Source of the DNA: Georgenia sp. EYE_87
GTDB lineage: Bacteria > Actinomycetota > Actinomycetes > Actinomycetales > Actinomycetaceae
DNA length: 64,000 nucleotides
Assembly (NCBI RefSeq): GCF_023148685.1
Contig: NZ_JAHXNL010000008.1
Span: forward strand, 1 to 64,000
Direction: 5' to 3'
Shown piece after piece: positions 1-64,000 of the stretch (position 1 is its first letter; every line of letters begins with the position of its first letter). The translations under genes and the position numbers were made by a program. The notes under the pieces were generated by a model. The model had not been told where the DNA came from, ran no database searches, and saw only the letters and a list, made by a program, of their open reading frames with translations.

Positions 1-2
1 AA

Positions 3-1238
3 GGTAGCGTCGGGCACGTCGAGGTCTTCCGGATGGGTGGCGTGAGAACCTCCATCTTCGGAAGACCTCGACCCCTATCCGGCGACCGACGCGCCGACCC
101 GCACTACACCCTCAACTGCGAAGAGCCGGTTTACCTGGGCCACATCCAGGGCGAACCGGTCCACAGCGAGCACGCCGACACCCGCACCACCATCCGCAGG
201 GCCGTCACATGGAGTCACGACGGAATCGACTTCACGCAGCTCGACGAGGCTCTGCAAGCGCGACTGAAGTCCTCGGCCACCGTCGTCGACCTTACCGAGG
301 TCGCCGACTCCGTCGAGGCACTGCTCGGCACCGCAACGGTCGTCATACCTGAAGTCGCCCTTGCGGATCTCCCTGGGGAGGTAGTCGAGCTTCTCCTGGT
401 AGGGGCACCGTGGCTGAACGAGCTCACCGACCTCCTGCGTACCAGACGGCAGGTCATCCTCCACGGTCCCCCCGGCACGGGAAAGACGTTCATCGCACTG
501 GCCGTGGCGGAAGAGCTGACAGACCGGGCCAACGTCACGCTCGTCCAGTTCCACCCGGCCTACTCCTATGAGGACTTCTTTGAGGGCTATCGGCCCACCA
601 CAGTCGATGACAGCGGCCGGGTCGGCTTCGCCCTCACCCCCGGTCCTTTCCGGAAGGTCGTCGACCAGGCTAAGGAGGACCCCGGCAACCCCTACTTCTT
701 GATCATCGATGAGATCAACAGGGCCAACCTCGCCAAGGTCTTCGGCGAGCTGTATTTCCTGCTCGAGTACCGCGAACGGACCATCGATCTCATGTACGGC
801 TCGGGCGACGAGGGCCGCGACTTCTCCTTACCGAAGAACGTCTACATCATCGGCACAATGAATACCGCCGATCGTTCGATCGCGCTTGTCGACGCCGCCA
901 TGCGCCGACGGTTCGCATTCCTATCCCTCCACCCAGACGACCCGCACCTGCGGGGCATGCTTCGGACCTGGCTCGGGCGCCACGGCTTGCCCACCCTCGC
1001 CGCCGACCTGCTCGACGTCCTGAACGCACGCATCCCTGATAAGGACTTCAAGATCGGACCGGCGTACTTGATGAAGCCCGACGAGGTGGCGAGCGACGCC
1101 GGGCTCGACCGGATCTGGCGCACGTCCATCCTCCCTCTGCTTGAGGAGCTCCACTACGGCGACGATGGCATGGACGTGCAACGCACATACGGGCTACCCG
1201 CACTTCGGGCCGCGTTGCCTGGCGTTGCGGAAGAGTGA
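3..1238 (+). CDS. mcrB: McrB-type AAA+ GTPase of a McrBC restriction system (5' partial)
   Basis: NTP-driven motor subunit of a modification-dependent restriction complex that cuts DNA with McrC. Numbering from the first ATG (base 33), Walker A GPPGTGKT lies at about residues 145-152, the McrB-type Walker B IDEINRANLAKVFGEL at about 225-240, and the GTP-specific MNTAD motif near 276-280, followed by an arginine-rich RRRF. No stop separates that ATG from the window edge, so the DNA-recognition N-terminal domain probably lies mostly to the left and the true start is not visible. The stop overlaps the start of mcrC (TGATG), which implies translational coupling. Family assignment is firm; the specificity for methylated or otherwise modified DNA cannot be read here. 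Confidence 0.9.
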   Translation, partial: GSVGHVEVFRMGGVRTSIFGRPRPLSGDRRADPHYTLNCEEPVYLGHIQGEPVHSEHADTRTTIRRAVTWSHDGIDFTQLDEALQARLKSSATVVDLTEVADSVEALLGTATVVIPEVALADLPGEVVELLLVGAPWLNELTDLLRTRRQVILHGPPGTGKTFIALAVAEELTDRANVTLVQFHPAYSYEDFFEGYRPTTVDDSGRVGFALTPGPFRKVVDQAKEDPGNPYFLIIDEINRANLAKVFGELYFLLEYRERTIDLMYGSGDEGRDFSLPKNVYIIGTMNTADRSIALVDAAMRRRFAFLSLHPDDPHLRGMLRTWLGRHGLPTLAADLLDVLNARIPDKDFKIGPAYLMKPDEVASDAGLDRIWRTSILPLLEELHYGDDGMDVQRTYGLPALRAALPGVAEE

Positions 1239-2482
1239 TGGATTTCGGGGCCAAGCGGCGCCGGGTCGACCTGGTCGAGAACGGCCCCGGGCTGGACGTC
1301 GTCCTGGACATCGAGACCGGAATGGCCCTGGCACAGACTGGCTTTATCGATGCCCGACTCATTCCGGGCACACGAGCTTGGACCCTGCAGCCGCTGTCCA
1401 AGGTCGGTACCGTCGCGCTCGGCAGCGTCGAGGTTCACGTCAGGCCGAAGGTCCCTATCAGCCGCGTGATCTTCCTGCTGGAGAGCAGTCTGAAGTCCGC
1501 CCGATGGCGCGACGACACGGTGAACGTCGCCCCCGCAGAAGACCTCCTACTCGCGGTCGTGGACTCGTTTGAGCGCCTCGCCTCGCGCGCGCTCCAGCAA
1601 GGACTTCTGCAGGGCTACCGCACGGTCGATGAAGCCATACCCGTCGTACGAGGTCGACTGCGCGAGTCTGATCAGATCCGGCGAAGGTTCGCTCTACCTG
1701 TGCCGGTCGAGGTGCGCTATGACGACTTCACCGTAGACACGGCCGAGAACCGGCTGCTGCGCGCGGCTGTAACCATCTGCCGCCGCCTACCAATACTCGA
1801 TCGTCGTCTCCGTCACCGGTTGCAGCGGTTGGATCTTCTTCTCGCTGGCGTTTCTCCAGCGCATCGGGGCGCCCCACTCGAGGGATGGGCGCCGAGCCGG
1901 CTCAATGCGCGCTTTCACAGCGCGTTGTTTCTCGCCGAGGTCATCGTCAAGGCGTCGTCGTTTGAACGGTCCGGGACCGGGTTGGCCGTCTCGGGCTTCG
2001 TCATCGACATGGCCAAAGTCTTCGAGGATTTCCTTTGTGCCCACCTCGGCAAGCTCCTGCTTCAGGCTGGCGGCCGGGTCGCCACACAGGACCCATGGCA
2101 TCTCGACGTCGGCCGCACCGTGCGCATGAAACCCGACCTCGTCTGGTACGCGGACACATCGGGGCCGTCCGCCGTCGTTGACGCCAAATATAAAGCTGAG
2201 AAGCCCGCGGGCTTCCCAGACGCCGACCTCTACCAAATGCTCGCCTACTGCACGGCCCTACGATTGCCGACGGGATATCTCATCTACGCGAAGGGAAACG
2301 CGGCGGGCGCAACCCATCATGTCCGACATGCCGACGTCGAGATTCGGGCAGTGACCATAGACCTTTCTGAGCAACCAACGGGACTACTTGCACAACTGGA
2401 CAAGATCGCATCGGAGATTGTCGACGGTGCATGCCCCGCCGCACCCCCTGCAGATCGCCAAATGGCCTCACGTCATTTGTGA
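1238..2482 (+). CDS. mcrC: McrC family nuclease subunit
   Basis: Endonuclease partner of McrB. The length of about 414 aa is normal for McrC. The C-terminal half carries a PD-(D/E)xK nuclease core: PDLVW around residue 300, followed by VVDAKYK around 314-320, giving the Asp, Asp-x-Lys arrangement. The N-terminal half, with many basic and hydrophobic stretches, should contact the McrB ring. The start is ATG 1238 inside TGATG; a GTG three bases earlier (1235) is an alternative. No separate promoter is needed because it is coupled to mcrB. About 470 bp of decayed sequence and then an IS follow, so the pair is a closed unit. Function by family is well supported; activity in this host is inferred. 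Confidence 0.9.
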   Translation: MDFGAKRRRVDLVENGPGLDVVLDIETGMALAQTGFIDARLIPGTRAWTLQPLSKVGTVALGSVEVHVRPKVPISRVIFLLESSLKSARWRDDTVNVAPAEDLLLAVVDSFERLASRALQQGLLQGYRTVDEAIPVVRGRLRESDQIRRRFALPVPVEVRYDDFTVDTAENRLLRAAVTICRRLPILDRRLRHRLQRLDLLLAGVSPAHRGAPLEGWAPSRLNARFHSALFLAEVIVKASSFERSGTGLAVSGFVIDMAKVFEDFLCAHLGKLLLQAGGRVATQDPWHLDVGRTVRMKPDLVWYADTSGPSAVVDAKYKAEKPAGFPDADLYQMLAYCTALRLPTGYLIYAKGNAAGATHHVRHADVEIRAVTIDLSEQPTGLLAQLDKIASEIVDGACPAAPPADRQMASRHL

Positions 2483-2489
2483 AGCCCCG

Positions 2490-2816
2490 TCGTGGCACCC
2501 GGGTTCGACCTCCGCCGCGCCGAACCGCGTAGACCACTGTCCCCGCGCCGAACCTCAGCCTCCCATCGGCGACAGGAGGACCTGCGGCTGCATAGTTCCC
2601 CATTCTCCAGCGCCAGTGCGCGGTCCGCCACTGCCGGATGGTTGAAGGTCCCGGGCCGGGACGATGATGATCGAGACGAACGTCGCCGGGACATGGGCTG
2701 CCGCAGGCGAAAACGCCGACCGCCGAGGCCCGGCACCCGATATGGAACGACCTCGTCCCAACCACAGAACCACCCCGAGGATAAGGATCGTCCCGATCGC
2801 GGCGAACGCGCCCGCT
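2490..2816 (-). pseudogene. Decayed C-terminal fragment of a multi-TM membrane protein (paralogue of 12213-13259)
   Basis: Minus-strand translation gives two pieces in different frames that match the last third of the intact membrane protein at 12213-13259. Around 2653-2816 the shared words are GAFAAIG (intact copy GAFAVLG) and VPATFVSII (identical). Around 2492-2600 they are NYAAAGP (intact NWAAAGP) and VVYAVRR (intact LAYALRR). The DNA is also visibly similar to 12213-12570. At least one frameshift separates the pieces and nothing upstream of the homology remains, so this is a dead remnant. Its 5' border falls close to the beginning of the 134-bp direct repeat at 2817. Confidence 0.75.
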
Positions 2817-2950
2817 AGAGCCCCCGAGCAGGGGGCATCAGCTCGAGCCGCTCGACTGGGAGAATAGGGACGTTTGTCGGACACTGACTGCCTTCCGGCG
2901 ATACAGTCGTCCTCGCCATCTGCATACTCAAAGGGGAACGGCGTTATGAC
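2817..2950. repeat. 134-bp direct repeat, left copy flanking the IS
   Basis: This stretch matches 4732-4865 in 130 of 134 positions, with two mismatches near the beginning (2832 and 2834) and two near 2919-2920. It ends in ATGAC and abuts the left IS end at 2951. The sequence is the upstream region, ribosome site and start codon of the VWA gene, so this copy carries an orphan ATG that meets a TGA after one codon in the IS. I read it as a long target-site duplication. Confidence 0.9.
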
Positions 2951-2963
2951 CTGAGTTCGGTCA
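2951..2963. repeat. Left terminal inverted repeat of the IS
   Basis: CTGAGTTCGGTCA, matching the right end in 12 of 13 positions. The ancestral transposase stop codon (complement of 2961-2963) lies within this end. Confidence 0.8.
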
Positions 2964-4628
2964 TTCGGTTGGTGCCTGAGTCTTGCCGGTCGTGAGGGTG
3001 TCGATGATGGCTTGTCGGTCGGGGTCGATCTGCGGCGGGATGGTCTGGGTGGCGCCGTTGGCCGTGATGGTCGCCGAGCGCAGCGGCCGTACCTGGCGGA
3101 CGACGTTGCGGATCGCGAGCCCGGAGCGTCAGCTGAACCTCGCGGGAGACGGCCAGTGCGGTGAACACGATGGTCAGGTGGGCCTCGATCGCGTCCCCGG
3201 TCCGCACGAACATCGGCCGGGCGGCCAGATCGGTCTTGGACATTCGGAAGGACTGCTCGACGTGCCAGAGCTCGTGGTAGGACCCAACGACCTCACCGGC
3301 GGGCATCAGCCGAGCGGGGATGTTCGTCACGTAGCCCTTCAGCCCGACCAAGCGCCGGGCGCGGGTCAGGGCGGCTTCGTCGAGGCTGCGCGCGTCACCG
3401 GTGGTCCTGACGAACCGCGGGGTGCGGGCGGCCTTCTCTCCGGCGACGACGGCCCGGGCCTTGTTCTCCTGCAGAGTGAGCGTCTTTGCGTCCCGCGCCG
3501 CCCGCTTCGCCGAGTAGGACCACACCGCCCGCCACGACCCCGGATGCTGCTCCAGGTCCCAGACCGGCTCGACACGAACCGCGTCGTTGTTCTCGCTGCG
3601 CCGGCCGGTCCTGGGGGTGATGGTGTCGATGACCTGGGCGTCGGTGAACGCATCCCCGTGCCAACGGAAGTGCGAGGCCAGGTCCATCGGCGCCTTGGTC
3701 ACCCAGGAGCCGACGATGAAGCGCAGGTTCGCCTCCTCCAGCGCGGCCAGATTGGCCGCCGAGAGCATGCCGGCGTCGGCGACGACGACCATGTCCTCGA
3801 TGTTGTGCCGGTCCTGGAACTGCTTGACGATCGGCACGATCGTTGCCGTCTCGGCATGATTGCCCTCTTAGCAGCCGATCTCGAGCGGGAACCCGTGCCG
3901 GTCGACGAGCAGACCGACGACGATCTGGGGGTCGACGCGGCGTTCCTTGGAGAACCCGACCTTGCGCAGGTCGTCCTCCTTCTCCGCCTCGAAGTACAAC
4001 GTCGTCACGTCGTACAAGCACAGCGAGACATCACCGCTGGTCGCAGCATGGGTGAAGCACAACGCGGCGATCTTGTCCCGGTAAGCGCCCGGCCCCTCGC
4101 CGGCCGCGGCCCGGGCCAGGGTGCGGCGCATCGTCTTCTCGCTCGCCGGCCTGGCGCCGAGGTCGGTCAGCACCCGGGCGGTGTCCAGGATCGAGGTCGG
4201 CTCCACGATCCGGGCGATCACCAGATCCCGGAACACCACGTCACCCAGGGCGTCGAACCCTAGATCGGTGAACACCGCGGTCAGTGCGTCGTAGAGCACC
4301 GCGAGGCGGTCCCCACCACCCGCGGCGGTGCCACCGGCCCCCGCTCACGTACCGCCGGGCCCGGCTCGCCGAAGAGGGCCGGCACCCCGGGCCGGCCGAT
4401 CAGCGTCGTCCTCGGTGCCACGGGCTCGAGGCCAAGGTCGAGCTCGCCCTGTCCCGGGTCATCCAGCAGCTCCCGCGCCCGCTCGAGGAGCAGCCCGACC
4501 TCGGCCTCGGTATGCGCCGACCCGACGTGGGCGAGGATCCGTCGACGGCCCTTGACGGACTCAGCGATCTGCACGGCCGTCGCTCCCGAGGCCGTCCGTA
4601 CCCGCCGAATCCACGCCACGCGCCCCAC
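2961..4628 (-). pseudogene. IS1634-family DDE transposase, inactivated by two frameshifts and a nonsense codon
   Basis: Reading on the minus strand from 4628, the N-terminal piece ends by frameshift near 4300-4320. The second piece runs to an in-frame TAA at 3868-3870, directly after EIGC where relatives continue into an aromatic residue and EGN. The third piece continues in the same frame until a frameshift near 3125. Past that, another frame restores the expected tail ending QAPTE and a stop at 2961-2963. The DDE residues are recognisable: Asp in LYDVTTLYF, Asp in VVADAGMLS, Glu in ELWHVEQSFRMSK. Three lesions make transposition in cis unlikely. Some could be sequencing errors, but three together argue for real decay. 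Confidence 0.85.
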
Positions 4629-4717
4629 GGTAGAGCACCAATTAGTGCCTCAAAACCGCCGCCTCCACACCCATCACCGCAGGTCAACGAGCTGCCCGAT
4701 CTTGAAGCGCGGCGCGG

Positions 4718-4730
4718 TGACCAAACTCAG
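4718..4730. repeat. Right terminal inverted repeat of the IS
   Basis: Reverse complement reads CTGAGTTTGGTCA and pairs with the left end at 2951-2963 with one mismatch. One base after it, the second copy of the 134-bp direct repeat begins. Confidence 0.8.
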
Positions 4731-4731
4731 G

Positions 4732-4865
4732 AGAGCCCCCGAGCAGAGTGCATCAGCTCGAGCCGCTCGACTGGGAGAATAGGGACGTTTGTCGGACACT
4801 GACTGCCTTCCGGCGATACAGTCGTCCTCGCCACTTGCATACTCAAAGGGGAACGGCGTTATGAC
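4732..4865. repeat. 134-bp direct repeat, right copy; carries the VWA gene leader
   Basis: Counterpart of 2817-2950. It retains its native context: the AAAGGGGAAC ribosome-binding region at about 4846-4855 and the ATG at 4861 of the VWA gene. The operon therefore kept 129 bp of its own upstream DNA despite the insertion. A TANNNT-type hexamer (TACAGT, 4817-4822) could be a -10 element, but no convincing -35 accompanies it. Confidence 0.9.
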
Positions 4866-5544
4866 AGACCAGGTCGGGTACGACGGGTTCGAGTTCAAGC
4901 ACAATCCAGAAGTAGACTTCGCAGACAATCCGGAACCCCGAGTCCCGCTGCTGTTACTTCTGGACGTCTCGTACTCAATGTCAGGGAAGCCAATCGAGGA
5001 GCTGAACGACGGCCTGCGAGTGCTCGAGGAGCAGATCCGGGGCGACAGCCTCGCGAGCAAGCGCGTCGAGATCGGAATCGTCACCTTCGGACCGGTCGAG
5101 ACGAAGCAGGAGTTCGTCGGCGCCATGTCGTTCCAGGCCCCCACGCTTACGCCTCAAGGCAACACTCCAATGGGGTCCGCCATCGCCCAGGCTGTCGGGA
5201 TGGTGCACGAACGCAAGCAGGTATACCGGGACAATGGCGTCAAGTACTACCGGCCCTGGATCTTCTTGATTACTGACGGCGCGCCCACCGATTCCTGGCA
5301 CGAAGCAGCAAGCCTCGTCCGCGAGGGCGAGGCGTCCAAGAAGTTCGCCTTCTTCGCAATCGGCGTTCAGGGGGCCGACATGGACACGTTGGGGAAGATC
5401 AGTTCCCGCGCACCGCTGCCGCTACAGGGGCTGAACTTCCGTGAGCTCTTCATGTGGCTCTCAAGCTCTCTGCAGTCCGTGTCGCAGTCCGTCCCTGGCA
5501 CCGAAGTGTCGTTGGAGTCTCCCGCTGGGTGGGCCGCGGTGTGA
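4861..5544 (+). CDS. VWA domain protein, YegL/TerY-like, first gene of a VWA-PP2C-kinase triad
   Basis: Single von Willebrand factor A domain of 227 aa. The metal-ion-dependent adhesion site is complete: DVSYS at residues 35-39 (DxSxS), Thr 102 in NTPMG and Asp 139 in ITDG. There is no signal peptide or membrane segment, so it is probably cytoplasmic. ATG 4861 is chosen because AAAGGGG precedes it at a normal distance; an in-frame start at 4789 has no ribosome site. Its stop overlaps the PP2C start (GTGA). E. coli YegL and TerY are similar in length and context. Metal-dependent binding to a partner is likely, but the partner is unknown. Confidence 0.88.
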
Positions 5545-6467
5545 CGTGGCGCGTGCTCTTCGCGTCCCAGGAGGGCACATCCCATAGCGCTTCGGGAGTC
5601 CCGTGCCAGGACGACTGCTGGGCCAGCGTCGAGGAAGTCGACGGTGCGGCGCTCCTAACAATATTTGTCGCCGACGGGGCTGGCTCGGCCAGTCGTGGGC
5701 ATGACGGGGCGCAGAATGCAGTGCGCGAGGCGATCGCCTTCGTCACCAGCAGGGCGCACGACGATCTTCCCGGGCTCTTCACGGAAACTTCCGGACGCGA
5801 CCTTGTAAACGCAGTTCGTGGTGCTCTAACGGCGCAGAGCGATAACTCCGGCATACCTATCCGTGAGTACGCGTGCACCTTCTTGGCGGTACTTTCGTCC
5901 GCCGAGCACGGCACCTTGGCGGTCCAGATCGGCGATGGCGGCATAGTCCTCGATTTCGGTAATGGTCTTTTCGTCCCGATCGAACCGATGGGAGGAGAAT
6001 ACGCCAATGCGACTCGCTTCGTGACCGAGGCCGACGCCCATGAGATCGTCGAAGTTCGTCATTACGATAAGAGTGCGGTTAGAGCGGCAGCCTTCACTGA
6101 CGGTTTGGAACCATTAGCCTTAAATCAGGCAGAGAACACAGCTCACCCCCGGTTCTTCGCCCCCTTCTTCGACTCATTATCCTCACCTACGACGCCGGAC
6201 GAAGAATTCTGCTGGCAGGACAGGCTGACCGGCGCCCTCGTACGGTTCCTCAATAGCGACGCGGTGAATAGTCGGACAGACGACGACAAGACTTTGGCGT
6301 TGGCGGTTCACCAGGGCGAGAAGCAGGTCGTGACGCCCGGCGGAGCGAATCATGAGCAGGACAACCCGTCCCCTCTCGGTCAGGATGGGGCTAACGCATA
6401 TACTCCCGACGACCGAGACAACCGTGGTGTCAACGGGATAAAAATCGACACTGAGGTAACACCATGA
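5541..6467 (+). CDS. PP2C-family Ser/Thr phosphatase, YegK-like
   Basis: Metal-dependent phosphatase of 308 aa, expected to counteract the kinase encoded next. Motifs appear in order: ADGAGSA (residues 44-50, metal-binding Asp and Gly), QIGDGG (129-134), FTDG (185-188) and DDDKT (247-251, the C-terminal Asp pair). About 50 residues after the domain are polar and probably disordered. The start is GTG 5541, overlapping the VWA stop; the frame stays open upstream to 5454 but would run inside the VWA gene. The stop overlaps the kinase start (ATGA at 6464). ATA and TTA codons occur, unlike most of the window, suggesting transfer. Confidence 0.85.
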
Positions 6468-8401
6468 GCACCGTCCTTGTTACAGGATCCGGAACTCCCG
6501 TCAAGCTCGCCAAGGAGATAGGCCGTGGCGGCGAGGGATCTGTCTTTACAATTTCAGCCAGGCCCGACCGCGTGGCGAAGGTGTATCACAGGCCGCCGGA
6601 CAGAGAGCGCCAGTCGAAGCTGCAGCTCATGGCAAACAACGCCGACGACACTCTCCTAAGTTTCGTCGCGTGGCCAGAAACAACCCTTCACGACCAAAGG
6701 GGAACGGTTGTTGGGTTTGTGATGCCAAAGCTCGCAGACGACCAAGCTCCAGTCCACGCCTTCTACAGCCCCGCCCACCGCAAGGCTGAACACCCAGGTG
6801 CCACCTGGGAGTTTCTCTTGCTGGCAGCGCGCAACACAGCGGCGGCCTTCGCTGTCGTGCACAATCACGGGCACGTCATCGGGGACGTGAACCAGAACGG
6901 GATATACGTTGCTAAGGATGCCCGAATATCGCTAGTGGACGCCGACTCCTTCCAGATTTCCGACCCCCGCGGCTCGTTGTATCGGTGCAAGGTGGGCGTA
7001 CCTGAGTTCACCCCTCCCGAACTGCAGGACAGTCCATCGTTAGCGGCCGTGACACGTGCGCCCAATCACGACAATTTCGGTTTAGCCGTCCTAATATTTC
7101 ATTTGCTCTTCGCAGGACGCCACCCCTATGCCGGGGTTCCACTGCTCGACCATGTCGGCGCAGATATGACCACCGACATCCGCCACCTTAGGTACGCGTA
7201 CAGCGCGGACAGCCAAAGCCGAGGACTAACTCCACCGCCGCGAAGCGTGCCCGCCTCAGTTGTCCCGGGCGAGGTGCAGAAAATGTTCTACGAGGCGTTC
7301 ACTGAGAAGGGCCTCCAGGGCGGCCGGCCGTCAGCGACGCAGTGGAAGCACGCTTTAGATGAGGTACGCCGCTCCATCCGGAACTGCAACGTCAGCCGAA
7401 CGCACCGCTTCCCCGGCAACCTCCGTGCCTGCCCGTGGTGCGCCCTCGAAGGGCAGGGTGTCACTCTTTTCATCGATCTAGGCACCAAGGTCACCTATAC
7501 CCAGTCTGGCTTCGTCTTGGAGAAGGCTTGGGCACTCGTCGAGCGCGTGCAGGCTCCCCCTCCTATACCCCAACCCGTCCCTGAACGCATTGACGTCGAG
7601 GCGAAGCCACTCCCTCCGGGTGTGCCCTCCCGTGGCAACATCAGAGTCCTGCGCATCTTGGTCGTCGCCATAACGGTCGGTCTCGTCGCAGGTTTGCCCG
7701 ACCTCGCCTTGTGGATGTTCCTTGTCGGTGTGGCGGGGTGGGCCGGCGTCACCGCCCGCGCAAAGCCCCTAAAAGCCGAGCGAAGGTCGCGCGAAGCGGA
7801 GCTGCAAGCCGCTCAGGAAGAGTTTCAGAGACAGACGTCGCGTCTGGAACGAGAGACCATCGGCCGGTTCCACTCGCGCAGGCAAGAGCTCGCTGGCCTC
7901 GCTGACGAGTACCGGCATCTCGCAGAGTTTGAGCGGCGGCAACTTGCGAAGCTGGACGCCACAGTGCGCGAGCGGCAGCTTCTGCGGCACCTCCAGGCCG
8001 CCTTCATCGACACGGCGAACATTCGGGGGCTCGGCCCAACTCGGAAGGCCGCGTTACGGTCTTTCGGCATCGAAACTGCAGCGGACATAGACGCGACAAG
8101 GATTCGTCAGGTCCGCGGTTTCGGAGATGCTCTCACCCACAGCATGGTCGCCTGGCGCCGTGAACAAGAGCGCAGGTTCCGCTTCGATCCGAACCACCCG
8201 TCGATCAAGGCCGACCGCGACGCCACCAAGGCGACGTTTCAAGTACGGCGCCGCCTGATCGAGCAGCAACTTCAGATGGCGCCTAACGAGCTCAGCCGCA
8301 TAGCACGAGAGGCTTCGGCGCGTGCCGCTGTCATTCAGCCGCATCTCGAGGGCGCAGCACAGCGTCTTGCGCAGGCACGGACGGACCTCCGCATGGCCTA
8401 A
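6464..8401 (+). CDS. Protein kinase with zinc-knuckle, membrane segment, coiled coil and helix-hairpin-helix, YegI-like
   Basis: 645 aa, close to E. coli YegI in length and layout. The kinase domain (about 15-300) has a glycine loop GRGGEG (20-25), Lys 39, catalytic loop GDVNQNG (140-146), a DAD in place of DFG (159-161) and PPE (184-186). Then come C307 with CPWC (322-325), a possible metal knuckle; a hydrophobic stretch at about 393-430, probably one or two membrane segments; a charged coiled coil at about 435-510; and two hairpin motifs (IRGLGPTRK 519-527, VRGFGDA 549-555), a fold that usually binds DNA. The family is the uncharacterised kinase-plus-HhH group linked with VWA and PP2C partners. 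Substrate and trigger are unknown. Confidence 0.87.
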   Translation: MSTVLVTGSGTPVKLAKEIGRGGEGSVFTISARPDRVAKVYHRPPDRERQSKLQLMANNADDTLLSFVAWPETTLHDQRGTVVGFVMPKLADDQAPVHAFYSPAHRKAEHPGATWEFLLLAARNTAAAFAVVHNHGHVIGDVNQNGIYVAKDARISLVDADSFQISDPRGSLYRCKVGVPEFTPPELQDSPSLAAVTRAPNHDNFGLAVLIFHLLFAGRHPYAGVPLLDHVGADMTTDIRHLRYAYSADSQSRGLTPPPRSVPASVVPGEVQKMFYEAFTEKGLQGGRPSATQWKHALDEVRRSIRNCNVSRTHRFPGNLRACPWCALEGQGVTLFIDLGTKVTYTQSGFVLEKAWALVERVQAPPPIPQPVPERIDVEAKPLPPGVPSRGNIRVLRILVVAITVGLVAGLPDLALWMFLVGVAGWAGVTARAKPLKAERRSREAELQAAQEEFQRQTSRLERETIGRFHSRRQELAGLADEYRHLAEFERRQLAKLDATVRERQLLRHLQAAFIDTANIRGLGPTRKAALRSFGIETAADIDATRIRQVRGFGDALTHSMVAWRREQERRFRFDPNHPSIKADRDATKATFQVRRRLIEQQLQMAPNELSRIAREASARAAVIQPHLEGAAQRLAQARTDLRMA

Positions 8402-8588
8402 GTGCAGCGACATCGCGGGCGGCCGCCCCCGGTTGCCCTCCGGCGACCGACGCTCGGGTTCACCGAGGTGCGCTTCGAGGTCTTTTAAAAGAGTGACGGT
8501 GAGCGGCGCCTCGGACCCGCGGCCCCACGGAACAACTTGTTGGCCCGTATCGGCCCAAGGACTGTACGCGTTACGGGACAATACCGGC

Positions 8589-8753
8589 ATGGGCTTCTAC
8601 TTCCGGAAGAGCAAGAGGGTTGGTAAGCGTGGCCGCATCAATGCCTCCAAGTCGGGCGTCTCATACAGCCATCGGCTTGGCCCGATCACTGTGAACTCCC
8701 GCGGCCGAGTCACCCTGCGGATCGGCAAGGGCATTGGCATCCGTCTACGATGA
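8589..8753 (+). CDS. DUF4236 domain miniprotein
   Basis: 54 aa beginning MGFYFRKSKRVGKR, with INASKSGVSYS and the closing RVTLRIGKGIGIR. This matches the DUF4236 pattern of one small beta-rich, basic domain opening with MGFxFRKS. ATG 8589 is chosen because the domain starts exactly there; the frame is open upstream but carries no domain. It lies 187 bp after the kinase, same strand, so it may have its own promoter. DUF4236 proteins have no established activity; the net positive charge would allow nucleic-acid or membrane binding, which is speculation. Confidence 0.75.
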   Translation: MGFYFRKSKRVGKRGRINASKSGVSYSHRLGPITVNSRGRVTLRIGKGIGIRLR

Positions 8754-8946
8754 CGTGGCCGGCTCGGCACGCTGCACCAGCCGGCACACGGCATGCAATG
8801 CGGCAGGGGCCGGGCAACGGCCGAGGAGCATTCTGTCTAACTGCGTGCGCCGCTCCTCGCCGAACTACTGAAACCCGGTCCTGCTAGATCGACACATGCT
8901 CAACCTGCATCGGCATCTTTGAAGTGGACGAGGTCTTAAGGCGATC
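8754..8946. other. Intergenic stretch, nothing recognised
   Basis: Together with the weak reading frame that follows, this is a 459-bp gap between two better-supported genes. I see no convincing terminator, tRNA or repeat. Confidence 0.4.
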
Positions 8947-9216
8947 GTGTTCGCCCCCACGTTACCGTTACCGTTGACTATCGGACCTCGCGCATTTGAC
9001 CACGGCGAACGGCATGGAGTCCCATTCGAGAAGATTGGTCCAGGCCAGTCCATTCGGTTGGCGGCTCGCCGTAACAATGAGTCAGTCGTCCGGCGTGTGT
9101 GCGGGGCCGTAAACGGATTAGCTAGCTCGCCTAAGGAACTCAGTGTATTGGGAGCGTCCTACGGCGATCCGAAACGCAACACGGACGGCGCACCTGTTGA
9201 GACGATGGCAGTGTGA
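8947..9216 (+). CDS. Hypothetical small ORF, doubtful
   Basis: 89 codons from GTG 8947, ending in a stop that overlaps the GTG start of the zinc-ribbon gene (GTGTGA). I recognise no domain or motif. Codon use is mixed (TTA, GTA and ATT occur), like the surrounding island but not clearly coding. No good ribosome site precedes the GTG. The overlap with the next gene is the only support. It may be a real leader gene or chance. Confidence 0.3.
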   Translation: MFAPTLPLPLTIGPRAFDHGERHGVPFEKIGPGQSIRLAARRNNESVVRRVCGAVNGLASSPKELSVLGASYGDPKRNTDGAPVETMAV

Positions 9217-9986
9217 CGACTTACCGCCGCCGAGGTCACTATCGCAGAGGCCCCAACGGCCAGAGGGTCTGGGTTTCCAGCCACATGGTCACTCGATCAA
9301 GCGGCGGCTACCGCAACACCCTGCGCTCGTCATCAAGTCGGGAGCCGTCTGCGCGGCCATCCAGGATGATCCCGATGGCAGCCGCACCTCGATCACAGGA
9401 GAAGCCGTACTCCGCCCGGTGGCTCCGGCCTAATGCATCGTGTCCTGTCTGCGGTGCTTCCGTCTTCTTCTATGCGAATGAACACGGGAGCCGCGTATAC
9501 TTCGACGAACTCGGTCCCCCGTGGTCGAAGCATCCTTGCACCGACAGCACGTTGTTCCTCCACTCCGGCGCGCCACCACGTCAGCGAGTCACGCCGACCG
9601 CATACCAGGACCGTGTCGGTAGGAGAGTCCTCAGAGACGCACGGCGCTATGACAGATTCCTTCGATATCTGGCGAGCACTTGGTCCGACAGGCCCCTCGC
9701 CGATTCGACAGCACGGCTGGTACTTGGTTCGTGGCACAACCACCAGGGCACTCTGATCCACCTAGAACGTCCCTACGAGAGCGCGCCGGAAGAAGCATGG
9801 GGTACCCCAGCGCACATCTCGCTAGAGCGTGGTGATCTAGTTTTTATCGCGGACGGCTACATGTCATTCTTCGACGTTGAACGGATGGAAGGCGCCCGCG
9901 TGCCGGTTTACTTCCAGCATCGACTTACGAAGCCGTCGCTCGCGCACCGCATCGCTGCCTGGGTACGACCTCAGAACAATGAATGA
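9213..9986 (+). CDS. Uncharacterised zinc-ribbon protein
   Basis: 257 aa, in three parts. A basic N-terminal signature comes first (YRRRGHYRRGPNGQRVW, residues 4-20). A linker rich in Ser and Arg follows. Then a probable zinc ribbon: CPVC at 77-80, FFYANEHG at 85-92 and FDELGPPWSKHPC at 97-109, so Cys 77, 80 and 109 plus His 107 are candidate ligands. The remaining 140 residues are globular with no motif I can name. I recall similar start and ribbon signatures in uncharacterised bacterial proteins, but no function. The GTG start overlaps the preceding stop. Its position behind McrBC and the kinase triad suggests it belongs to the island. Confidence 0.65.
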   Translation: MTTYRRRGHYRRGPNGQRVWVSSHMVTRSSGGYRNTLRSSSSREPSARPSRMIPMAAAPRSQEKPYSARWLRPNASCPVCGASVFFYANEHGSRVYFDELGPPWSKHPCTDSTLFLHSGAPPRQRVTPTAYQDRVGRRVLRDARRYDRFLRYLASTWSDRPLADSTARLVLGSWHNHQGTLIHLERPYESAPEEAWGTPAHISLERGDLVFIADGYMSFFDVERMEGARVPVYFQHRLTKPSLAHRIAAWVRPQNNE

Positions 9987-10176
9987 TCAGGACGAACTGC
10001 TCAACACGCCCGCTCCTATCTCCACGCCGGCAGGCGCCAGGCGCCCATCCCACCCTCGTCAACTTCAGGCACGAGCCACGCGACCGTACAATCGGGCTTC
10101 GGAACGGCAGCAAGGGGCTCCGGCCAAGGCGGGCAGACGGTCGGCGGCAGCACTACTGGAGGAGCTGGAAGCTTAG
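9979..10176 (+). CDS. Small hypothetical protein overlapping the zinc-ribbon gene
   Basis: 65 aa from ATG 9979, overlapping the last codons of the zinc-ribbon gene by 8 bp. The sequence is polar with Ala, Pro and Arg and ends in a short helix-like AALLEELEA. No domain is recognised. The overlap suggests coupled translation. Its stop also overlaps the convergent response-regulator stop by 3 bp, marking the island's right border. Alternative frames in the same DNA look less natural, but certainty is low. Confidence 0.4.
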   Translation: MNDQDELLNTPAPISTPAGARRPSHPRQLQARATRPYNRASERQQGAPAKAGRRSAAALLEELEA

Positions 10177-10841
10177 GCAATTCCCGGACGCACGAACCCC
10201 GACTCGTAGGCACGCACGACGGCCTGGGTACGGTCCCGCACCCCAAGCTTGGCCAGGATCGAGCCGACGTGTGTCTTGACCGTCTCGGTGCCTAGGAACA
10301 GTTTCGCGCTGATCTCCGCGTTCGATAGCCCGGACGCGAGGAGCCGGAGCACTTCCTGCTCCCGCTCGGACAGCTGGGCTCGGACGAGCCGGTCGCCGTT
10401 CTCGGCCGTGGCGGATGCGGCGACGAGCCGGCGCAGCGCCGTCGGGAACAGAAGCGCCTCCCCGCGCGCGACCACCCGGATGCCCTCGAGCACCTGCTCC
10501 GGGTGGGCCCGCTTGAGGAGGAACCCGCTCGCGCCCGCGCGCAGGGCGTCAAGGACGTAGTCGTCGTTCTCGAAGGTCGTCAGGACGAGCACCCGCGGAG
10601 CCACGGCACCCACACGGTCGGCCTGTGTGAGCAGCGCCCGCGTGGCCGAAATGCCGTCCCGGCCCGGCATCCGCACGTCCATCAACACGACGTCTGGACG
10701 CGTCCGGGCGAAGGCGTCGGGCACGTCGGCGCCGTCGGCGACCTCGCCGACCACCTTGAGGTCGGGCTCGGCGTCGATGATGTACCGCAGGCCGCCGCGC
10801 ACAAGCGCCTCGTCGTCGACGAGCAGGACCTTCACCGTCAC
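10173..10841 (-). CDS. NarL/LuxR-type response regulator (pair 1)
   Basis: 222 aa. The receiver domain has acidic DD at 9-10, phosphoacceptor Asp 55 (VVLMDVRMPG), the conserved Thr in VLTTFE and Lys in GFLLKRA. The C-terminal LuxR helix-turn-helix contains LSEREQEVLRLLASGLSNAEI and ETVKTHVGSILAKL. GTG 10841 is the start because it overlaps the kinase stop (TAGTG). It is activated by the sensor kinase immediately upstream and binds DNA as a dimer after phosphorylation. Targets are unknown; the membrane-protein gene at 12213-13259 on the same strand is a plausible one. Confidence 0.92.
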   Translation of the reverse strand: MTVKVLLVDDEALVRGGLRYIIDAEPDLKVVGEVADGADVPDAFARTRPDVVLMDVRMPGRDGISATRALLTQADRVGAVAPRVLVLTTFENDDYVLDALRAGASGFLLKRAHPEQVLEGIRVVARGEALLFPTALRRLVAASATAENGDRLVRAQLSEREQEVLRLLASGLSNAEISAKLFLGTETVKTHVGSILAKLGVRDRTQAVVRAYESGFVRPGIA

Positions 10842-12088
10842 TATGCCTCCCACGGCAACCGGGCGCGGACCACCCACCGGCCCTCCTCGATGCCCCAGGT
10901 CATCTCACCACCGAGAGCGACGGCCCTCTCCCGCATCCCGGCCAGGCCCCGCCCGGTCCCGGGGCTACCGGCTCCCCCACCGGCCAGGCCATTGACCACT
11001 TCGATCCCGACGGCGGAGCCGGCGAGCTCGATGGCGATGCCGACGCTGCCGTCCCCGTGGCGTAGGGCGTTCGTCGTCGCCTCACGGACAACGGCGTAGC
11101 AGGCTCGGGAGACGAGGGGCGGCACTTGGTCCGTGGCCGGCAGAGCGAGCGTGGCCTCGGCACCCGCGGTGCGCAGTTCGCGGGCGAGCGTGGGCAGGTC
11201 GGCGAGTGTCCGGTCGCCCGCGGCGGCCTCCGCAGCAGTCGGGGCTTCGCCCTGCCGAAGCAGTCCAAGCGCACGGTCGAGCTCCGCCGCGGCGTCCCGA
11301 CCGGTGCCTGCGATCGCGGCGAGCGCGGAGCGGACGAACTCGGGATCACGGTCGAGTGCCCGCTCGGCGGCTGCGGCCTGAAGCGAGGTGACTGTCAGGG
11401 CGTGACCGACGCTGTCGTGCAGGTCCCGGGCGAGGGCGTCGCGGGCCGCGAGCTGGCGCTTCTCCTCCTCGAGCTGTGCGATCCGCTCCTGCGCGGACGG
11501 CCCGAGCAGCACCGGCGCGAGGAGGCGGAGAAGCTCGCCGAGCCACCAGAAGACATAAGCGGGCACCACTAGGAGGACGACCGCGAGAACGACGGCGGGC
11601 ACCACCGGCAGGCCGCCGAGCGCGCCGAGCGTCCGGTCCAGGACGGTGACGCCCGACTGCCGGGCCACGAGCGTGACGGCGACCGGCACGCAGACGAGCA
11701 GAGAGAGGACTGCGACCGCTCCGGTAGCGAGCAGGGTGAGGTACCACGCCGCCCCGCGCAGGCTAGCACTGGTGCCGCGTCCGGGCAGGACGGGCAGGTC
11801 GGCGTCGAGGAAGGTGCGGGCCGCGAGCGCCTCGAGGACCCGCACCGAGTGGAGAAACGGCGGGGCCAGGACGATAGCAGCGGTCACGACAACGAGCGCA
11901 GTGATTACCGCGCTCGGGACGTCCGGCTGTCCGTACATCTGGCCGAACCCTGCAATGAGCAGCCCGTACGCCGCCGCGACCACGCCGCCGATGACGAGGA
12001 GCACCCCGCGGCGCGGCGTCGCCGCGCTGGTCAACGGCAGCAGCACCCTCGGGACGGCCATGGCCGCAAGTCTGCCCGAACCTCCCAT
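10841..12088 (-). CDS. DesK/NarX-type sensor histidine kinase (pair 1)
   Basis: About 415 aa. Several membrane helices lie between residues 20 and 190, followed by a short coiled coil and a HisKA_3 dimerisation motif with phosphoacceptor His 224 in RDLHDSVGHALT. The HATPase domain has TTNALRHG and the G box GTGRGLAGMRERA. Starts at 12088 (MGG) or 12061 (MAVPR) are both possible; a GAGGTG precedes the first. The frame continues further upstream but lacks coding character. No periplasmic sensor domain is seen, so the signal is probably sensed in the membrane. The partner is the overlapping response regulator. Confidence 0.88.
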   Translation of the reverse strand: MGGSGRLAAMAVPRVLLPLTSAATPRRGVLLVIGGVVAAAYGLLIAGFGQMYGQPDVPSAVITALVVVTAAIVLAPPFLHSVRVLEALAARTFLDADLPVLPGRGTSASLRGAAWYLTLLATGAVAVLSLLVCVPVAVTLVARQSGVTVLDRTLGALGGLPVVPAVVLAVVLLVVPAYVFWWLGELLRLLAPVLLGPSAQERIAQLEEEKRQLAARDALARDLHDSVGHALTVTSLQAAAAERALDRDPEFVRSALAAIAGTGRDAAAELDRALGLLRQGEAPTAAEAAAGDRTLADLPTLARELRTAGAEATLALPATDQVPPLVSRACYAVVREATTNALRHGDGSVGIAIELAGSAVGIEVVNGLAGGGAGSPGTGRGLAGMRERAVALGGEMTWGIEEGRWVVRARLPWEA

Positions 12089-12212
12089 CACCTCGACCAA
12101 CCCTTTCTCTTGGAGGCTCGTGCAGTTCGCGTCAACGCCGAGCAGGCGGACGCCGCCCGCCTGCGTTTCGGGCAGGAGTAGCCGGCCGACGGCGGACGGG
12201 GCGCCCACCCAG

Positions 12213-13259
12213 TCAGAGGACCGGGATTCGTACTTCCGCATCCACCGACGCCCGCCGCTCGCCGGCGCGGCGCAGCGCGTATGCCAGCGTCGCCGCGCCG
12301 AGCGCCAGCCCCCACAACGGCCACAGGAAAGTCGGCCCTGCGGCTGCCCAGTTCTCGATGATCTCGGTGGCCATGTCGTCGGCCATCGCCTGGCGGAACA
12401 TCGAGATTCCCGCCGGGGTGACGATGATGGATACGAAGGTGGCGGGGACGACGGCGGCCGCAGGCGGCACTCGGCGACCGCCGATGCCCGGCACCCAGGA
12501 CGGGACGATCTCGCCCCAGCGCTGGACGAGCCCGATGGTGAGAATGGCTCCGAGGACGGCGAATGCGCCAAGCCAGACGCCGGCGAGCAGCGACCCTTCC
12601 GAGCGCGCGACCTCCCAGAATTCGGGGTCAAAGCCGAGCGGGTAGACCAGCCAGACGAAGCGGGTGAGGGCGTAGGTCAGCGGCGGGACGACAGCGACGG
12701 CCACCGCCCATCTCCCCCACCGGGCTGCGGCGTCGGGGCGCGCCCACGCCGGCACTGGCACGGGGTGCCTGCGCAGATGTTCCCGGGCTGCCGCGCCCCA
12801 CAGCAGGACGCCCGCGACCACGATCAGCTGGACGACGAGGCTGGCGTCGAAGGTGCGTACCAGCGAGTCGCGCATGCCTTCGTGGAACGGTGCCATGACG
12901 AGCGCGAGGGGCAGGTACCCCACGAGCGCCAGCAGGCCGGCGGTGAGTGTGAGCAGTGCCAGGGCGGCGCCGGCGACGGCCCCGACCATCACCGGGCGGG
13001 CTGCGCCGTCGCGGCGGCGGGGAGCTCCGGCGTCGGACGCGTTCGCCTCCGAGGTGAACCGGGCCGCCGTCGCGGCGAGGACGGCGGCCAGCGCGGCGGC
13101 GACGACGAGGAACACCGGCAGCGGCATCAGCCCGGCGAGCGCGGCGGTCGGGGTGGGCAGGTGGTTTGCGAGGGCGAGGTCGGGGCCGGTGGCGGCAAGG
13201 ACGAGTCCTGCGCCGGCGGCGAGCGTCCAGTACGTGGTGGGGTTGATCGCGTGTCTCAT
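12213..13259 (-). CDS. Multi-spanning membrane protein of unknown function
   Basis: 348 aa with about eight hydrophobic segments (first around residues 10-30, others near 45-65, 90-115, 140-155, 180-205, 235-255 and 315-335). Loops contain FHEGMRDSL and a conserved-looking VPATFVSIIVTPAG. I recognise no family. It lies 124 bp upstream of the pair-1 kinase on the same strand and may be co-transcribed. A decayed copy of its C-terminal third sits at 2490-2816, so the gene type has been duplicated or exchanged here. A transport or signalling role is possible but unsupported. Confidence 0.75.
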   Translation of the reverse strand: MRHAINPTTYWTLAAGAGLVLAATGPDLALANHLPTPTAALAGLMPLPVFLVVAAALAAVLAATAARFTSEANASDAGAPRRRDGAARPVMVGAVAGAALALLTLTAGLLALVGYLPLALVMAPFHEGMRDSLVRTFDASLVVQLIVVAGVLLWGAAAREHLRRHPVPVPAWARPDAAARWGRWAVAVAVVPPLTYALTRFVWLVYPLGFDPEFWEVARSEGSLLAGVWLGAFAVLGAILTIGLVQRWGEIVPSWVPGIGGRRVPPAAAVVPATFVSIIVTPAGISMFRQAMADDMATEIIENWAAAGPTFLWPLWGLALGAATLAYALRRAGERRASVDAEVRIPVL

Positions 13260-13498
13260 GCCTCCACCCTCGTCAGCCGCGAGCGCGGGCGGATCACCCG
13301 CGACGGTGGTCCGGGTCCGCAGCGCTCCCCCGGGCGAGGGAGGCCGCCCTCAGGTGAGGCCCGGAGGCGGCGGCGGTACGGTGAAGAGGCAGGCCCTACC
13401 CCGACACGGTCGTCGGTGCACCGGGGCACGTCGCATCCGTGATGTCCCCGGCACGTGGCGCTCCCTGCTCGTGGCCGGGCATCGATGGAGGTGCGGAT

Positions 13499-13945
13499 GT
13501 GGACAGGTGGCGGAAGACGCTGAGGCGCACGGGCGGCCGGATCGGGGTCTGGCTGTACCGCACGCTCGACGGAAGGCTGTCCAGCGGCAGCAAGAAGGTG
13601 ACCGTCCTGATGATCACGACCCCGGGGCGTCGGACGGGGATCCCCCGCTCGACCTGCGTGCGCTACCTCGAGACCGCCGACGGGTTCGTCGTGTGGGGCA
13701 CCGGATCGGGCTCGCCGAGCGACCCCGACTGGTTCCGGAACCTGCGCCGGGCCGCCACGGCCGAGGTCCAGATCCGGTCGAGGCATCTCCGGGCGCGCCC
13801 GCGCGAGCTCACCGGCGCGGAGCGGGACACGGTCTGGCGCGACGTGGTGCTCGCCCGGGTGCCGGAGGTCGAGCGGTACGCGCGCAAGGCCGGGCGGACC
13901 ATCCCGGTCGCCGTGCTGGAGCCGCTCACCGCGGCCCCGGGCTGA
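13499..13945 (+). CDS. Deazaflavin-dependent nitroreductase family protein
   Basis: 148 aa of the split-barrel group to which mycobacterial Ddn belongs, which uses coenzyme F420 (some members FMN or haem). Diagnostic features are the MITTPGRRTGIPRS strand-turn (residues about 39-52), WGTGSGSPSDPDWFRNLRR (about 66-84) and the C-terminal VPEVERYARKAGRTIPV. GTG 13499 is preferred because GGAGG sits 7 bp upstream; ATG 13439 or 13442 would add an unrelated leader. It stands alone between two two-component regions. Substrate unknown. Confidence 0.85.
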   Translation: MDRWRKTLRRTGGRIGVWLYRTLDGRLSSGSKKVTVLMITTPGRRTGIPRSTCVRYLETADGFVVWGTGSGSPSDPDWFRNLRRAATAEVQIRSRHLRARPRELTGAERDTVWRDVVLARVPEVERYARKAGRTIPVAVLEPLTAAPG

Positions 13946-14096
13946 CCCGGGCCGTCGGCGCACCGGTCACCGGCCGCGCCGTCTCGCCCACCGGGCAGAG
14001 GCGGCCCTCTCCCCCGCGGCCGATGCGCCGGACCACGCGCCCCGAGAGCATCGGGGCATGCCACCGCCGCCAGCGGCCCGCTCTAGACTCGCGGCC

Positions 14097-15209
14097 ATGA
14101 CGGACCGGACGGCGCGGGTCGCGGCCCCGGTAGCGCTCGCGCTGTTCGTCGCCGCCGGGATCTTCTTCGGCCGGCAGCCTGTCGCGGTGGCGGTGCCCGC
14201 CGCGCTGGTGGCGGGCGCCGTCGCCGTCGTCCTTGCGGTCCGCGCGACCACCGGGTGGGCTCTCCTGGTCGGCGCGGTGGTGGCCGGAGCAGCGGCCACC
14301 GCGGTGTCGTGGGGTGTCGCGTCCAACCTCGGCTGGTTCGCCCTGTTCATCCTGGTGGCCTGGTGCGCGCTCGGCGCCGGACGGGCGGAAACTTTCCTGC
14401 TCACCGCGGGCGTCGTCCTCACCGCCGCGGTCCAGTGGGTCCTCTACCCCGCGGACCTCGGCTGGGGCGCCTGGATCGCCGGCGCCCTGTTCACCGCCGT
14501 CCTGGGCGTGCTGGTCCGCCGCCAGCAGGACCTCCTCGAGCGGCTCCGGGCCGCGCAGGCCGGGCTGGCCGAGAGCGCCCGCCTCGAGGAGCGCACCCGG
14601 ATCGCCCGCGAGATCCACGACGTCGTCGGGCACGCCCTGACCGTCTCCCTCCTGCACGTCACCAGCGCGCGCCTGGCCCTGGACGAGGACCCCGCCGAGG
14701 CGCGCGCGTCCCTGGAGGAGGCAGAGCGGCTCGGCCGCCGCAGCCTCACCGAGGTGCGTCAGGCCGTCGGCGTGCTGCGCGACCACGAACCCCGCTCCCT
14801 CGCCCCCATGCCGGGCGCCGGCCAGCTGGACGAGCTCGCGGAGTCCTTCCGCCACGCGGGCACGCCGGTCCGCCTCGAGGTGACCGGCGACCGCGCCGCA
14901 CTCACCGCCACCGGCGGCCTCACCGTCTACCGGATCCTGCAGGAGGCGCTGACCAACGTCGCCCGGCACGCGCCCCGCTCCCCCGCCGACGTGCGCCTCG
15001 AGATCACCGGCGACGGCGTGCGGCTGAGCGTCGACAACCCGGTCACCGAGCCCGGCGACGGCGGGGACGACGGCGCCGGTATCCGCGGCATGCGCGAGCG
15101 GGCGGAGTGCCTCGGCGGCACCCTGACAGCAGGCCCGACGGCCACCGGCTGGCACGTGGCGGCCGTGCTCCCGAGCACGCTCGTCCCCGAGACGGAGAGG
15201 ATCGCATGA
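14097..15209 (+). CDS. Sensor histidine kinase (pair 2)
   Basis: 370 aa. Four to five membrane helices occupy residues 8-140, then a coiled coil and a HisKA_3 domain with His 174 in AREIHDVVGHALT. The HATPase region has ALTNVARHAP and GAGIRGMRERAE. ATG 14097 follows GCGGCC; an ATG at 14058 in frame is less likely. The stop overlaps the response regulator start (ATGA). Membrane helices without an extracellular domain suggest intramembrane or envelope sensing. It faces away from pair 1, so it is a separate transcription unit. Confidence 0.92.
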   Translation: MTDRTARVAAPVALALFVAAGIFFGRQPVAVAVPAALVAGAVAVVLAVRATTGWALLVGAVVAGAAATAVSWGVASNLGWFALFILVAWCALGAGRAETFLLTAGVVLTAAVQWVLYPADLGWGAWIAGALFTAVLGVLVRRQQDLLERLRAAQAGLAESARLEERTRIAREIHDVVGHALTVSLLHVTSARLALDEDPAEARASLEEAERLGRRSLTEVRQAVGVLRDHEPRSLAPMPGAGQLDELAESFRHAGTPVRLEVTGDRAALTATGGLTVYRILQEALTNVARHAPRSPADVRLEITGDGVRLSVDNPVTEPGDGGDDGAGIRGMRERAECLGGTLTAGPTATGWHVAAVLPSTLVPETERIA

Positions 15210-15871
15210 GCGACCCCGTACGCGTCCTGCTCGTCGACGACCAGGACCTCATCCGCGCCGGCCTGCGCGGCATCCTGCGGCCGCGGTTCGGCTTCGACGT
15301 CGTCGGCGAGCTCGACGACGGTGGCGGCGTGGTCGCCGCCTGTGCGGAGCTGCGGCCCGACGTCGTCGTCATGGACGTCCGGATGCCCGGCACCGACGGC
15401 GTCACCGCCACCGCCCGCCTGCTCGCCTCCGACCACCCCGTGCCGGTGCTCGTGCTGACCACCTTCGAGGACGACGAGATCCTCGCCGGGGCGCTGCGCG
15501 CCGGCGCCGCCGGGTTCCTACTCAAGGGCGTGCCCGCCGAGGACCTCCAGCGCGCCGTCCGTACGGTCGCCGACGGCGGATCCTGGCTCGACCCGGCCGT
15601 CACCGGCCGCGTGCTCACCGCCTACCGCGACGGCGTCACCCTCCTGCCCGACGACGCCCTCGACGTGCTCACGCCCCGCGAGCGCGAGGTCCTCACCCTC
15701 GTCGGCGCGGGCCTGAACAACGCCGAGATCGCCGCGCGCCTCTACCTCGGCGAGGGCACGGTCAAGACCCACCTGGGCAACGTCTTCGCCAAGCTGCACC
15801 TGCGCGACCGCGCCGCCGCCGTCGTCCTCGCGTTCGACCACGGGCTCGTGCGGCCCGGGCTGCGCGACTGA
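15206..15871 (+). CDS. NarL/LuxR-type response regulator (pair 2)
   Basis: 221 aa. The receiver has DDQD at 11-14 and phosphoacceptor Asp 57 in VVVMDVRMPG, with Lys in GFLLKGV. The LuxR DNA-binding domain contains LTPREREVLTLVGAGLNNAEI and GTVKTHLGNVFAKL. Start ATG 15206 overlaps the kinase stop, so the two are produced in a fixed ratio. It is the transcription factor for the signal sensed by the kinase; targets are not evident, although the following antitoxin-toxin module lies 173 bp downstream. Confidence 0.93.
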   Translation: MSDPVRVLLVDDQDLIRAGLRGILRPRFGFDVVGELDDGGGVVAACAELRPDVVVMDVRMPGTDGVTATARLLASDHPVPVLVLTTFEDDEILAGALRAGAAGFLLKGVPAEDLQRAVRTVADGGSWLDPAVTGRVLTAYRDGVTLLPDDALDVLTPREREVLTLVGAGLNNAEIAARLYLGEGTVKTHLGNVFAKLHLRDRAAAVVLAFDHGLVRPGLRD

Positions 15872-16044
15872 CCCGCGGGACCGACCCGCCGTCCGTGCCC
15901 GTGCGGCCACCATCCGTTCATCCGGACGGCTCATCGCCGTAACGGCAGGTTGGCCCCGTGCTGCAAGCGTTATGCCGTGAACCCCTCCGGGGCCGCCGTG
16001 GCCTCTCCCGCCCGGGTAGCACATCCGGTGCTTACCATCGGAGG

Positions 16045-16329
16045 ATGACACGCATCGGGATCCGGGAGCTCCGCCAGCACGCGTCCCGATATGTCGCCCA
16101 GGCCAAGGCCGGCGAGACAGTCGAGGTGACCGACCGAGGCGAGCTGGTCGCGCTCCTGACACCCCCCGGGGGCCCGCGTACGGTGCGCGACCGGCTGCTC
16201 GCCACCGGACGGCTCGTCCCAGCGACCAGCCCGACCGGGCGACTCCGGTCCCCGCACCCCGTCCCGATCGCCGTCGGGGAGCCGACCAACCTGGAGCTGC
16301 TCGAGGCGGAGCGCGGGGAACGGCTGTGA
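16045..16329 (+). CDS. Phd/YefM-family antitoxin
   Basis: 94 aa. The N-terminal Phd/YefM fold (IGIRELRQHASRYVAQAKAGE, then VTDRGELVALL) binds DNA as a dimer and represses its own operon. The C-terminal half, rich in Pro, Arg and Glu, should wrap the toxin. GAGG stands directly before ATG 16045. Its stop overlaps the toxin GTG (GTGA), the usual antitoxin-first arrangement. Function by family is clear; actual toxicity control is inferred. Confidence 0.88.
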   Translation: MTRIGIRELRQHASRYVAQAKAGETVEVTDRGELVALLTPPGGPRTVRDRLLATGRLVPATSPTGRLRSPHPVPIAVGEPTNLELLEAERGERL

Positions 16330-16727
16330 TCTACCTCGACTCGTCCGCTCTCATGAAGCTGGTCCGGCGGGAGGACGAGACAGCAGCCATCGTCGAGTGG
16401 CTCGACGCGCACCCAGACCTTCCCCTCGTCACCAGCGAGCTCGGACGGGTTGAAGTCCTGCGCGCGGCCCGAGGAGCCGGCGGCCACGCGCTGGCGGAGG
16501 CTCGCGCCGTCGTCGGCGATCTCGACCTGGTCCCACTTGACCGCGCTGTTCAGGACGTCGCCTGCGACCTCGGTGCTCCGATGTTGGGAACCCTGGATGC
16601 ACTGCACCTGGCATCAGCGCTCCTGCTCGGCGACGGGCTGACGGCGCTCGTCACCTATGACCACCGACTCGCCGATGCCGCCCGGGACGCCGGCCTCGCC
16701 GTCGCGACGCCCGGTCAGCAGGTGTGA
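16326..16727 (+). CDS. PIN-domain toxin, VapC-like
   Basis: 133 aa. The acidic PIN catalytic set is complete: Asp 5 (YLDSSALMK), Glu 38 (TSELGRVE), Asp 91 (LDALHLASAL) and Asp 112 (YDHRLADAA). Such proteins are Mg-dependent ribonucleases, often cutting tRNA or rRNA and kept silent by the partner antitoxin. The GTG start lies inside the antitoxin stop. Nothing suggests inactivation. Confidence 0.9.
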   Translation: MIYLDSSALMKLVRREDETAAIVEWLDAHPDLPLVTSELGRVEVLRAARGAGGHALAEARAVVGDLDLVPLDRAVQDVACDLGAPMLGTLDALHLASALLLGDGLTALVTYDHRLADAARDAGLAVATPGQQV

Positions 16728-16781
16728 TCGCGAGCTCTCCCGTGCTCGTGGCGGAGAACGATCTGTCGAGCCCGTGGGCGG

Positions 16782-17885
16782 TCAGGCCGCGGCCGGGGCC
16801 TTCGCCCGGCTGCGCGCGCCGATCGCCCTGGCCAGGTAGGCGGCGTCGCGGCCGACGCCGGGCAGCACCATCGAGCCGAACGCGTATTGGAACGCCAGCC
16901 CGCAGAAGTAGAGCCCGGGCACCGACCCGACGACGCCGCGGAGCTCCACCGGCCAGCCGTCCTCCATCGGGAGGGGTGGGCGGACCCAGTCGAAGTCCTG
17001 GCGGAACCCGGTGGCCCAGATGACGTTGGCGACGTCGAGCACCCGGCCGTCGGCCAGGACCGGCCTGCCGTCGGGCGAGGCGCCGGTGACCTTCGACTCG
17101 TAGCGGGCGACGCCGCGCTCGGCGAGGTGGTGGGCCTTGACCCTGGTAGTCGGGCCGCCCTCGTGACGCACCTTCTGCATCTCCTTGCGGCCCATCGGCG
17201 TGCGCCGCGTCAGCACGTGCTTCCACAGGAAGACCACGATCGGGATCGCCAGCTTCATCTTCCGGCTGCCCCACTCGAACGGGATGTTCCCGCGGTCGGG
17301 TCCCACCAGGATGGTCGGCCGCTCGGCCCCCACCTCGTAGGCGATGTCATAGCCGGAGTGGGAGGCGCCGACCACCAGCGTGGTCCCAGGCTGCAGCTGG
17401 CCGGGGTTCTTGTACTCCGAGGAGTGCAGCTGCCGGATCGCGGGGGCGAGCCGCTCCGCCACCTCCGGCACGTGCGGCAGCCTGCCGAACGTCCCGGTGG
17501 CGACCACGACGTTGTCGCACTCGAGGACATCGCCGCCGACGTGCGCGACGAACCCCCCGCCGTCGCGCGCCTCCTGGCTTTCGACCTTCGTCCCGAGACG
17601 GACCGGCAGTCCGAACTTGGCGGCGTACGACTCCAGGAAGTCGGCGACCTCGTCCTTGCCCGGGAAGTGCCAGGGCTCGCCGGGGAACGCCATCCCGGGG
17701 AGCCCGTCGTACTTCACGGGCGTGTAGAGCGTCAGCGAGTCGTAGTGGCAACGCCAGTTGTCACCGATGCGCTCGTTGCCGTCGACGATCAGGAACTCCC
17801 GGCCCTGCCGCTGCAGGTGGTAGCCGGTGGCGAGGCCGGCCTGGCCGGCGCCGACGATCAGCGTCTCGACGTGCTCGATGGTCAT
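16782..17885 (-). CDS. Flavin-containing monooxygenase-like FAD/NAD(P)H oxidoreductase
   Basis: 367 aa, CzcO/FMO type. The FAD-binding Rossmann motif GAGQAG is at residues 12-17, with IVDGNERIGDNWR at 33-45 linking to the flavin. The NADPH Rossmann motif VVGASHSGYD lies near 170-180, and the ATGF(R) signature in VIWATGFRQDF near 290. Likely oxygenates a small nucleophilic or ketone substrate, or acts as a simple reductase; the substrate is unknown. It runs toward the PIN toxin gene. A 288-bp gap separates it from the next gene on the other strand and presumably holds both promoters. A second, distant relative is at 52903-54087. Confidence 0.87.
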   Translation of the reverse strand: MTIEHVETLIVGAGQAGLATGYHLQRQGREFLIVDGNERIGDNWRCHYDSLTLYTPVKYDGLPGMAFPGEPWHFPGKDEVADFLESYAAKFGLPVRLGTKVESQEARDGGGFVAHVGGDVLECDNVVVATGTFGRLPHVPEVAERLAPAIRQLHSSEYKNPGQLQPGTTLVVGASHSGYDIAYEVGAERPTILVGPDRGNIPFEWGSRKMKLAIPIVVFLWKHVLTRRTPMGRKEMQKVRHEGGPTTRVKAHHLAERGVARYESKVTGASPDGRPVLADGRVLDVANVIWATGFRQDFDWVRPPLPMEDGWPVELRGVVGSVPGLYFCGLAFQYAFGSMVLPGVGRDAAYLARAIGARSRAKAPAAA

Positions 17886-18173
17886 CTCGGACTCCTTGTG
17901 TGAAGGTCGCGCCGGTGTGAAGTTGCGCCGGCGAAGGTCCGGTGGGCGGCCCCTGCGGGTCGGCGCGGCGGCCGCCGTCTTGCCGCCGACGTTAGGAGCG
18001 TGGCACCGGGGCTCGCATCGGGCGAACTGCGCAACCTGCCGCCGGAGACATGGGTATAACGACCCACTCGTCGAGCCCGCCGCCAGCGGGCTCCGGCGTG
18101 ATCTGCGGTTTCCGGGGAACCAGTCGGTTCAGTCTCGTTGACTGATTCGGACCGCTCCCGCCATGATTCGCCG

Positions 18174-18572
18174 ATGGGATACACGGTGTGCTTCTGGGGC
18201 GAGTCGACGGCGGACGCGGACGAGACGCACGCTCGGCTCCTGGACGGCGACGTCTCGACGGTGACCCCGCACCCGGACGTCGCCCGGCTCAGGGCGGACG
18301 TCCTGGCGCGCTGGCCGGAGCTCGGTGAGACGGTCGAGCCGTGGAGCCCAGATCTGGGTGATCCGGTCACGGGACCGGAGGGGCTGGAGTCGCACTACCT
18401 CCTGCTCAACCTCTCCTGGGACGTCGACGCCGACGTCGTCGAGCAGATCTGCGCGCGGGCCACCGAGCTCGGGCTCGTCGTCCACGACCCCGAGAACGAG
18501 GAAGAACCGCCGGAGGAGCCGGGCTTCCTCGCCCGCCTGCTGGGTAGATCCCGGCGACGCCAGGGCGGCTGA
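18174..18572 (+). CDS. Hypothetical protein
   Basis: 132 aa, acidic, with no signal peptide. It begins MGYTVCFWGES, has a compact region ending in LNLSWDVDADVVEQICARATELGLVVHDPENEEE in two parts, and a short basic amphipathic tail (FLARLLGRSRRR). I recognise no named domain. ATG 18174 fits the first folded strand; a TTG at 18138 in frame is weaker. It stands alone between a monooxygenase and a convergent two-component pair. Confidence 0.65.
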   Translation: MGYTVCFWGESTADADETHARLLDGDVSTVTPHPDVARLRADVLARWPELGETVEPWSPDLGDPVTGPEGLESHYLLLNLSWDVDADVVEQICARATELGLVVHDPENEEEPPEEPGFLARLLGRSRRRQGG

Positions 18573-18631
18573 CGCCAAGGGGGCGGTCAGGTGACCGGCA
18601 CCCTGGCGCCCCCGGCCGCCCGCAGCCTCCC

Positions 18632-19339
18632 TCAGGCCGGCTCGCCCGCCTGCACCAGCCCAGACTCGTAGGCGACGACGGCGACCTGGACCCGGTCGCG
18701 CAGGTCGAGCTTGCCCAGCACCCGGGAGACGTACGTCTTCACGGTCGCCTCGCTGAGGAACAGCCGCGCGCCGATCTCGGCGTTCGACAGCCCCCGGGCG
18801 ATCAGCCGCACGATCTCCACCTCCCGCTCGCTCAGCGCCCCCAGCTCCGCGGGGAGCTGCCCGGCCGGCGGACGGCGGGCGAACTGGGCGAGCAGCCGGG
18901 TGATGAGCGCCGGGGCGAGCATCGACTCCCCGCGCGCCACCACCCGGACGGCGTGGACGAGATCGTCGGGGGCGACGTCCTTGAGCAGGAACCCCGCAGC
19001 CCCCGCCCGGACGGCGGACCAGACGTACTCGTCGAGGTCGAAGGTGGTCAGGACGAGGATCTTGGGGTGCGGGCCCGCCCCGGCAAGGATCTCGCGGGTG
19101 GCGGCGACGCCGTCGAGCCGGGGCATGCGGATGTCCATGAGGACGACGTCGGGGCTCAGCTCCCGCGCCGCGAAGACGGCCGCCCGGCCGTCCGCCGCCT
19201 CCCCGACCACGTCGAAGCCGCCGCGCTCGAGGATGAGCCGGAACCCCGTCCGGACGAGCTCCTGGTCGTCGACGACCAGCACCGACGTGGCGCGCGCCGC
19301 CGAGCCGGCCGAGGGTGCCGCACCGCGCGCCGGGCTCAC
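18632..19339 (-). CDS. NarL/LuxR-type response regulator (pair 3)
   Basis: 235 aa with a short Ala-rich N-terminal extension of about 17 residues. The receiver has DDQE at 24-27, phosphoacceptor Asp 69 (VVLMDIRMP), and Lys in GFLLKDVAP. The LuxR domain contains LSEREVEIVRLIARGLSNAEI and ATVKTYVSRVLGKL. The GTG start at 19339 overlaps the kinase stop (GTGA). The frame stays open far upstream, but that stretch is antisense shadow of the kinase. Partner: the kinase at 19336-20487. Confidence 0.92.
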   Translation of the reverse strand: MSPARGAAPSAGSAARATSVLVVDDQELVRTGFRLILERGGFDVVGEAADGRAAVFAARELSPDVVLMDIRMPRLDGVAATREILAGAGPHPKILVLTTFDLDEYVWSAVRAGAAGFLLKDVAPDDLVHAVRVVARGESMLAPALITRLLAQFARRPPAGQLPAELGALSEREVEIVRLIARGLSNAEIGARLFLSEATVKTYVSRVLGKLDLRDRVQVAVVAYESGLVQAGEPA

Positions 19340-20487
19340 GCCGGCTCCAGGGGCAGGACGGCGTCGACGGTGAACCCCGGCCCGGACGTAACCGTGAGGC
19401 TGCCGCCGAAGAGCGCGGCGCGCTCGCGCATCCCGACCAGCCCGTGCCCCGGCTCGCCGTCGGGGGCCCGGGCGGGTCCGTCGTCGGAGACGCGGATCCG
19501 CAGGTCCTCCGGGCCGAACCGCAGCGCCACCCGGGCGCGCCCGGCCGCGGAGTGCCGGCGCACGTTCGTCAGCGCCTCCTGGACGATCCGGTAGGCGGTG
19601 AGGTCGAGGCCGGCGGCGAGCGGCATGCGCTCCCCCGTCACCTCGACGTCGACCTCCAGTCCCGAGCCGCGCACGGCGCCGAGCAGCTCGGGCAGGGCGT
19701 CGACCCCGGGCTGCGGGGTGAGCGCCCCGGTCGGCTCGAGCTCGCGCAGCATGTGCACCATGCGGCGCATCTCGGTCAGCGCGCCCGAGCCGGTGGTCCG
19801 GATGGCGGCGAGCGCCCGGCGCGCGAACGCCGGGTCGTCCTCGACCACCTGCTCGGCGGCGCCGGCCTGGACCACGATGACGCCGACGGCGTGGGCGACG
19901 ATGTCGTGCAGCTCGCGTGCGATCCGGGCCCGTTCCTCGACGACGGCGGCCGCGGCCTTCTCCCTCGCCTCGGCCTCCGCCTGGTGGGCGCGCACCGCCG
20001 CGGCGGCGGCGCGGTCCGCGGAGACGCGCAGGCCGTGCCCGCACAGAAAGGCCAGGGTCATCGCGCCCCAGTGGAAGACCAGCTCGCCCGGATCGCGCAG
20101 GAGCGGCAGGAACAGGTCGCCGACGACGAGCAGCGCCGCCGCTGCCACTACGGTCACCCACCGCAGCCGGCCGGGTGCGTGCCGGGCGAGGGAGTAGACC
20201 AGGACGAGCATCGGCACGAGCTGGCCGAGGAAGAGGATGAGAAGCGACCCGCCCGTGAGGAGCCCGAGGACCGGCCAGACGGCGAGCGCGGCGAGCGCCA
20301 CGCGGGGCCGGGCCCGGCGCTGGGACAGCAGCGCCGCGAACGCGAAGATCCCGACCGAGCTGACCACCGGCGAGCCGGAGCCGAAGACGGACTCCATAGG
20401 CAGCCAGACCTCGACGAGGCCGAGCACGGCGACGAGCGCCGCGACGCCGACGTCCTGCGCCCGTTCCCGACGGGCCGAGCGGTCCAC
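19336..20487 (-). CDS. Sensor histidine kinase (pair 3)
   Basis: About 383 aa. Membrane helices occupy residues 13-30, 42-55, 63-100 and 108-130, followed by an Ala/Glu-rich coiled coil and the HisKA_3 motif ARELHDIVAHAV with His 194. The HATPase domain has ALTNVRRHS and GHGLVGMRERA. GTG 20487 is the chosen start; a TTG at 20496 is close by and the open frame continues upstream without coding character. Divergent from the membrane-protein gene at 20695, which is a candidate target. Confidence 0.88.
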   Translation of the reverse strand: MDRSARRERAQDVGVAALVAVLGLVEVWLPMESVFGSGSPVVSSVGIFAFAALLSQRRARPRVALAALAVWPVLGLLTGGSLLILFLGQLVPMLVLVYSLARHAPGRLRWVTVVAAAALLVVGDLFLPLLRDPGELVFHWGAMTLAFLCGHGLRVSADRAAAAAVRAHQAEAEAREKAAAAVVEERARIARELHDIVAHAVGVIVVQAGAAEQVVEDDPAFARRALAAIRTTGSGALTEMRRMVHMLRELEPTGALTPQPGVDALPELLGAVRGSGLEVDVEVTGERMPLAAGLDLTAYRIVQEALTNVRRHSAAGRARVALRFGPEDLRIRVSDDGPARAPDGEPGHGLVGMRERAALFGGSLTVTSGPGFTVDAVLPLEPA

Positions 20488-20694
20488 GAGCCCCAATGTA
20501 GGGCGGCCCTCGCCCGCCCGGTGTCGTTCCGGAGGTGACCGGCGGTCAACCGGAGTTGATCGTGCCGGCGGAACGGGCCGACTTCCGGCGCACGGGCCGT
20601 CCACCAGGCGCCGATGCCCGGCCACCCGGCTCGTCCCTAGCGTCGGGACCAGGCCGGCACCCCGCCGGAACTGCAGCTCACGAAGGAGTGTTCC

Positions 20695-21378
20695 GTGCGA
20701 ATCACCTCACCCGCGTTGCGCTGGACCGTCGCGGTCGCGCTCGCCCTCACCGCCGTCACGACCGTCGTCAGCGTCCTGCTCATGCCCGACTTCTCCGGCG
20801 GCCACGAGGAACGGCTCCTCGCGATCGCCGCCAGCTCCGGCACGGCGACCGCCTCGGCGCTGCTGTTCACCTTCTCCCAGCTGTTCCTGGCGGTCGGGGT
20901 CGTCGGGGTCGCCGTCCAGCTCGCCGCCGGCGCGCCGCGGCTGGCCTACCTCGCCGCAGCCGCCACGGTGCTCGGCGCCTTCGGGCACAGCTCGTACGGC
21001 GGGGTGCAGGCAGTCATGCTGGCGATGGCCGCCGACCCGGGCGACGCCGCATCGCACGCCGAGGTCCTCGCCCGGGCCGAGGCCGGCGCGGGCCTGCCGT
21101 TGATGGCCCTGGGCCTGCTCGGCACGGTGCTCGGCCTCATCCTCCTCGGCGCCGCCGTCCTGCGGGCCGGGTTCGGCCCGAGGTGGCTGGGCATCGCCCT
21201 CATCGCGTTCGTGGTCGTCGAGTTCGCCCTCTCCGGCCTGAGCGTGTGGGCGGGATATCTCTCGGGCGCACTCTTCCTCGGGGCGTTCCTCGCCCTCGCC
21301 GTCCTCACCGCTCGCGGAGCTCAGATAGTCGGCCGCCCGGCTCGCGCAAGGTCCGTCTCGGCTGCCGGGGCCGCGTGA
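20695..21378 (+). CDS. Membrane protein of unknown function
   Basis: 227 aa with about six hydrophobic segments (near 12-30, 52-78, 82-112, 133-158, 160-180 and 185-205). A signal-anchor-like N terminus precedes LLMPDFSGGHEERL. GAAGGAG at about 20682-20688 sits before GTG 20695, a good ribosome site. No domain recognised. It is divergent from two-component pair 3, an arrangement often seen for a regulated target such as an exporter or a resistance protein, but that link is inference. Confidence 0.7.
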   Translation: MRITSPALRWTVAVALALTAVTTVVSVLLMPDFSGGHEERLLAIAASSGTATASALLFTFSQLFLAVGVVGVAVQLAAGAPRLAYLAAAATVLGAFGHSSYGGVQAVMLAMAADPGDAASHAEVLARAEAGAGLPLMALGLLGTVLGLILLGAAVLRAGFGPRWLGIALIAFVVVEFALSGLSVWAGYLSGALFLGAFLALAVLTARGAQIVGRPARARSVSAAGAA

Positions 21379-21387
21379 GCGCCTCGC

Positions 21388-22306
21388 TCACACGCCAGGT
21401 CCGAGCGGCGCCGGGCCTGTCGGCCCGCCGAGCGTGGTCGGACTCGTCGGCGACCGGCTCGCGGCGAGGTCGGACAGCGCGACGGCCCCGCTCCCGACCA
21501 GGAGCCCGAAGCCGAGGAGTGCCAGCCCGGCGGGGACGACGGCGAGGTCCAGCGCCGCCCGACCGCTGTACGTCTGGGCCATGACCGAGGCGAGCAGGCC
21601 GACGTAGCCGGTCGCCCCCACGGCAAGCACCCGAAGCGCGTGACGTTCGCCGGCGCGGGACGCCAGGAGCACGAGTGCCAGCGCCGGGAGGACCTGGGCC
21701 GCGTGCAGGGCGACGGCGTGCGGCACCTTGAGGGCGCCTGCGGCACCGAACGTGTTGCCGCCCTCCGCGATCATCTGGACGCCGACCGCCTGGCTGACGA
21801 GCATCAGGACCAGGCCCAGCCGGATGGCCCACGCGAGAGTGCGGGAGGCGTCGACGCGGAAGAAGGACCGCACCGTGATGAGCACGGTCAGGATGCCGAC
21901 CAGCGTGACGAGCGATCCCATCAGCGAGAAGACGAGTCCGTCGAACGCGGTGCTCGTTGAAGTGGGAGGGGACTCCACGCCACCTCTGCATGGAGATCAG
22001 GGCTACCTCGCCCAGGGACGCCAGCGCGTACGTCCCGAGGACGGCCCAGCCGACGGCCTTCCGTGGTCGCAGGAAGGTCGTGATCCAGGTCAGTGTCGCC
22101 AACGTGATACCGAAGGAGAGCCCGAACACGATGGGCTTGCGCCAGGAGATCGGCCCCACCCACGGGCCGCCGTCCACGAGGAAGACGACGGCGTGGAACG
22201 CAGCGCTCGCGATGAGGAGACCGCTGCACAGATAGGCGAAACGCTGGTACGGCGCCGCGGGTGTGAACCGGCCGACGCGCAGGAGATCTGTGGCCACTTC
22301 CCTCAT
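21388..22306 (-). pseudogene. Multi-TM membrane protein interrupted by one frameshift
   Basis: The N-terminal part (from ATG 22306, MREVATDLLRVGRF) carries four or so hydrophobic helices and runs to RGVPSHFNE. The C-terminal part in another frame picks up at TAFDGLVFSLMGSLV near 21955 and continues through five more helices to the stop at 21388. Removing one base near 21957 joins them as SHFNE-TAFDG, so a single-base insertion (or base-calling error) broke the gene. Joined length is about 305 aa. I know of no function. Codon use remains good on both sides, so the lesion is recent or artefactual. Confidence 0.75.
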
Positions 22307-22423
22307 CGGGAACACCGCCCTCGGCCGTCCGGGCGGTCCCGGCGACCCGTCGTGGCAGGGGACGGAGGACAAGCGCCGAAGCCTGACCTGTCGGCTCACC
22401 TGCGCGCGCCATGCTACGCCCGC

Positions 22424-22804
22424 TCAGCGCCTCGCGTCCCTGACGAACCTCAGCCCGAGCTCCAGCAACTTTCGGTCCGCCGTCAGGAAAGGCATGCGCT
22501 CCACTCTCGCCTGGGCGACGAGCAGGCTGTCGAACGGATCGTGCCGATCGAGCCCGTCCACGGTGAGCATCGCCCGGGCGTGCGCGGCCGTGACCGGCAG
22601 CTCGGTGAGACCGCTGCGCACCACGTCCTGCTCGAACGACTCCGGCAGGGTCAACGAGCCCCTTTCAGCCTTGAGCAGGAGCTCCCAGATGCTGGCGGCG
22701 GAGAACGATGGGCGAGCCGCGGCCTCGAGCGCCTCGCGCGCGAGCGGACCGAGTCGCGGGTCGTCCGCCATCCACCACAGCAGGACGTGGCTGTCGAGCA
22801 GCAC
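22424..22804 (-). CDS. PIN-domain toxin, VapC-like (second module)
   Basis: 126 aa. Catalytic acids: Asp 4 (LLDSHVLLWW), Glu 41 (SIWELLLK), Asp 89 and Asp 92 (HDPFDSLLVAQA) and Asp 110 (TADRKLL). The LLDSH and SIWE wording marks a PIN subgroup different from that at 16326. Expected to be a ribonuclease held by the antitoxin encoded just upstream; one base separates the antitoxin stop from this GTG start. Confidence 0.9.
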   Translation of the reverse strand: MLLDSHVLLWWMADDPRLGPLAREALEAAARPSFSAASIWELLLKAERGSLTLPESFEQDVVRSGLTELPVTAAHARAMLTVDGLDRHDPFDSLLVAQARVERMPFLTADRKLLELGLRFVRDARR

Positions 22805-22805
22805 G

Positions 22806-23060
22806 TCAGCTCTCGTCCGGGCCGATCGGCCCCTCGGTCATCACCCTGACGAGCCCGGGGTCGACGTCGTCGAAGGTCTCGGAGTCGTAGACGATCCGTC
22901 CCTTGAGCAGCCCCGGCACGAGCGTCGTGCGCGCGTGCGGGACGAGGTCGGCGATCGGCGTGCCGCCGCGCGAGATCACCACGCGCTCCCCCTCCTCCAC
23001 CCGCTTGAGCAGCCGGGAGAGGTGCGTCTTCGCCTCATGGACGTTCACCTCGTGCACCAT
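22806..23060 (-). CDS. Phd/YefM-family antitoxin (second module)
   Basis: 84 aa. It opens MVHEVNVHEAKTHLSRLLK, continues EEGERVVISRGGTPIADLVP (the Phd/YefM DNA-binding fold), and ends in an acidic tail (SETFDDVDPGLVRVM) that should bind the PIN toxin. It precedes the toxin by 1 bp on the minus strand and is divergent from the large unknown gene at 23204. Autoregulation is usual for this family; no clear operator palindrome was picked out in the short gap. Confidence 0.88.
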   Translation of the reverse strand: MVHEVNVHEAKTHLSRLLKRVEEGERVVISRGGTPIADLVPHARTTLVPGLLKGRIVYDSETFDDVDPGLVRVMTEGPIGPDES

Positions 23061-23203
23061 GCGACTTAGTCTAGGTGACTAACCACAGTTCTCCACAGGT
23101 CGGCGACGCTTCCGAAGGTCGCACGGGGTCGCCCGGGCCCGAGCCCGAGGGGATGCCAGACTGGACGGCGACCACCGCCGTCGTCGCATCAACGAGGAAC
23201 GCC

Positions 23204-24637
23204 GTGCCCAAGAAGCGCAGGAGCAGCAAGAACAGTCACAGCCGGGTTGCGCGACCGGTCGCGATCCCTCGCATTGTCGAGGCGTTCGCCGACATGCGCG
23301 AGTCCGTCGGCCAGGACCCGGACGACGCCTGGATCGTCCAGCCGCTCGCGGAGCTCAAGCGTGACCTCCTCGGCAGCACCGACCCGACCGTCTGGCGGGC
23401 CGACGATCTCGCCGGTCTCCTCCTCGACGTCGTGCCTCGCAAGGTCCACCTCGACGCGGAGGACCGTGAGCGGCTCGTCCCCACGCTGGGGGACTTCTTC
23501 TCCTTCCTCGAGGCCAGCGGTCGGTGGTCGGCACGCTCGACGCCGCGCGCGGAGCTCGTCGAGAGCCTCGCCGAGCTCGAGCCTGCCTTTCGCGCCGCCC
23601 TCGCCGACCCTGCCCGCCGCTCCATGGGCGGCAACATCGTCGAGTTCGCCCTGTCCGAGGGTCTCGACCTCACCGACGAGCAGGGCCTGGCCGCGGCGAT
23701 GGACCGGTTCAACTCGCTCAGCTTCGAGGAGCGCGCAGCGGTCACCGATACCGGTCGTCTGCCCGACGGCGGCACGCCACGCAGCACCGGGGGTGCGGCC
23801 GGGCAGCACGGGCCCGGAGCCGCCTTCGGGCTCGGACCCGGCGGCAGGCCGCGGCTCTCCGTCGTGCCGGACCTCGACGCGGGCGACGCGGGCTGGCCGG
23901 ACGAGGCCGACTGGAACGACGACGAGGACGAAGTCGCGCTCGCCGACATCTGGCCGGAGTTCCTCGGGGACCCGATCGATCCCGACTTCGAGCCCTCGGC
24001 GGCGTCGCCGTCGGAGCTGGCCGCGGCGCTGTCGGGCACGGAGCTGGTTCGCCGCGCGGATCTCCTGCTGGACTGGCTCGGGACCGGCCGGCAGGTCACG
24101 AGCACGGGAGCGCTGCGGCAGTCCGACACCGCCGAGGTGGCTCGACTGCTCGGGCTCCGTTCTCTGTCGGTGCGCTCGATGTGGGAGATTCCCGAGCTAT
24201 CCCTCCTGTGGAGCGCGCTGATCGCCGCCGGCTTCCTCGATCTCGGGCGAACCGTCGCCCGGCCGGCGGCGAAGGCAGTGGCGTGGGTGCCTGCCGGCGC
24301 CGACGACGACCGGCGGGTCGACGCCGGCACCCTCCTCTTCGGGGCGGCGCTGTCGGTGTTCCTGTCCGAGCAGGATGACGGCAGCACGATGGCCGCGATG
24401 CCTCCGCTGACGTTCCTCGCCCTGACCAAGGCGGCGTACCCGGGGGGCGTCCACCTGCCCGGGCCCGAACTCGGGTCGGACGACGTCATGGCGATTCTCG
24501 TCCACGCGGACCTGACGATGCTCGCTTCGGCGGGCGTCCTGGCCGTGGATGACGATCGGTACAGGTTCCTGCCTCAGCTGCTCCCGGTGCTGGACGCCGT
24601 CATGCACCAGCTGGTGGAGGAGCTCAACGCGTACTGA
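23204..24637 (+). CDS. Large hypothetical protein, possibly actinobacterial lineage-specific
   Basis: 477 aa, starting at GTG 23204 with GAGGA 5 bp upstream; an in-frame upstream GTG/ATG series back to 23075 is less likely. A basic head (KKRRSSKNSHSR) is followed by a mainly helical, acidic body. Short words include IPRIVEAFADMRES, WIVQPLAELKRDLL and VVPDLDAGDAGWPDEADW, a strongly acidic linker at about residues 225-260, then a second helical domain to the C terminus. No signal peptide or membrane segment. I recognise no family. The two-domain shape with an acidic linker could indicate a binding protein, but I assign no function. Confidence 0.7.
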   Translation: MPKKRRSSKNSHSRVARPVAIPRIVEAFADMRESVGQDPDDAWIVQPLAELKRDLLGSTDPTVWRADDLAGLLLDVVPRKVHLDAEDRERLVPTLGDFFSFLEASGRWSARSTPRAELVESLAELEPAFRAALADPARRSMGGNIVEFALSEGLDLTDEQGLAAAMDRFNSLSFEERAAVTDTGRLPDGGTPRSTGGAAGQHGPGAAFGLGPGGRPRLSVVPDLDAGDAGWPDEADWNDDEDEVALADIWPEFLGDPIDPDFEPSAASPSELAAALSGTELVRRADLLLDWLGTGRQVTSTGALRQSDTAEVARLLGLRSLSVRSMWEIPELSLLWSALIAAGFLDLGRTVARPAAKAVAWVPAGADDDRRVDAGTLLFGAALSVFLSEQDDGSTMAAMPPLTFLALTKAAYPGGVHLPGPELGSDDVMAILVHADLTMLASAGVLAVDDDRYRFLPQLLPVLDAVMHQLVEELNAY

Positions 24638-24689
24638 CGCCACGCCTCACGGCCCGACGCCGCTGCGCACGTGCGCCGGCGCACCCTGC

Positions 24690-25287
24690 TCACCGGCGTG
24701 GGCTGGCCTGCCCGGCTCGCCCGCCTGCGCGGGCGGGCGGTTGCCCCGGCGCCGTCACGGTCTGCCCGGCCGAGAGCGCCTCGGCGCCATACGCGTCCGT
24801 GACGGCGAGGTACCAGCCGTGCTCCCCCACCGGCAGGCCGGACCACGCGGCGGTGACCGTGTCGCCGGAAGCGACGTCGTCGAACGAGGCGATCTTCACC
24901 GTCGTCAACACCTCGACCACCACGGAGTCCGTGGCCAGCACCTTCTCCTGCGGCACGATCCCCAGCGCCGCGTACGGGATCGCGAAGTCTTGGTGCTCGG
25001 CCTCGAGCGTGGAGTCGTCGGCGTACCACCGTGCCCGCCGGGTAGCTCAGGGTGACGTCGCGAGCGCGGTCGTCGCTGTCTACGTAGGTGTAGGAGAGCT
25101 CGACGCCCGCGGCGGTGAGGTCGATGTCCGCCGCGGGCAGCGAGGCGGTGCCCGCGGCGGCAGCGACCTACGCCGGGGGCACGGCGAGGCTGGCGGCCGG
25201 CGTGGCGGCCACGACGGCGACTGCGCATACGGTGCCCGTCATCGCCGCCAGGGCGCCTGGTCGGAAGGTCGGTCTACGGTCGGGCAT
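24690..25287 (-). pseudogene. Decayed secreted protein
   Basis: Minus-strand ATG 25287 opens a clear signal peptide (MPDRRPTFRPGALAAM, then a VCAVAVVAA core and an AxA-like end). A TAG at 25168-25170 cuts it immediately afterwards. The same frame then resumes a normal beta-rich sequence (LPAADIDLTAAGVELSYTYVDSD) until near 25030, where a frameshift leads into YADDSTLEAEHQDFAIPYAALG and on through SGLPVGEHGWYLAVTDAYG to the stop at 24690. Two lesions show it is not expressed as a full protein. The intact form would be about 200 aa, exported, Ig-like. Family not recognised. Confidence 0.7.
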
Positions 25288-25537
25288 CGTCGGTCCTCTG
25301 CAGCAACGGGCGGTGGTCGCCCGAAACGTAGAGGAGCGAGGTGACCTGGGGATTCATCCCCGGTGGCCGGGTGGTGAACGGGTGGTTGGAGTGCGGCTTG
25401 CCGGCCGGGCCGCGTGACCGCAGAACCGAGGACCGACGGGGACGCGCCGCCCGCCTGCGTCGACGAGTCGTCGGGCACGGTTCGCGCCGATGTTGCCGAA
25501 GGGCAATCCCCGGTTCATGCGCGGCTGGGACGGTGCA
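25288..25537. other. Intergenic region between pseudogene and phosphoesterase gene
   Basis: Presumably holds the promoter of the phosphoesterase gene. No clear -10/-35 pair or protein-coding remnant was recognised. Confidence 0.4.
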
Positions 25538-25566
25538 GTTCGGCCGGTCAGGGGGGCCGGCCGAAC
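25538..25566 (+). promoter_or_regulatory. Hairpin in the phosphoesterase leader
   Basis: Perfect 10-bp inverted repeat: GTTCGGCCGG at 25538-25547 and CCGGCCGAAC at 25557-25566, with a 9-nt loop of mostly G. Its 3' arm ends a few bases before the AGGAG at about 25572 and 20 bases before the GTG start. It could modulate translation or be the stem of an upstream terminator; no U-run follows. Confidence 0.45.
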
Positions 25567-25586
25567 ACCGACAGGAGCTCGAATAC

Positions 25587-27419
25587 GTGAACATGCCCGA
25601 ATGCTCGCCCAGCGCCCGACCTCACCGACCGCTTCGCCTCACCACCACCGCCCTCGCCCTCGCGGCGTGCAGCGCCGTCCTCTCCACCACCGTCGCCACC
25701 GCCGCGCCCGCCGGCCCAGCTGACGGCACCAACTGGGCCGAGACGGCCTACCGCGGCGGCGTCGACGTCGTCGCCGGCACCGACGAGAACCCGGAGACCA
25801 TCGACGGCGTCGTCTTCGAGGACAAGAACCGCAACTCCGTGCAGGACACCAACGAGCAGGGCCTGACCGGGGTCGCGGTCACCAACGGCCGCGACGTGGT
25901 CACCACCGACGCCCAGGGCCGCTACGAGCTGCCGGCCTACGACAACATGACCGTCTCCGTCACCCAGCCGCGCGGCTACCAGGTGCCGGTCGACGAGGAC
26001 AACGTCGCCCAGTTCTTCTACCACCACCTTCCCCAGGGCTCCCCGGAGCTGCGCTTCGGCGGCATCGCCCCGACCGGCCCGCTGCCCGACGAGGTCAACT
26101 TCCCGCTGGCCAAGAGCTCGGAGACGTCTTCGCCGGAGCAGCACTGCCTCATCGGTGCGGACGTGCAGACGTACAACCAGAAGGAGGTCGAGTACGCGCG
26201 CAACGGCGTTTTCACCGACCTCGCCGAGCGCACCGACTACGCCGGCTGCGGCGCGCTGTTCGTGGGTGACGTCGTCGGCGACGACCTCTCCCTCTTCCCG
26301 CAGACACGCGAGCTGACCGGCATGCTCAACGGCCCCGCCCGCTTCCTGCCCGGGAACCACGACCTGGATTTCGACTCCCCGGAGCGCGAGCACAACTTCG
26401 ACACGTTCCGCTCCCAGCTCGGCCCGGACTACTACTCCTACGACGCCGGCAAGGCCCACGTGGTCGCGCTGAACACGATCGAGTACCCGACGGTGGTGCC
26501 GCCGAGGAAGAGCAGCTACACCTACGGCCTCGGCGAGCAGCAGCTGGAGTGGCTCCGCAACGACATCGCCCAGGTGCCGGACAACCAGCTGATCGTCCTC
26601 GCCTCCCACAGCCCGCTGCTGGAGTTCTACTACTCCAACTCCCACCGCACGAAGCAGCTCCAGGAGATCTACGCGATCCTCGAGGGCCGCGAGGTCATCG
26701 CCGTGAGCGGGCACACCCACATGTCGGAGAACCTGCGCGAGGGTGACCTCATGGCGGGCTGGAAGGACCTCGTCGGGGATGAGGGGCTTCCCTTCACCCA
26801 CCTCACGGTCGGGGCGGTGTCCGGCCACTGGTACTCCGGCCGCGTCCTCGAGGAGGGCTACCCCACCTCGATCCAGCGCGACGGCACGCCGCCCGGAGTC
26901 CTCACCCTGGACATCAAGAACACCGAGGTCACCGAGCGCTACACCGTCACCGGCGGGGACGAGTCCGAGCAGATGGCCCTCGGCGTGAACTCGCCGACCT
27001 ACCGCGACTGGTACGCCGAGAACGCCGGCAAGCCGCGCGGCACGGCTCCCGCGCTGGAGGACCCGCTGGTCGTGTCGCGGGAGGACTTGGCCGCCACCAC
27101 ATGGCTGACCACCAACTTCTGGATGGGCAGCACCGGCTCCACCGTGCGGGTCGCGATCGACGGCGCCGAACCGGTCGAGGCGGTCCGCACCCAGCAGCTG
27201 CAGGGCGAGACGGTGAACGTCGGCGCCGAGTGGTCCGACCCGGTAGCGATCCAGGAGCAGTTCGTCAACGGCGGCGGCCTCGCCGACCGCACCATGCACC
27301 TGTGGCGCCTCGAGCTGCCGGCCGACCTTCCCGCAGGTGAGCACACCGCCGAGGTCACGGCGACCGACGTTCACGGCCGCAACTACATCGACACCCTGAC
27401 CTTCACGGTCACCGAGTGA
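25587..27419 (+). CDS. Secreted calcineurin-like metallophosphoesterase
   Basis: 610 aa. An N-terminal signal peptide (core LTTTALALAACSAVLSTTVA) is followed by an Ig-like domain (IDGVVFEDKNRNSVQ, DAQGRYELP). The metallophosphoesterase core comes next: GADVQ, FVGDVVGDD, LPGNHDLD, LASHSPL and VSGHTHMSE, which hold the metal-binding Asp, Asn and His residues. A C-terminal beta domain completes the MetallophosN-core-C layout. It probably acts outside the cell or on the wall as a phosphohydrolase; whether the substrate is nucleotide, phospholipid or teichoic acid is unknown. GTG 25587 is chosen because AGGAG precedes it; ATG 25593 is an alternative. Two hairpins follow the stop. Confidence 0.9.
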   Translation: MNMPECSPSARPHRPLRLTTTALALAACSAVLSTTVATAAPAGPADGTNWAETAYRGGVDVVAGTDENPETIDGVVFEDKNRNSVQDTNEQGLTGVAVTNGRDVVTTDAQGRYELPAYDNMTVSVTQPRGYQVPVDEDNVAQFFYHHLPQGSPELRFGGIAPTGPLPDEVNFPLAKSSETSSPEQHCLIGADVQTYNQKEVEYARNGVFTDLAERTDYAGCGALFVGDVVGDDLSLFPQTRELTGMLNGPARFLPGNHDLDFDSPEREHNFDTFRSQLGPDYYSYDAGKAHVVALNTIEYPTVVPPRKSSYTYGLGEQQLEWLRNDIAQVPDNQLIVLASHSPLLEFYYSNSHRTKQLQEIYAILEGREVIAVSGHTHMSENLREGDLMAGWKDLVGDEGLPFTHLTVGAVSGHWYSGRVLEEGYPTSIQRDGTPPGVLTLDIKNTEVTERYTVTGGDESEQMALGVNSPTYRDWYAENAGKPRGTAPALEDPLVVSREDLAATTWLTTNFWMGSTGSTVRVAIDGAEPVEAVRTQQLQGETVNVGAEWSDPVAIQEQFVNGGGLADRTMHLWRLELPADLPAGEHTAEVTATDVHGRNYIDTLTFTVTE

Positions 27420-27424
27420 CGGGC

Positions 27425-27443
27425 GCCGGTGCGTCGCACCGGC
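27425..27443 (+). terminator. Short perfect hairpin after the phosphoesterase gene
   Basis: GCCGGTGCG at 27425-27433 pairs with CGCACCGGC at 27435-27443, five bases after the stop. As drawn the loop is one base, so in RNA the last pairs open. No U-tract. Probably contributes to transcription termination together with the next hairpin. Confidence 0.45.
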
Positions 27444-27457
27444 CCGCCCCGCTCCGA

Positions 27458-27491
27458 CGCCCGGCCAGATCGCTCCAGGTCTGGCCGGGCG
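27458..27491 (+). terminator. 12-bp hairpin terminator downstream of the phosphoesterase gene
   Basis: CGCCCGGCCAGA at 27458-27469 pairs perfectly with TCTGGCCGGGCG at 27480-27491 around a 10-nt loop. It lies between convergent genes and would serve both directions. No U-run, as is common for high-GC actinobacterial terminators. Confidence 0.65.
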
Positions 27492-27558
27492 CCGAGCCTG
27501 TCTCCTGAACCGGGCCCCAGCAGTGGACCGCCCCCGCTGCCATCCTGTTCGAGCCGCT

Positions 27559-28053
27559 TCACCGCGTGGGCGGTATCCCGGTCTCCGGGCCTGCCGCGGC
27601 CTCGGCGGCGGCCTTGTGCCCCGCCGCTTCCATCTCGACGTAGCGCCGCGTGAGCCGGCCGGTGAGCAGCCGCACGAGCGGCGCGAGCGGCCCGTGGTGG
27701 AACACCCCGAGCATCAGGCGGCTGCGCCGCTCTCCGACGGGCACCACGGAGTGCGTGCCGACGGTCCGCACGCCGGGTGAGGACGTCGTCCAGACGAACG
27801 ACTCCCCCGGACGCCACGCCACCACGCGCCACACCATGACCGGGAACCTCGGCTGGCGGATCCGCACCCGGGCGTCCGGCCCGAACGGTTCGCCGTCGAG
27901 CAGCTCGACCGAGGTCATCGAGGCCGTCTGCTGCGGCCACCGGGCGGGGTCGGCGAGCACCTCCCACACCGCTGCGGCGGGTGCCGCGATCTCGATCTTG
28001 GTGCTGACCGCACCACCGAGTCGTCGCCGCGCTGACCGCTGACCTGACGCCAT
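27559..28053 (-). CDS. SRPBCC-family (polyketide cyclase/START-like) protein
   Basis: 164 aa. The ligand-binding helix-grip fold begins STKIEIAAPAAAVWEVLADPARWPQ, typical of the SRPBCC superfamily. Later strands include RVRIRQPRFPVMVWRVVAW and FVWTTSSPG, and the C-terminal helix is LLTGRLTRRYVEMEAAGHKAAAE. ATG 28053 follows CGGAGG at good spacing. Such proteins bind small hydrophobic molecules or act as toxin-like co-factors; the ligand is unknown. Divergent from the DUF1801 gene. Confidence 0.82.
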   Translation of the reverse strand: MASGQRSARRRLGGAVSTKIEIAAPAAAVWEVLADPARWPQQTASMTSVELLDGEPFGPDARVRIRQPRFPVMVWRVVAWRPGESFVWTTSSPGVRTVGTHSVVPVGERRSRLMLGVFHHGPLAPLVRLLTGRLTRRYVEMEAAGHKAAAEAAAGPETGIPPTR

Positions 28054-28128
28054 GATCGCCTCCGAGCTCGACACCGACCTGTGGGCCAACTCTGCCCGGC
28101 GACTGCCCCGCTGCACCACCATGGGCGC

Positions 28129-28476
28129 ATGAGCACCGTGGACGAGGTCATCGCCGAGGTCCCCTCGCCGTCGCGCGAGATCCTCCAGCACGTCATCGAC
28201 ATCGCCCGGCGGCTCGCACCGGACGCCAAGGACGGCGTGAGCTACGGGATGCCCGCGCTGCGGGTGGCCGGCAAGCCGTTCGTCAGCGTCGTCGCCGCCG
28301 CGAAGCACCTCTCGCTCTTCCCGTTCTCCCCCGCTGCGATCGACACCGTGCGGGACGCCCTCGAGGGCTACTCGCTCTCGAAGGGCACCGTGCGCTTCAC
28401 CGCCGAGCACCCGCTCCCCGACGACGTCGTCGAGCGCCTCCTGCGCGCCCGGCTGGCGGAGATCCGCCGCAGCTGA
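28129..28476 (+). CDS. DUF1801 (YdhG-like) protein
   Basis: 115 aa. Typical wording is SREILQHVIDIARRLAPDAKDGVSYGMPALRV and HLSLFPFSPAAIDTVRDALEGYSLSKGTVRFTAEHPLPDDVV, read in separate blocks. This is the small alpha/beta fold shared with bacterial relatives of frataxin-like iron chaperones, although the actual function is unproved. ATG 28129 is the first residue of the domain; the open frame upstream to 28081 is unlikely to be coding. Ends 158 bp before the LacI-type regulator. Confidence 0.85.
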   Translation: MSTVDEVIAEVPSPSREILQHVIDIARRLAPDAKDGVSYGMPALRVAGKPFVSVVAAAKHLSLFPFSPAAIDTVRDALEGYSLSKGTVRFTAEHPLPDDVVERLLRARLAEIRRS

Positions 28477-28519
28477 CGCGGACGCGGACCCGTGGACCCC
28501 CTTCCGCCCAGAACGTTCA

Positions 28520-28546
28520 TCGAAACGCTTCCGGGAAACGCTTGCG
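28520..28546. promoter_or_regulatory. Two tandem LacI-type operator-like sites upstream of the regulator gene
   Basis: TCGAAACGCTTCCG (28520-28533) and GGGAAACGCTTGCG (28533-28546) share the core GAAACGCTT found again upstream of the sugar operon at 29683-29696. They lie 90-115 bp before the regulator start, consistent with autoregulation. Confidence 0.6.
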
Positions 28547-28588
28547 CACTCGGCGGGCGGTGCCGTAGTGTCCCGTCCAGCTTCGCAG

Positions 28589-28602
28589 TCGAAGCGTTTA
28601 GA
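28589..28602. promoter_or_regulatory. LacI-type operator-like site near the regulator start
   Basis: TCGAAGCGTTTAGA is the reverse-complement sense of the same motif (core AAGCGTTT) and lies 33 bp before ATG 28635, where a repressor would block transcription. Confidence 0.55.
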
Positions 28603-28634
28603 CAGTCCCTCGAAGCAGCGCGGACGGAGGATCG

Positions 28635-29639
28635 ATGGCGACCATCAAGGACGTGGCCAGTGCCGCCGGCGTCTCCATCAGCACCGTCTCGTACGCGCTC
28701 AGCGGCAAGCGGGCGATCGCCGAGTCCACCCGCCGCCGCATCGAGGACGCCGTGCGCGAGCTGGACTACCGCCCCAACGCCGGGGCCCGCATGCTCGCCG
28801 GGCGGCGGACCTACATCCTCGCCGTGACCGAGCCCCTCCGGCCCGACACCTACACCCCGGCCCACATGGCGTTCGTCCTCGCCGTCGCGACCGCCGCACG
28901 GCGGTACGACTACGACGTCCTCCTCCTCACCCAGGAGGAGGCCGACGCCGGGCTCCGGCGCGTGACCTCGAGCCGGCTCGTCGACGGCGTGATCGTCCTC
29001 GACGTGCTCCGCGACGACGAGCGGGCCGACCTCGTCCGCTCCCTCGACCTCCCGGCCGTGCTCATCGGCGTGCCGGACAACACCGACGGCCTGGTCTGCG
29101 TCGACCTCGACTTCGAGGCCGCCGCCCGCCTCGCCGTCGACAGGCTCGCCGACGCCGGGCACCGCACCGTCGGCCTGCTCGGCCACCCGGGCTCGGTGTA
29201 CGACCGCGGCTCGAACTTCCCGCCCCGCTTCCGCGACGCCTTCCTCGAACACGCCGCCCACCGCGGCCTCGAGGCCCGCTTCGCCACCGGCGAGCACGAC
29301 CCCGCCCAGGTGCGCGCCGCCGTCACCTCGCTGATCGGCCCCGACGGCGACCTGACGGCGCTCGTCATGCACGGCGAGGAGCAGACCCAGCGCGAGGCCC
29401 TGACGTACGTGGCGGAGCGCGGTCTCACGGTTCCCGGCGATCTCTCGGTCATCTCCGCCGGGTCCACCTTCGACACCGCCACCTTCGACCCGCCGCTCGA
29501 CGCCATCCCGCTCGTCCCCACGACGAGTTCGGAGCGCGCGGTGGAGCTCGCGATCGCGCAGCTGTCGGAACGGGTCGAGCCGCGGGTCGAGCTCATGCCC
29601 CCCACGTACGTCGACCACGGCTCCGTCGCACCCCGTTAG
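28635..29639 (+). CDS. LacI-family transcriptional regulator
   Basis: 334 aa. The N-terminal helix-turn-helix MATIKDVASAAGVSISTVS and hinge YALSGKRAIAESTRRRI are followed by a periplasmic-binding-protein-like effector domain (LVDGVIVLDVLRDD, HRTVGLLGHPGSVYDRG). Probably a repressor that releases DNA when the imported sugar or a metabolite binds. It precedes the sugar transport/glycosidase operon by about 150 bp on the same strand, and similar palindromes flank both, so it likely controls both units. Start ATG 28635 follows GGAGG at 28625-28629. Confidence 0.93.
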   Translation: MATIKDVASAAGVSISTVSYALSGKRAIAESTRRRIEDAVRELDYRPNAGARMLAGRRTYILAVTEPLRPDTYTPAHMAFVLAVATAARRYDYDVLLLTQEEADAGLRRVTSSRLVDGVIVLDVLRDDERADLVRSLDLPAVLIGVPDNTDGLVCVDLDFEAAARLAVDRLADAGHRTVGLLGHPGSVYDRGSNFPPRFRDAFLEHAAHRGLEARFATGEHDPAQVRAAVTSLIGPDGDLTALVMHGEEQTQREALTYVAERGLTVPGDLSVISAGSTFDTATFDPPLDAIPLVPTTSSERAVELAIAQLSERVEPRVELMPPTYVDHGSVAPR

Positions 29640-29682
29640 GCCACCCCCGCACCACCGAGAAAGGACTTCTTGGCGCCGCTAA

Positions 29683-29696
29683 TCGAAACGCTTCGA
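29683..29696. promoter_or_regulatory. Operator palindrome upstream of the sugar operon
   Basis: TCGAAACGCTTCGA has perfect arms (TCGAA and TTCGA) around a 4-bp centre, about 90 bp before the substrate-binding protein start. It is the best match to the sites before the LacI gene and is the likely repressor site of the operon. Confidence 0.7.
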
Positions 29697-29785
29697 CAAA
29701 TGGTTAATCGTCCCCGCTCAGCAGACCACCACATCACGACCCCATCCCCCGCGGGCGCACCGCGGGCCTACGAGGAGGTAGGAAC

Positions 29786-31090
29786 ATGAACCGCAGGACG
29801 ACGACGATCGGCGCGGCCGCCCTTGCGGCGAGCGCCCTGGTGCTCGCCGGGTGCGGGTCCTCGGGCGACGCCGAGGCCGAGGGAGGCGGCGGCGACGTCC
29901 TCCGCCTGTGGCACTTCGAGTCCGAGACGTCGGCCATGGGCATCGCCTGGGAGGAGGCGATCAACGTCTTCGAGGAGGAGACCGGCGCCACCGTGGAGCT
30001 CGAGGCCAAGAGCTTCGAGCAGATCCGCTCCACCGCCAGCCAGGTGCTCAACTCCGACGAGGCGCCGGACATCCTCGAGTACAACAAGGGCAACGCCACG
30101 GCCGGCCTGCTCGCCAGCCAGGGCCTGCTCAGCCCGCTCGACGACGCCGTCGCCGAGTACGGCTGGGACGAGCAGCTGGCGCCGGCCCTGCAGACCACGG
30201 CCCGCTACGACGAGAACGGCGTCATGGGCTCGGGCAGCTGGTACGGCGTCCCCAACTACGGCGAGTTCGTCGAGGTCTACTACAACGTCGGCATGTTCGA
30301 GGAGGCCGGGCTCGAGGTCCCGACCACGCTCGAGGAGTTCGAGGCGGTCCTCGCGGCGTTCGCCGACCAGGGCGTCACCCCGCTCGCCGAGGCGGCCGCG
30401 GAGTACCCGCTCGGCCAGCTCTGGTACCAGCTGGCGCTGACGAAGGCGGACCGCGACTTCGTCGACGCCTACCAGCTGTACACCGACGAGGTGGACTTCA
30501 CCGGCGAGGAGATCACCTTCGCCACCGAGACCGTCAAGGACTGGACGGACAAGGGCTACATCTCCACCAACGCCACCGGCCTGAAGGCGGAGGACGCCGG
30601 CACGGCGTTCATCGGCGGCGAGTACCCGATCTTCTTCTCCGGCTCCTGGTGGCACAACCGCTTCACCACCGAGATCACCGACTTCGAGTTCGACACCTTC
30701 CTCTTCCCCGGCGCCGAGATGTCGCCCGGCTCCGCGGGCAACATGTGGGTGATCCCCGAGCGGGCGCAGAACGCCGACCTCGCGCAGGAGTTCATCGACA
30801 TCACCATGCGCCCGGAGATCCAGGCCCTCATCGGCAACAACGGCGGCGTGCCCGTCGCGGCCGACCCCGCCGACATCACCGACGAGAAGTCCGCGCAGCT
30901 CATCGAGAACTTCAACACCCTCAACGAGCGCGACGGCATCGCCTTCTACCCGGACTGGCCGACCCCCACGTTCTACGACGAGCTCAACGCCGGTCTGCAG
31001 GAGCTCCTCAACGGCACCAAGTCCCCCGCCGAGGTGCAGGAGCAGCTCGGTCAGCAGTACGAGGCCGGCGTCGCCGACATCACGGGCTGA
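29786..31090 (+). CDS. Sugar ABC transporter substrate-binding lipoprotein (CUT1, family 1)
   Basis: 434 aa. Lipoprotein signal MNRRTTTIGAAALAASALVL followed by the lipobox LAGC with Cys 23, so it is anchored on the outer face of the membrane. The body is a type I solute-binding protein (LRLWHFESETSAMG, APDILEYNKGNATAGLLA, YGVPNYGEFVEVYYNVGMFEEAG in parts) of the kind that binds oligosaccharides. The GGAGG-like AGGAGGTAGG lies before ATG 29786. Followed by two permease genes and two glycosidases; ATPase is not encoded here and is presumably shared (MsiK-type), as is common in actinomycetes. Candidate ligand is a xyloside-containing oligosaccharide. Confidence 0.9.
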   Translation: MNRRTTTIGAAALAASALVLAGCGSSGDAEAEGGGGDVLRLWHFESETSAMGIAWEEAINVFEEETGATVELEAKSFEQIRSTASQVLNSDEAPDILEYNKGNATAGLLASQGLLSPLDDAVAEYGWDEQLAPALQTTARYDENGVMGSGSWYGVPNYGEFVEVYYNVGMFEEAGLEVPTTLEEFEAVLAAFADQGVTPLAEAAAEYPLGQLWYQLALTKADRDFVDAYQLYTDEVDFTGEEITFATETVKDWTDKGYISTNATGLKAEDAGTAFIGGEYPIFFSGSWWHNRFTTEITDFEFDTFLFPGAEMSPGSAGNMWVIPERAQNADLAQEFIDITMRPEIQALIGNNGGVPVAADPADITDEKSAQLIENFNTLNERDGIAFYPDWPTPTFYDELNAGLQELLNGTKSPAEVQEQLGQQYEAGVADITG

Positions 31091-31099
31091 CGCCCGCAC

Positions 31100-31132
31100 G
31101 GTGCCGCGGGCGGCAGCCCCGCCCGCGGCACC
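31100..31132 (+). terminator. Strong hairpin between substrate-binding protein and permease genes
   Basis: GGTGCCGCGGGCGG (31100-31113) pairs perfectly with CCGCCCGCGGCACC (31119-31132), a 14-bp stem with a 5-nt loop. No U-run. It sits 10 bp after the first gene of the operon and 35 bp before the permease. It probably stabilises or partly terminates the message so that the binding protein is made in excess. Confidence 0.65.
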
Positions 31133-31166
31133 ACCTCCCACCCGACCGCCACGCGAGGAGACCCCC

Positions 31167-32162
31167 ATGGCGAGCGCCACGGCGCCGGCCGTGCCGACGA
31201 GTCCGGCCGCGCCGACGAGCCCGGCCGCGCCGAAGAAGCGGCACGACCGGAACGGCCTGATCCCGGGCCTGAGCCGGAACAGCTACTGGATCTACCTGGT
31301 TCCGGGTCTGATCCTGCTCACCCTCATCATCATCGTTCCGCTGGCGTGGAACGTGTACCTGACCTTCACCTCGTACCGCGGCATCAAGCCGCCGGAGTGG
31401 ATCGGGCTGGAGAACTGGTCCCGGCTCCTCGCCGACGAGGTGTTCTGGACGTCGTTCCAGAACTCCCTCGCGATGGTCCTGGCCATGGTGGTCGTCCCGA
31501 CCCTGCTGGGGCTCCTCCTGGCCGCCATGCTCTTCGACCTGGTGGGCCGCAAGTTCGGCGGGAGGGTGGCGAGCTTCCTCCGTGCCACCTACTACCTGCC
31601 GCAGATCCTGCCCACGGTGATCGCCGCGATCGTCATCGGCTGGATCCTGCGCCCGGAGAACGGCGCCCTGAACCAGGTGCTCGACGCCGTCGGCCTCGAC
31701 GCCCTGCAGCGCAACTGGCTGGGCAGCCCGGACACCGCGCTCGTCTCGATCATGGTGGTGCTCGTCTGGGTGCAGATCGGCTACCCGGTGGTCATCTTCA
31801 TGGCCGCCCTGCAGCGGGTCGACCCCGAGCTCTACGAGGCCGCCGAGCTCGACGGCGCCAACTGGTTCCAGCGCTTCCGCGCCATCACGGTGGGCATCAT
31901 CCGGCCGGAGATCTTCGTCGTCGTCCTGACCTGCACCATCGCGGCCCTGAAGGTCTTCGGCCCGGTCTACGCCCTCACCGGCGGCGGCCCCGGCACCTCG
32001 ACGATCGTCCCGGCCTACTACGCGTACTCCGAGTTCTTCCAGTCCCAGCGGGTCGGCTACGGCGCCACGATCGCCACCGCCCTCACCGCCGTCATCGCCG
32101 TGGTCGCCGTCGCCTTCATCGTCGTGCAGACCCGGCTCGAGCGCCGGGAGGAGCAGGGCTGA
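31167..32162 (+). CDS. Sugar ABC transporter permease, MalF-type
   Basis: 331 aa. About six membrane helices follow a Pro/Ala-rich basic N-terminal tail of about 30 residues; first helix near residues 45-65. The cytoplasmic EAA-like loop reads YEAAELDGANWFQRFRAIT, the contact to the ATPase. ATG 31167 follows GAGGAG. The stop overlaps the next permease start (TGATG), so the two are co-translated. It forms the heteromeric pore with the following permease. Confidence 0.92.
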   Translation: MASATAPAVPTSPAAPTSPAAPKKRHDRNGLIPGLSRNSYWIYLVPGLILLTLIIIVPLAWNVYLTFTSYRGIKPPEWIGLENWSRLLADEVFWTSFQNSLAMVLAMVVVPTLLGLLLAAMLFDLVGRKFGGRVASFLRATYYLPQILPTVIAAIVIGWILRPENGALNQVLDAVGLDALQRNWLGSPDTALVSIMVVLVWVQIGYPVVIFMAALQRVDPELYEAAELDGANWFQRFRAITVGIIRPEIFVVVLTCTIAALKVFGPVYALTGGGPGTSTIVPAYYAYSEFFQSQRVGYGATIATALTAVIAVVAVAFIVVQTRLERREEQG

Positions 32163-33067
32163 TGGCCACCACCGCAGAACTGCTCGACACCGAGGCCGCC
32201 GCGCCGTCGTTGTCCCCGCCGCGCAGGATCCGCGGCGACCGCAAGCGCCGCTCCGCCGGCGACTGGATCGTCCTCGCCCTCGCGGTGCTGTTCGGGCTGG
32301 TCGTCGCCGTGCCGTTCCTGATGATCCTCGTCAACTCGTTCAAGTCCCCGGCCGACTACAACGCCTCCGGACCGCTGAGCCTGCCCACGAGCCTGTACAC
32401 CGACGGCCTCGTCGCGTTCTGGGAGCGCGTGAACTTCCCGGAGAAGCTGTGGAACAGCTTCTTCATCTCCGGGACGGTCGCCGTCCTCGCCGTCGCCCTC
32501 TCGGTCCTGAACGCCTTCGCCCTGGGCATCGGGCGCGTCAAGGGCCGCACCTGGATCGTGGTGCTGATCCTGCTGGCCAACATGCTGCCGCAGGAGGTGC
32601 TGCTCTACCCCCTGTACTTCAGGTTCAAGGAGGTCGGGCTCTACGACAACGTTTGGTCGGTGATCATCATCTTCACCGTCGTCCAGAGCGCGTTCGGCAC
32701 CTACCTGCTCGCGTCGGTCTTCGGCACGTTCCCCAAGGAGCTCCTCGAGGCGGCCTCCCTCGACGGCGCCAGCCGCCGCACCATCCTGTGGCGCGTCGTC
32801 TACCCCATCTCGCGGCCCACGCTCGCCGTGCTGCTGATCTTCTTCTTCATCTGGACCTGGAACGAGTTCCTCATCCCGCTGACGTTCCTGGTCTCCAACG
32901 CCACCCAGACGGTGCCCGTGGCCATCACGGTCCTCCAGGGCGACCGGCTCATGGACGTCACCACCACGAGCGCCTCGGCGCTGCTCGGGCTCATCCCCAC
33001 GCTCATCTTCTTCCTCATCTTCCAACGCACCCTCACCCGGGGCATCACCGCAGGAGCCGTGAAGTAA
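32162..33067 (+). CDS. Sugar ABC transporter permease, MalG-type
   Basis: 301 aa. Six membrane helices, with the first near residues 35-55. The EAA loop is LLEAASLDGASRRTILWRVVYPIS in two parts, the usual ATPase contact. The C terminus is GITAGAVK, typical of MalG-type proteins. Stop TAA at 33065-33067 directly abuts the alpha-xylosidase ATG. Function: second half of the sugar channel. Confidence 0.92.
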   Translation: MATTAELLDTEAAAPSLSPPRRIRGDRKRRSAGDWIVLALAVLFGLVVAVPFLMILVNSFKSPADYNASGPLSLPTSLYTDGLVAFWERVNFPEKLWNSFFISGTVAVLAVALSVLNAFALGIGRVKGRTWIVVLILLANMLPQEVLLYPLYFRFKEVGLYDNVWSVIIIFTVVQSAFGTYLLASVFGTFPKELLEAASLDGASRRTILWRVVYPISRPTLAVLLIFFFIWTWNEFLIPLTFLVSNATQTVPVAITVLQGDRLMDVTTTSASALLGLIPTLIFFLIFQRTLTRGITAGAVK

Positions 33068-35419
33068 ATGAAGTTCACCGACGGGTTCTGGCACACGCGG
33101 CCGGGCGTCGACGCCCAGTACGCGGCCGAGGCCTACGACATCGAGGCCAGGGACGACGCCGACGGCGGCCGCCTCGTGGTCCTCGCCCCGACCCGGGTCG
33201 TCACCGGCCGCGGCGACACCCTCAACCGCGCCCTGCTGACGGTGACCCTGTCCAGCCCGCTCGAGGGCGTGGTGAAGGTCCGCATCGAGCACCACCGCGG
33301 CGCTCGCACCACCCCGGGCTTCGACCTTCTCGGCGCCGAGCCCGGCCACGGCGTCGCCGTCGCCGGCCCGTCCGGCGGGACGCTCGAGACCGGGCCGCTG
33401 CGGGCCCGGGTCTCCCCCGGCGACCCCTGGGACCTGACGTTCGAGGCGGACGGCACGGTGCTGACCCGCTCCGGCCACAAGTCGATCGGCTACGTCACCC
33501 TCTCCCCCGACGCCCCCGTCGCCGCCGACCCGGCCGGGGTGGCGGGAGTGACGACGACGGGCAGGGCGCCGTCGTCGGCCTACCTCCACAACCAGCTCTG
33601 CCTCGGCGTCGGCGAGCTCGTCTACGGCCTCGGCGAGCGCTTCGGCCCGCTGGTCAAGAACGGCCAGAGCGTCGACATCTGGAACGCCGACGGCGGCACC
33701 TCCAGCGAGCAGGCCTACAAGAACGTGCCGTTCTACCTCACCAACCGCGGCTACGGGGTGCTGGTCAACCACCCCGAGCACGTGTCCTTCGAGGTGGGCA
33801 GCGAGGCGGTCGAGCAGGTCCAGTTCTCCGTGCCCGGCGAGGCGCTGGAGTACCTGGTGGTCTACGGCCCCACCCCCGCGCAGGTCCTCGAGCGGTACAC
33901 GGCCCTGACCGGCCGGCCCGCGAAGGTGCCGGCGTGGTCCTACGGGCTGTGGCTCTCGACGTCGTTCACCACCGACTACGACGAGGCCACCGTCAACCGG
34001 TTCATCGACGGCATGGCCGAGCGCGACCTGCCGCTGAGCGTCTTCCACTTCGACACGTTCTGGATGCGGGACTTCTCCTGGACCGACTTCGAGTGGGACC
34101 CGCGCGTCTTCCCCGACCCGGAGGGCATGCTCGCCCGGCTCCACGAGCGCGGCCTGAAGGTCAGCGCCTGGCTCAACCCCTACATCGCCCAGCGCGGCGC
34201 CCTCTTCGACGAGGCCTCGGCCGCCGGCTACCTCGTGCGCCGCCCGGACGGCAGCGTCTGGCAGTGGGACAGGTGGCAGGCGGGCATGGGCCTGGTGGAC
34301 TTCACCAACCCGGCCGCGCGCGACTGGTACCAGGACAAGGTCCGCGCCCTCCTGGCCCAGGGCGTCGACACCATCAAGACCGACTTCGGCGAGCGCGTGC
34401 CCACCGACGTCGTCTGGCACGACGGCTCCGACCCCGGCGCCATGCACAACTGGTACACCCAGCTCTACAACGAGGCCGTCTTCGAGGTGCTCAAGGAGGT
34501 GCGCGGGGAGGGCGACGCCGTCGTCTTCGCCCGCTCGGCCACCGTGGGCGGGCACCGGCTCCCGGTGCACTGGGGCGGGGACAACTCCTCCAGCTTCGAG
34601 TCCATGGCCGAGTCGCTGCGCGGCGGGCTCTCCCTCACGCTGAGCGGGTTCTCCTTCTGGAGCCACGACATCGGCGGCTTCGAGGGCAAGCCCGACCCGG
34701 CGGTGTTCAAGCGCTGGGTGGCGTTCGGGCTCATGTCCAGCCACTCGCGCCTCCACGGGTCGCAGAACTACCGGGTGCCGTGGGCGTTCGACGACGACTC
34801 CGCGCGCGAGGCCGACGGCCAGGACGCCGTCTCGGTCACCCGCCGGTTCACCAGGCTCAAGCTCGAGCTGATGCCGTACCTGTACCAGGCCGGCGTCGAG
34901 GCCCACGAGCGGGGCGTCCCCGTCATGCGGGCCATGGCGCTGGAGTTCCCCGGCGACCCGGCCGTGGAGTACCTCGACCGGCAGTACCTGCTCGGCCGCG
35001 ACCTGCTCGTGGCGCCGGTCTTCTCCGCCGAGGGCGACGTCACCTACTACCTGCCCGCCGGGACGTGGACGAACCTGCTCACCGGGGAGAGCGCCGGCGG
35101 CGGCTGGCGCACCGAGCGGCACGACTTCTCCTCCCTGCCGCTGTGGGTGCGCGAGGACGCCGTGCTCGTCACCGGGCCCGGCGCCGAGCGGCCGGACTAC
35201 GACTACGCGGACGACCCGCTGGTCACCGTCTACCCCGGCACCGCCGACCGCACGGTCGCCGTCACCCACCCTGAGACGGGCGAGGTGACGACGGTCGCCG
35301 TCGTCCGGTCCGACGGCGGAGCCACCGTCACCGCCTCCCCGGCGGTGCCGTTCCGGGCCCGGCTCGCCGGGGGCGAGACGGTCGAGGCTTCCGGCGGCAC
35401 CGCGGAGGTGCGCGCATGA
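33068..35419 (+). CDS. yicI: Alpha-xylosidase, glycoside hydrolase family 31 (YicI type)
   Basis: 783 aa, close to E. coli YicI. Catalytic nucleophile Asp 439 in TIKTDFGER and acid/base Asp 505 in HWGGDNSS. Neighbouring blocks ([37 protein letters not shown]) match the YicI subgroup, which removes alpha-1,6-linked xylose from xyloglucan oligosaccharides or isoprimeverose. No signal peptide, so it acts on imported substrate. It starts at ATG 33068 immediately after the permease stop, and overlaps the GH1 gene by 4 bp. A pure alpha-glucosidase role is possible but less likely from the motif wording. Confidence 0.93.
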
Positions 35420-36891
35420 GCGCCGCCGACCTGGCGCCGGGCGACGACTACCGCGGCAGCGGGCTGCGGTTCCCCGTGGGCTTCGTGCTCGGCTCGGCCA
35501 CCGCCTCCTACCAGATCGAGGGCGCCGCGCAGGAGGACGGGCGCGGCCCGAGCATCTGGGACACCTTCAGCCACACCCCGGGCAGGGTCTGGAACGGCGA
35601 CACCGGCGACGTGGCGGACGACCACTACCACCGCCTCGACGAGGACCTCGACCTGATGGCCGACCTCGGGCTGCACGCCTACCGGTTCTCGATCGCCTGG
35701 CCCCGGATCCAGCCAACGGGCCGTGGCCCGGCGAACCGGGCGGGCCTGGACTTCTACTCCCGGCTCGTCGACGGCCTGCTCGTCCGCGGCATCCGGCCGA
35801 TCGCCACGCTCTACCACTGGGACCTGCCCCAGGCGCTCGAGGACGGGGACGGCTGGACCAGCCGCGCGACGTCCGAGGCGTTCGCCGACTACGCCGCGCT
35901 CGTCGGCGGCGCGCTCGGCGACCGGGTGGCCACCTGGACCACGCTGAACGAGCCGTGGTGCTCCGCCTACCTCGGGTACGGGTCGGGCGCGCACGCCCCG
36001 GGCCGCACCGAGCCGGCGTCGGCCCTGGCGGCCGTGCACCATCTCAACCTCGCCCACGGGCTCGGGCTGCAGGCGCTGCGGAGCGTGGTGACGGCCCAGG
36101 CCGAGTACTCCGTCACGCTCAACCTGCACGTGTTCCGCGGCTTCGGCGACGGCGCGGAGGAGGCGGTGCGCCAGGTGGACGGCCTGGCCAACCGGGTCTT
36201 CCTGCAGCCCATGCTGGAGGGCAGCTACCCCGCGGACGTGCTGGCCGACACCGCCTCGGTGACCGACTGGTCGTTCGTGCGCGACGGCGACGCCCGGGCG
36301 ATCTGCCAGCCGCTCGACGTCCTCGGGGTCAACTACTACTCCACCACCGGCGTGCGCCTGTGGGACGGGGTCTCGCCGCGGGAGATGAACGACGGCCACA
36401 AGGACGCCGGCGGCTCGCCCTGGCCGGGCGCCGACCGGGTGGAGTTCCTCCGCCTGCCCGGCCCGTACACGGCGATGGGCTGGAACATCGAGCCCGCCGG
36501 CCTCGAGGAGCTGCTCGTCTCGATCTCGCGGCGCTACCCGTCCCTGCCGCTCATGGTGACCGAGAACGGGGCCGCGTTCGACGACGAGGTGGTCGAGGAC
36601 CTCACCCGGCCGACCGGCGTCGCCGTTCACGACGACGACCGGATCGACTATCTGCGCCGGCACCTGACGGCGTGCCACCGGGCGGTCGAGCGCGGCGTCG
36701 ACCTGCGCGGCTACCTCGTCTGGTCCCTGCTCGACAACTTCGAGTGGGGCTACGGCTACTCCAAGCGGTTCGGCGTCGTCCGCGTCGACTACGACACCCT
36801 CGAGCGCCTGCCGAAGGACAGCGCCCTGTGGTTCGCCGAGCTGGCCCGCACCAGCCGGCTCCCCGCCGCGGACCCGGTCCGCACCGCGTAG
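35416..36891 (+). CDS. Beta-glucosidase, glycoside hydrolase family 1
   Basis: 491 aa, a full-length (beta/alpha)8 barrel. The acid/base Glu 179 lies in [17 protein letters not shown] and the nucleophile Glu 383 in [11 protein letters not shown]. The start [12 protein letters not shown] and the end [18 protein letters not shown] are typical. It is intracellular with no signal. ATGA overlap with the xylosidase gives co-translation. After xylose removal the glucan backbone of an imported oligosaccharide would be cut to glucose, so the pair form a dismantling line. Beta-galactosidase or fucosidase activity cannot be excluded. Confidence 0.93.
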
Positions 36892-36915
36892 CCCGGCCCG
36901 CGCCTGCGGGTGGTG

Positions 36916-37440
36916 TCAGCTGATCGGTCGACCCGAGCCCTGCCGCTGGCGTTCGTCCCGCTGCCGGACGAGCTCCTCGACGGCGCTCGGGAGCGTCGTC
37001 TCGAAGTCGATGAGCTTGACCCAGGTGGGCGTCACGACGATCCGGACCATGCCGTCGTAGAGCGAGCGGACCTCGGCCTCCCAGTGGACCCGTTGCTCGG
37101 GCGTCATCTCGTAGGTGCCGTTCATCTGCAGGTACTCCTCCGGGATGCCGTCGACGACGTCCAGCTCGGCCCGGCCGCGGACCAGCAGGATCTTCGGCGG
37201 GTGCACCTCGGTGTCGATCGTCAGGGCGACCGCGGGGTGGTGGCGCAGGGGCGGGAGCTTCGGCGCGTTCTTCGTCGTGCACATGACGATCGCCGCACCG
37301 TTCCAGGTGAAGCCGATCGGGACGACGCGCGGCGTGCCGTCCTCGGCGACGTAGGCCAGCCGGGTCACGTCACGGGCCAGGAGCTCCTGGCTGGTCGGGT
37401 GGTTGAGAATCTCGGCGATCTTGTTCGGCTCCACGGTCAA
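36916..37440 (-). CDS. PNPOx-like split-barrel flavin/F420-binding family protein
   Basis: 174 aa. The split-barrel signature is LLARDVTRLAYVAEDGTPRVVPIGFTW in pieces, with LRHHPAVALTIDTE and KILLVRGRAEL later, ending in a helical VEELVRQRDERQRQG. Such proteins use FMN or coenzyme F420 to reduce small molecules, or are haem-binding relatives. Convergent with the beta-glucosidase; the gap is 24 bp and shows no clear terminator. It lies next to a membrane protein on the same strand, 114 bp apart. Substrate unknown. Confidence 0.85.
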   Translation of the reverse strand: MTVEPNKIAEILNHPTSQELLARDVTRLAYVAEDGTPRVVPIGFTWNGAAIVMCTTKNAPKLPPLRHHPAVALTIDTEVHPPKILLVRGRAELDVVDGIPEEYLQMNGTYEMTPEQRVHWEAEVRSLYDGMVRIVVTPTWVKLIDFETTLPSAVEELVRQRDERQRQGSGRPIS

Positions 37441-37554
37441 TCTCCTTCGTCAGACGGCCGCCGGCCGTCGTGCCCACTCGTCCCTGAGACGGAGCCGACG
37501 CCGGAAACTCGACATCAGAAGCGTGCTCGGTTTCAGGAGCTCTCGCGTGAGCCC

Positions 37555-38334
37555 TCAGGGGGTGAACCGTGCCGGCGAGGGCGTGTCCGTCGCGATGGAG
37601 ATGACGTCCGTCGTGATCCCGTAGAAGCCCCACGCGACCATGAGGACGAACAGCACCCGGCCCGCCACCGTGACGGCGTCGCTGCGCCAGAACCGCACCG
37701 CCGCCCCCGACCGGCTGAGACCGAACGCGACCAGGACCGGCAGGGCGACGACGACCAGGGCGAGGTTCAGCGCGGCGGCACCGAGCCCGAGCACCAGCCA
37801 CGCCGGGGCGCGGCGCGCCCAGCCACTCTCCAACCGGTCGATCGCCGACGGCGCGAGAAGCCCGAACAGGGTGGGGACGGCGACGAACGAGACTACGGCG
37901 AGCCACTCCGGCTGCAGCACCGAGTAGTCGAACGACGGGTGGTCGTGCACGAGGAACGCCCCGCCGATGTTGCCGACGAACAGCGCGAAGAGTCCCGCCC
38001 TGCCGCGCCGGGACGGCGGCAGCACGCGACGTACCCACAGGTAGACCAGGCCCGCGATCGCGCCGAGCGCGACGGTCGTGACGAGGAGCGTGAGCGTGCC
38101 GCCCAGCGAGATCTCACCCACCGGCTGGATGTCGTCGGTCAGCCGCCCCTGCGCCGACTCCGGCGAGGTCGCCGCCAGCAGCCGCATGAGCAGCCGGCCC
38201 AGCACGCCGCCGACGAGCAGCCCGACCACCCCGCCCCCGACGGCCCCCGCGGCCAGCGTGCGCCAGAACGCCAGCGCCGTCGGGCGCGTGCCCTCCCGGC
38301 CGGGGCCTGCGAATTTGTCCTTGACCAACGCCAT
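37555..38334 (-). CDS. Membrane protein of unknown function
   Basis: 259 aa with about six hydrophobic segments (near 22-50, 72-100, 112-130, 140-165, 180-205 and 220-245). Short soluble N terminus MALVKDKFAGPG. GGAGG is 7 bp before ATG 38334. I recognise no family. Divergent from the TetR-type regulator at 38559 with a 224-bp intergenic region, so it may be a target of that regulator. Confidence 0.75.
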   Translation of the reverse strand: MALVKDKFAGPGREGTRPTALAFWRTLAAGAVGGGVVGLLVGGVLGRLLMRLLAATSPESAQGRLTDDIQPVGEISLGGTLTLLVTTVALGAIAGLVYLWVRRVLPPSRRGRAGLFALFVGNIGGAFLVHDHPSFDYSVLQPEWLAVVSFVAVPTLFGLLAPSAIDRLESGWARRAPAWLVLGLGAAALNLALVVVALPVLVAFGLSRSGAAVRFWRSDAVTVAGRVLFVLMVAWGFYGITTDVISIATDTPSPARFTP

Positions 38335-38558
38335 GCGTGCCTCCGGTTCCGCTCCGACCCCCTCCGAGGCACACAGGATGTCGGCGGCGGACCGCCGTGT
38401 CAGCGAGTTGGAGCGGCACCGGCGCAGCCCTGTCCGGCGCGGCAGCACTCTCGGTATTCGGATGCCAGACTTCGGGACTTCACATATGGGCTCAAAGTAC
38501 GCTGGGGCGTCCTCGGGGGCAGGGGCCAGCAGCACTCAGAACTGAGGAAGGTAGCGAG

Positions 38559-39131
38559 ATGCGCAGCGACGCGCAGCAGAACCGTCTCCGTCTTGTAAGA
38601 GCCACCCGCGACGTCGTCGGGTGGGCCGGCTCCACTGACGTCAGCGTCCGCGACATCGCCAACGCTGCGGGGGTCAGCCTCGCCACCCTGTACCGCAACT
38701 TCGACGGCAAGCACGCCCTGATCGACGAGGTGTCGATCCAGCGGTGGTCCCGCATGGCGGAGCTCGCCCGGGAGCGACGGCCCGACGAGGAGCCCGTCGA
38801 CCATGTCCTTCGGATCCTGGAGACCTACACGCGGATGACCACCCGCGATCACCGGTTCATCCGCGGGGCCGGTATCGAGGTAGGGACCACTCCGGTGCTG
38901 CACATCAGGGCCGCGTTCGAACCCGACTTCGCGACGTCGTGGGTAGCCGCGCAGTCAGGGGGTTACATCCGGCGCACCGCTGATCCCCGCGACGCGATCG
39001 ACATGGCCGGTGTGATCCGCGATCCCCAACGCCGGGTCTCGATGCTGGCGATGCTCGCCGGCGGCCTCTGCACGGACAAGGTGGACGTCGCCGACTTCGC
39101 GGCCAAGGCGGTCTCTCGCCACTGGAAGTGA
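38559..39131 (+). CDS. TetR/AcrR-family transcriptional regulator
   Basis: 190 aa. N-terminal helix-turn-helix within residues 18-52: DVSVRDIANAAGVSLATLYRNFDGKHAL. The rest is a ligand-binding helical bundle with no clear named family. GAGGAAGG precedes ATG 38559. The gene ends 125 bp before the amide/branched-chain-type ABC operon on the same strand and is divergent from a membrane protein, so it probably controls one or both. Operator not identified with confidence. Confidence 0.87.
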   Translation: MRSDAQQNRLRLVRATRDVVGWAGSTDVSVRDIANAAGVSLATLYRNFDGKHALIDEVSIQRWSRMAELARERRPDEEPVDHVLRILETYTRMTTRDHRFIRGAGIEVGTTPVLHIRAAFEPDFATSWVAAQSGGYIRRTADPRDAIDMAGVIRDPQRRVSMLAMLAGGLCTDKVDVADFAAKAVSRHWK

Positions 39132-39256
39132 GAAGCAGTCGGGCGTGACGTCTCAGTTGCTTCTGCGGCCCCCCTGCCGGGTGACAGCATCCCGGCCATG
39201 CCCGTCGACGTGTCCCAAGTCACCTCGGTCCTGGCGCTCCCCGAGGGGAGCTCCTG

Positions 39257-40159
39257 ATGGACACCGTGGTCTCCCTCGCCCTCGCAGTCGTGTCCCTGTT
39301 CGGGTTCTACGCACTTCTCGCTCTCAGCCTCGGCATCATCTTCGGCCAGCTGGGTGTCGTGAACGTCGCGCACGGCGAGTTCGTCATGGTGGGCGCCTTC
39401 ACCATGTATGCGCTCGCCGGCGTCCCGTTCCTGCTGCGGGTCGCCGTCGCCGTCGTCGTCGGCCTCGTGCTCGGCGTGCTGACCGAACGACTGGTGCTGG
39501 CCAAGCTGTACGCCCGAGGTTTCCTCGCCACGCTCCTTGCGATGTGGGGCGTTGCGATCGTCCTGCGTCAGGGCGCCGACGCGATCTTCGGCTCCACACC
39601 GGCATCGGTGGCTGCCCCGATCGCCGGCACCGTCGACATCTTCGGCGTCAGCTACCCCACGTACCGGTTGGTCGCGACCGCGGTCTGCCTGGGCGTCGTC
39701 GCCGTCTCGCTGTTCGTCATCTACCGCACGAGTTTCGGCCTCAACATCCGCGCGACTGTCGACAACAGGGAGATGGCGGCGCTGCTCGGGATCCCGCCCG
39801 CGTTCATGATGACCGCCGGATTCGCCGTCGGTACGGCGATCGCCGTCCTGGCCGGTGCTGTCCAGAGCCCGATGCTCGGCGTCACACCCAACGTGGGCGC
39901 CTCGTTCCTGGCGCCAGCCTTCTTCGCGGTGCTGCTCGGGCGGCCCGGATCACTTCCCGGATCCATCGTCGGTGCCTTCATCGTCGCCGTGCTCAGCACG
40001 GTTCTGCGGACCTACCTCTCCGAGACGGCCGCACAGTTCGTCCTGTTCGCACTACTGATCGTGCTCATCGCCGCCCGTCCGAACGGGCTGACCTGGAGGA
40101 AACCACAATGGCTCAGCAAGTCTTCAGCATCCGTGGCCGCACAGCCGGGCGCGGCATGA
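39257..40159 (+). CDS. Branched-chain amino acid/urea-type ABC permease (LivH/UrtB-like)
   Basis: 300 aa. Hydrophobic throughout, about eight membrane segments. Signature LGIIFGQLGVVNVAHGEFVMVGAF in parts near residues 24-47 (the LivH AHGE motif), and VDNREMAALLGIPP (about 170-183), the ATPase-contact loop of LivH-type permeases. ATG 39257 follows GGGGAG. It is the first gene of the transport operon; the next gene starts 52 bp inside this one. Substrate class is probably an amide, urea or amino acid. Confidence 0.88.
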   Translation: MDTVVSLALAVVSLFGFYALLALSLGIIFGQLGVVNVAHGEFVMVGAFTMYALAGVPFLLRVAVAVVVGLVLGVLTERLVLAKLYARGFLATLLAMWGVAIVLRQGADAIFGSTPASVAAPIAGTVDIFGVSYPTYRLVATAVCLGVVAVSLFVIYRTSFGLNIRATVDNREMAALLGIPPAFMMTAGFAVGTAIAVLAGAVQSPMLGVTPNVGASFLAPAFFAVLLGRPGSLPGSIVGAFIVAVLSTVLRTYLSETAAQFVLFALLIVLIAARPNGLTWRKPQWLSKSSASVAAQPGAA

Positions 40160-41346
40160 GGTCCGCCCGCGCTCCGCTCGCCGCTGTCGTCGGTGCAAGC
40201 ACTCTCCTCCTGGCCGCATGCGGTGCTGCTGTCAGCGAGACCTCGGGTGAATCGTCCGAGGACGGCCTCAAGATCGGCCTCATCGCGCCCGTCACTGGAC
40301 CGGTCGTCCCCGAGGGCACAGCGCTTCAACGCGGCTTCGAGCTCGGTGTCGAGAGGATCAACGACGAGGGCGGGGTGCTCGGCCAGCCCGTCGAGTTCGT
40401 CATGGTCGACGACGAGGCGAACGTCTCGAAGTCCACCCAGCTCGCCCAGCGCCTGATCAACCAGGACCAGGTCGACATCCTCTTCGGCACGATCCCCGGC
40501 GACACGGCCGGTGCTGTCGCCGAGGTCTCCGCGGAGGCGAAGGTGCCGTTCGCCACGGCGATCATGGGTGACGCCCCGTTCTGCGGTGACTACTTCTTCT
40601 CGTTCGGGGAGCCGGACCAGACGATGCTCGAGGGCGTCGTGCCGCACATGCTCGAGCAGTACGGATCGAACGTCGCGCTCGTCGGCAACGACTACGTGTT
40701 CCCACGCAACTACAACGCCAAGGCCCGGGCAATGATCGAGGAGGCTGGCGGGTCGGTCGTCGTCGAGGAGTATTCCCCGCTCGGCACGACCGACTGGCAG
40801 CCGGTGCTGCGGAAGATCGACGGTGCCTCGCCCGACTGGATCCTCTCGGCGGTGGTCGGAGGCGACGCGGTCACCCTCGTGACCCAGGCCGACCAGGCCG
40901 GTCTCCTCGACGACACCGGATTCAGCGGGATCAGCCTGATCCAGGAATTCTATCCAAGTCTCACCACCAAGACCGAGGGCATGGTTCTCAGCGGGCGGTA
41001 CTCCGACCAGCTCGAGGGCGAGGCGAACGCCGACTTCGTGGAGAAGTACCGGGAGACCTACGACTTCCAGGACCCGATCCCGTCGGTCGCTGCGAACGCC
41101 TACGAGGGCGTCCAGGCGATCGCCCGCGCTGTCGAGGAGGCGGGCACCACCGACGCTGACGCAGTGGCTGACGCGCTCGCACAGACGACCGTCGAGGACG
41201 GTGTCTTCGGGAACGGCCGTTTCACGGAGGACCACTACTTCGTCACCGACATGTACCTCTTCGAGATTCAGCCGGGCGGCGCCTACGCCCCGATCGAGGA
41301 GCTCGGAGCGCTGGACACCCTCCCGCCCAACCCTGCCTGCTCATGA
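40108..41346 (+). CDS. Amide/urea/branched-chain-type ABC substrate-binding lipoprotein
   Basis: 412 aa from ATG 40108, with a strong GGAGGA 7 bp upstream; it overlaps the end of the permease gene. A start at ATG 40156 (ATGA with the permease stop) would give a tidier lipoprotein signal (MRSARAPLAAVVGASTLLL) but has a weak ribosome site. The lipobox is LAAC (Cys 38 from the first start). The body is a Peripla_BP_6 domain (KIGLIAPVTGPVVPEGTA, NDEGGVLGQPVEFVMVDDEAN). It is exported and tethered outside, delivering substrate to the permeases. Amidase at the operon end suggests amide ligands. Confidence 0.9.
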   Translation: MAQQVFSIRGRTAGRGMRSARAPLAAVVGASTLLLAACGAAVSETSGESSEDGLKIGLIAPVTGPVVPEGTALQRGFELGVERINDEGGVLGQPVEFVMVDDEANVSKSTQLAQRLINQDQVDILFGTIPGDTAGAVAEVSAEAKVPFATAIMGDAPFCGDYFFSFGEPDQTMLEGVVPHMLEQYGSNVALVGNDYVFPRNYNAKARAMIEEAGGSVVVEEYSPLGTTDWQPVLRKIDGASPDWILSAVVGGDAVTLVTQADQAGLLDDTGFSGISLIQEFYPSLTTKTEGMVLSGRYSDQLEGEANADFVEKYRETYDFQDPIPSVAANAYEGVQAIARAVEEAGTTDADAVADALAQTTVEDGVFGNGRFTEDHYFVTDMYLFEIQPGGAYAPIEELGALDTLPPNPACS

Positions 41347-43082
41347 ACCTCTCACCTCGCATCGCGCGGATCCAGCGCCGTCACCTCCTCGGCCTCGCAG
41401 TTGCCGTGGTCGCGCTCGCCGCCGCGCCGTTCATCCTGACCTCGTACCCGCTCTCGCTGCTGACCCTCTCGCTGGCCTACGGCTTGTTCGCGTTCGGGCT
41501 CGACCTCGCGTGGGGCCGGGCCGGCGTGATCAGCATCGGGCACGCCGCATTCTTCGGCGTGGGGGCCTACGGCGTCGCCATTGCGACCGAGCGCGAAATC
41601 CCGCTGCTCCTCGCCATCCCGGTCACCGTCGCTCTGACCGCGGTCATCGCCTTCGCCGTCGGCCTGGCCGGTCTGCGCCGGGGCACGTCGCCATCCACCA
41701 TGGCCGTCCTGACCCTCGCCCTGACACTCCTGGCCGAGCAGGCGGCACGGTCGCTGCTCAGTCTCACCAACGGCTCGAACGGCCTGTTCGTCGGGTCCGG
41801 CGGGATCGTCAGCACGTACTACCGCACCGCGATCGTCGTCGCTCTGACGGTCGGCGTCGTGTGGGCCGTCCTCCTCCGGGGCCGCTTCGGGCGGCGGCTG
41901 CTGGCGGTGCGGATCAACGAGCCGCGTTCGGAGCACCTTGGCATCGACCCGCGGCGGGTCAAGATCCAGGCGTTCGTGCTCAGCGCCGTCGTGGCGGCGC
42001 TGGCCGGCGTCGTCGTGGCGCCGATCATCGGCCTCGTCTCGCCAGGGATCGCTGGAGTCGTCATGTCGACCCAGGTGCTCGTCTTCCTGGCCGTCGGCGG
42101 GCGTGGCTCCATCCTCGGCGCGTTCCTCGGGGCCGCCCTGGTGACGATCGGGCAGGAGTACCTCGGCGCCGCGATCGGGAGCTGGTACCTCTTCGTCATC
42201 GGGATCATCTTCGTGCTCGTCGTGCGGTTCGCTCCGGGCGGGCTGGTGGGTCTGGTGACGGCGAGATTGCGACGGCCCGTGTCCGAGGCCGCGGCGCAGG
42301 GTGCAGTGGTGCAGCCACCGGCAGCGCGACCGGATGTCCACGACTCGCGCCGGGCGGCCACGGACGGTGCCGCCGACAGAATGCCCGAGGCGGCGATCGA
42401 GGTCCGAGACCTGGCGAAGAGCTTCGACGCGACGCCGGTTATCCGCGGGGTAAATCTCGAGATCAATCGTGGCGAGGTGGTCTGCCTCATCGGCCCCAAC
42501 GGCGCGGGCAAGACGACTCTCCTCAACCTGATCGCGGGAGACCTCCGGCCCACTAGCGGCCAGATCCGCCTCAAGGGTCAGGAGGTAGCCAGCTGGCCGC
42601 CTCACCACCGCGCCGCCCTCGGGCTCGGCCGGCTCTTCCAGACGCCCAGCGTCTACCCCGAGCTCACTCCGGCGCAGAACCTGGCGCTCGCGCAGGCCGA
42701 GGCGTACCAGTTCGTGACCCTGCCATCCGAGCTGGCGCGCTTCGCCGACATCGACGACACCCTCACCAGTGATCTCTCGCTCGCCGATCAGCGGGCACTC
42801 GAGCTCGCCCTGACGATCGCGTGGGGCCCCGAGATCGTGCTGCTGGACGAACCGGCCGCTGGGCTCTCGCACGAGGACTCCGTCCGCCTGGCAGCGACGC
42901 TCCGGGCCATCAACCAGGATCTCGGCTGCACCCTCGTCGTCGTCGAGCACGACATGGACATCGTGCGGCAGCTCGGCGACCGGGTGGTCGTCCTAGCCGA
43001 GGGCCGGGTACTTGTGAGCGGTGACATGGACGAAGTGGCCAGCCACGACGAGGTGCGGGCTGCCTACATAGGAGCGGTCTGA
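41343..43082 (+). CDS. Fused LivM-type permease and LivG-type ABC ATPase
   Basis: 579 aa. Residues 1-310 form a LivM/UrtC-like permease: GHAAFFGVGAYG near 67-78 and VRINEPRSEHLGIDP near 189-203. A 35-residue linker leads to an ATPase at about 350-579 with Walker A GPNGAGKTT (384-392), Walker B IVLLDEP (498-504), and H-loop VVEHDMD near 528-534. The signature motif is unusual: LSLADQRALEL (478-488) in place of LSxGQ. In most operons these are two genes; here one polypeptide supplies both. The start overlaps the binding-protein stop (ATGA) and the end overlaps the next ATPase (TGATG). Confidence 0.9.
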   Translation: MNLSPRIARIQRRHLLGLAVAVVALAAAPFILTSYPLSLLTLSLAYGLFAFGLDLAWGRAGVISIGHAAFFGVGAYGVAIATEREIPLLLAIPVTVALTAVIAFAVGLAGLRRGTSPSTMAVLTLALTLLAEQAARSLLSLTNGSNGLFVGSGGIVSTYYRTAIVVALTVGVVWAVLLRGRFGRRLLAVRINEPRSEHLGIDPRRVKIQAFVLSAVVAALAGVVVAPIIGLVSPGIAGVVMSTQVLVFLAVGGRGSILGAFLGAALVTIGQEYLGAAIGSWYLFVIGIIFVLVVRFAPGGLVGLVTARLRRPVSEAAAQGAVVQPPAARPDVHDSRRAATDGAADRMPEAAIEVRDLAKSFDATPVIRGVNLEINRGEVVCLIGPNGAGKTTLLNLIAGDLRPTSGQIRLKGQEVASWPPHHRAALGLGRLFQTPSVYPELTPAQNLALAQAEAYQFVTLPSELARFADIDDTLTSDLSLADQRALELALTIAWGPEIVLLDEPAAGLSHEDSVRLAATLRAINQDLGCTLVVVEHDMDIVRQLGDRVVVLAEGRVLVSGDMDEVASHDEVRAAYIGAV

Positions 43083-43771
43083 TGCTGAAGCTCGAACACA
43101 TGACGGCCGGTTACGGCAAGACCCGGATCGTCGACGACGTCGACCTGGAAATCCCTGCCGGAGAGGTGGTGGCCCTCCTGGGCCGCAACGGCATGGGTAA
43201 GACCACACTGCTGCGAAGCATGTTCGGTCTCTGTGACGTCTTCTCCGGCAGGCTGACGATGGACACGACCCATCTGCCGCTGGAACGTCCGGAGCGACTC
43301 GCCCAGCACGGCCTCTCGTTCATGCCTGACCATCGCGGCGTCTTCCCAAGCCTGTCCGTCGAGGAGAACCTGCGCCTTGCACGGCGTCGGACCTACACCC
43401 CGCCGGTCGACGTCTTCGAGCTCTTTCCCCTGCTCCGGGATCGCGCTCGGCAGCTCGCTGGGGTGCTCTCCGGAGGCCAGAAGCAACAGCTCGGCCTGGC
43501 TCGCGCGATGCTCGGAGGCGAGCGGCTCATCGTCGTCGACGAGTTCTCCCAGGGTTTGCAGCCCTCCATCGCAAAGGCTGCGCTGGAGGCACTACGCACG
43601 ATCGCGGACACCGGGGTGAGCGTGCTGCTCGTGGAGCAGGGCCCTCAGCTCCCGCTCGCGTACGCCGACCGCATCATCGGCATGGTCAAGGGCCGCATCG
43701 TCTTCGACGAGCAGGTGCCCGGCCTCCGAGCCAACCCCGAGCCACTGACGAACCTGCTCGTCGTCGGCTAG
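43082..43771 (+). CDS. livF: LivF-type ABC ATPase
   Basis: 229 aa. Walker A LLGRNGMGKTT at about residues 31-41, signature LSGGQKQQLGLARAM complete, Walker B LIVVDEFSQGLQP (an FSQ instead of the usual PTE), and H-loop LLVEQGPQLP where relatives read VEQN. It pairs with the ATPase domain of the upstream fusion to drive uptake. The start overlaps the upstream stop (TGATG). The intact signature here and the altered one in the fusion imply unequal ATP sites in the heterodimer. Confidence 0.9.
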   Translation: MLKLEHMTAGYGKTRIVDDVDLEIPAGEVVALLGRNGMGKTTLLRSMFGLCDVFSGRLTMDTTHLPLERPERLAQHGLSFMPDHRGVFPSLSVEENLRLARRRTYTPPVDVFELFPLLRDRARQLAGVLSGGQKQQLGLARAMLGGERLIVVDEFSQGLQPSIAKAALEALRTIADTGVSVLLVEQGPQLPLAYADRIIGMVKGRIVFDEQVPGLRANPEPLTNLLVVG

Positions 43772-43797
43772 TCCACCCGAAGGAAAGGAACACAACA

Positions 43798-45243
43798 GTG
43801 CCCGACGAGATCTGGCAGTGGTCGGCCGTCCAGACGGCCGACGCCATCAGGAACGGACTGATCAGCTCCCGCGAGGCGGTCGCCTCGACACTTCAGCGGA
43901 TCGAGGAGGTGAACCCGGTCGTCAACGCCCTGGCAGAGGTGCTGTCGGACGACGCCCTGGCCGCCGCCGACCAGGCGGACACCTTACGGATGTCCGGTGC
44001 GCCTCTCGGACCGCTCCACGGCGTCCCCGTGACGACCAAGATCAACAGCGACCAGGCTGGCCGCGCGACGACGAACGGGGTGGGCGCGTTCCGGGACGCC
44101 GTCGTCGAGGTCGACGCCCCGCACATCGAGAACCTCCGGGCCGCCGGCGCCGTCTTCGTGGGCAGGTCCAACACGCCGTCCTTCTCCATCCGGTGGTTCA
44201 CCGACAACCAGCTGCACGGCAGGACGTTCAACCCATGGGACCGGGAGCGGACACCCGGAGGCTCCAGCGGCGGCGCAGCGGCGGCGACCGCGAGCGGCAT
44301 GGGGACCATCGCGCACGGGAACGACATCGGTGGCTCGATCCGCTACCCGGCGGCCGCGTGCGGCGTCGTCGGCCTCCGCCCTACCCCGGGACGGGTGCCG
44401 CACTGGTACGGCCCCTGGGACACCGACATGCTGTTGGGCACGCAGCTGATGGAGGTCGAGGGCCCGATCGCGCGGTCCGTCGCCGACGTCGAGCTCGGCC
44501 TCCGGGCCATGGCAGCGCCCAACCCCCGTGACCCCTCCTACGTGCCCGCACCGCTGCAGGGTCTTCCGCAAGGACCCCGCCGGGCCGCGGTCCTTCGCGA
44601 CGTCGGCGTGGCCGCGCTCGACCCAGCGGTGGACGCCGCGATCACCACCGCAGCAGGCTGGCTCCATGACGCCGGCTACGAGGTGGAGGAGGTGGAGCTT
44701 CCGCTCTTCGCCGAGGCGTGGCGGCTCTGGTGGCAGCTGGTGCAGGGCGTCGAGTTCGAGGACCTCGGGCGGCTCATCGAACAGCATGGTGACGACGCGA
44801 TCCGCAAGTCCGCGGACCTGCAGTTCGCCGTGACCAAGCGGATGCACAGCGACTTCAGCCTGGACGCCTACGTCCGGGGATACGGGCGACGGGGCACGCT
44901 CATGCGTGCGCTGCAGCTGTTCCTCCAGGACTTTCAGGTCCTTCTCACGCCCATCTCGGCCGAGCGGACGTTCGAGATCGACGCCGACGTCCAGGACGTC
45001 GACCGTATGGAGCAGGTCATCAACGCGCAGTGGCCGATGATGTCGCTGGCCTTCCTCGGGTTCCCCGGGCTCTCCGTGCCGGTGACCCTCGGGAACGGCC
45101 TTCCGATCGGCGTGCAGCTCGTCGGGCAGAAGTTCCGTGAGGACGTGCTGCTCCAGGCAGGGCGGGTGATCGAGGCGCGCAACGACGTGCCGTCGCCGAT
45201 CACGCCCGCGTTCAGCGCCGCAACGGAGACGGCTCGTCTGTAG
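43798..45243 (+). CDS. Amidase (amidase signature family)
   Basis: 481 aa. Catalytic Ser-cisSer-Lys triad visible: Lys 81 (VTTKINSDQAG), cis-Ser 156 (TPGGSSGGAA) and nucleophile Ser 180 (NDIGGSIRYPA), spaced as usual. The enzyme hydrolyses a carboxamide to acid and ammonia in the cytoplasm. GTG 43798 follows AAGGAAAGG. It is last in the operon after uptake genes, so it probably processes the imported amide. A 13-bp hairpin terminator follows. Confidence 0.9.
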   Translation: MPDEIWQWSAVQTADAIRNGLISSREAVASTLQRIEEVNPVVNALAEVLSDDALAAADQADTLRMSGAPLGPLHGVPVTTKINSDQAGRATTNGVGAFRDAVVEVDAPHIENLRAAGAVFVGRSNTPSFSIRWFTDNQLHGRTFNPWDRERTPGGSSGGAAAATASGMGTIAHGNDIGGSIRYPAAACGVVGLRPTPGRVPHWYGPWDTDMLLGTQLMEVEGPIARSVADVELGLRAMAAPNPRDPSYVPAPLQGLPQGPRRAAVLRDVGVAALDPAVDAAITTAAGWLHDAGYEVEEVELPLFAEAWRLWWQLVQGVEFEDLGRLIEQHGDDAIRKSADLQFAVTKRMHSDFSLDAYVRGYGRRGTLMRALQLFLQDFQVLLTPISAERTFEIDADVQDVDRMEQVINAQWPMMSLAFLGFPGLSVPVTLGNGLPIGVQLVGQKFREDVLLQAGRVIEARNDVPSPITPAFSAATETARL

Positions 45244-45260
45244 CACCGCACCGGGACGGT

Positions 45261-45305
45261 GCCGTGGGGAGCCAGAAGAAAGAGAGCCATCCGGCTCCCC
45301 ACGGC
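45261..45305 (+). terminator. Terminator hairpin after the amidase gene
   Basis: GCCGTGGGGAGCC (45261-45273) pairs perfectly with GGCTCCCCACGGC (45293-45305) around a 19-nt purine-rich loop. It closes the amide operon and separates it from the acyl-CoA synthetase gene 57 bp downstream. Confidence 0.7.
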
Positions 45306-45361
45306 TGTCGATGCCGACCGGCGATGCTGCGGTTACGGTCCCGTAGGTAGAGAATCGGGCC

Positions 45362-47047
45362 ATGTCGACGACGCCGCGCCCCTGGGTCCGCTACTACCAC
45401 CGCGAGACCCCCGCCGAGATCGAGCTGCCGACCACCTCGCTGGTCGAGATGTTCGAGCGGGCCGTCAAGGAGGGCGGCCGCGCCCCGGCCACGGAGTTCT
45501 TCGGCCGGCGCCACACCTACGCCGAGCTCGGCGAGATGGTCGAGCGCGCCGCCGAGGGCCTGCGCCGGCTCGGGGTCCGCCACGGCGACCGCGTCGCCCT
45601 CATCCTGCCCAACTGCCCGCAGCACGTCGTCGCCTTCTACGCCGTGCTGCGCCTGGGCGCCGTCGTCGTCGAGCACAACCCGCTCTACACCTCCCGCGAG
45701 CTGCGCCACCTCTTCGAGAGCCACGGCGCGCGCGTCGTCATCGCCTGGGACTCCGCCGTCGCCAAGATCGAGCAGTTCCCCGACGACGTCGAGATCGACC
45801 ACGTCGTCGCCGTCAACCTCCTCGACGAGTTCCCGGCCACCCTGCGCGCGGCCTTGCGCCTGCCGCTCGGGTCCCTGCGCAAGAAGCGCAGGGCGCTGAC
45901 CAGCCGCGCACCCGGCGCGATGCCTTGGAAGGAGCTGGTGGACGCCAGGCGGATCGACCGGCGGCACCCGCGGCCCGCCGTCGACGACCTCGCCGTCGTC
46001 CAGTACACCTCCGGCACCACCGGCCGGGCCAAGGGTGCCATGCTCACCCACCTCAACCTCTACGCCAACGCCCTCCAGGGCGCGGCGTGGATGGTCGGGG
46101 CGCGGCAGCGCAAGGAGGTCAACTACGCGATCCTGCCGATGTTCCATGCCTTCGGGATGACCATCTACCTCACCTTCGGGATCCTCAAGCAGAGCCTGCT
46201 GGTGCTGTTCCCGACCCCCGATGTCGACCTCGTCCTCAAGGCCGCCAAGAAGACCCCGCCGACCGTCTTCTCCGCCGTGCCGCCGATCTACCGCAAGACG
46301 GCGGAGGCGGCAAAGAAGCGCGGCGTCTCGCTGCGCAGCGCCAAGTTCTGCATCTCCGGGGCGATGGCGCTGACCAACGACGTCGTCGAGCTGTGGGAGT
46401 CGGTGGCCGGCGGCAAGCTCGTCGAGGGCTACGGGATGACGGAGTCCTCCCCCGTCGCGTTCGGCAACCCCTTCAACGAGCACCGGCGCACCGGCACCAT
46501 CGGCGTCCCGTTCCCCTCGACCGACATGCTCGTCGTCGAGGTCGACGACCCCTCGCGCGAGGTGGCCCCCGGCCAGCCGGGCGAGCTGCTGATCTCCGGC
46601 CCGCAGGTCTTCAAGGGCTACTGGCAGGACCCGGAGGCGACGGCGCAGGCGCTGCTGCCGGGCGGGTGGCTCCGCACCGGGGACGTCGTCACCGTCGACG
46701 CGGACGGCTTCACCACCATCGTGGACCGCGCGAAGGAGCTCATCATCACCGGCGGGTTCAACGTCTCGCCGAGCGAGGTCGAGGAGGCCGTGCGCACGCA
46801 CCCGGACGTCGCCGACGCCGCCGTCGTCGGGCTCCCCCAGGCCGACGGCGGGGAGACGATCGTCGCCGTCGTCGTCCTGGCCGACGGTGCCACGCTCGAC
46901 GAGGAGTCGGTCCGCGAGCACTGCCGCCACCAGCTCGCCCGGTACAAGGTGCCCAAGCGGGTCGTGGCGGTGGACGCGCTGCCGAAGTCGATGCTCGGGA
47001 AGGTGCTGCGCAAGCAGGTGCGCGACGAGCTGCCCGCGAGGCTGTAG
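45362..47047 (+). CDS. fadD: Long-chain acyl-CoA synthetase (AMP-binding)
   Basis: 561 aa. The ATP/AMP motif YTSGTTGRAKGAMLTH is near residues 215-230, the adenylation motif GYGMTESSPVAFGNP near 357-371, GDVVTVDADGF near 440 and the C-terminal hinge-lysine region LPKSMLGKVLRK near 540-551. It activates a carboxylic acid, probably a fatty acid, to its CoA ester for beta-oxidation or lipid synthesis. The chain length is not readable. A stand-alone gene with its own promoter region after the amide operon terminator. Confidence 0.9.
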   Translation: MSTTPRPWVRYYHRETPAEIELPTTSLVEMFERAVKEGGRAPATEFFGRRHTYAELGEMVERAAEGLRRLGVRHGDRVALILPNCPQHVVAFYAVLRLGAVVVEHNPLYTSRELRHLFESHGARVVIAWDSAVAKIEQFPDDVEIDHVVAVNLLDEFPATLRAALRLPLGSLRKKRRALTSRAPGAMPWKELVDARRIDRRHPRPAVDDLAVVQYTSGTTGRAKGAMLTHLNLYANALQGAAWMVGARQRKEVNYAILPMFHAFGMTIYLTFGILKQSLLVLFPTPDVDLVLKAAKKTPPTVFSAVPPIYRKTAEAAKKRGVSLRSAKFCISGAMALTNDVVELWESVAGGKLVEGYGMTESSPVAFGNPFNEHRRTGTIGVPFPSTDMLVVEVDDPSREVAPGQPGELLISGPQVFKGYWQDPEATAQALLPGGWLRTGDVVTVDADGFTTIVDRAKELIITGGFNVSPSEVEEAVRTHPDVADAAVVGLPQADGGETIVAVVVLADGATLDEESVREHCRHQLARYKVPKRVVAVDALPKSMLGKVLRKQVRDELPARL

Positions 47048-47084
47048 GCGCGCCGGACCGCCGGCGTCTGCATAGGCTCAGCCC

Positions 47085-47813
47085 ATGTCGAACCCCACCG
47101 CCGCCATCCTCGTGATCGGGGACGAGATCCTCTCCGGACGCACCCGCGAGGCGAACGCGTACCACCTCGCGAACGAGCTCACCCGCGTCGGCATCGACCT
47201 GCGCGAGATCCGCGTGGTCCCCGACGACCACGAGGTCATCGTCGACGCGCTCAACGCCCTGCGCGCCGCGCACACGCACGTCTTCACCTCCGGCGGGATC
47301 GGCCCCACCCACGACGACATCACCGCCGACGCCGTCGCCGCGGCCTTCGGCGTCGGGATCGACGTGCGCGACGACGCCCGCGAGCTCCTCGAGAACGCGC
47401 TCGCCGAGCGCGGCCTGACCCCGACCGCGGACCAGCTGCGGATGGCGCGCATCCCCGACGGCGCCACGCTCATCGTCAACGGCCGCACCGGCGCGCCGGG
47501 GTTCAGCATCGGCAACGTCCACGTCATGGCCGGGGTGCCGAGCATCTTCGTCGACATGGTCGAGACGGTGCTGCCCACCCTCGACGCCGGAGCCCCGCGC
47601 CTGTCGCGCGAGCTGCGCTTCGAGGTGGGCGAGGGCCGGATCGCCAGCCCGTTGCGCGAGCTTGCCGAGGCGATGCCTGAGGTCATCTTCGGCTCCTACC
47701 CGTTCCGCGAGGGCCAGATCCGCGGCACCAACATCGTCGTCCGGGCCACCGACCCGGCGCTCCTGGACGAGGCCATGACCCGGCTCGAGGAGATTCGCAC
47801 CCGAGTCGGCTGA
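47085..47813 (+). CDS. CinA/MoCF-type molybdopterin-binding domain protein
   Basis: 242 aa. The MoCF fold shows IGDEILSGRTREANAYHLANEL near residues 11-32 and SGGIGPTHDDITADAVA near 67-83, both typical of CinA N-terminal domains. The C-terminal nicotinamide-mononucleotide deamidase domain of full CinA is absent, so this is the short form. Possibly a nucleotide-binding housekeeping protein; function not fixed. ATG 47085 lies 37 bp after the fadD stop. A dehydrogenase remnant follows the stop. Confidence 0.87.
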   Translation: MSNPTAAILVIGDEILSGRTREANAYHLANELTRVGIDLREIRVVPDDHEVIVDALNALRAAHTHVFTSGGIGPTHDDITADAVAAAFGVGIDVRDDARELLENALAERGLTPTADQLRMARIPDGATLIVNGRTGAPGFSIGNVHVMAGVPSIFVDMVETVLPTLDAGAPRLSRELRFEVGEGRIASPLRELAEAMPEVIFGSYPFREGQIRGTNIVVRATDPALLDEAMTRLEEIRTRVG

Positions 47814-47820
47814 GCGGCCC

Positions 47821-47991
47821 CACCACCTATGGGGCACCATCGCCGACCTGCACGAGGTGGTGGCGATGTACCGCAAGGGCCAGATCCGCCCCGAGGTCGA
47901 GCGCTACTCCATGGACGCCGCGCTCGACGCGTACCGCAAGCTCGAGTCGGGCCAGCTCTCGGGCCGCGCCGTCGTCGTCCCGCACGCCTGA
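47821..47991 (+). pseudogene. 3' remnant of a zinc-dependent alcohol dehydrogenase
   Basis: An open frame of 56 codons reads LWGTIADLHEVVAMYRKGQ and ends DAALDAYRKLESGQLSGRAVVVP-HA before a TGA at 47989-47991. The wording is that of the last exons-equivalent segment of medium-chain alcohol dehydrogenases, after the cofactor domain. There is no start codon, no catalytic domain and only 7 bp from the CinA-type stop, so nearly all of the gene has been lost by deletion. Confidence 0.7.
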
Positions 47992-48136
47992 TCCCTCGAC
48001 GACGGCGGCGCGTCCGAGGGCGCCTCGCGCCGAGAACGCCCTTTGTGCCCGTTCGTGCGCGCGGATGGGCACTTAGGCGGGGAGCTCGCAGCCAGACCAA
48101 GGCCCCGCGTTCCAGCCCGGCTGCCATGCTGGGCCC

Positions 48137-48724
48137 GTGTTCGAACCAGCACAGTCCCCGCTCTCCGCACTGAGGTGGCCGGTCCGTACGGAACGCCTCG
48201 AGATCCGGCCGGCGACCGCGGACGACGCCGAGGCGACGTGGCGGTACCGCCGGCTCGAGGCCGTCAGCCGCTGGCTCACGCGAGCGCCCACCACCTTCGA
48301 GGCCTACCGGGCGCACTTCACGGACCTGGAGTCGCTGGCGAAGACGCTCGTCGTGGAGCGCGACGGCGCCATCGTCGACGACCTCATGGTCGCCGTCGAG
48401 GACGCCTGGGCCCAGGTCGAGGTGGCCGAGCGGGCGCGGGGCGTGCAGGCGGAGCTGGGGTGGGCGCTGCACCCCGACCACGCCGGGCACGGCTACGCCA
48501 CCGAGGCCGTGCGTGAGCTGATCCGGCTGTGCTTCGAGGACCTCGGGCTGCGGCGGGTGACGGCCAACTGCTTCGCCGCGAACGAGAGGTCGTGGCGGCT
48601 CATGGAGCGGGTCGGGATGCGCCGGGAGCTCCACACCGTCCGCGAGTCGCTGCACCGGTCGGAGGGCTGGCTCGACGGCCTTGGCTACGCACTTCTCGCC
48701 GACGAGTGGCGAGGGCGGCGGTAG
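48137..48724 (+). CDS. GNAT-family N-acetyltransferase (RimJ/RimL type)
   Basis: 195 aa, starting at GTG 48137. The acetyl-CoA site reads LGWALHPDHAGHGYATEAVRELIRL in parts near residues 112-136 (the Q/RxxGxG/A-like loop is HAGHGYA), with FEDLGLRRVTANCFAANERSWRLMERVGMRRE closing the fold. This subtype acetylates protein N termini or small amines, including some drugs; the substrate is unknown. Probably a stand-alone unit. The reading frame overlaps no other gene. Confidence 0.85.
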   Translation: MFEPAQSPLSALRWPVRTERLEIRPATADDAEATWRYRRLEAVSRWLTRAPTTFEAYRAHFTDLESLAKTLVVERDGAIVDDLMVAVEDAWAQVEVAERARGVQAELGWALHPDHAGHGYATEAVRELIRLCFEDLGLRRVTANCFAANERSWRLMERVGMRRELHTVRESLHRSEGWLDGLGYALLADEWRGRR

Positions 48725-48750
48725 GGAGAGGTGGCGAAGGTTTGTTCGAG

Positions 48751-49317
48751 TCAGCTGCGGCGCAGCAGCTCTCGGGGCAGCCGCTCCCTACCCTCCACCC
48801 CGGCGAGCATCGCCGGGTCGATGAGCTCGCCGACGCGAAGGACGCTCACCGCGCCCGTCGGCTCGAGCACGACGGCGGCCACCTCGGCGTCGTGCCGGAT
48901 GCCGGCCTGCCGAAGCCGCGAGCGTAGCTCAGCCTCGGAGATGCGGTGCCGACGCAGCTGGTCCGCCTGGAACGTCGGGCCGGCCATGAGGAGCACCGGT
49001 CTGTTGCTGATCAGCCTCTCCCACTGCGGCCTGGCCCCCAGTGCCCCGAGCATCCGCTCGAGCAGGAAGAACGTCAGGAGTGCGATCAGTCCCCCGGCCA
49101 TCGTCGGGGTCTGACCGAGGGCGGCGCGCCCCAGGACAGCGCCGAGCACGATGACGACGATGAGGTCGAAGTTCGACAGGCTCATGAGCACCCGCTGCCC
49201 CAGCAGCCTTGTCAGCGCGACGAACGCCAGGTACAGCACCACCGTGGCCACGACCACCGCCACCGCCCCGGGCACCGTGATCCCGATGTAGTCCCACAGT
49301 CCGTCCAGCTCACCCAT
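48751..49317 (-). CDS. DUF421 family membrane protein (YetF/YcaP-like)
   Basis: 188 aa. Three N-terminal membrane segments (about residues 15-35, 45-65 and 68-88), then a cytoplasmic beta-strand domain: ARPQWERLISNRPVLLMAGP, ISEAELRSRLRQAGIRHDAEVAAVVLEPTGAVSVL, read in parts. This is the standard DUF421 layout. ATG 49317 lies before the gene; a longer frame from 49446 is not supported. Relatives are linked to spore germination or envelope stress in Firmicutes, but the actual role is unknown. Divergent from the beta-propeller lipoprotein. Confidence 0.87.
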   Translation of the reverse strand: MGELDGLWDYIGITVPGAVAVVVATVVLYLAFVALTRLLGQRVLMSLSNFDLIVVIVLGAVLGRAALGQTPTMAGGLIALLTFFLLERMLGALGARPQWERLISNRPVLLMAGPTFQADQLRRHRISEAELRSRLRQAGIRHDAEVAAVVLEPTGAVSVLRVGELIDPAMLAGVEGRERLPRELLRRS

Positions 49318-49519
49318 GGGTGGCCCCTCTCCGCGTCTACTCCGTGAGCGACCACCATTCTCCGCGCCCGGGGCAGGGCGGCCGATGGTCCGATTCCAGC
49401 GACCGCCGACCGACGCCCCCAGCTCCCGCCGTGCACCGGCGTTCACGTTCCTCTGCCGCGGTGGGATGCTGGGTGCGACGAGCTGCAGCGTTGCAGCACG
49501 GTCGCGGAAGGGAGCACCC

Positions 49520-50545
49520 GTGCCCGGACGCCTGGGCTACCTGATCGCGCTCGGCGCCGCCGTCGCCCTCGCGGGTTGTGCCGACGGAACGGGCGGGGGT
49601 CGCACCGCGGATCCGTGCCGCGGTGAGCCGCTCGACAAGATCGACGACGACTTCGGCGAGCGCATCGTCTTCGCGTCGGACCGGTCCGGCAGCGCCGACC
49701 TGTGGAGCGTCGCGCCCGACGGCACGGACCTCAGGCAGCTCACGGACCTTCCGGGGGCGGAAGGCACCGCCGCATGGTCGCCGGACGGTCGGCAGCTCGC
49801 CTTCACGGCCTTCGCCGACGCGGTGCCCGAAGACTTCCTCGGCGGTGACATCTGCATCCTCGACTCCTCCGGCCTGCGCAACCTCACCGGCACCGAGAGG
49901 TCCAGCGAGTTCGCGCCGACCTGGTCCCCCGACGGCGAGCTCGCGTTCGTGCGGATGGACGGACGGCGCAGCACGATCGTGGCGCGGGAGGCGGCCGGAC
50001 CTGCCGAGCGTGAGCTGGCCCAGGGCGACTGGCCGGCGTGGTCGCCGGACGGCGCGACGATCGCGTTCGCCCGCGGCGTCGTCGGCCGCGGCTGGTCGGA
50101 GCAGCTCTGGGCCGTGGACGCCGACGGCGGCAGCCTCCGGCCGCTGACAGAGGTGAGTGACGGCAGCGCCACCCAGCCCGCCTGGTCGCCCGACGGCCGG
50201 AGACTGTCGTTCAGCTCGGGGCGCGACGGCGATCCTCAGGCCCAGGACCCGCTCGAGTCGAACGAGGAGATCTACCTGATGGACGCCGGTGGCGGAAACC
50301 ACCGCCGTCTGACCGCGATCCCCGGGAACGACCACTGGCCGGCGTCGTGGTCACCGGACGGACGCCGCCTGGCGTTCACCTCCGACGGAGAGGGCGACCT
50401 GGGCGACATCGTCGTCGTCGACGTGGAGAGCCTGGAGACGACGTACCTCACCGAGGACGAGCACCTGGACGCCTTCCCCGCCTGGCGGCCGGCACTCTCC
50501 GGCGGACAGGCCCCGCTGATGCAGGTACGGCCCGGCTTGCCTTAA
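49520..50545 (+). CDS. TolB-like beta-propeller lipoprotein
   Basis: 341 aa. GTG 49520 with GGAAGGGA upstream. Lipoprotein signal (LGYLIALGAAVALAGC) with lipobox LAGC. Then five propeller repeats, each with WSPDG near its end (AAWSPDGRQLAF, TWSPDGELAF, AWSPDGATIAF, AWSPDGRRLSF, SWSPDGRRLAF), the WD40-like TolB/PD40 pattern. It is anchored on the outer membrane face and likely binds a partner. No protein partner is evident nearby. A terminator-like hairpin follows at 50557. Confidence 0.87.
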   Translation: MPGRLGYLIALGAAVALAGCADGTGGGRTADPCRGEPLDKIDDDFGERIVFASDRSGSADLWSVAPDGTDLRQLTDLPGAEGTAAWSPDGRQLAFTAFADAVPEDFLGGDICILDSSGLRNLTGTERSSEFAPTWSPDGELAFVRMDGRRSTIVAREAAGPAERELAQGDWPAWSPDGATIAFARGVVGRGWSEQLWAVDADGGSLRPLTEVSDGSATQPAWSPDGRRLSFSSGRDGDPQAQDPLESNEEIYLMDAGGGNHRRLTAIPGNDHWPASWSPDGRRLAFTSDGEGDLGDIVVVDVESLETTYLTEDEHLDAFPAWRPALSGGQAPLMQVRPGLP

Positions 50546-50556
50546 CTCACACCGCC

Positions 50557-50583
50557 CCAACTCTCGGGTCGGGTTAGAGTTGG
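50557..50583 (+). terminator. Hairpin terminator after the beta-propeller gene
   Basis: CCAACTCT (50557-50564) and AGAGTTGG (50576-50583) pair perfectly with an 11-nt loop, 11 bp after the stop. No U-run. It also separates the upstream gene from the SulP promoter. Confidence 0.6.
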
Positions 50584-50699
50584 CGTCGACGCCCGCGCAC
50601 GCTCGCGCTGTGCCGGCGTCCCACTCCTGGTGCGACGGCGCGCCGCCCATGACCTGACCACCGGGCGTCGACGCGCGCCCACCGCACCTGGGAGTCCAT

Positions 50700-52244
50700 G
50701 TGACATCGCCCTTCGCCGCCCTGCGCCCTGGCCGCGGGACCCCGCAGGAGCGTCGGCTCGCCCGCACCGAGGACGTCACCTCGGTGATGGCGGCCCTCCG
50801 CGACCCGCGCCGCCTGCGCACCGAGGTCCTGGCCGGCCTGGTGGTCGCCCTTGCGCTGATCCCGGAGGCGATCTCGTTCTCGATCATCGCCGGCGTCGAC
50901 CCCCGGCTCGGCCTCTTCGCGTCCTTCACCATGGCCGTGACGATCGCCTTCCTCGGCGGGCGCCCGGCGATGATCTCCGCCGCCACCGGGGCCGTCGCCC
51001 TGGTCATCGCGCCGGTGGTGCGCGAGCACGGGATGGACTACTTCATCGCCACCGTGATCCTGGCCGGGATCATCCAGGTCCTCCTCGGCGTCCTCGGGGT
51101 CGCGCGGCTCACGCGGTTCATCCCGCGCAGCGTCATGGTCGGCTTCGTCAACGCCCTGGCGATCCTGATCTTCCTGGCCCAGCTGCCGCACCTGACCGGG
51201 GTCCCCTGGGTCGTCTACGCCATGGTCGCCGCCGGGATCGCCGCCATCGTTCTCCTGCCGCGGGTCACCACCGTGGTGCCCGCGCCCCTGGTCGCGATCG
51301 TCGTGCTGACCGTCATCACCGTGGCGTTCGCGCTCAACGTGCCCGACGTCGGCGACCAGGGCGACCTGCCCGAGTCGCTGCCCTCGCTGTTCGTCCCCGA
51401 CGTGCCGCTGACCCTCGAGACGCTGCAGATCATCGCCCCGTTCGCCGCCGCCATGGCCCTGGTGGGGCTGATGGAGTCGCTGATGACCGCCAAGCTGGTC
51501 GACGACGTCACGGACACCCACTCCGACAAGACCCGCGAGTCCTGGGGGCAGGGCGTCGCCAACATCGTCACCGGGTTCTTCGGCGGCATGGGCGGGTGCG
51601 CGATGATCGGCCAGACCATGATCAACGTCAAGGCCTCCGGCGCCCGGACCCGGATCTCCACCTTCCTGGCCGGGGTCTTCCTCCTGATCCTCGTCGTCGG
51701 GCTCGGCGACGTCGTCGCCACCATCCCGATGGCCGCCCTCGTCGCCGTGATGATCATGGTCTCCGTCGGCACGTTCGACTGGCACTCCGTCCGGCCGGCC
51801 ACGCTGCGGCGCATGCCCAGGTCCGAGACGCTGGTGATGCTCTCCACGGTCGCCGTCACCGTGACCACCCACAACCTCGCCTACGGCGTCGTCACCGGCG
51901 TGATCGTCGCGGCCCTGATGTTCGTCCGTCGCGTCGCCCACCTCACCGAGGTCGTCGACGTCGCGCACCCGGACGAGGGCACCCGTGTCTACGCCGTCCG
52001 CGGCGAGCTGCTCTGGGCGTCCAGCAACGACCTCGTCTACCAGTTCGACTACGCCGGCGACCCGGAGAACGTCGTCATCGACCTGTCGGACTCCCACATC
52101 TGGGACGCCTCCACCGTGGCCACGCTCGACGCCATCACCACCAAGTACGCCGCGAAGGGCAAGACCGTCACCATCGTCGGCCTGAACGAGACCAGCGCCG
52201 AGCGCCACGGCCGCCTCGCCGGCCACCTCGCCGGCGCGCACTGA
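50700..52244 (+). CDS. SulP-family anion transporter with STAS domain
   Basis: 514 aa. About ten to twelve membrane segments from residue 45 to 395, with the SulP sequence ALIPEAISFSIIAGVDPRLGLFASF near 58-82 in parts. The C-terminal STAS domain (residues 410-510) includes VVIDLSDSHIWDASTVATLD. Transports sulfate, bicarbonate or another anion across the inner membrane; the exact ion is not readable. Start GTG 50700 follows GGGAG. No carbonic anhydrase or sulfur gene is adjacent. Confidence 0.9.
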   Translation: MTSPFAALRPGRGTPQERRLARTEDVTSVMAALRDPRRLRTEVLAGLVVALALIPEAISFSIIAGVDPRLGLFASFTMAVTIAFLGGRPAMISAATGAVALVIAPVVREHGMDYFIATVILAGIIQVLLGVLGVARLTRFIPRSVMVGFVNALAILIFLAQLPHLTGVPWVVYAMVAAGIAAIVLLPRVTTVVPAPLVAIVVLTVITVAFALNVPDVGDQGDLPESLPSLFVPDVPLTLETLQIIAPFAAAMALVGLMESLMTAKLVDDVTDTHSDKTRESWGQGVANIVTGFFGGMGGCAMIGQTMINVKASGARTRISTFLAGVFLLILVVGLGDVVATIPMAALVAVMIMVSVGTFDWHSVRPATLRRMPRSETLVMLSTVAVTVTTHNLAYGVVTGVIVAALMFVRRVAHLTEVVDVAHPDEGTRVYAVRGELLWASSNDLVYQFDYAGDPENVVIDLSDSHIWDASTVATLDAITTKYAAKGKTVTIVGLNETSAERHGRLAGHLAGAH

Positions 52245-52316
52245 ACCACCGCGCGCGGGAGGCCTCCCGGCGCCGGCCGGGAGATCTGCCGCGCCGAGCG
52301 GGAGGGCGTCCGGCGG

Positions 52317-52712
52317 CTAGGAAGACCGCCGCTGCTCGAGCAGGCCGATGAACTCGTCGGCCATCGCCACCTGCTCGAGGACCTTCGCTCGGCGCGCCCG
52401 CCCCGCCTCGATGAACCCGTCCAGGCGGGACCGCAGCTCCTCGCGCTCGGCGCCGGTCGCGCCGTCCAGGGCGTCGACGACGTCGAGCACCTGCCGCATC
52501 TCCTCCAGGGAGAAGCCGAGCGGCTTCATCCGCCGGATCACCAGGAACCGCTCCAGGTCGTCCTCGGTGTAGAGGCGGAAGCCGCCGTCGCTGCGCCCCG
52601 ACGGGCGGAGCAGCCCGACCTCGTCGTAGTGCCGGAGGGTGTGGATCGACACCCCGGTCCGCTCGGCGAACCTGCCGATCTGCATCATCGAGCTGCGCCC
52701 CGCCGTCGTCAT
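52317..52712 (-). CDS. MerR-family transcriptional regulator
   Basis: 131 aa. The winged helix-turn-helix reads MQIGRFAERTGVSIHTLRHYDEVGLLRPSGRSDGGFRLYTEDDLERF in parts, the MerR head, followed by a coiled dimerisation helix. There are no Cys pair or metal-binding residues, so it is not a metal sensor of the classical kind. ATG 52712 is chosen; ATG at 52688 (MMQIG) is the alternative and would remove an 8-residue leader. Divergent from the flavin monooxygenase, which it may regulate. Confidence 0.87.
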   Translation of the reverse strand: MTTAGRSSMMQIGRFAERTGVSIHTLRHYDEVGLLRPSGRSDGGFRLYTEDDLERFLVIRRMKPLGFSLEEMRQVLDVVDALDGATGAEREELRSRLDGFIEAGRARRAKVLEQVAMADEFIGLLEQRRSS

Positions 52713-52902
52713 GCCGCTCAGTCTGCCGCCCGAGGTCCCGAGAGCGTCGCCCGACGCACGAGGACGGCGCATGCCCTGGTGAGCGTGCCCCGAGCTCGAG
52801 CGCCCTGGTGACGTGCCGCACCCCGCGGGCCGCCTGGGGTCGTGACCGCCGCCGGTCGCGCGCGTACCGTGGTCCTCACGTCGTCGCCCCGGGTGGTGCG
52901 TC

Positions 52903-54087
52903 ATGAACGGGAATTCTCTCGCCGTCGTCGGAGCCGGGCCGGCCGGGATCTCGGTCGCCCTGGCCGCGAAGGACCTGAATCTGCGGCCGCTGCTGATCGA
53001 CCGCGCCGACGACGTCGGAGCCTCGTGGCGCGGCCGTTACGACCGGCTGCGCCTCAACACCACCCGGCCCCGCTCGCGGCTGCCCGGCCGCCGCTACCCG
53101 CCGGGCACCCCGGTGTTCCCCACGCGCGACGAGGTGGTCGCGTACCTGGAGCGCCACGGGCACGAGGACGGCATCGACCTGCGCCTGGGCACGACCGTGG
53201 AGCGGGTCGACCGGGGCGACCGCTCCTGGGTGCTGCGCACCTCGGCCGGGGACGTCGCAGCGCGGCACGTCGTCGTGGCGACGGGCTACGAGAACGTGCC
53301 CGTCGTCCCGCCGTGGCCGGGACGCGACACCTACACCGGTGAGCTGCTGCACTCGTCCCGGTACCGGAACGCGGAGCCGTTCAAGGCCCGGAAGGTGCTG
53401 GTGGTCGGGCCGGGCTGCTCGGGCGCGGAGATCGCCTACGACCTCGTGACCGGCGGCGCCGCGGCCGTGGCGCTCGCGGTCCGGACGCCGCCGAACATCA
53501 TCCTCCGGCGGCCCCAGGCGCTGGTCGCCGTCCCGAACGACCTGCTCGGCGAGGCGCTGATGCACGTGCCCGTCCGCCTTGCCGACGCGGTGGCTCGGCT
53601 CGGGCAGCGCTCCGACGTCGGCGACCTCGGCCCGTACGGGCTGCCGTTCCCGGACGAGGGGATCTACTCACGCATCTACCGCGACGGCGGCTCCCCGACG
53701 ATCGTGGACGCAGAGGTCGTCGCGGCGATCAAGGACGGTCGCATCCGGATCGTCGGGGCGGTCGCCTCCTTCGACGCGACGGGCGTGACCCTCGCCGACG
53801 CCTCACGGCTCGAGCCGGACGCCGTCGTCTGCGCCACCGGCTACCGCTCCGGCCTCGAACCGCTCGTCGGTCACCTCGGCGTGCTCGACGGACGCGGCCT
53901 GCCTCGAGCGCTCAGCGAGCACGCGCCCGTTCCCGGGCTGCGCTTCGTCGGCTACGCTGCCCGGCCGAGCATGCTCGGCCACACGGCGGCCGAGGCGCGC
54001 CGCGTCGCCCGGGCGGTGGCACGCGAGCAGCACGCCCGGGGTCGTCCGCCGCGGCGGGCGGCCCGGCGGCCCACAGCGGCCGCCTGA
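52903..54087 (+). CDS. Flavin-containing monooxygenase-like oxidoreductase (second copy)
   Basis: 394 aa. FAD motif AVVGAGPAGIS near residues 7-17, RADDVGASWRGRYDRLRLNTTRP linking to the flavin in parts, NADPH motif VVGPGCSGAEI near 166-176, and the C-terminal ATGYRSGL near 312. The architecture matches the enzyme at 16782-17885 (both CzcO-like), but sequences differ, so they are distant paralogues. ATG 52903 follows a 190-bp gap from the MerR gene, where a regulated promoter is expected. Substrate unknown. Confidence 0.87.
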   Translation: MNGNSLAVVGAGPAGISVALAAKDLNLRPLLIDRADDVGASWRGRYDRLRLNTTRPRSRLPGRRYPPGTPVFPTRDEVVAYLERHGHEDGIDLRLGTTVERVDRGDRSWVLRTSAGDVAARHVVVATGYENVPVVPPWPGRDTYTGELLHSSRYRNAEPFKARKVLVVGPGCSGAEIAYDLVTGGAAAVALAVRTPPNIILRRPQALVAVPNDLLGEALMHVPVRLADAVARLGQRSDVGDLGPYGLPFPDEGIYSRIYRDGGSPTIVDAEVVAAIKDGRIRIVGAVASFDATGVTLADASRLEPDAVVCATGYRSGLEPLVGHLGVLDGRGLPRALSEHAPVPGLRFVGYAARPSMLGHTAAEARRVARAVAREQHARGRPPRRAARRPTAAA

Positions 54088-54092
54088 CCGCC

Positions 54093-54482
54093 TCAGGCCT
54101 TGACTGCCAGCACCGGGACGTCGACCGAGAGCAGGATCTTCTGGGCGTTGCTGCCCAGCACGAGCTTGCCCACGGGCGAGCGCTTGCGCAGGCCGATGAC
54201 GAGCAGGCTGGCGCCGAGCTCGCCGGTGATGGCCAGGAGCTCGTCCGCGACGTCCTTGCCGCGCACGAGCTGACGCACCTGCCCCTCCACGCCGGCGCGC
54301 GCCAGCTCGCCGCGCACCTCGTCGAGCTCGTCCTCCGTCGCCAGCAGCGGGTCGGCGTACGCCTCGCCGGCCGAGACGTTGAGGACGAGCATGTCCTCGG
54401 AGTGGGTCTGGGCCTCGAGGATGGCGCGGGCGAGCGCCGCCCGGCCCTCGGGCTTGGTGGTGTAGCCGACGACGATCGTCAT
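54093..54482 (-). CDS. Universal stress protein (UspA family)
   Basis: 129 aa single Usp domain. N-terminal MTIVVGYTTKPEGRAALARAI, C-terminal ATP-type motif GLRKRSPVGKLVLGSNAQKILLSVDVPVLAV in parts (G-x2-G-x9-G(S)). Cytoplasmic; helps the cell survive stress, sometimes binding ATP. Convergent with the monooxygenase; the stop codons are 6 bp apart. Frame at 54542 is open but begins before the fold, so ATG 54482 is used. Confidence 0.9.
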   Translation of the reverse strand: MTIVVGYTTKPEGRAALARAILEAQTHSEDMLVLNVSAGEAYADPLLATEDELDEVRGELARAGVEGQVRQLVRGKDVADELLAITGELGASLLVIGLRKRSPVGKLVLGSNAQKILLSVDVPVLAVKA

Positions 54483-54549
54483 CGTGGTCCTCTCTCTGTC
54501 GCGCGGTGGTGGCGGGCACGGCGGGTCGGGCGGGTCGGGCAAGTCAGCG

Positions 54550-55212
54550 TCAGCTGAGGCTGTCGGGCGGCAGTGCGCGCCGGGCGGCGACGGCGCTGCT
54601 CACCACGTGGTCCTGCATGACGCGGTCGGCGGCCTCGGGGTCGCCGGCCATCAGGGCGTCGAAGATGGCCCGGTGCTCGACCGCGGCCTGCGTCGGCCTC
54701 CCCGGGTCGCTCGTGGCCCACGCCTTGTAGCGGTCCACGTGCCCGCGGATCTCGTGCAGCAGCTGGGTGCACCAGGGGTTGTCGGCGCACTCGGCGACCG
54801 CGGCGTGGAACTCCCGGCCGAGGCGCAGGATCTCGGACTCGTCGCCCTCGGCTCGGTCCATCCGCTCCAGCAGCGTCTCGAGCTGCGACCTGACCTCGGG
54901 CGTCATCCGCAGGCAGGCGTCGCGGGCGAGGAGCCCCTCGAGCCGGGCCCGGATGTCGAAGATGCGGTCGAGGTCCTCGCGCCGCAGCGGCGCCACGCGC
55001 AGCCCGCCGGAGAGCTGGCGGTGGACGAGCCCCTCGGCGAGCAGCAGGCGCAGGGCCTCGCGCACCGGCGTCCGGCTCACGTTCAGCCGCTGGGCGAGGG
55101 CGGGCTCGGTCAGCCGCTCCCCCGGGCCGAGGGTCCCGTCGATGATCTGGCCGCGGACCGTGGCGTACACGGTCTCGAGGCCCGTCCCCCGTCGGACGTT
55201 GGCGATCGGCAT
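54550..55212 (-). CDS. GntR-family regulator with FCD domain
   Basis: 220 aa. The winged-helix head reads TVRGQIIDGTLGPGERLTEPALAQRLNVSRTPVREALRLLLAEG in parts (residues about 17-60), and the FCD ligand domain follows with IFDIRARLEGLLARDAC and EFHAAVAECADNPWC. FCD regulators bind organic acids. It is divergent from the tripartite tricarboxylate transporter, so it very probably represses or activates that operon. ATG 55212 is preferred to the open frame from 55251. Confidence 0.9.
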   Translation of the reverse strand: MPIANVRRGTGLETVYATVRGQIIDGTLGPGERLTEPALAQRLNVSRTPVREALRLLLAEGLVHRQLSGGLRVAPLRREDLDRIFDIRARLEGLLARDACLRMTPEVRSQLETLLERMDRAEGDESEILRLGREFHAAVAECADNPWCTQLLHEIRGHVDRYKAWATSDPGRPTQAAVEHRAIFDALMAGDPEAADRVMQDHVVSSAVAARRALPPDSLS

Positions 55213-55242
55213 GGCGGTCAGTGTGGCAGGAAAAATCGCTCT

Positions 55243-55258
55243 TGCATACATGCATACA
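55243..55258. promoter_or_regulatory. Candidate GntR operator between divergent regulator and TTT operon
   Basis: TGCATACA repeated exactly in tandem (55243-55250 and 55251-55258), with an ATGCAT palindrome at the junction. It lies 31 bp before the regulator start and 100 bp before the transporter operon. FCD-type GntR proteins often bind AT-rich sites of this kind; this is the most AT-rich, repeated stretch in the gap. Confidence 0.5.
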
Positions 55259-55358
55259 CAGCGCTACGTTTCCCGCAGCACCCGGGCCGGGCCGCACGGA
55301 CGGCCGGGGGGCGTGACAGCTGACAACGATGTTCAGTCGAACCGGAAGGTGCCCCCTC

Positions 55359-56411
55359 ATGCGCTCTCGCCGCACCCTTGGCCTCCTCGCCCTCACCACC
55401 ACCGCCCTCACCCTCGCCGCCTGCGGCGGCGGGGGCGGCACCACCGACTCCGGGGACGGCGAACCCGCCGGCGGCGGGACCGCCACCACGGCCGACGGTG
55501 GCGGCGCGGCCGCCGAGCCCATCGCCCAGCTCGAGATCATCGCGCCCGCCGCCCCGGGCAGCGGGTGGGACCAGACCGCCCGCGCCGTGCAGGAGGGCCT
55601 GCAGGCGGAGTCGCTCGCCGACCAGGTCACCGTCACGAACGTCCCCGGCGCGTCCGGCACGGTCGCGCTCGCCCAGGTCGCCCCGCAGACCGGCAAGGAG
55701 GGCCTGTGGATGGCCTCCGGGCTGGCGATGATGACCGGCGTCGTGACCAACAGCTCCGACGTCACCCTCGACGCCGTCACCCCGCTCGCGCGGCTGATGG
55801 GCGAGTACGAGCTCATCGTCGTGCCCGAGGGCTCGGAGTTCCAGACCCTCGAGGACCTCCTGACCGCCATCGAGGAGGACCCGGACTCGGTGCCCATCGC
55901 CGGCGGCTCCGCGGGCAGCGCCGACCACCTCTTCCTCGGCCTCCTCGCCCAGGAGCGCGGCATCACGCCCAGCGACCTCAACTACGTCCCGTTCTCCGGC
56001 GGCGGCGAGGCGACGACGGCGCTGCTGGGCAACCAGGTGGCGGCCGGCATCGCGGGAACCGGCGAGTTCCAGGCGCAGGTCGAGAGCGGCGAGCTCCGCC
56101 CCCTCCTCGTCTCCGCCCTGGACACCGTCGAGTCGGTGCCGGACGCCCCGACCCTCACCGACGCGGGGCTCGAGGACCTGGAGTTCTACAACTGGCGCTC
56201 GATCACGGCCCCGGCCGACCTGCCCCAGGAGACCGTCGACCAGTACGTCGCCACCCTGGACGCCCTGCACGAGTCCGAGACGTGGCAGCAGACCGTCACC
56301 GACAACGCCTGGGAGGACGTCTACATCTCGGGCGAGGAGTTCGCCTCGTGGATCGAGGAGGAGAACGCCCGCGTCACCGAGGTGCTCGAGGGCCTCGGTC
56401 TCGTCCAGTGA
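55359..56411 (+). CDS. tctC: Tripartite tricarboxylate transporter substrate-binding lipoprotein (TctC)
   Basis: 350 aa. Lipoprotein signal with lipobox LAAC (Cys 22). After a Gly/Thr linker the body has LEIIAPAAPGSGWDQTARAVQEGL and VTVTNVPGASGTVALAQV in parts, the TctC binding site region, and ends in EEFASWIEEENARVTEVLEGLG. It captures a carboxylic acid such as citrate or another tricarboxylate outside the cell. ATG 55359 is chosen over 55329. Stop overlaps the TctB start (GTGA). Regulated by the divergent FCD regulator, probably. Confidence 0.92.
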   Translation: MRSRRTLGLLALTTTALTLAACGGGGGTTDSGDGEPAGGGTATTADGGGAAAEPIAQLEIIAPAAPGSGWDQTARAVQEGLQAESLADQVTVTNVPGASGTVALAQVAPQTGKEGLWMASGLAMMTGVVTNSSDVTLDAVTPLARLMGEYELIVVPEGSEFQTLEDLLTAIEEDPDSVPIAGGSAGSADHLFLGLLAQERGITPSDLNYVPFSGGGEATTALLGNQVAAGIAGTGEFQAQVESGELRPLLVSALDTVESVPDAPTLTDAGLEDLEFYNWRSITAPADLPQETVDQYVATLDALHESETWQQTVTDNAWEDVYISGEEFASWIEEENARVTEVLEGLGLVQ

Positions 56412-56959
56412 CGGCCGACGGCGGAGCCCACGCGGCGACGCCGGAGACCCGCCCCGCCCCGGCGGGGCGGGCACGCCGGCGCATCGTCTGGGGCGAGCTC
56501 GTCCTGGGCCTGGCCGTGCTGGGCCTGGGCGTCGTCGTGCTCCTCGACGCCCGCTCGCTGCCGGCGTCGACGTCGGCGTCCGGCATCGGGGCCGGGTTCT
56601 TCCCGACGATCGTCGCGGTCTTCACGATGGCGGTCGCGCTCGCGCTGATCGTCCACGTCCTGACGGGCGGCCGCGGCGACCCCGACGAGGGCGAGGGCGA
56701 CGTCGACGTCGCCGTGGTCCACCTCCGCGGCGCGCTCATCGTGGTGGCCGCGATCGCCTGGTACGCGCTCGCGCTGGAGCGGCTCGGCTACGTGCCGACC
56801 GCCCTGGTGACGTTCTGGGCGATCGCGTACGCCCTCGGCGCCCGCCGCTACGTCCGTGACTTCGTCGTCTCGGCCGCGCTCGCCGTCGCCATCTACGTCG
56901 GCTTCACGCAGGGCCTGTCGATCCGACTGCCGGCCGGCGTGCTCGAGGGGGTGCTGTGA
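56408..56959 (+). CDS. tctB: TctB small membrane subunit of tripartite tricarboxylate transporter
   Basis: 183 aa. Four membrane helices: [55 protein letters not shown] and the tail [21 protein letters not shown] 56408 overlaps the TctC stop, and the stop overlaps the TctA start (TGATG). The small, poorly conserved subunit partners TctA in the membrane. Confidence 0.9.
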
Positions 56960-58464
56960 TGGACTCGCTCACCTCCCTCGCGCAAGGCTTCGCGGTCGCG
57001 CTGACGCTGACGAACCTGCTCTACGCGCTGGCCGGCACCGCGATCGGCACGCTCGTCGGCGTCCTGCCCGGCATCGGCCCGGCGCTGACGATCGCCCTGC
57101 TGCTCCCCCTCACCTACGGCCTCGAGCCCTCGAGCACGTTCATCATGTTCGCCGGCATCTACTACGGCGCCATGTACGGCGGGTCGACGACGTCGATCCT
57201 GCTCAAGACGCCCGGCGAGGCCGGCTCGATCGTCACGGCGATCGACGGGAACAAGATGGCGCGCGCGGGCCGGGGCGCCGCCGCCCTCGCCACCGCCGCC
57301 ATCGGCTCGTTCGTCGCGGGCGCCCTGGCGACGGCGGCGCTCGCCATCGCCGCGCCGGCGATCGTGCGCATCGCCGTCAGGCTGGGCCCGCACGACTACC
57401 TCGCCCTGATGGTCATGGCCTTCCTGACCGTCAGCGCGCTGCTTGGCCGCTCGGTGCTGCGCGGACTCCTGAGCCTCTCCCTCGGGCTCGTCATCGGGCT
57501 CATCGGCATCGACTTCCAGAGCGGGCAGGCCCGCCTGGACTTCGGCCTGGTGCGGCTCCTGGACGGCATCGACGTCGTCCTGGTCATCGTCGGCCTCTTC
57601 GCCATCGGCGAGGTCCTCTACGTGGCCGCCCACCAGACCGGCGCCGCGTTCTCGATCGCCCGGTTCACCGGCCGGATGATGTCGCGCGAGGACTGGCGAC
57701 GCTCGTGGAAGCCATGGCTGCGCGGCACCGCGATCGGCTTCCCGATGGGCACCATCCCGTCCGGCGGGTCCGAGATCCCCACGTTCCTGTCCTACTCCCT
57801 GGAGAAGAAGCTCTCCAAGCACCCGGAGGAGTTCGGCCACGGCGCCATCGAGGGCGTCGCGGGTCCGGAGGCCGCCAACAACGCCAACGCCGCCGGCGTG
57901 CTCGTGCCCCTGCTGACGCTGGGCATCCCGACCTCGGCGACCGCCGCCGTCATCCTCGTCGCGTTCCAGCAGTACGGCATCCAGCCCGGTCCGCAGCTGC
58001 TGACCACCCAGGCGCCGCTGGTGTGGGGCCTGATCGCGAGCCTGTTCATCGGCAACCTGATGCTGCTCCTGCTGAACCTCCCGCTCGTGCGGGTGTGGGT
58101 GAAGATCCTCCAGATCCCCAAGCCCTACCTCTACGCCGGCATCGCGCTGTTCGCGCTGCTGGGCGCCTACACGCTCAACGGCGCCGTGTTCGACGTGTGG
58201 GTCATGGCCGGGATCGGCCTGCTCGGGTACGTCATGCGCCGGTTCGGCGTCCCCGTCGCGCCGCTCATCATCGGCGCGATCCTGGGCCCGCTCGCCGAGC
58301 TCCAGCTGCGCCGGGCGCTCGACATCTCCGCCGGCGACCTGGGCATCCTCGTCAGCTCGCCGTTCTCGATCACCGTGTACGTGCTCCTGGTGGTCGCGAT
58401 CGTGCTGCCGCGGGTGCTGGCGCGCCGCACCGGCGCGCGGGCACGCGTCGACGCCGCCGTCTGA
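56959..58464 (+). CDS. tctA: TctA large membrane subunit of tripartite tricarboxylate transporter
   Basis: 501 aa with about 12 membrane segments. The signature [26 protein letters not shown] in parts (residues about 35-60) and [23 protein letters not shown] (about 68-90) are typical of Tct[30 protein letters not shown] in parts around 297-325 is the second signature. It is the channel-forming part of the proton- or sodium-driven uptake system. ATG 56959 is preferred to GTG 56956. MFS gene follows after 4 bp. Confidence 0.93.
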
Positions 58465-58468
58465 CCCG

Positions 58469-59635
58469 ATGGTCGCGCGGGGGTGGCCCGTCGCCCTGAT
58501 GTGCCACGCCGTCGTGGTCCAGGCGCTCACCTACGTCGTGCGCCCGACGACGGCGTACCGCGCCCTCGAGCTCGACGTCCCCGCGAGCCAGCTCGGGCTG
58601 CTCTCCGGCGCCTTCGCCGTCGTCCCCCTGCTCATCGCCATCCCGGTGGGGCGGATGACCGACCTGCGCGGCGAGCGGCTCGCGCTCTGGTCCGGCGCGG
58701 GCCTGATGCTCGTGGCGACGGTCGGGCTGGCGTGGCTGGCGGACTCCTTCACGGCCCTGCTGCTGTGGAGCGTCGTGCTGGGCGTCGGGCACCTGCTGAC
58801 CATCGTCGGCGAGCAGACCACGGTCACCGTGCTGCGCGGGACCCGCGGGCTGGACTCGGCGTTCGGGCGCTACACGCTGTCGGTCTCCTTCGGCCAGATC
58901 GTCGGGCCGGGCCTCATCACCCTGCTGGGCGGCGACGGCGCCATCCCGGACACCTCCGCCGTCTTCGGCGGCGCCGTGGTGCTCGCCGTCGTGCTGGTGG
59001 TCGGTACCGCCGCGATGCGCACCCGGGCGTCCGGGCCCGCCCGCGACGACCCGCCGGGTAGCCTGCGGCTGGCGATGCGGGTGACCGGGCCGGTGCGCCG
59101 CGAGCTGCTCACCGCGATCGCGGCCTCGCTCGTCCTCATCGCGGCAATCGACCTGCTCGTCGTCTACCTGCCCGCCCTCGGCGCGCAGGCGGGGATCAGC
59201 GCGGGGACGGTCGGCGTGCTGCTGTCGGTGCGGGCGGCGGCGTCGATGGTCTCGCGCATGTTCGTCGGCGGGCTGGTGGCCCGCTTCCGCCGGCTCCCCA
59301 CGCTGGCCCTCTCGCTGGCGCTCTCCGCGTTCGCGGTCGCCGCGATCCCCGTGACCATGCCGCTGGCCGCGCTCTTCGCCGTCATGGCCGTCGCCGGGCT
59401 GACCCTGGGGATCGGGCAGCCGCTGACGATGGCGTGGGTGACCGAGGCGTCGCCGCCCGGTGCCCGCGCCACCTGGCTGTCGGTGCGGCTGACCGGCAAC
59501 CGGCTGGGCCAGACGGTCGTGCCGACCGTCGCCGGGCTCGCCGCGGCGTCGGCGGGGGTGGGCGGCGTGCTGTGGGTGATGGCCGCCGCGCTGGCCGGCG
59601 TCGCGCTCGTGGTCCGGCGGAGCCGGACGGCGTGA
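58469..59635 (+). CDS. MFS transporter
   Basis: 388 aa with 12 predicted hydrophobic segments and the loop motif IPVGRMTDLRGERLALW near residues 60-76, characteristic of major facilitator proteins, with a related GGLVARFRRLP near 268-278. Transport substrate unknown; its position 4 bp after tctA suggests co-transcription and a related organic-acid role, for example export of a by-product. ATG 58469. No terminator seen in the 43-bp gap before the next, convergent gene. Confidence 0.87.
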   Translation: MVARGWPVALMCHAVVVQALTYVVRPTTAYRALELDVPASQLGLLSGAFAVVPLLIAIPVGRMTDLRGERLALWSGAGLMLVATVGLAWLADSFTALLLWSVVLGVGHLLTIVGEQTTVTVLRGTRGLDSAFGRYTLSVSFGQIVGPGLITLLGGDGAIPDTSAVFGGAVVLAVVLVVGTAAMRTRASGPARDDPPGSLRLAMRVTGPVRRELLTAIAASLVLIAAIDLLVVYLPALGAQAGISAGTVGVLLSVRAAASMVSRMFVGGLVARFRRLPTLALSLALSAFAVAAIPVTMPLAALFAVMAVAGLTLGIGQPLTMAWVTEASPPGARATWLSVRLTGNRLGQTVVPTVAGLAAASAGVGGVLWVMAAALAGVALVVRRSRTA

Positions 59636-59678
59636 GCGATCGCCCCGGCTGAGGAGCAGGGTTCAGCGCCCACGCCGG

Positions 59679-60452
59679 TCAGCGGGGGCGGGGCCGACCT
59701 TCTTCTCTCCTGGCCGGGGTGGAGCCCGCGCCGGCGGCGTGCACCCGCCCGAGCAGGAGGGTCACGCCCAAGGCAGCCACCCACAAGCCCCAGGCGGTGC
59801 TGCCGATCAGGCCGGCCGGCTCCCAGACCGGGAAGCCCGGGACAGCGGTCGCGAGGACGTCACCCTGGTTCGCGAGATAGAGCACCCCGGCGACCAGTCC
59901 GGTGACGCCCAGCCAGCGAGGCAGCACCCCGGTGCGCAGGATGACGACGCTGACGGTGACCGACCAGGCGATGACCAGCAGCTGCCCGAGGTGCTCGCCG
60001 AGCAGGGCGCCGCCGAACTGGTGCTGTGCGGTCCACGCGGCGTCCACGGCGGCACGGGTGGTCGCATCTCCTGCTGCGAAGGAGCGCGCCAGCGCCGGGA
60101 CGACGAACACCCACCGCAGGAACCCGACCAGGGCGAGCACCACGGACATCGCGCCCGCCCAGGTGGCCACGCGCAACGCGGGATGGTCCCGCCGAGCCAG
60201 CACGGCCGGCAGCAGCAGGATCGGCACCGCAAGAAGTCCGTAGGTCCAGGCGGTGGCGAACCACGTCCACACCAGGCTCGCGCCACCGGCAGTGAACGCC
60301 GGCAGCACAACGCCGGCCGGTTCCCGGAGGATGTCGGGCCAGTCGAACGTCGCGGACAGGACGGTGGCCGCGACCGCGAACGTCACCGCGCTGAGCAGAA
60401 ACAGCGCACCGGTCGCGCGGGCGGTTCCGGCGCCCGTCGTGGTGGACCTCAT
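59679..60452 (-). CDS. DUF4386-like membrane protein
   Basis: 257 aa with about seven membrane segments. The N terminus ATGALFLLSAVTFAVAATVLSATF and the middle AAWTAQHQFGGALLGEHLGQLLVIAWSV in parts match the DUF4386 pattern, a family of bacterial membrane proteins with no known function. ATG 60452 with GGGAG 4 bp upstream is preferred to GTG 60461. Upstream on the same strand is the convergent-oriented MDR dehydrogenase gene at 60529-61551, so the two may be co-transcribed. Confidence 0.7.
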   Translation of the reverse strand: MRSTTTGAGTARATGALFLLSAVTFAVAATVLSATFDWPDILREPAGVVLPAFTAGGASLVWTWFATAWTYGLLAVPILLLPAVLARRDHPALRVATWAGAMSVVLALVGFLRWVFVVPALARSFAAGDATTRAAVDAAWTAQHQFGGALLGEHLGQLLVIAWSVTVSVVILRTGVLPRWLGVTGLVAGVLYLANQGDVLATAVPGFPVWEPAGLIGSTAWGLWVAALGVTLLLGRVHAAGAGSTPARREEGRPRPR

Positions 60453-60528
60453 GTCTCCCACCTCCGATCGCTCGAGGCTCGTAGTCTGTCGGCGTCCCGC
60501 TCAGGGCCGCCGGTCGACCGAGGCGTGC

Positions 60529-61551
60529 TCAGACCGTGATGGCGACCTTGCCCCGGACCTCCCCGGCCACGAGCCGACGGATCGCCTCGGGCGCCTGCTC
60601 GAGCGGGTAGGTCCGCTCGAGGCTCGGCGTCACCGTGCCGGCCTCGATGAGGTCGGTGAGCTCCTCGAGCTCTGCGGACCGCACCGTGCCGACGAACGTG
60701 GTCAGCCGCTGGCGCACGAACGGCGAGAGGGCCAGGGCGGCGAGCTGCCGCCTCATCCCGGTGAGCTTGCCGTTGCCCTCGCCGCCGGTGATCACGGCCG
60801 TCCCGGTCGGGGTGAGCGCCCGGCGCAGCCGCGCGAGCGACGGGTTCCCCGCGATGTCGAGGATCAGGTCGTAGCGGCGGGAGCCGTCGGCGAAGTCCTG
60901 GGCGGTGCGGTCGAGGACGTGGTCCGCCCCGAGAGACTGCACGAGGTCGAGCTTCGCCGTGCTGGCCGTGCCGGTGACCTCGGCGCCGAACGCCTTGGCC
61001 AGCTGCACGGCGTACGAGCCGACGCCGCCGCTCGCCCCGGTGATCAGCACCTGTTGCCCCGCCCGCACCCGCCCGACGTCGCGCAGGCCCTTGAGGGCGG
61101 TGACCGCGGACACCGGCACGACGGCGGCCTGCTCGAACGTCAGGTTCGCGGGCTTGCGGGCCAGGCTCTTCTCCGGCACGACGGCGTACTCGGCGAAGGT
61201 GCCCGCGCCGAAGCCGTACACCTCCTCCCCCACGGCGAACCTCGTCACCGCCCGACCGACGGCGACCACGGTTCCGGCGACGTCGGCGCCCAGGACCGGG
61301 TTCTTGGGCCGGCGCAGCCCGAACACGAGTCGGGCGGCGTAGGGCAGCCCGGCCATCAGGTGCCACACGCCGCGGTCGAGGCCGGCCGCGTGGACCCTGA
61401 CGAGGACCTCGCCGTCGCCCGGCTCGGGCCGGGCGACCCGGGCCACCCGGACGACGTCGGCCTCGCCGTACTCCTCCCGCACGACGGCGCGCATCGTGCG
61501 CTCCGCCGTCGCCGGGCTGTCCGTGCTGACGTGCTGGTCCTCAGCGACCAT
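60529..61551 (-). CDS. Zinc-free medium-chain dehydrogenase/quinone oxidoreductase-like protein
   Basis: 340 aa. Catalytic GroES-like N-terminal half (VLVRVHAAGLDRGVWHLMAGLP, NPVLGADVAGTVVAVGRAV in parts), then the NADPH-binding motif GASGGVGSYAVQLAKAFGAEV near residues 168-188. It lacks the structural-zinc Cys cluster, so it fits the quinone oxidoreductase subgroup and reduces quinones or enones. ATG 61551 has AGAGGGAAG upstream. It is divergent from a TetR gene with a perfect operator between them, so it is likely derepressed by that regulator's ligand. Confidence 0.9.
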   Translation of the reverse strand: MVAEDQHVSTDSPATAERTMRAVVREEYGEADVVRVARVARPEPGDGEVLVRVHAAGLDRGVWHLMAGLPYAARLVFGLRRPKNPVLGADVAGTVVAVGRAVTRFAVGEEVYGFGAGTFAEYAVVPEKSLARKPANLTFEQAAVVPVSAVTALKGLRDVGRVRAGQQVLITGASGGVGSYAVQLAKAFGAEVTGTASTAKLDLVQSLGADHVLDRTAQDFADGSRRYDLILDIAGNPSLARLRRALTPTGTAVITGGEGNGKLTGMRRQLAALALSPFVRQRLTTFVGTVRSAELEELTDLIEAGTVTPSLERTYPLEQAPEAIRRLVAGEVRGKVAITV

Positions 61552-61593
61552 GTCCGTCTTCCCTCTGTCCGCAGGAGCGCCGGCCGCGCGCCT

Positions 61594-61626
61594 GTACTTT
61601 GTACAGTACGCTAACGTACAAAGTAC
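61594..61626. promoter_or_regulatory. Inverted-repeat operator between the dehydrogenase and TetR genes
   Basis: GTACTTTGTAC (61594-61604) and GTACAAAGTAC (61616-61626) form a perfect inverted repeat with an 11-bp spacer, in an AT-rich gap of an otherwise very GC-rich region. TetR family regulators bind such sites; the TetR gene starts at 61654 and the dehydrogenase at 61551, so both promoters lie here. Confidence 0.8.
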
Positions 61627-61653
61627 GGAAGCGGAAGACGGAAGGGGGTCCCG

Positions 61654-62355
61654 ATGTCGGAGGAGGCGGAACGCGGCCGGGAGGGCCGCGTCCCACTCAG
61701 TCGGGAGCGGGTGCTCGAGCACGCCGTCGCGGTCGCCGACGCCGGCGGCCTGGGGTCGCTCACCATGCGCTCCTTGGCCAAGGAGCTGGGCGTCAGACCC
61801 ATGGCGCTGTACCACCACTTCACGAACAAGGACGAGATCCTCGACGGGATCGTCGACCTGGTCTTCAGCGAGGTGGAGCTCCCCGCTCCCGACGGTGAGT
61901 GGCGCGCCGAGCTCAGCCGCCGCGCCGCCTCGGCGCGGGACGTGCTGCGGCGGCACTCCTGGGCGATCGCGCTGATGGAGTCCCGTTCGACGCCGGGACC
62001 GGCGACCCTGCGGCACCACGAAGCCGTGCTCGCCACCCTGCGGGGAGCCGGCCTCTCGCTGGAGATGACCGGACACGCCTACGCCCTCCTCGACGCCTTC
62101 GTCTACGGGTTCGCGATCCAGGAGGCGGCGCTGCCGTTCGGACCAGACACCGCTCAGGAGGTCGTGGCCTCGATCGCGGCGCAATTCTCCGGCGGCGAGT
62201 ACCCCTACCTCGCGGAGTACGCGACCGAGCGCGCCATGAAACCTGGCTACGACTTCGGTGACGAGTTCGAGTTCGGCCTCGGCGTCATCCTGGACGGGCT
62301 CGAACGGCTCGCCGGGCCGATGAGAGTCACGTCGCCACGCGGCGCCGAGGCCTGA
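61654..62355 (+). CDS. TetR-family regulator with TetR_C_1 type C terminus
   Basis: 233 aa. Helix-turn-helix SLTMRSLAKELGVRPMALYHHFTNKDEILDGI near residues 35-66 in parts. The C-terminal helical domain (ARDVLRRHSWAIALMESRSTPGP, HAYALLDAFVYGFAIQEAALPF) is the tetracycline-repressor-like C-terminal type, with FGLGVILDGLE at the end. It is divergent from the dehydrogenase and probably represses both genes through the operator at 61594-61626. Effector unknown. ATG 61654 follows GAAGGGGG. Confidence 0.92.
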   Translation: MSEEAERGREGRVPLSRERVLEHAVAVADAGGLGSLTMRSLAKELGVRPMALYHHFTNKDEILDGIVDLVFSEVELPAPDGEWRAELSRRAASARDVLRRHSWAIALMESRSTPGPATLRHHEAVLATLRGAGLSLEMTGHAYALLDAFVYGFAIQEAALPFGPDTAQEVVASIAAQFSGGEYPYLAEYATERAMKPGYDFGDEFEFGLGVILDGLERLAGPMRVTSPRGAEA

Positions 62356-62468
62356 CCACCGCCGGAGCCCGACGACCGACCCCACGCCTCTTTCTTGGAC
62401 CTTCCCGCCATGGCGCCGGGCGGCGGCCGAGCGGACACTAGCCCCACCTACTCCGGAAGAAGTGCCCC

Positions 62469-62837
62469 ATGGCCCGCGTCGAGACCAAGAACTTCAGCTC
62501 GCCCGACGAGACACGCGAGTTCAAGGGAAAGGGCAGGGCGCAGGTCGTCGTCGTCAACGGCCGCTCGGTCAGCAAGAGCACCTTCGAGCCCGGCTGGAAG
62601 TGGTCGGTGAACCTCAAGCCGATCGCCCAGACCGAGTTGTGCCAGGTCGAGCACTTCGGCTACGTCGTCTCCGGCAGGATGCGGGTCATCATGGCGGACG
62701 GCTCCCAGTTCGAGGCCGGCCCCGACGATCTGTTCTCGCTCCCGCCGGGCCACGACGCCGAGGTGATCGGCGACGAGCCGTGCGTCCTGGTCGACTTCGG
62801 TCAGGTCGACACGTACGCGAAGGCACCCGGGGACTGA
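62469..62837 (+). CDS. Cupin-domain protein
   Basis: 122 aa single cupin. Motif 1 is CQVEHFGYVVSGRMRVIMADG near residues 58-78 and motif 2 is GPDDLFSLPPGHDAEVIGDEP near 83-103, in parts, with His 62 and His 96 as possible metal ligands. The fold is typical of small stress or sugar-related cupins. No partner gene is evident. ATG 62469 stands 14 bp before ETKNF; upstream GAAGAAG acts as ribosome site. Function unknown. Confidence 0.85.
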   Translation: MARVETKNFSSPDETREFKGKGRAQVVVVNGRSVSKSTFEPGWKWSVNLKPIAQTELCQVEHFGYVVSGRMRVIMADGSQFEAGPDDLFSLPPGHDAEVIGDEPCVLVDFGQVDTYAKAPGD

Positions 62838-62853
62838 GGACGCCGGGAACTGA

Positions 62854-63339
62854 TCACGACACACGCGCTCCCGGGCTCGTGGCCGCGGGAGCCGCGGGAG
62901 CCGCGGGAGCCGCGGGAGCCGCGGGAGCCTCGGCCGCGGTGAGCTGACGCATGAGGGACGCGTCGTCGCGCACCGCCCAGTGCTCGACGGCCCGGCCGTC
63001 TCGCATCCGCAGCAGGTGTATCTGCCGGTAGCTGAAGGTGTTGCCGCTCGGTGCCAGGTCGAAGAACGGACCCGTGTGACGGCCGCTGTGGGTGCAGTGG
63101 AGGGCGACCATCTCGCCCTCCGCCACCACGTGGTGGACCGTCCAGGACTGCTCCGAGAACGCCCTCCCGAGCATGTGCATGAAGGGCGACACGCTCGGCA
63201 GGCCGGGCGGCGTCCCCGGGGGCGCCTCGTGGTTGACGAAGTCCGGGCTGACCAGCTCGGCGAGCGCGGCGTCGTCCTGCACGGGGAACACCTCCTCGAG
63301 AACGCGGCGAGCAGCCTTCTTCATCGCTTCGGTGTCCAT
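62854..63339 (-). CDS. SnoaL-like (ester cyclase-type) protein
   Basis: 161 aa. NTF2-like fold: RVLEEVFPVQDDAALAELVSPDFVNHEAPPGTPPG in parts, VHHVVAEGEMVALHCTHSGRHTGPFF and YRQIHLLRMRDGRAVEHWAVRDDASLMRQL. This matches SnoaL-like polyketide cyclase/ester cyclase proteins of unknown substrate. After the fold comes a low-complexity tail of repeated APA units encoded by a 9-bp tandem repeat. ATG 63339 follows GGAGGAG. Divergent from the partial TetR gene. Confidence 0.87.
   Translation of the reverse strand: MDTEAMKKAARRVLEEVFPVQDDAALAELVSPDFVNHEAPPGTPPGLPSVSPFMHMLGRAFSEQSWTVHHVVAEGEMVALHCTHSGRHTGPFFDLAPSGNTFSYRQIHLLRMRDGRAVEHWAVRDDASLMRQLTAAEAPAAPAAPAAPAAPAATSPGARVS
62882..62926. repeat. Five exact copies of a 9-bp tandem repeat (GCCGCGGGA)
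   Basis: Five units (62882-62926), read on the minus strand as Ser/Pro/Ala codons of the SnoaL-like protein's tail. Because the unit is a multiple of three, expansion or loss changes only the tail length and keeps the frame. Confidence 0.9.
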
Positions 63340-63408
63340 CGCTCCTCCTTCGGAGCACCGCGGCCGGGAGTCGGCCGCGAGTTATTGGTGCCAGTATCAT
63401 TCCTCCCA

Positions 63409-64000
63409 ATGTCCGACAGTACAAGACCCCGCCGCCGCTACGACGCGCCTGTGCGTCGCGAGCGGGCGGCGCGCACCCGCGCCGCGGTCGTCGAGGCCGC
63501 CGCCCGGGTCTTCGTGGAGCGCGGGTACGCCGGCGCGACCATGGTGCAGATCGCGGCGGAGGCGGGCGTAGCCGTCGAGACCGTCTACCGCTCGGCCGAC
63601 GGGAAGGCCGCGCTGCTGGAGGCCGCGGTGCAGGCGGCTCTCGCCGGCGGCGCCGAACGCGCCAGTATTCGGGTGGAGGACCGCCCGGGGATCCGCCGGG
63701 TGATCGGGGAGCAGGACCCGCGCCGCCAGCTCTGGCTCTACGCCTCCACCCAGCCGGGCGTGTGGAGCAGGGCCGGTGACCTCCTGCGGGTTCTCGACGC
63801 CGCCGCCAGCAGCGAGCCCCAGCTAGCGGCGTTGCGCCTGGCACACGACCGCCAGCGGCACGACGGCCTGCTGCGGTTCGCGAGGCTGCTCGGCGAGCGC
63901 GGGCACCTGCGCGAGGGGATGTCGGCGGAACGAGCCGCGGACATCCTGTGGACCGTCTGCGCGCAGGCCAACTACGACAGCCTGGTACGCGCGTGCGGGT
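63409..64000 (+). CDS. TetR-family regulator (3' partial)
   Basis: At least 197 codons, running off the right edge. Helix-turn-helix region near residues 43-62 (ATMVQIAAEAGVAVETVYRS), preceded by a basic arm (STRPRRRYDAPVRRERAARTR). The ligand domain follows without a named family. ATG 63409 lies after CCTCCCA. It is divergent from the SnoaL-like gene with a 69-bp gap containing ATTGG and CCAAT arms (63384-63388 and 63406-63410), a weak operator candidate. The C terminus is not visible. Confidence 0.87.
   Translation, partial: MSDSTRPRRRYDAPVRRERAARTRAAVVEAAARVFVERGYAGATMVQIAAEAGVAVETVYRSADGKAALLEAAVQAALAGGAERASIRVEDRPGIRRVIGEQDPRRQLWLYASTQPGVWSRAGDLLRVLDAAASSEPQLAALRLAHDRQRHDGLLRFARLLGERGHLREGMSAERAADILWTVCAQANYDSLVRACG

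Follow-up and report, generated by a model that had tools for sequence, protein, structure and literature searches.

The window studied here, a stretch of 64,000 nt from Georgenia sp. EYE_87, carries an insertion sequence (IS) of the IS1634 family between two copies of a long direct repeat (DR). According to the accessible text of PMC2266710, duplications of 5–6 bp are typical of this family, with IS1549 and IS1634 as recorded exceptions (8–514 bp). The long and variable repeats of these two elements were described in 1998–1999 (reference list of PMC2266710), and the same text indicated no mechanistic model for long repeats as of 2008. Our search of the open literature, which covers it incompletely, found no later model. 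How, then, was a repeat of this length made at this locus?

The element and its flanking repeats

A preliminary description of the locus had reported a 134-bp target duplication (2817–2950 and 4732–4865) matching at 130 positions, with IS ends abutting it and one spare base at the right end. Realignment gave the same 130 identities in 134 positions (mismatches at 2832, 2834, 2919 and 2920). The abutment also stood, and was exact at both ends; the spare base and the 134th base of the repeat did not. Related copies begin with CC and finish with GG. The window IS, with ends CCTGA...TCAGG set from these copies, thus spans 2950–4731 (1782 bp), and the DR is 133 bp long (2817–2949 and 4732–4864, 4 mismatches) without a spare base. 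Base 2950 is the terminal C of the IS, and base 4731, the supposed spare base, is its terminal G. The matching C at 4865 is the next base of the target, a position at which C was the most frequent base (26 of 48 leader sites, defined below). The terminal inverted repeats (TIR) agree at 13 of 16 positions, with ends CCTGAGTT...AACTCAGG.

A search of all 38 contigs of the 4.35-Mb assembly found the repeat sequence in these two places only. The repeat scored 117, compared with a best score of 4 among 200 shuffles of the right flank in which the IS ends were held fixed. The features are collected in Table 1.

Table 1. The IS, its target duplication and the adjoining gene (positions in the window)
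Feature	Position	Strand	Remarks
IS1634-family IS, decayed	2950–4731	-	Transposase on minus strand; 1782 bp
Left copy of 133-bp target duplication	2817–2949	.	129/133 identical to 4732–4864
Right copy of target duplication	4732–4864	.	Retains VWA gene upstream region and start codon
IRR, TIR at transposase-stop side	2950–2965	+	Putative leader end, joined after ...TTATGA
IRL, TIR at transposase-start side	4716–4731	-	Putative follower end, joined to AGAGCC
Transposase remnant with DDE_Tnp_1	2944–3837	-	PF01609, 36.3 bits; NF033559, 200.7 bits
Transposase remnant, middle	3868–4299	-	NF033559, 114.4 bits
Transposase remnant, N-terminal, other frame	4281–4628	-	Open frame
VWA-domain gene	4861–5544	+	Pfam VWA, 39.6 bits on 4789–5544; ATG at 4861

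The open frame of the first remnant extends 6 bases beyond the IS end. The N-terminal remnant alone matched no Pfam or NCBIfam family, and it lies within the tblastn match of an intact transposase from elsewhere in the genome (see below). The final bases of the right repeat copy include the start codon of the VWA gene, and a sigma-70 scan found no promoter in the repeat.

The surroundings include an McrBC-like pair (an AAA_5 protein and McrC) in 33–2482, beside a run of VWA, PP2C and 645-aa proteins in 4861–8401. The 645-aa protein gave weak lanthionine-synthetase-type matches only. This run may resemble a TerY-P-type triad.

Family assignment and the second copy

The earlier assignment to the IS1634 family was borne out by the NCBIfam model NF033559 (IS1634), for which two of the three transposase fragments scored above the cut-off of 100 bits. 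In the table of PMC2266710 the family is given a length of 1500–2000 bp and ends of the form C-----YT. The window IS falls within this length, and both of its ends read inward CCTGAGTT. Its catalytic residues are not intact in one frame, as internal stops divide the gene into three fragments; this is decay and does not exclude the element from the family. The flanking duplication, at 133 bp, is not of the typical AT-rich type of 5–6 bp. It is of the IS1549/IS1634-like type, as the group has long, variable and copy-specific direct repeats, which in two relatives were made by the insertion. The window element itself is ordinary.

A second copy, on contig C20 of the same genome, is 80% identical, encodes an intact transposase of 550 aa and is flanked by a perfect 45-bp repeat. 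By DNA search it was the only other full copy, so the suggested search for further copies with long flanking repeats had a positive outcome. A transposase search counted five matches in the genome, the two listed being the window and C20 copies. The 4 mismatches in 133 bp, together with the broken transposase, make the earlier view that the insertion is not recent plausible.

Survey of related copies

Loci were collected by transposase searches and plasmid matches, and a subset of these loci was fetched and scored by a single script. The first transposase search led to 60 fetched regions, near full length among the matches listed. From a later one, the best 80 of 541 matches were used. Transposase matches spanning less than 900 bases were left out. 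For plasmids, 14 of 118 records were fetched around one match; one further plasmid was fetched mostly whole, and its two copies were without recognised ends.

Unclear ends, short flanks and duplication were grounds for dropping a copy from the counts, and 148 actinobacterial copies remained. Batch 1 had 163 rows, of which 96 were kept (dropped: 26 without recognised ends, 34 with a weak inverted repeat, 1 with a bad end and 6 with a short flank); its duplicates had been left out without a row. Batch 2 had 59 rows and 26 kept (dropped: 18 duplicates, 5 without recognised ends, 8 weak inverted repeats, 0 bad ends, 2 short flanks). Batch 3 had 76 rows and 26 kept (29, 9, 11, 1 and 0 dropped in the same order). 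Long repeats were also present among the dropped rows, for example of 208 bp (L143) and 28 bp (L130). L037, a usable copy from the leftovers of batch 1, had a 63-bp repeat with 1 mismatch and stayed outside the counts.

Two loci from genus relatives, L096 (G005) and L095 (G001), were IS1634-like with ends unlike CCTGA and are likewise outside the counts. The flanking repeat of L096 is about 205 bp long with 5 mismatches.

In a detection test of the scoring, implanted repeats of 6–18 bp were recovered in 338 of 338 trials. In the null test, 675 cases yielded 2 'five' calls and 1 'mid' call. A set of tests was fixed before batch 2 was inspected, and a negative score correlation was predicted before batch 3.

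Two modes of repeat length

Among the 148 copies, 34 had a repeat of exactly 5 bp, none had one of 6–18 bp, 82 had one of 19–937 bp, and 32 had no clear repeat. The long class had a median of 100.5 bp; 71 of its 82 repeats were perfect, and 71 were shorter than 300 bp. Long repeats are thus not rare in this related group, and the earlier remark that the window presents a rare case in an actinomycete was wrong. Short repeats had been named as possible evidence against a long target duplication. Since exact 5-bp repeats accompany 34 of the 148 copies, short repeats elsewhere would not refute it.

The same division appeared in batch 2 (9 of 5 bp, 0 of 6–18 bp, 13 long, 4 without a repeat) and in batch 3 (11, 0, 11 and 4). 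The gap at 6–18 bp is not significant alone (2.6 expected from a lognormal fit, P(0) = 0.07), and IS1549 once made a 13-bp repeat, as described in the accessible text of PMC10066036. What stands firmly in this pattern is the excess of repeats of exactly 5 bp; the gap by itself is only suggestive.

Both kinds of repeat were made by the same enzyme. Identical transposases in one genome were associated with repeats of 47, 5, 67, 5, 57 and 5 bp, and another identical set with 5, 21 and 5 bp. A tree restricted to copies with a repeat covered 81 distinct transposases. Two of its clades, chosen after the tree had been viewed, had 5-bp repeats in 14 of 14 insertions with a repeat; the remainder of the 116 comprised 20 of 5 bp and 82 long. 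A single host family contained both kinds (batch 3), an indication that the difference lies with the transposase and not the host. Members of the 5-bp-only clades are L209, L211, L216, L219, L225 and L227, and L287–L289, L323–L325 and L330.

One region (L062, genome G037) contains two IS1634 copies with the same transposase, in the same orientation and 340 bp apart (2918–4650 and 4991–6723). One has a 57-bp repeat and the other a 5-bp repeat. Insertion at a local hot spot, or local hopping, may explain the pair.

Of the 32 copies in the no-repeat class, 23 lacked any match and 9 had a short or poor one (for example 29 bp with 3 mismatches). Site scores (see below) were positive at both ends in 12 of the 32, compared with 3 of the 82 long copies. 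This suggested that some are probably recombinants or parts of composite elements, like the pair L049–L050. Others could be deletions, produced if the second end joined on the other side of the first.

That pair (L049, 2886–4642, and L050, 2686–4433; G103, about 407.6–413.8 kb) consists of two non-identical IS1634 copies that share one orientation. The outer flanks share the 5-bp sequence TCTGA and neither copy alone has a repeat, so that the pair looks like a composite transposon. In another region (L262, 42584–47083 of plasmid NZ_CP129463), two annotated transposases of the same protein accession lie inverted around a shorter IS1634 transposase gene; the IS ends of this pair were not recognised by the scoring script.

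Empty sites

Counterparts of an insertion site that lack the IS were found for two relatives on Rhodococcus plasmids. The 102-bp repeat of L194 was present as a single copy in the PD04 plasmid, with 99.9% identity across the joined flanks, and was also single in plasmid pSID (90.7% over the aligned part, 631 of 702 bases). The 147-bp repeat of L189 was single in plasmid pDF02 (95.6%). The single copy in the empty counterparts of both insertions showed that the insertion makes the repeat. Together with the perfect 45-bp repeat at C20, this supports the earlier interpretation of the window repeat as a target duplication made by insertion. An empty site with two copies, the outcome that would have spoken against it, was not encountered.

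For the window itself, the 8 other genomes of the genus yielded no empty site. A search of 213 family genomes, with 2 candidates scored in each, returned the genome itself and weak matches of 27, 33 and 52 bases. No empty site was found for the L187 insertion, for the no-repeat copies L191 and L192 in the plasmid collection, or for the no-repeat copy L042 in 9 genus genomes.

Unequal joining sites at the two ends

For each end, the joining site consisted of the bases beside the IS end plus those on the far side of the repeat. TCNGA targets were favoured in the 5-bp class. After inspection of the data, a half-site was defined as T at -5 together with a purine at each of -2 and -1. None of the 82 long copies carried it at both ends; 25 had it at IRL alone, 29 at IRR alone and 28 at neither end (p = 1.8e-6). 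Among the 34 copies of the 5-bp class, 13 had it at both ends, 14 at one and 7 at neither. The long copies of batch 2 had it at both ends in 0, at one in 9 and at neither in 4, and those of batch 3 in 0, 9 and 2.

Single positions were also mutually exclusive between the ends, with p = 1.2e-4 for T at -5 and p = 0.0019 for G or C at -2. A at -1 alone was not exclusive (both 20, IRL only 24, IRR only 20, neither 18; p = 0.66). A preset motif test, T at -5 at IRL, failed in batch 2 (4 of 12, p = 0.16). An early reading, in which both ends of long copies had the same motif, was dropped for one in which a leader end with the better site is paired with a follower end with the worse site.

The two-sided site test covered 78 of the 82 long copies, as the sequence there was incomplete in 4. 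The scores of the two ends were anticorrelated (rho -0.58, n = 78), also with position -2 omitted (rho -0.51, p = 1.4e-6). The predicted negative correlation was -0.58 in batch 3 (p = 0.06) and -0.51 in batches 2 and 3 together (p = 0.015). Counting matches instead of scoring gave rho -0.61 in batch 3 (p = 0.046), +0.44 in batch 2 (not significant, n = 11), and -0.16 in the two together (p = 0.48, n = 22).

For the better end, the median local percentile was 97 (67 copies, batches 1 and 2), and the scores of the worse end were like those of random DNA (p = 0.74). The worse-end score was positive in 3 of 82 long copies, compared with 33 of 34 copies of the 5-bp class. The follower sites nevertheless had a signature of their own, C at -2, C at +1 and G at +2. 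C at -2 was present in 37 of 48 followers; with position -2 kept outside the assignment of ends it was present in 47 of 78 (p = 2.7e-7), against 32% in a random-pair control. By batch it was found in 9 of 11 (batch 3) and 4 of 11 (batch 2), or 13 of 22 together (p = 0.008). The no-repeat class showed no such enrichment (12 of 32). The IS tip shared 0–1 base of microhomology with the target in 72 of 78 followers and 73 of 78 leaders.

The leader role can be taken by either IS end. In the window the site score assigned it to IRR (3.2, compared with -7.4 at IRL). The follower site, read outward, is GGCTCT/AGC (the slash marks the joining point), with C at -2.

Proposed mechanism

We propose that this IS1634-family insertion duplicated 133 bp because its two ends were joined to opposite strands in separate, uncoupled strand transfers at unequal sites, and repair then copied the interval. 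From the repeats and joining sites of finished insertions, which form the evidence base, we put the probability of this reading at roughly 55%. The transposase would join the leader end to one strand at a preferred, TCNGA-like site. If the partner end joined the other strand in concert, 5 bp away, a 5-bp repeat would result. Should this concert fail, the follower end would join the opposite strand 19–937 bp away with a different, weaker preference, the follower signature given above. Host polymerase would then extend the 3'-OH ends of the target with strand displacement, so that the interval comes to flank the IS on each side. At the window locus the left end (IRR) would have been the leader, joined after TTATGA where the VWA gene begins, and the right end (IRL) the follower. 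The VWA gene has thus retained its start codon and the 133 bp ending there. Which step comes first, which way synthesis runs and what the polymerase does are what we infer from such products.

A broader reading would extend this scheme to a large actinobacterial IS1634-family group with two pathways. One would be the concerted reaction at TCNGA, giving 5 bp. The other would be uncoupled, with either end committing first at a canonical site and its partner captured later on the opposite strand, at a CN/CG-type site and perhaps at an advancing fork of displacement synthesis; the length of the DR would then reflect the distance synthesised by the time of this second capture, and the transposase lineage would set the ratio of the pathways. 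We hold this broader reading tentatively, at somewhat less than even odds. Confidence in both uncoupled joining and the two-pathway reading was lowered by the results for A at -1 and for the match counts. Neither end was canonical in 28 of the 82 long copies.

A link to DNA synthesis is made plausible by an IS1634-family transposase of Acidiphilium, which binds the replication clamp, with tighter binding raising transposition (accessible text of PMC4549789). The legend in that source mentions only 6-base sequences, so clamp binding alone seems insufficient for long repeats. A C-terminal clamp-binding pattern, QxxLx, was present in 48 of 129 transposases of our survey.

Alternative explanations

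This clamp binding, in the part of PMC4549789 cited, is also in keeping with an alternative that we consider unlikely, in which the two ends attack two sister chromatids or fork arms at different positions. The offset would become the repeat, and the mirror product would be a deletion; some of the no-repeat copies may be such deletions. Deletions would be expected to equal repeats in number, but the 82 repeats stood against at most 32 no-repeat copies, 12 of them with two canonical-looking ends. Selection against deletions could account for the deficit. The orientation of the IS relative to replication showed no bias among 44 scored copies in complete genomes (long class, 18 co-directional and 13 head-on; 5-bp class, 3 and 8), with the origin placed by dnaA and the terminus assumed to lie opposite.

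Also unlikely, and ranking next, is a single concerted reaction with a wide stagger, in which one complex makes distant cuts with both ends on a melted or looped stretch. The direction would be that of the 5-bp stagger, and C at +1 and G at +2 are common to leader and follower sites. The two ends differ in motif, however, and the lengths span 19–937 bp. Overall, the lengths showed no helical phasing (p = 0.21 for the 56 repeats of up to 150 bp), although nominal p values of 0.02–0.05 were obtained in batch 1 at some cut-offs and periods, and 0.07 in batch 2 (n = 7). The GC content of the repeats did not differ from that of the flanks (batch 1, n = 53, p = 0.31).

It is very improbable that two nearby 5-bp insertions on sister chromosomes gave rise to the long repeats by unequal homologous recombination. 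Such recombination would give one product with the IS flanked by the interval and a reciprocal deletion, could generate any repeat length, and should also leave copies without a repeat, as were indeed observed (32 of 148); it may account for the 12 of these with positive scores at both ends. It also predicts sites of the 5-bp type at both ends. The ends of long copies were unlike such sites, both in the worse-end scores (positive in 3 of 82, against 33 of 34) and in the half-site (two per copy in 0 of 82, against 13 of 34), which counts against recombination of two ordinary insertions, as does the concentration of long repeats below 300 bp (71 of 82).

That the IS entered an older tandem duplication is hardly credible: the absence of a window empty site from the searched genomes (8 of the genus, 213 of the family) would allow it, but the exact abutment at both IS ends, the perfect 45-bp repeat at C20, the long repeats in 82 of 148 copies, and the empty sites of two related insertions, with one copy and not two, all count against repeats that pre-date the IS.

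Relation to known systems and significance

The preferred reading, uncoupled joining at unequal sites, has a parallel in outline in CRISPR spacer acquisition. There Cas1-Cas2 makes the first joining at a preferred site and the second on the opposite strand at a distance, and gap filling duplicates the interval. The enzyme is unrelated, however, and the distance is fixed by a ruler.

IS1549 of the actinobacterium Mycobacterium smegmatis and IS1634 of Mycoplasma mycoides share with the window group the family and the long, variable DRs. Compared with these two as they are described in the sources available, the surveyed elements also make exact 5-bp repeats, reach 937 bp and use unequal sites. 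Other members have short repeats only in their published descriptions, as far as these are accessible: ISGka5 has a 6-bp repeat (PMC8024623), ISPfe2 has a 6-bp repeat (PMC3281130), and the Acidiphilium IS1634 has three 6-base sequences, termed inverted repeats in the legend (PMC4549789). The two 5-bp-only clades of our survey behave like these.

As far as our searches of the open literature reach, the pattern of two modes with unequal ends appears to be undescribed. The two modes, the lack of any long copy with two canonical ends (0 of 82) and the signature of the second end turn the puzzle of 1998–1999 into testable predictions. The survey also points out transposase clades of differing behaviour, which are open to comparison. 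For the host, a long repeat can spare the target: the VWA gene, although hit at its start codon, keeps that codon and the 133 bp that end there.
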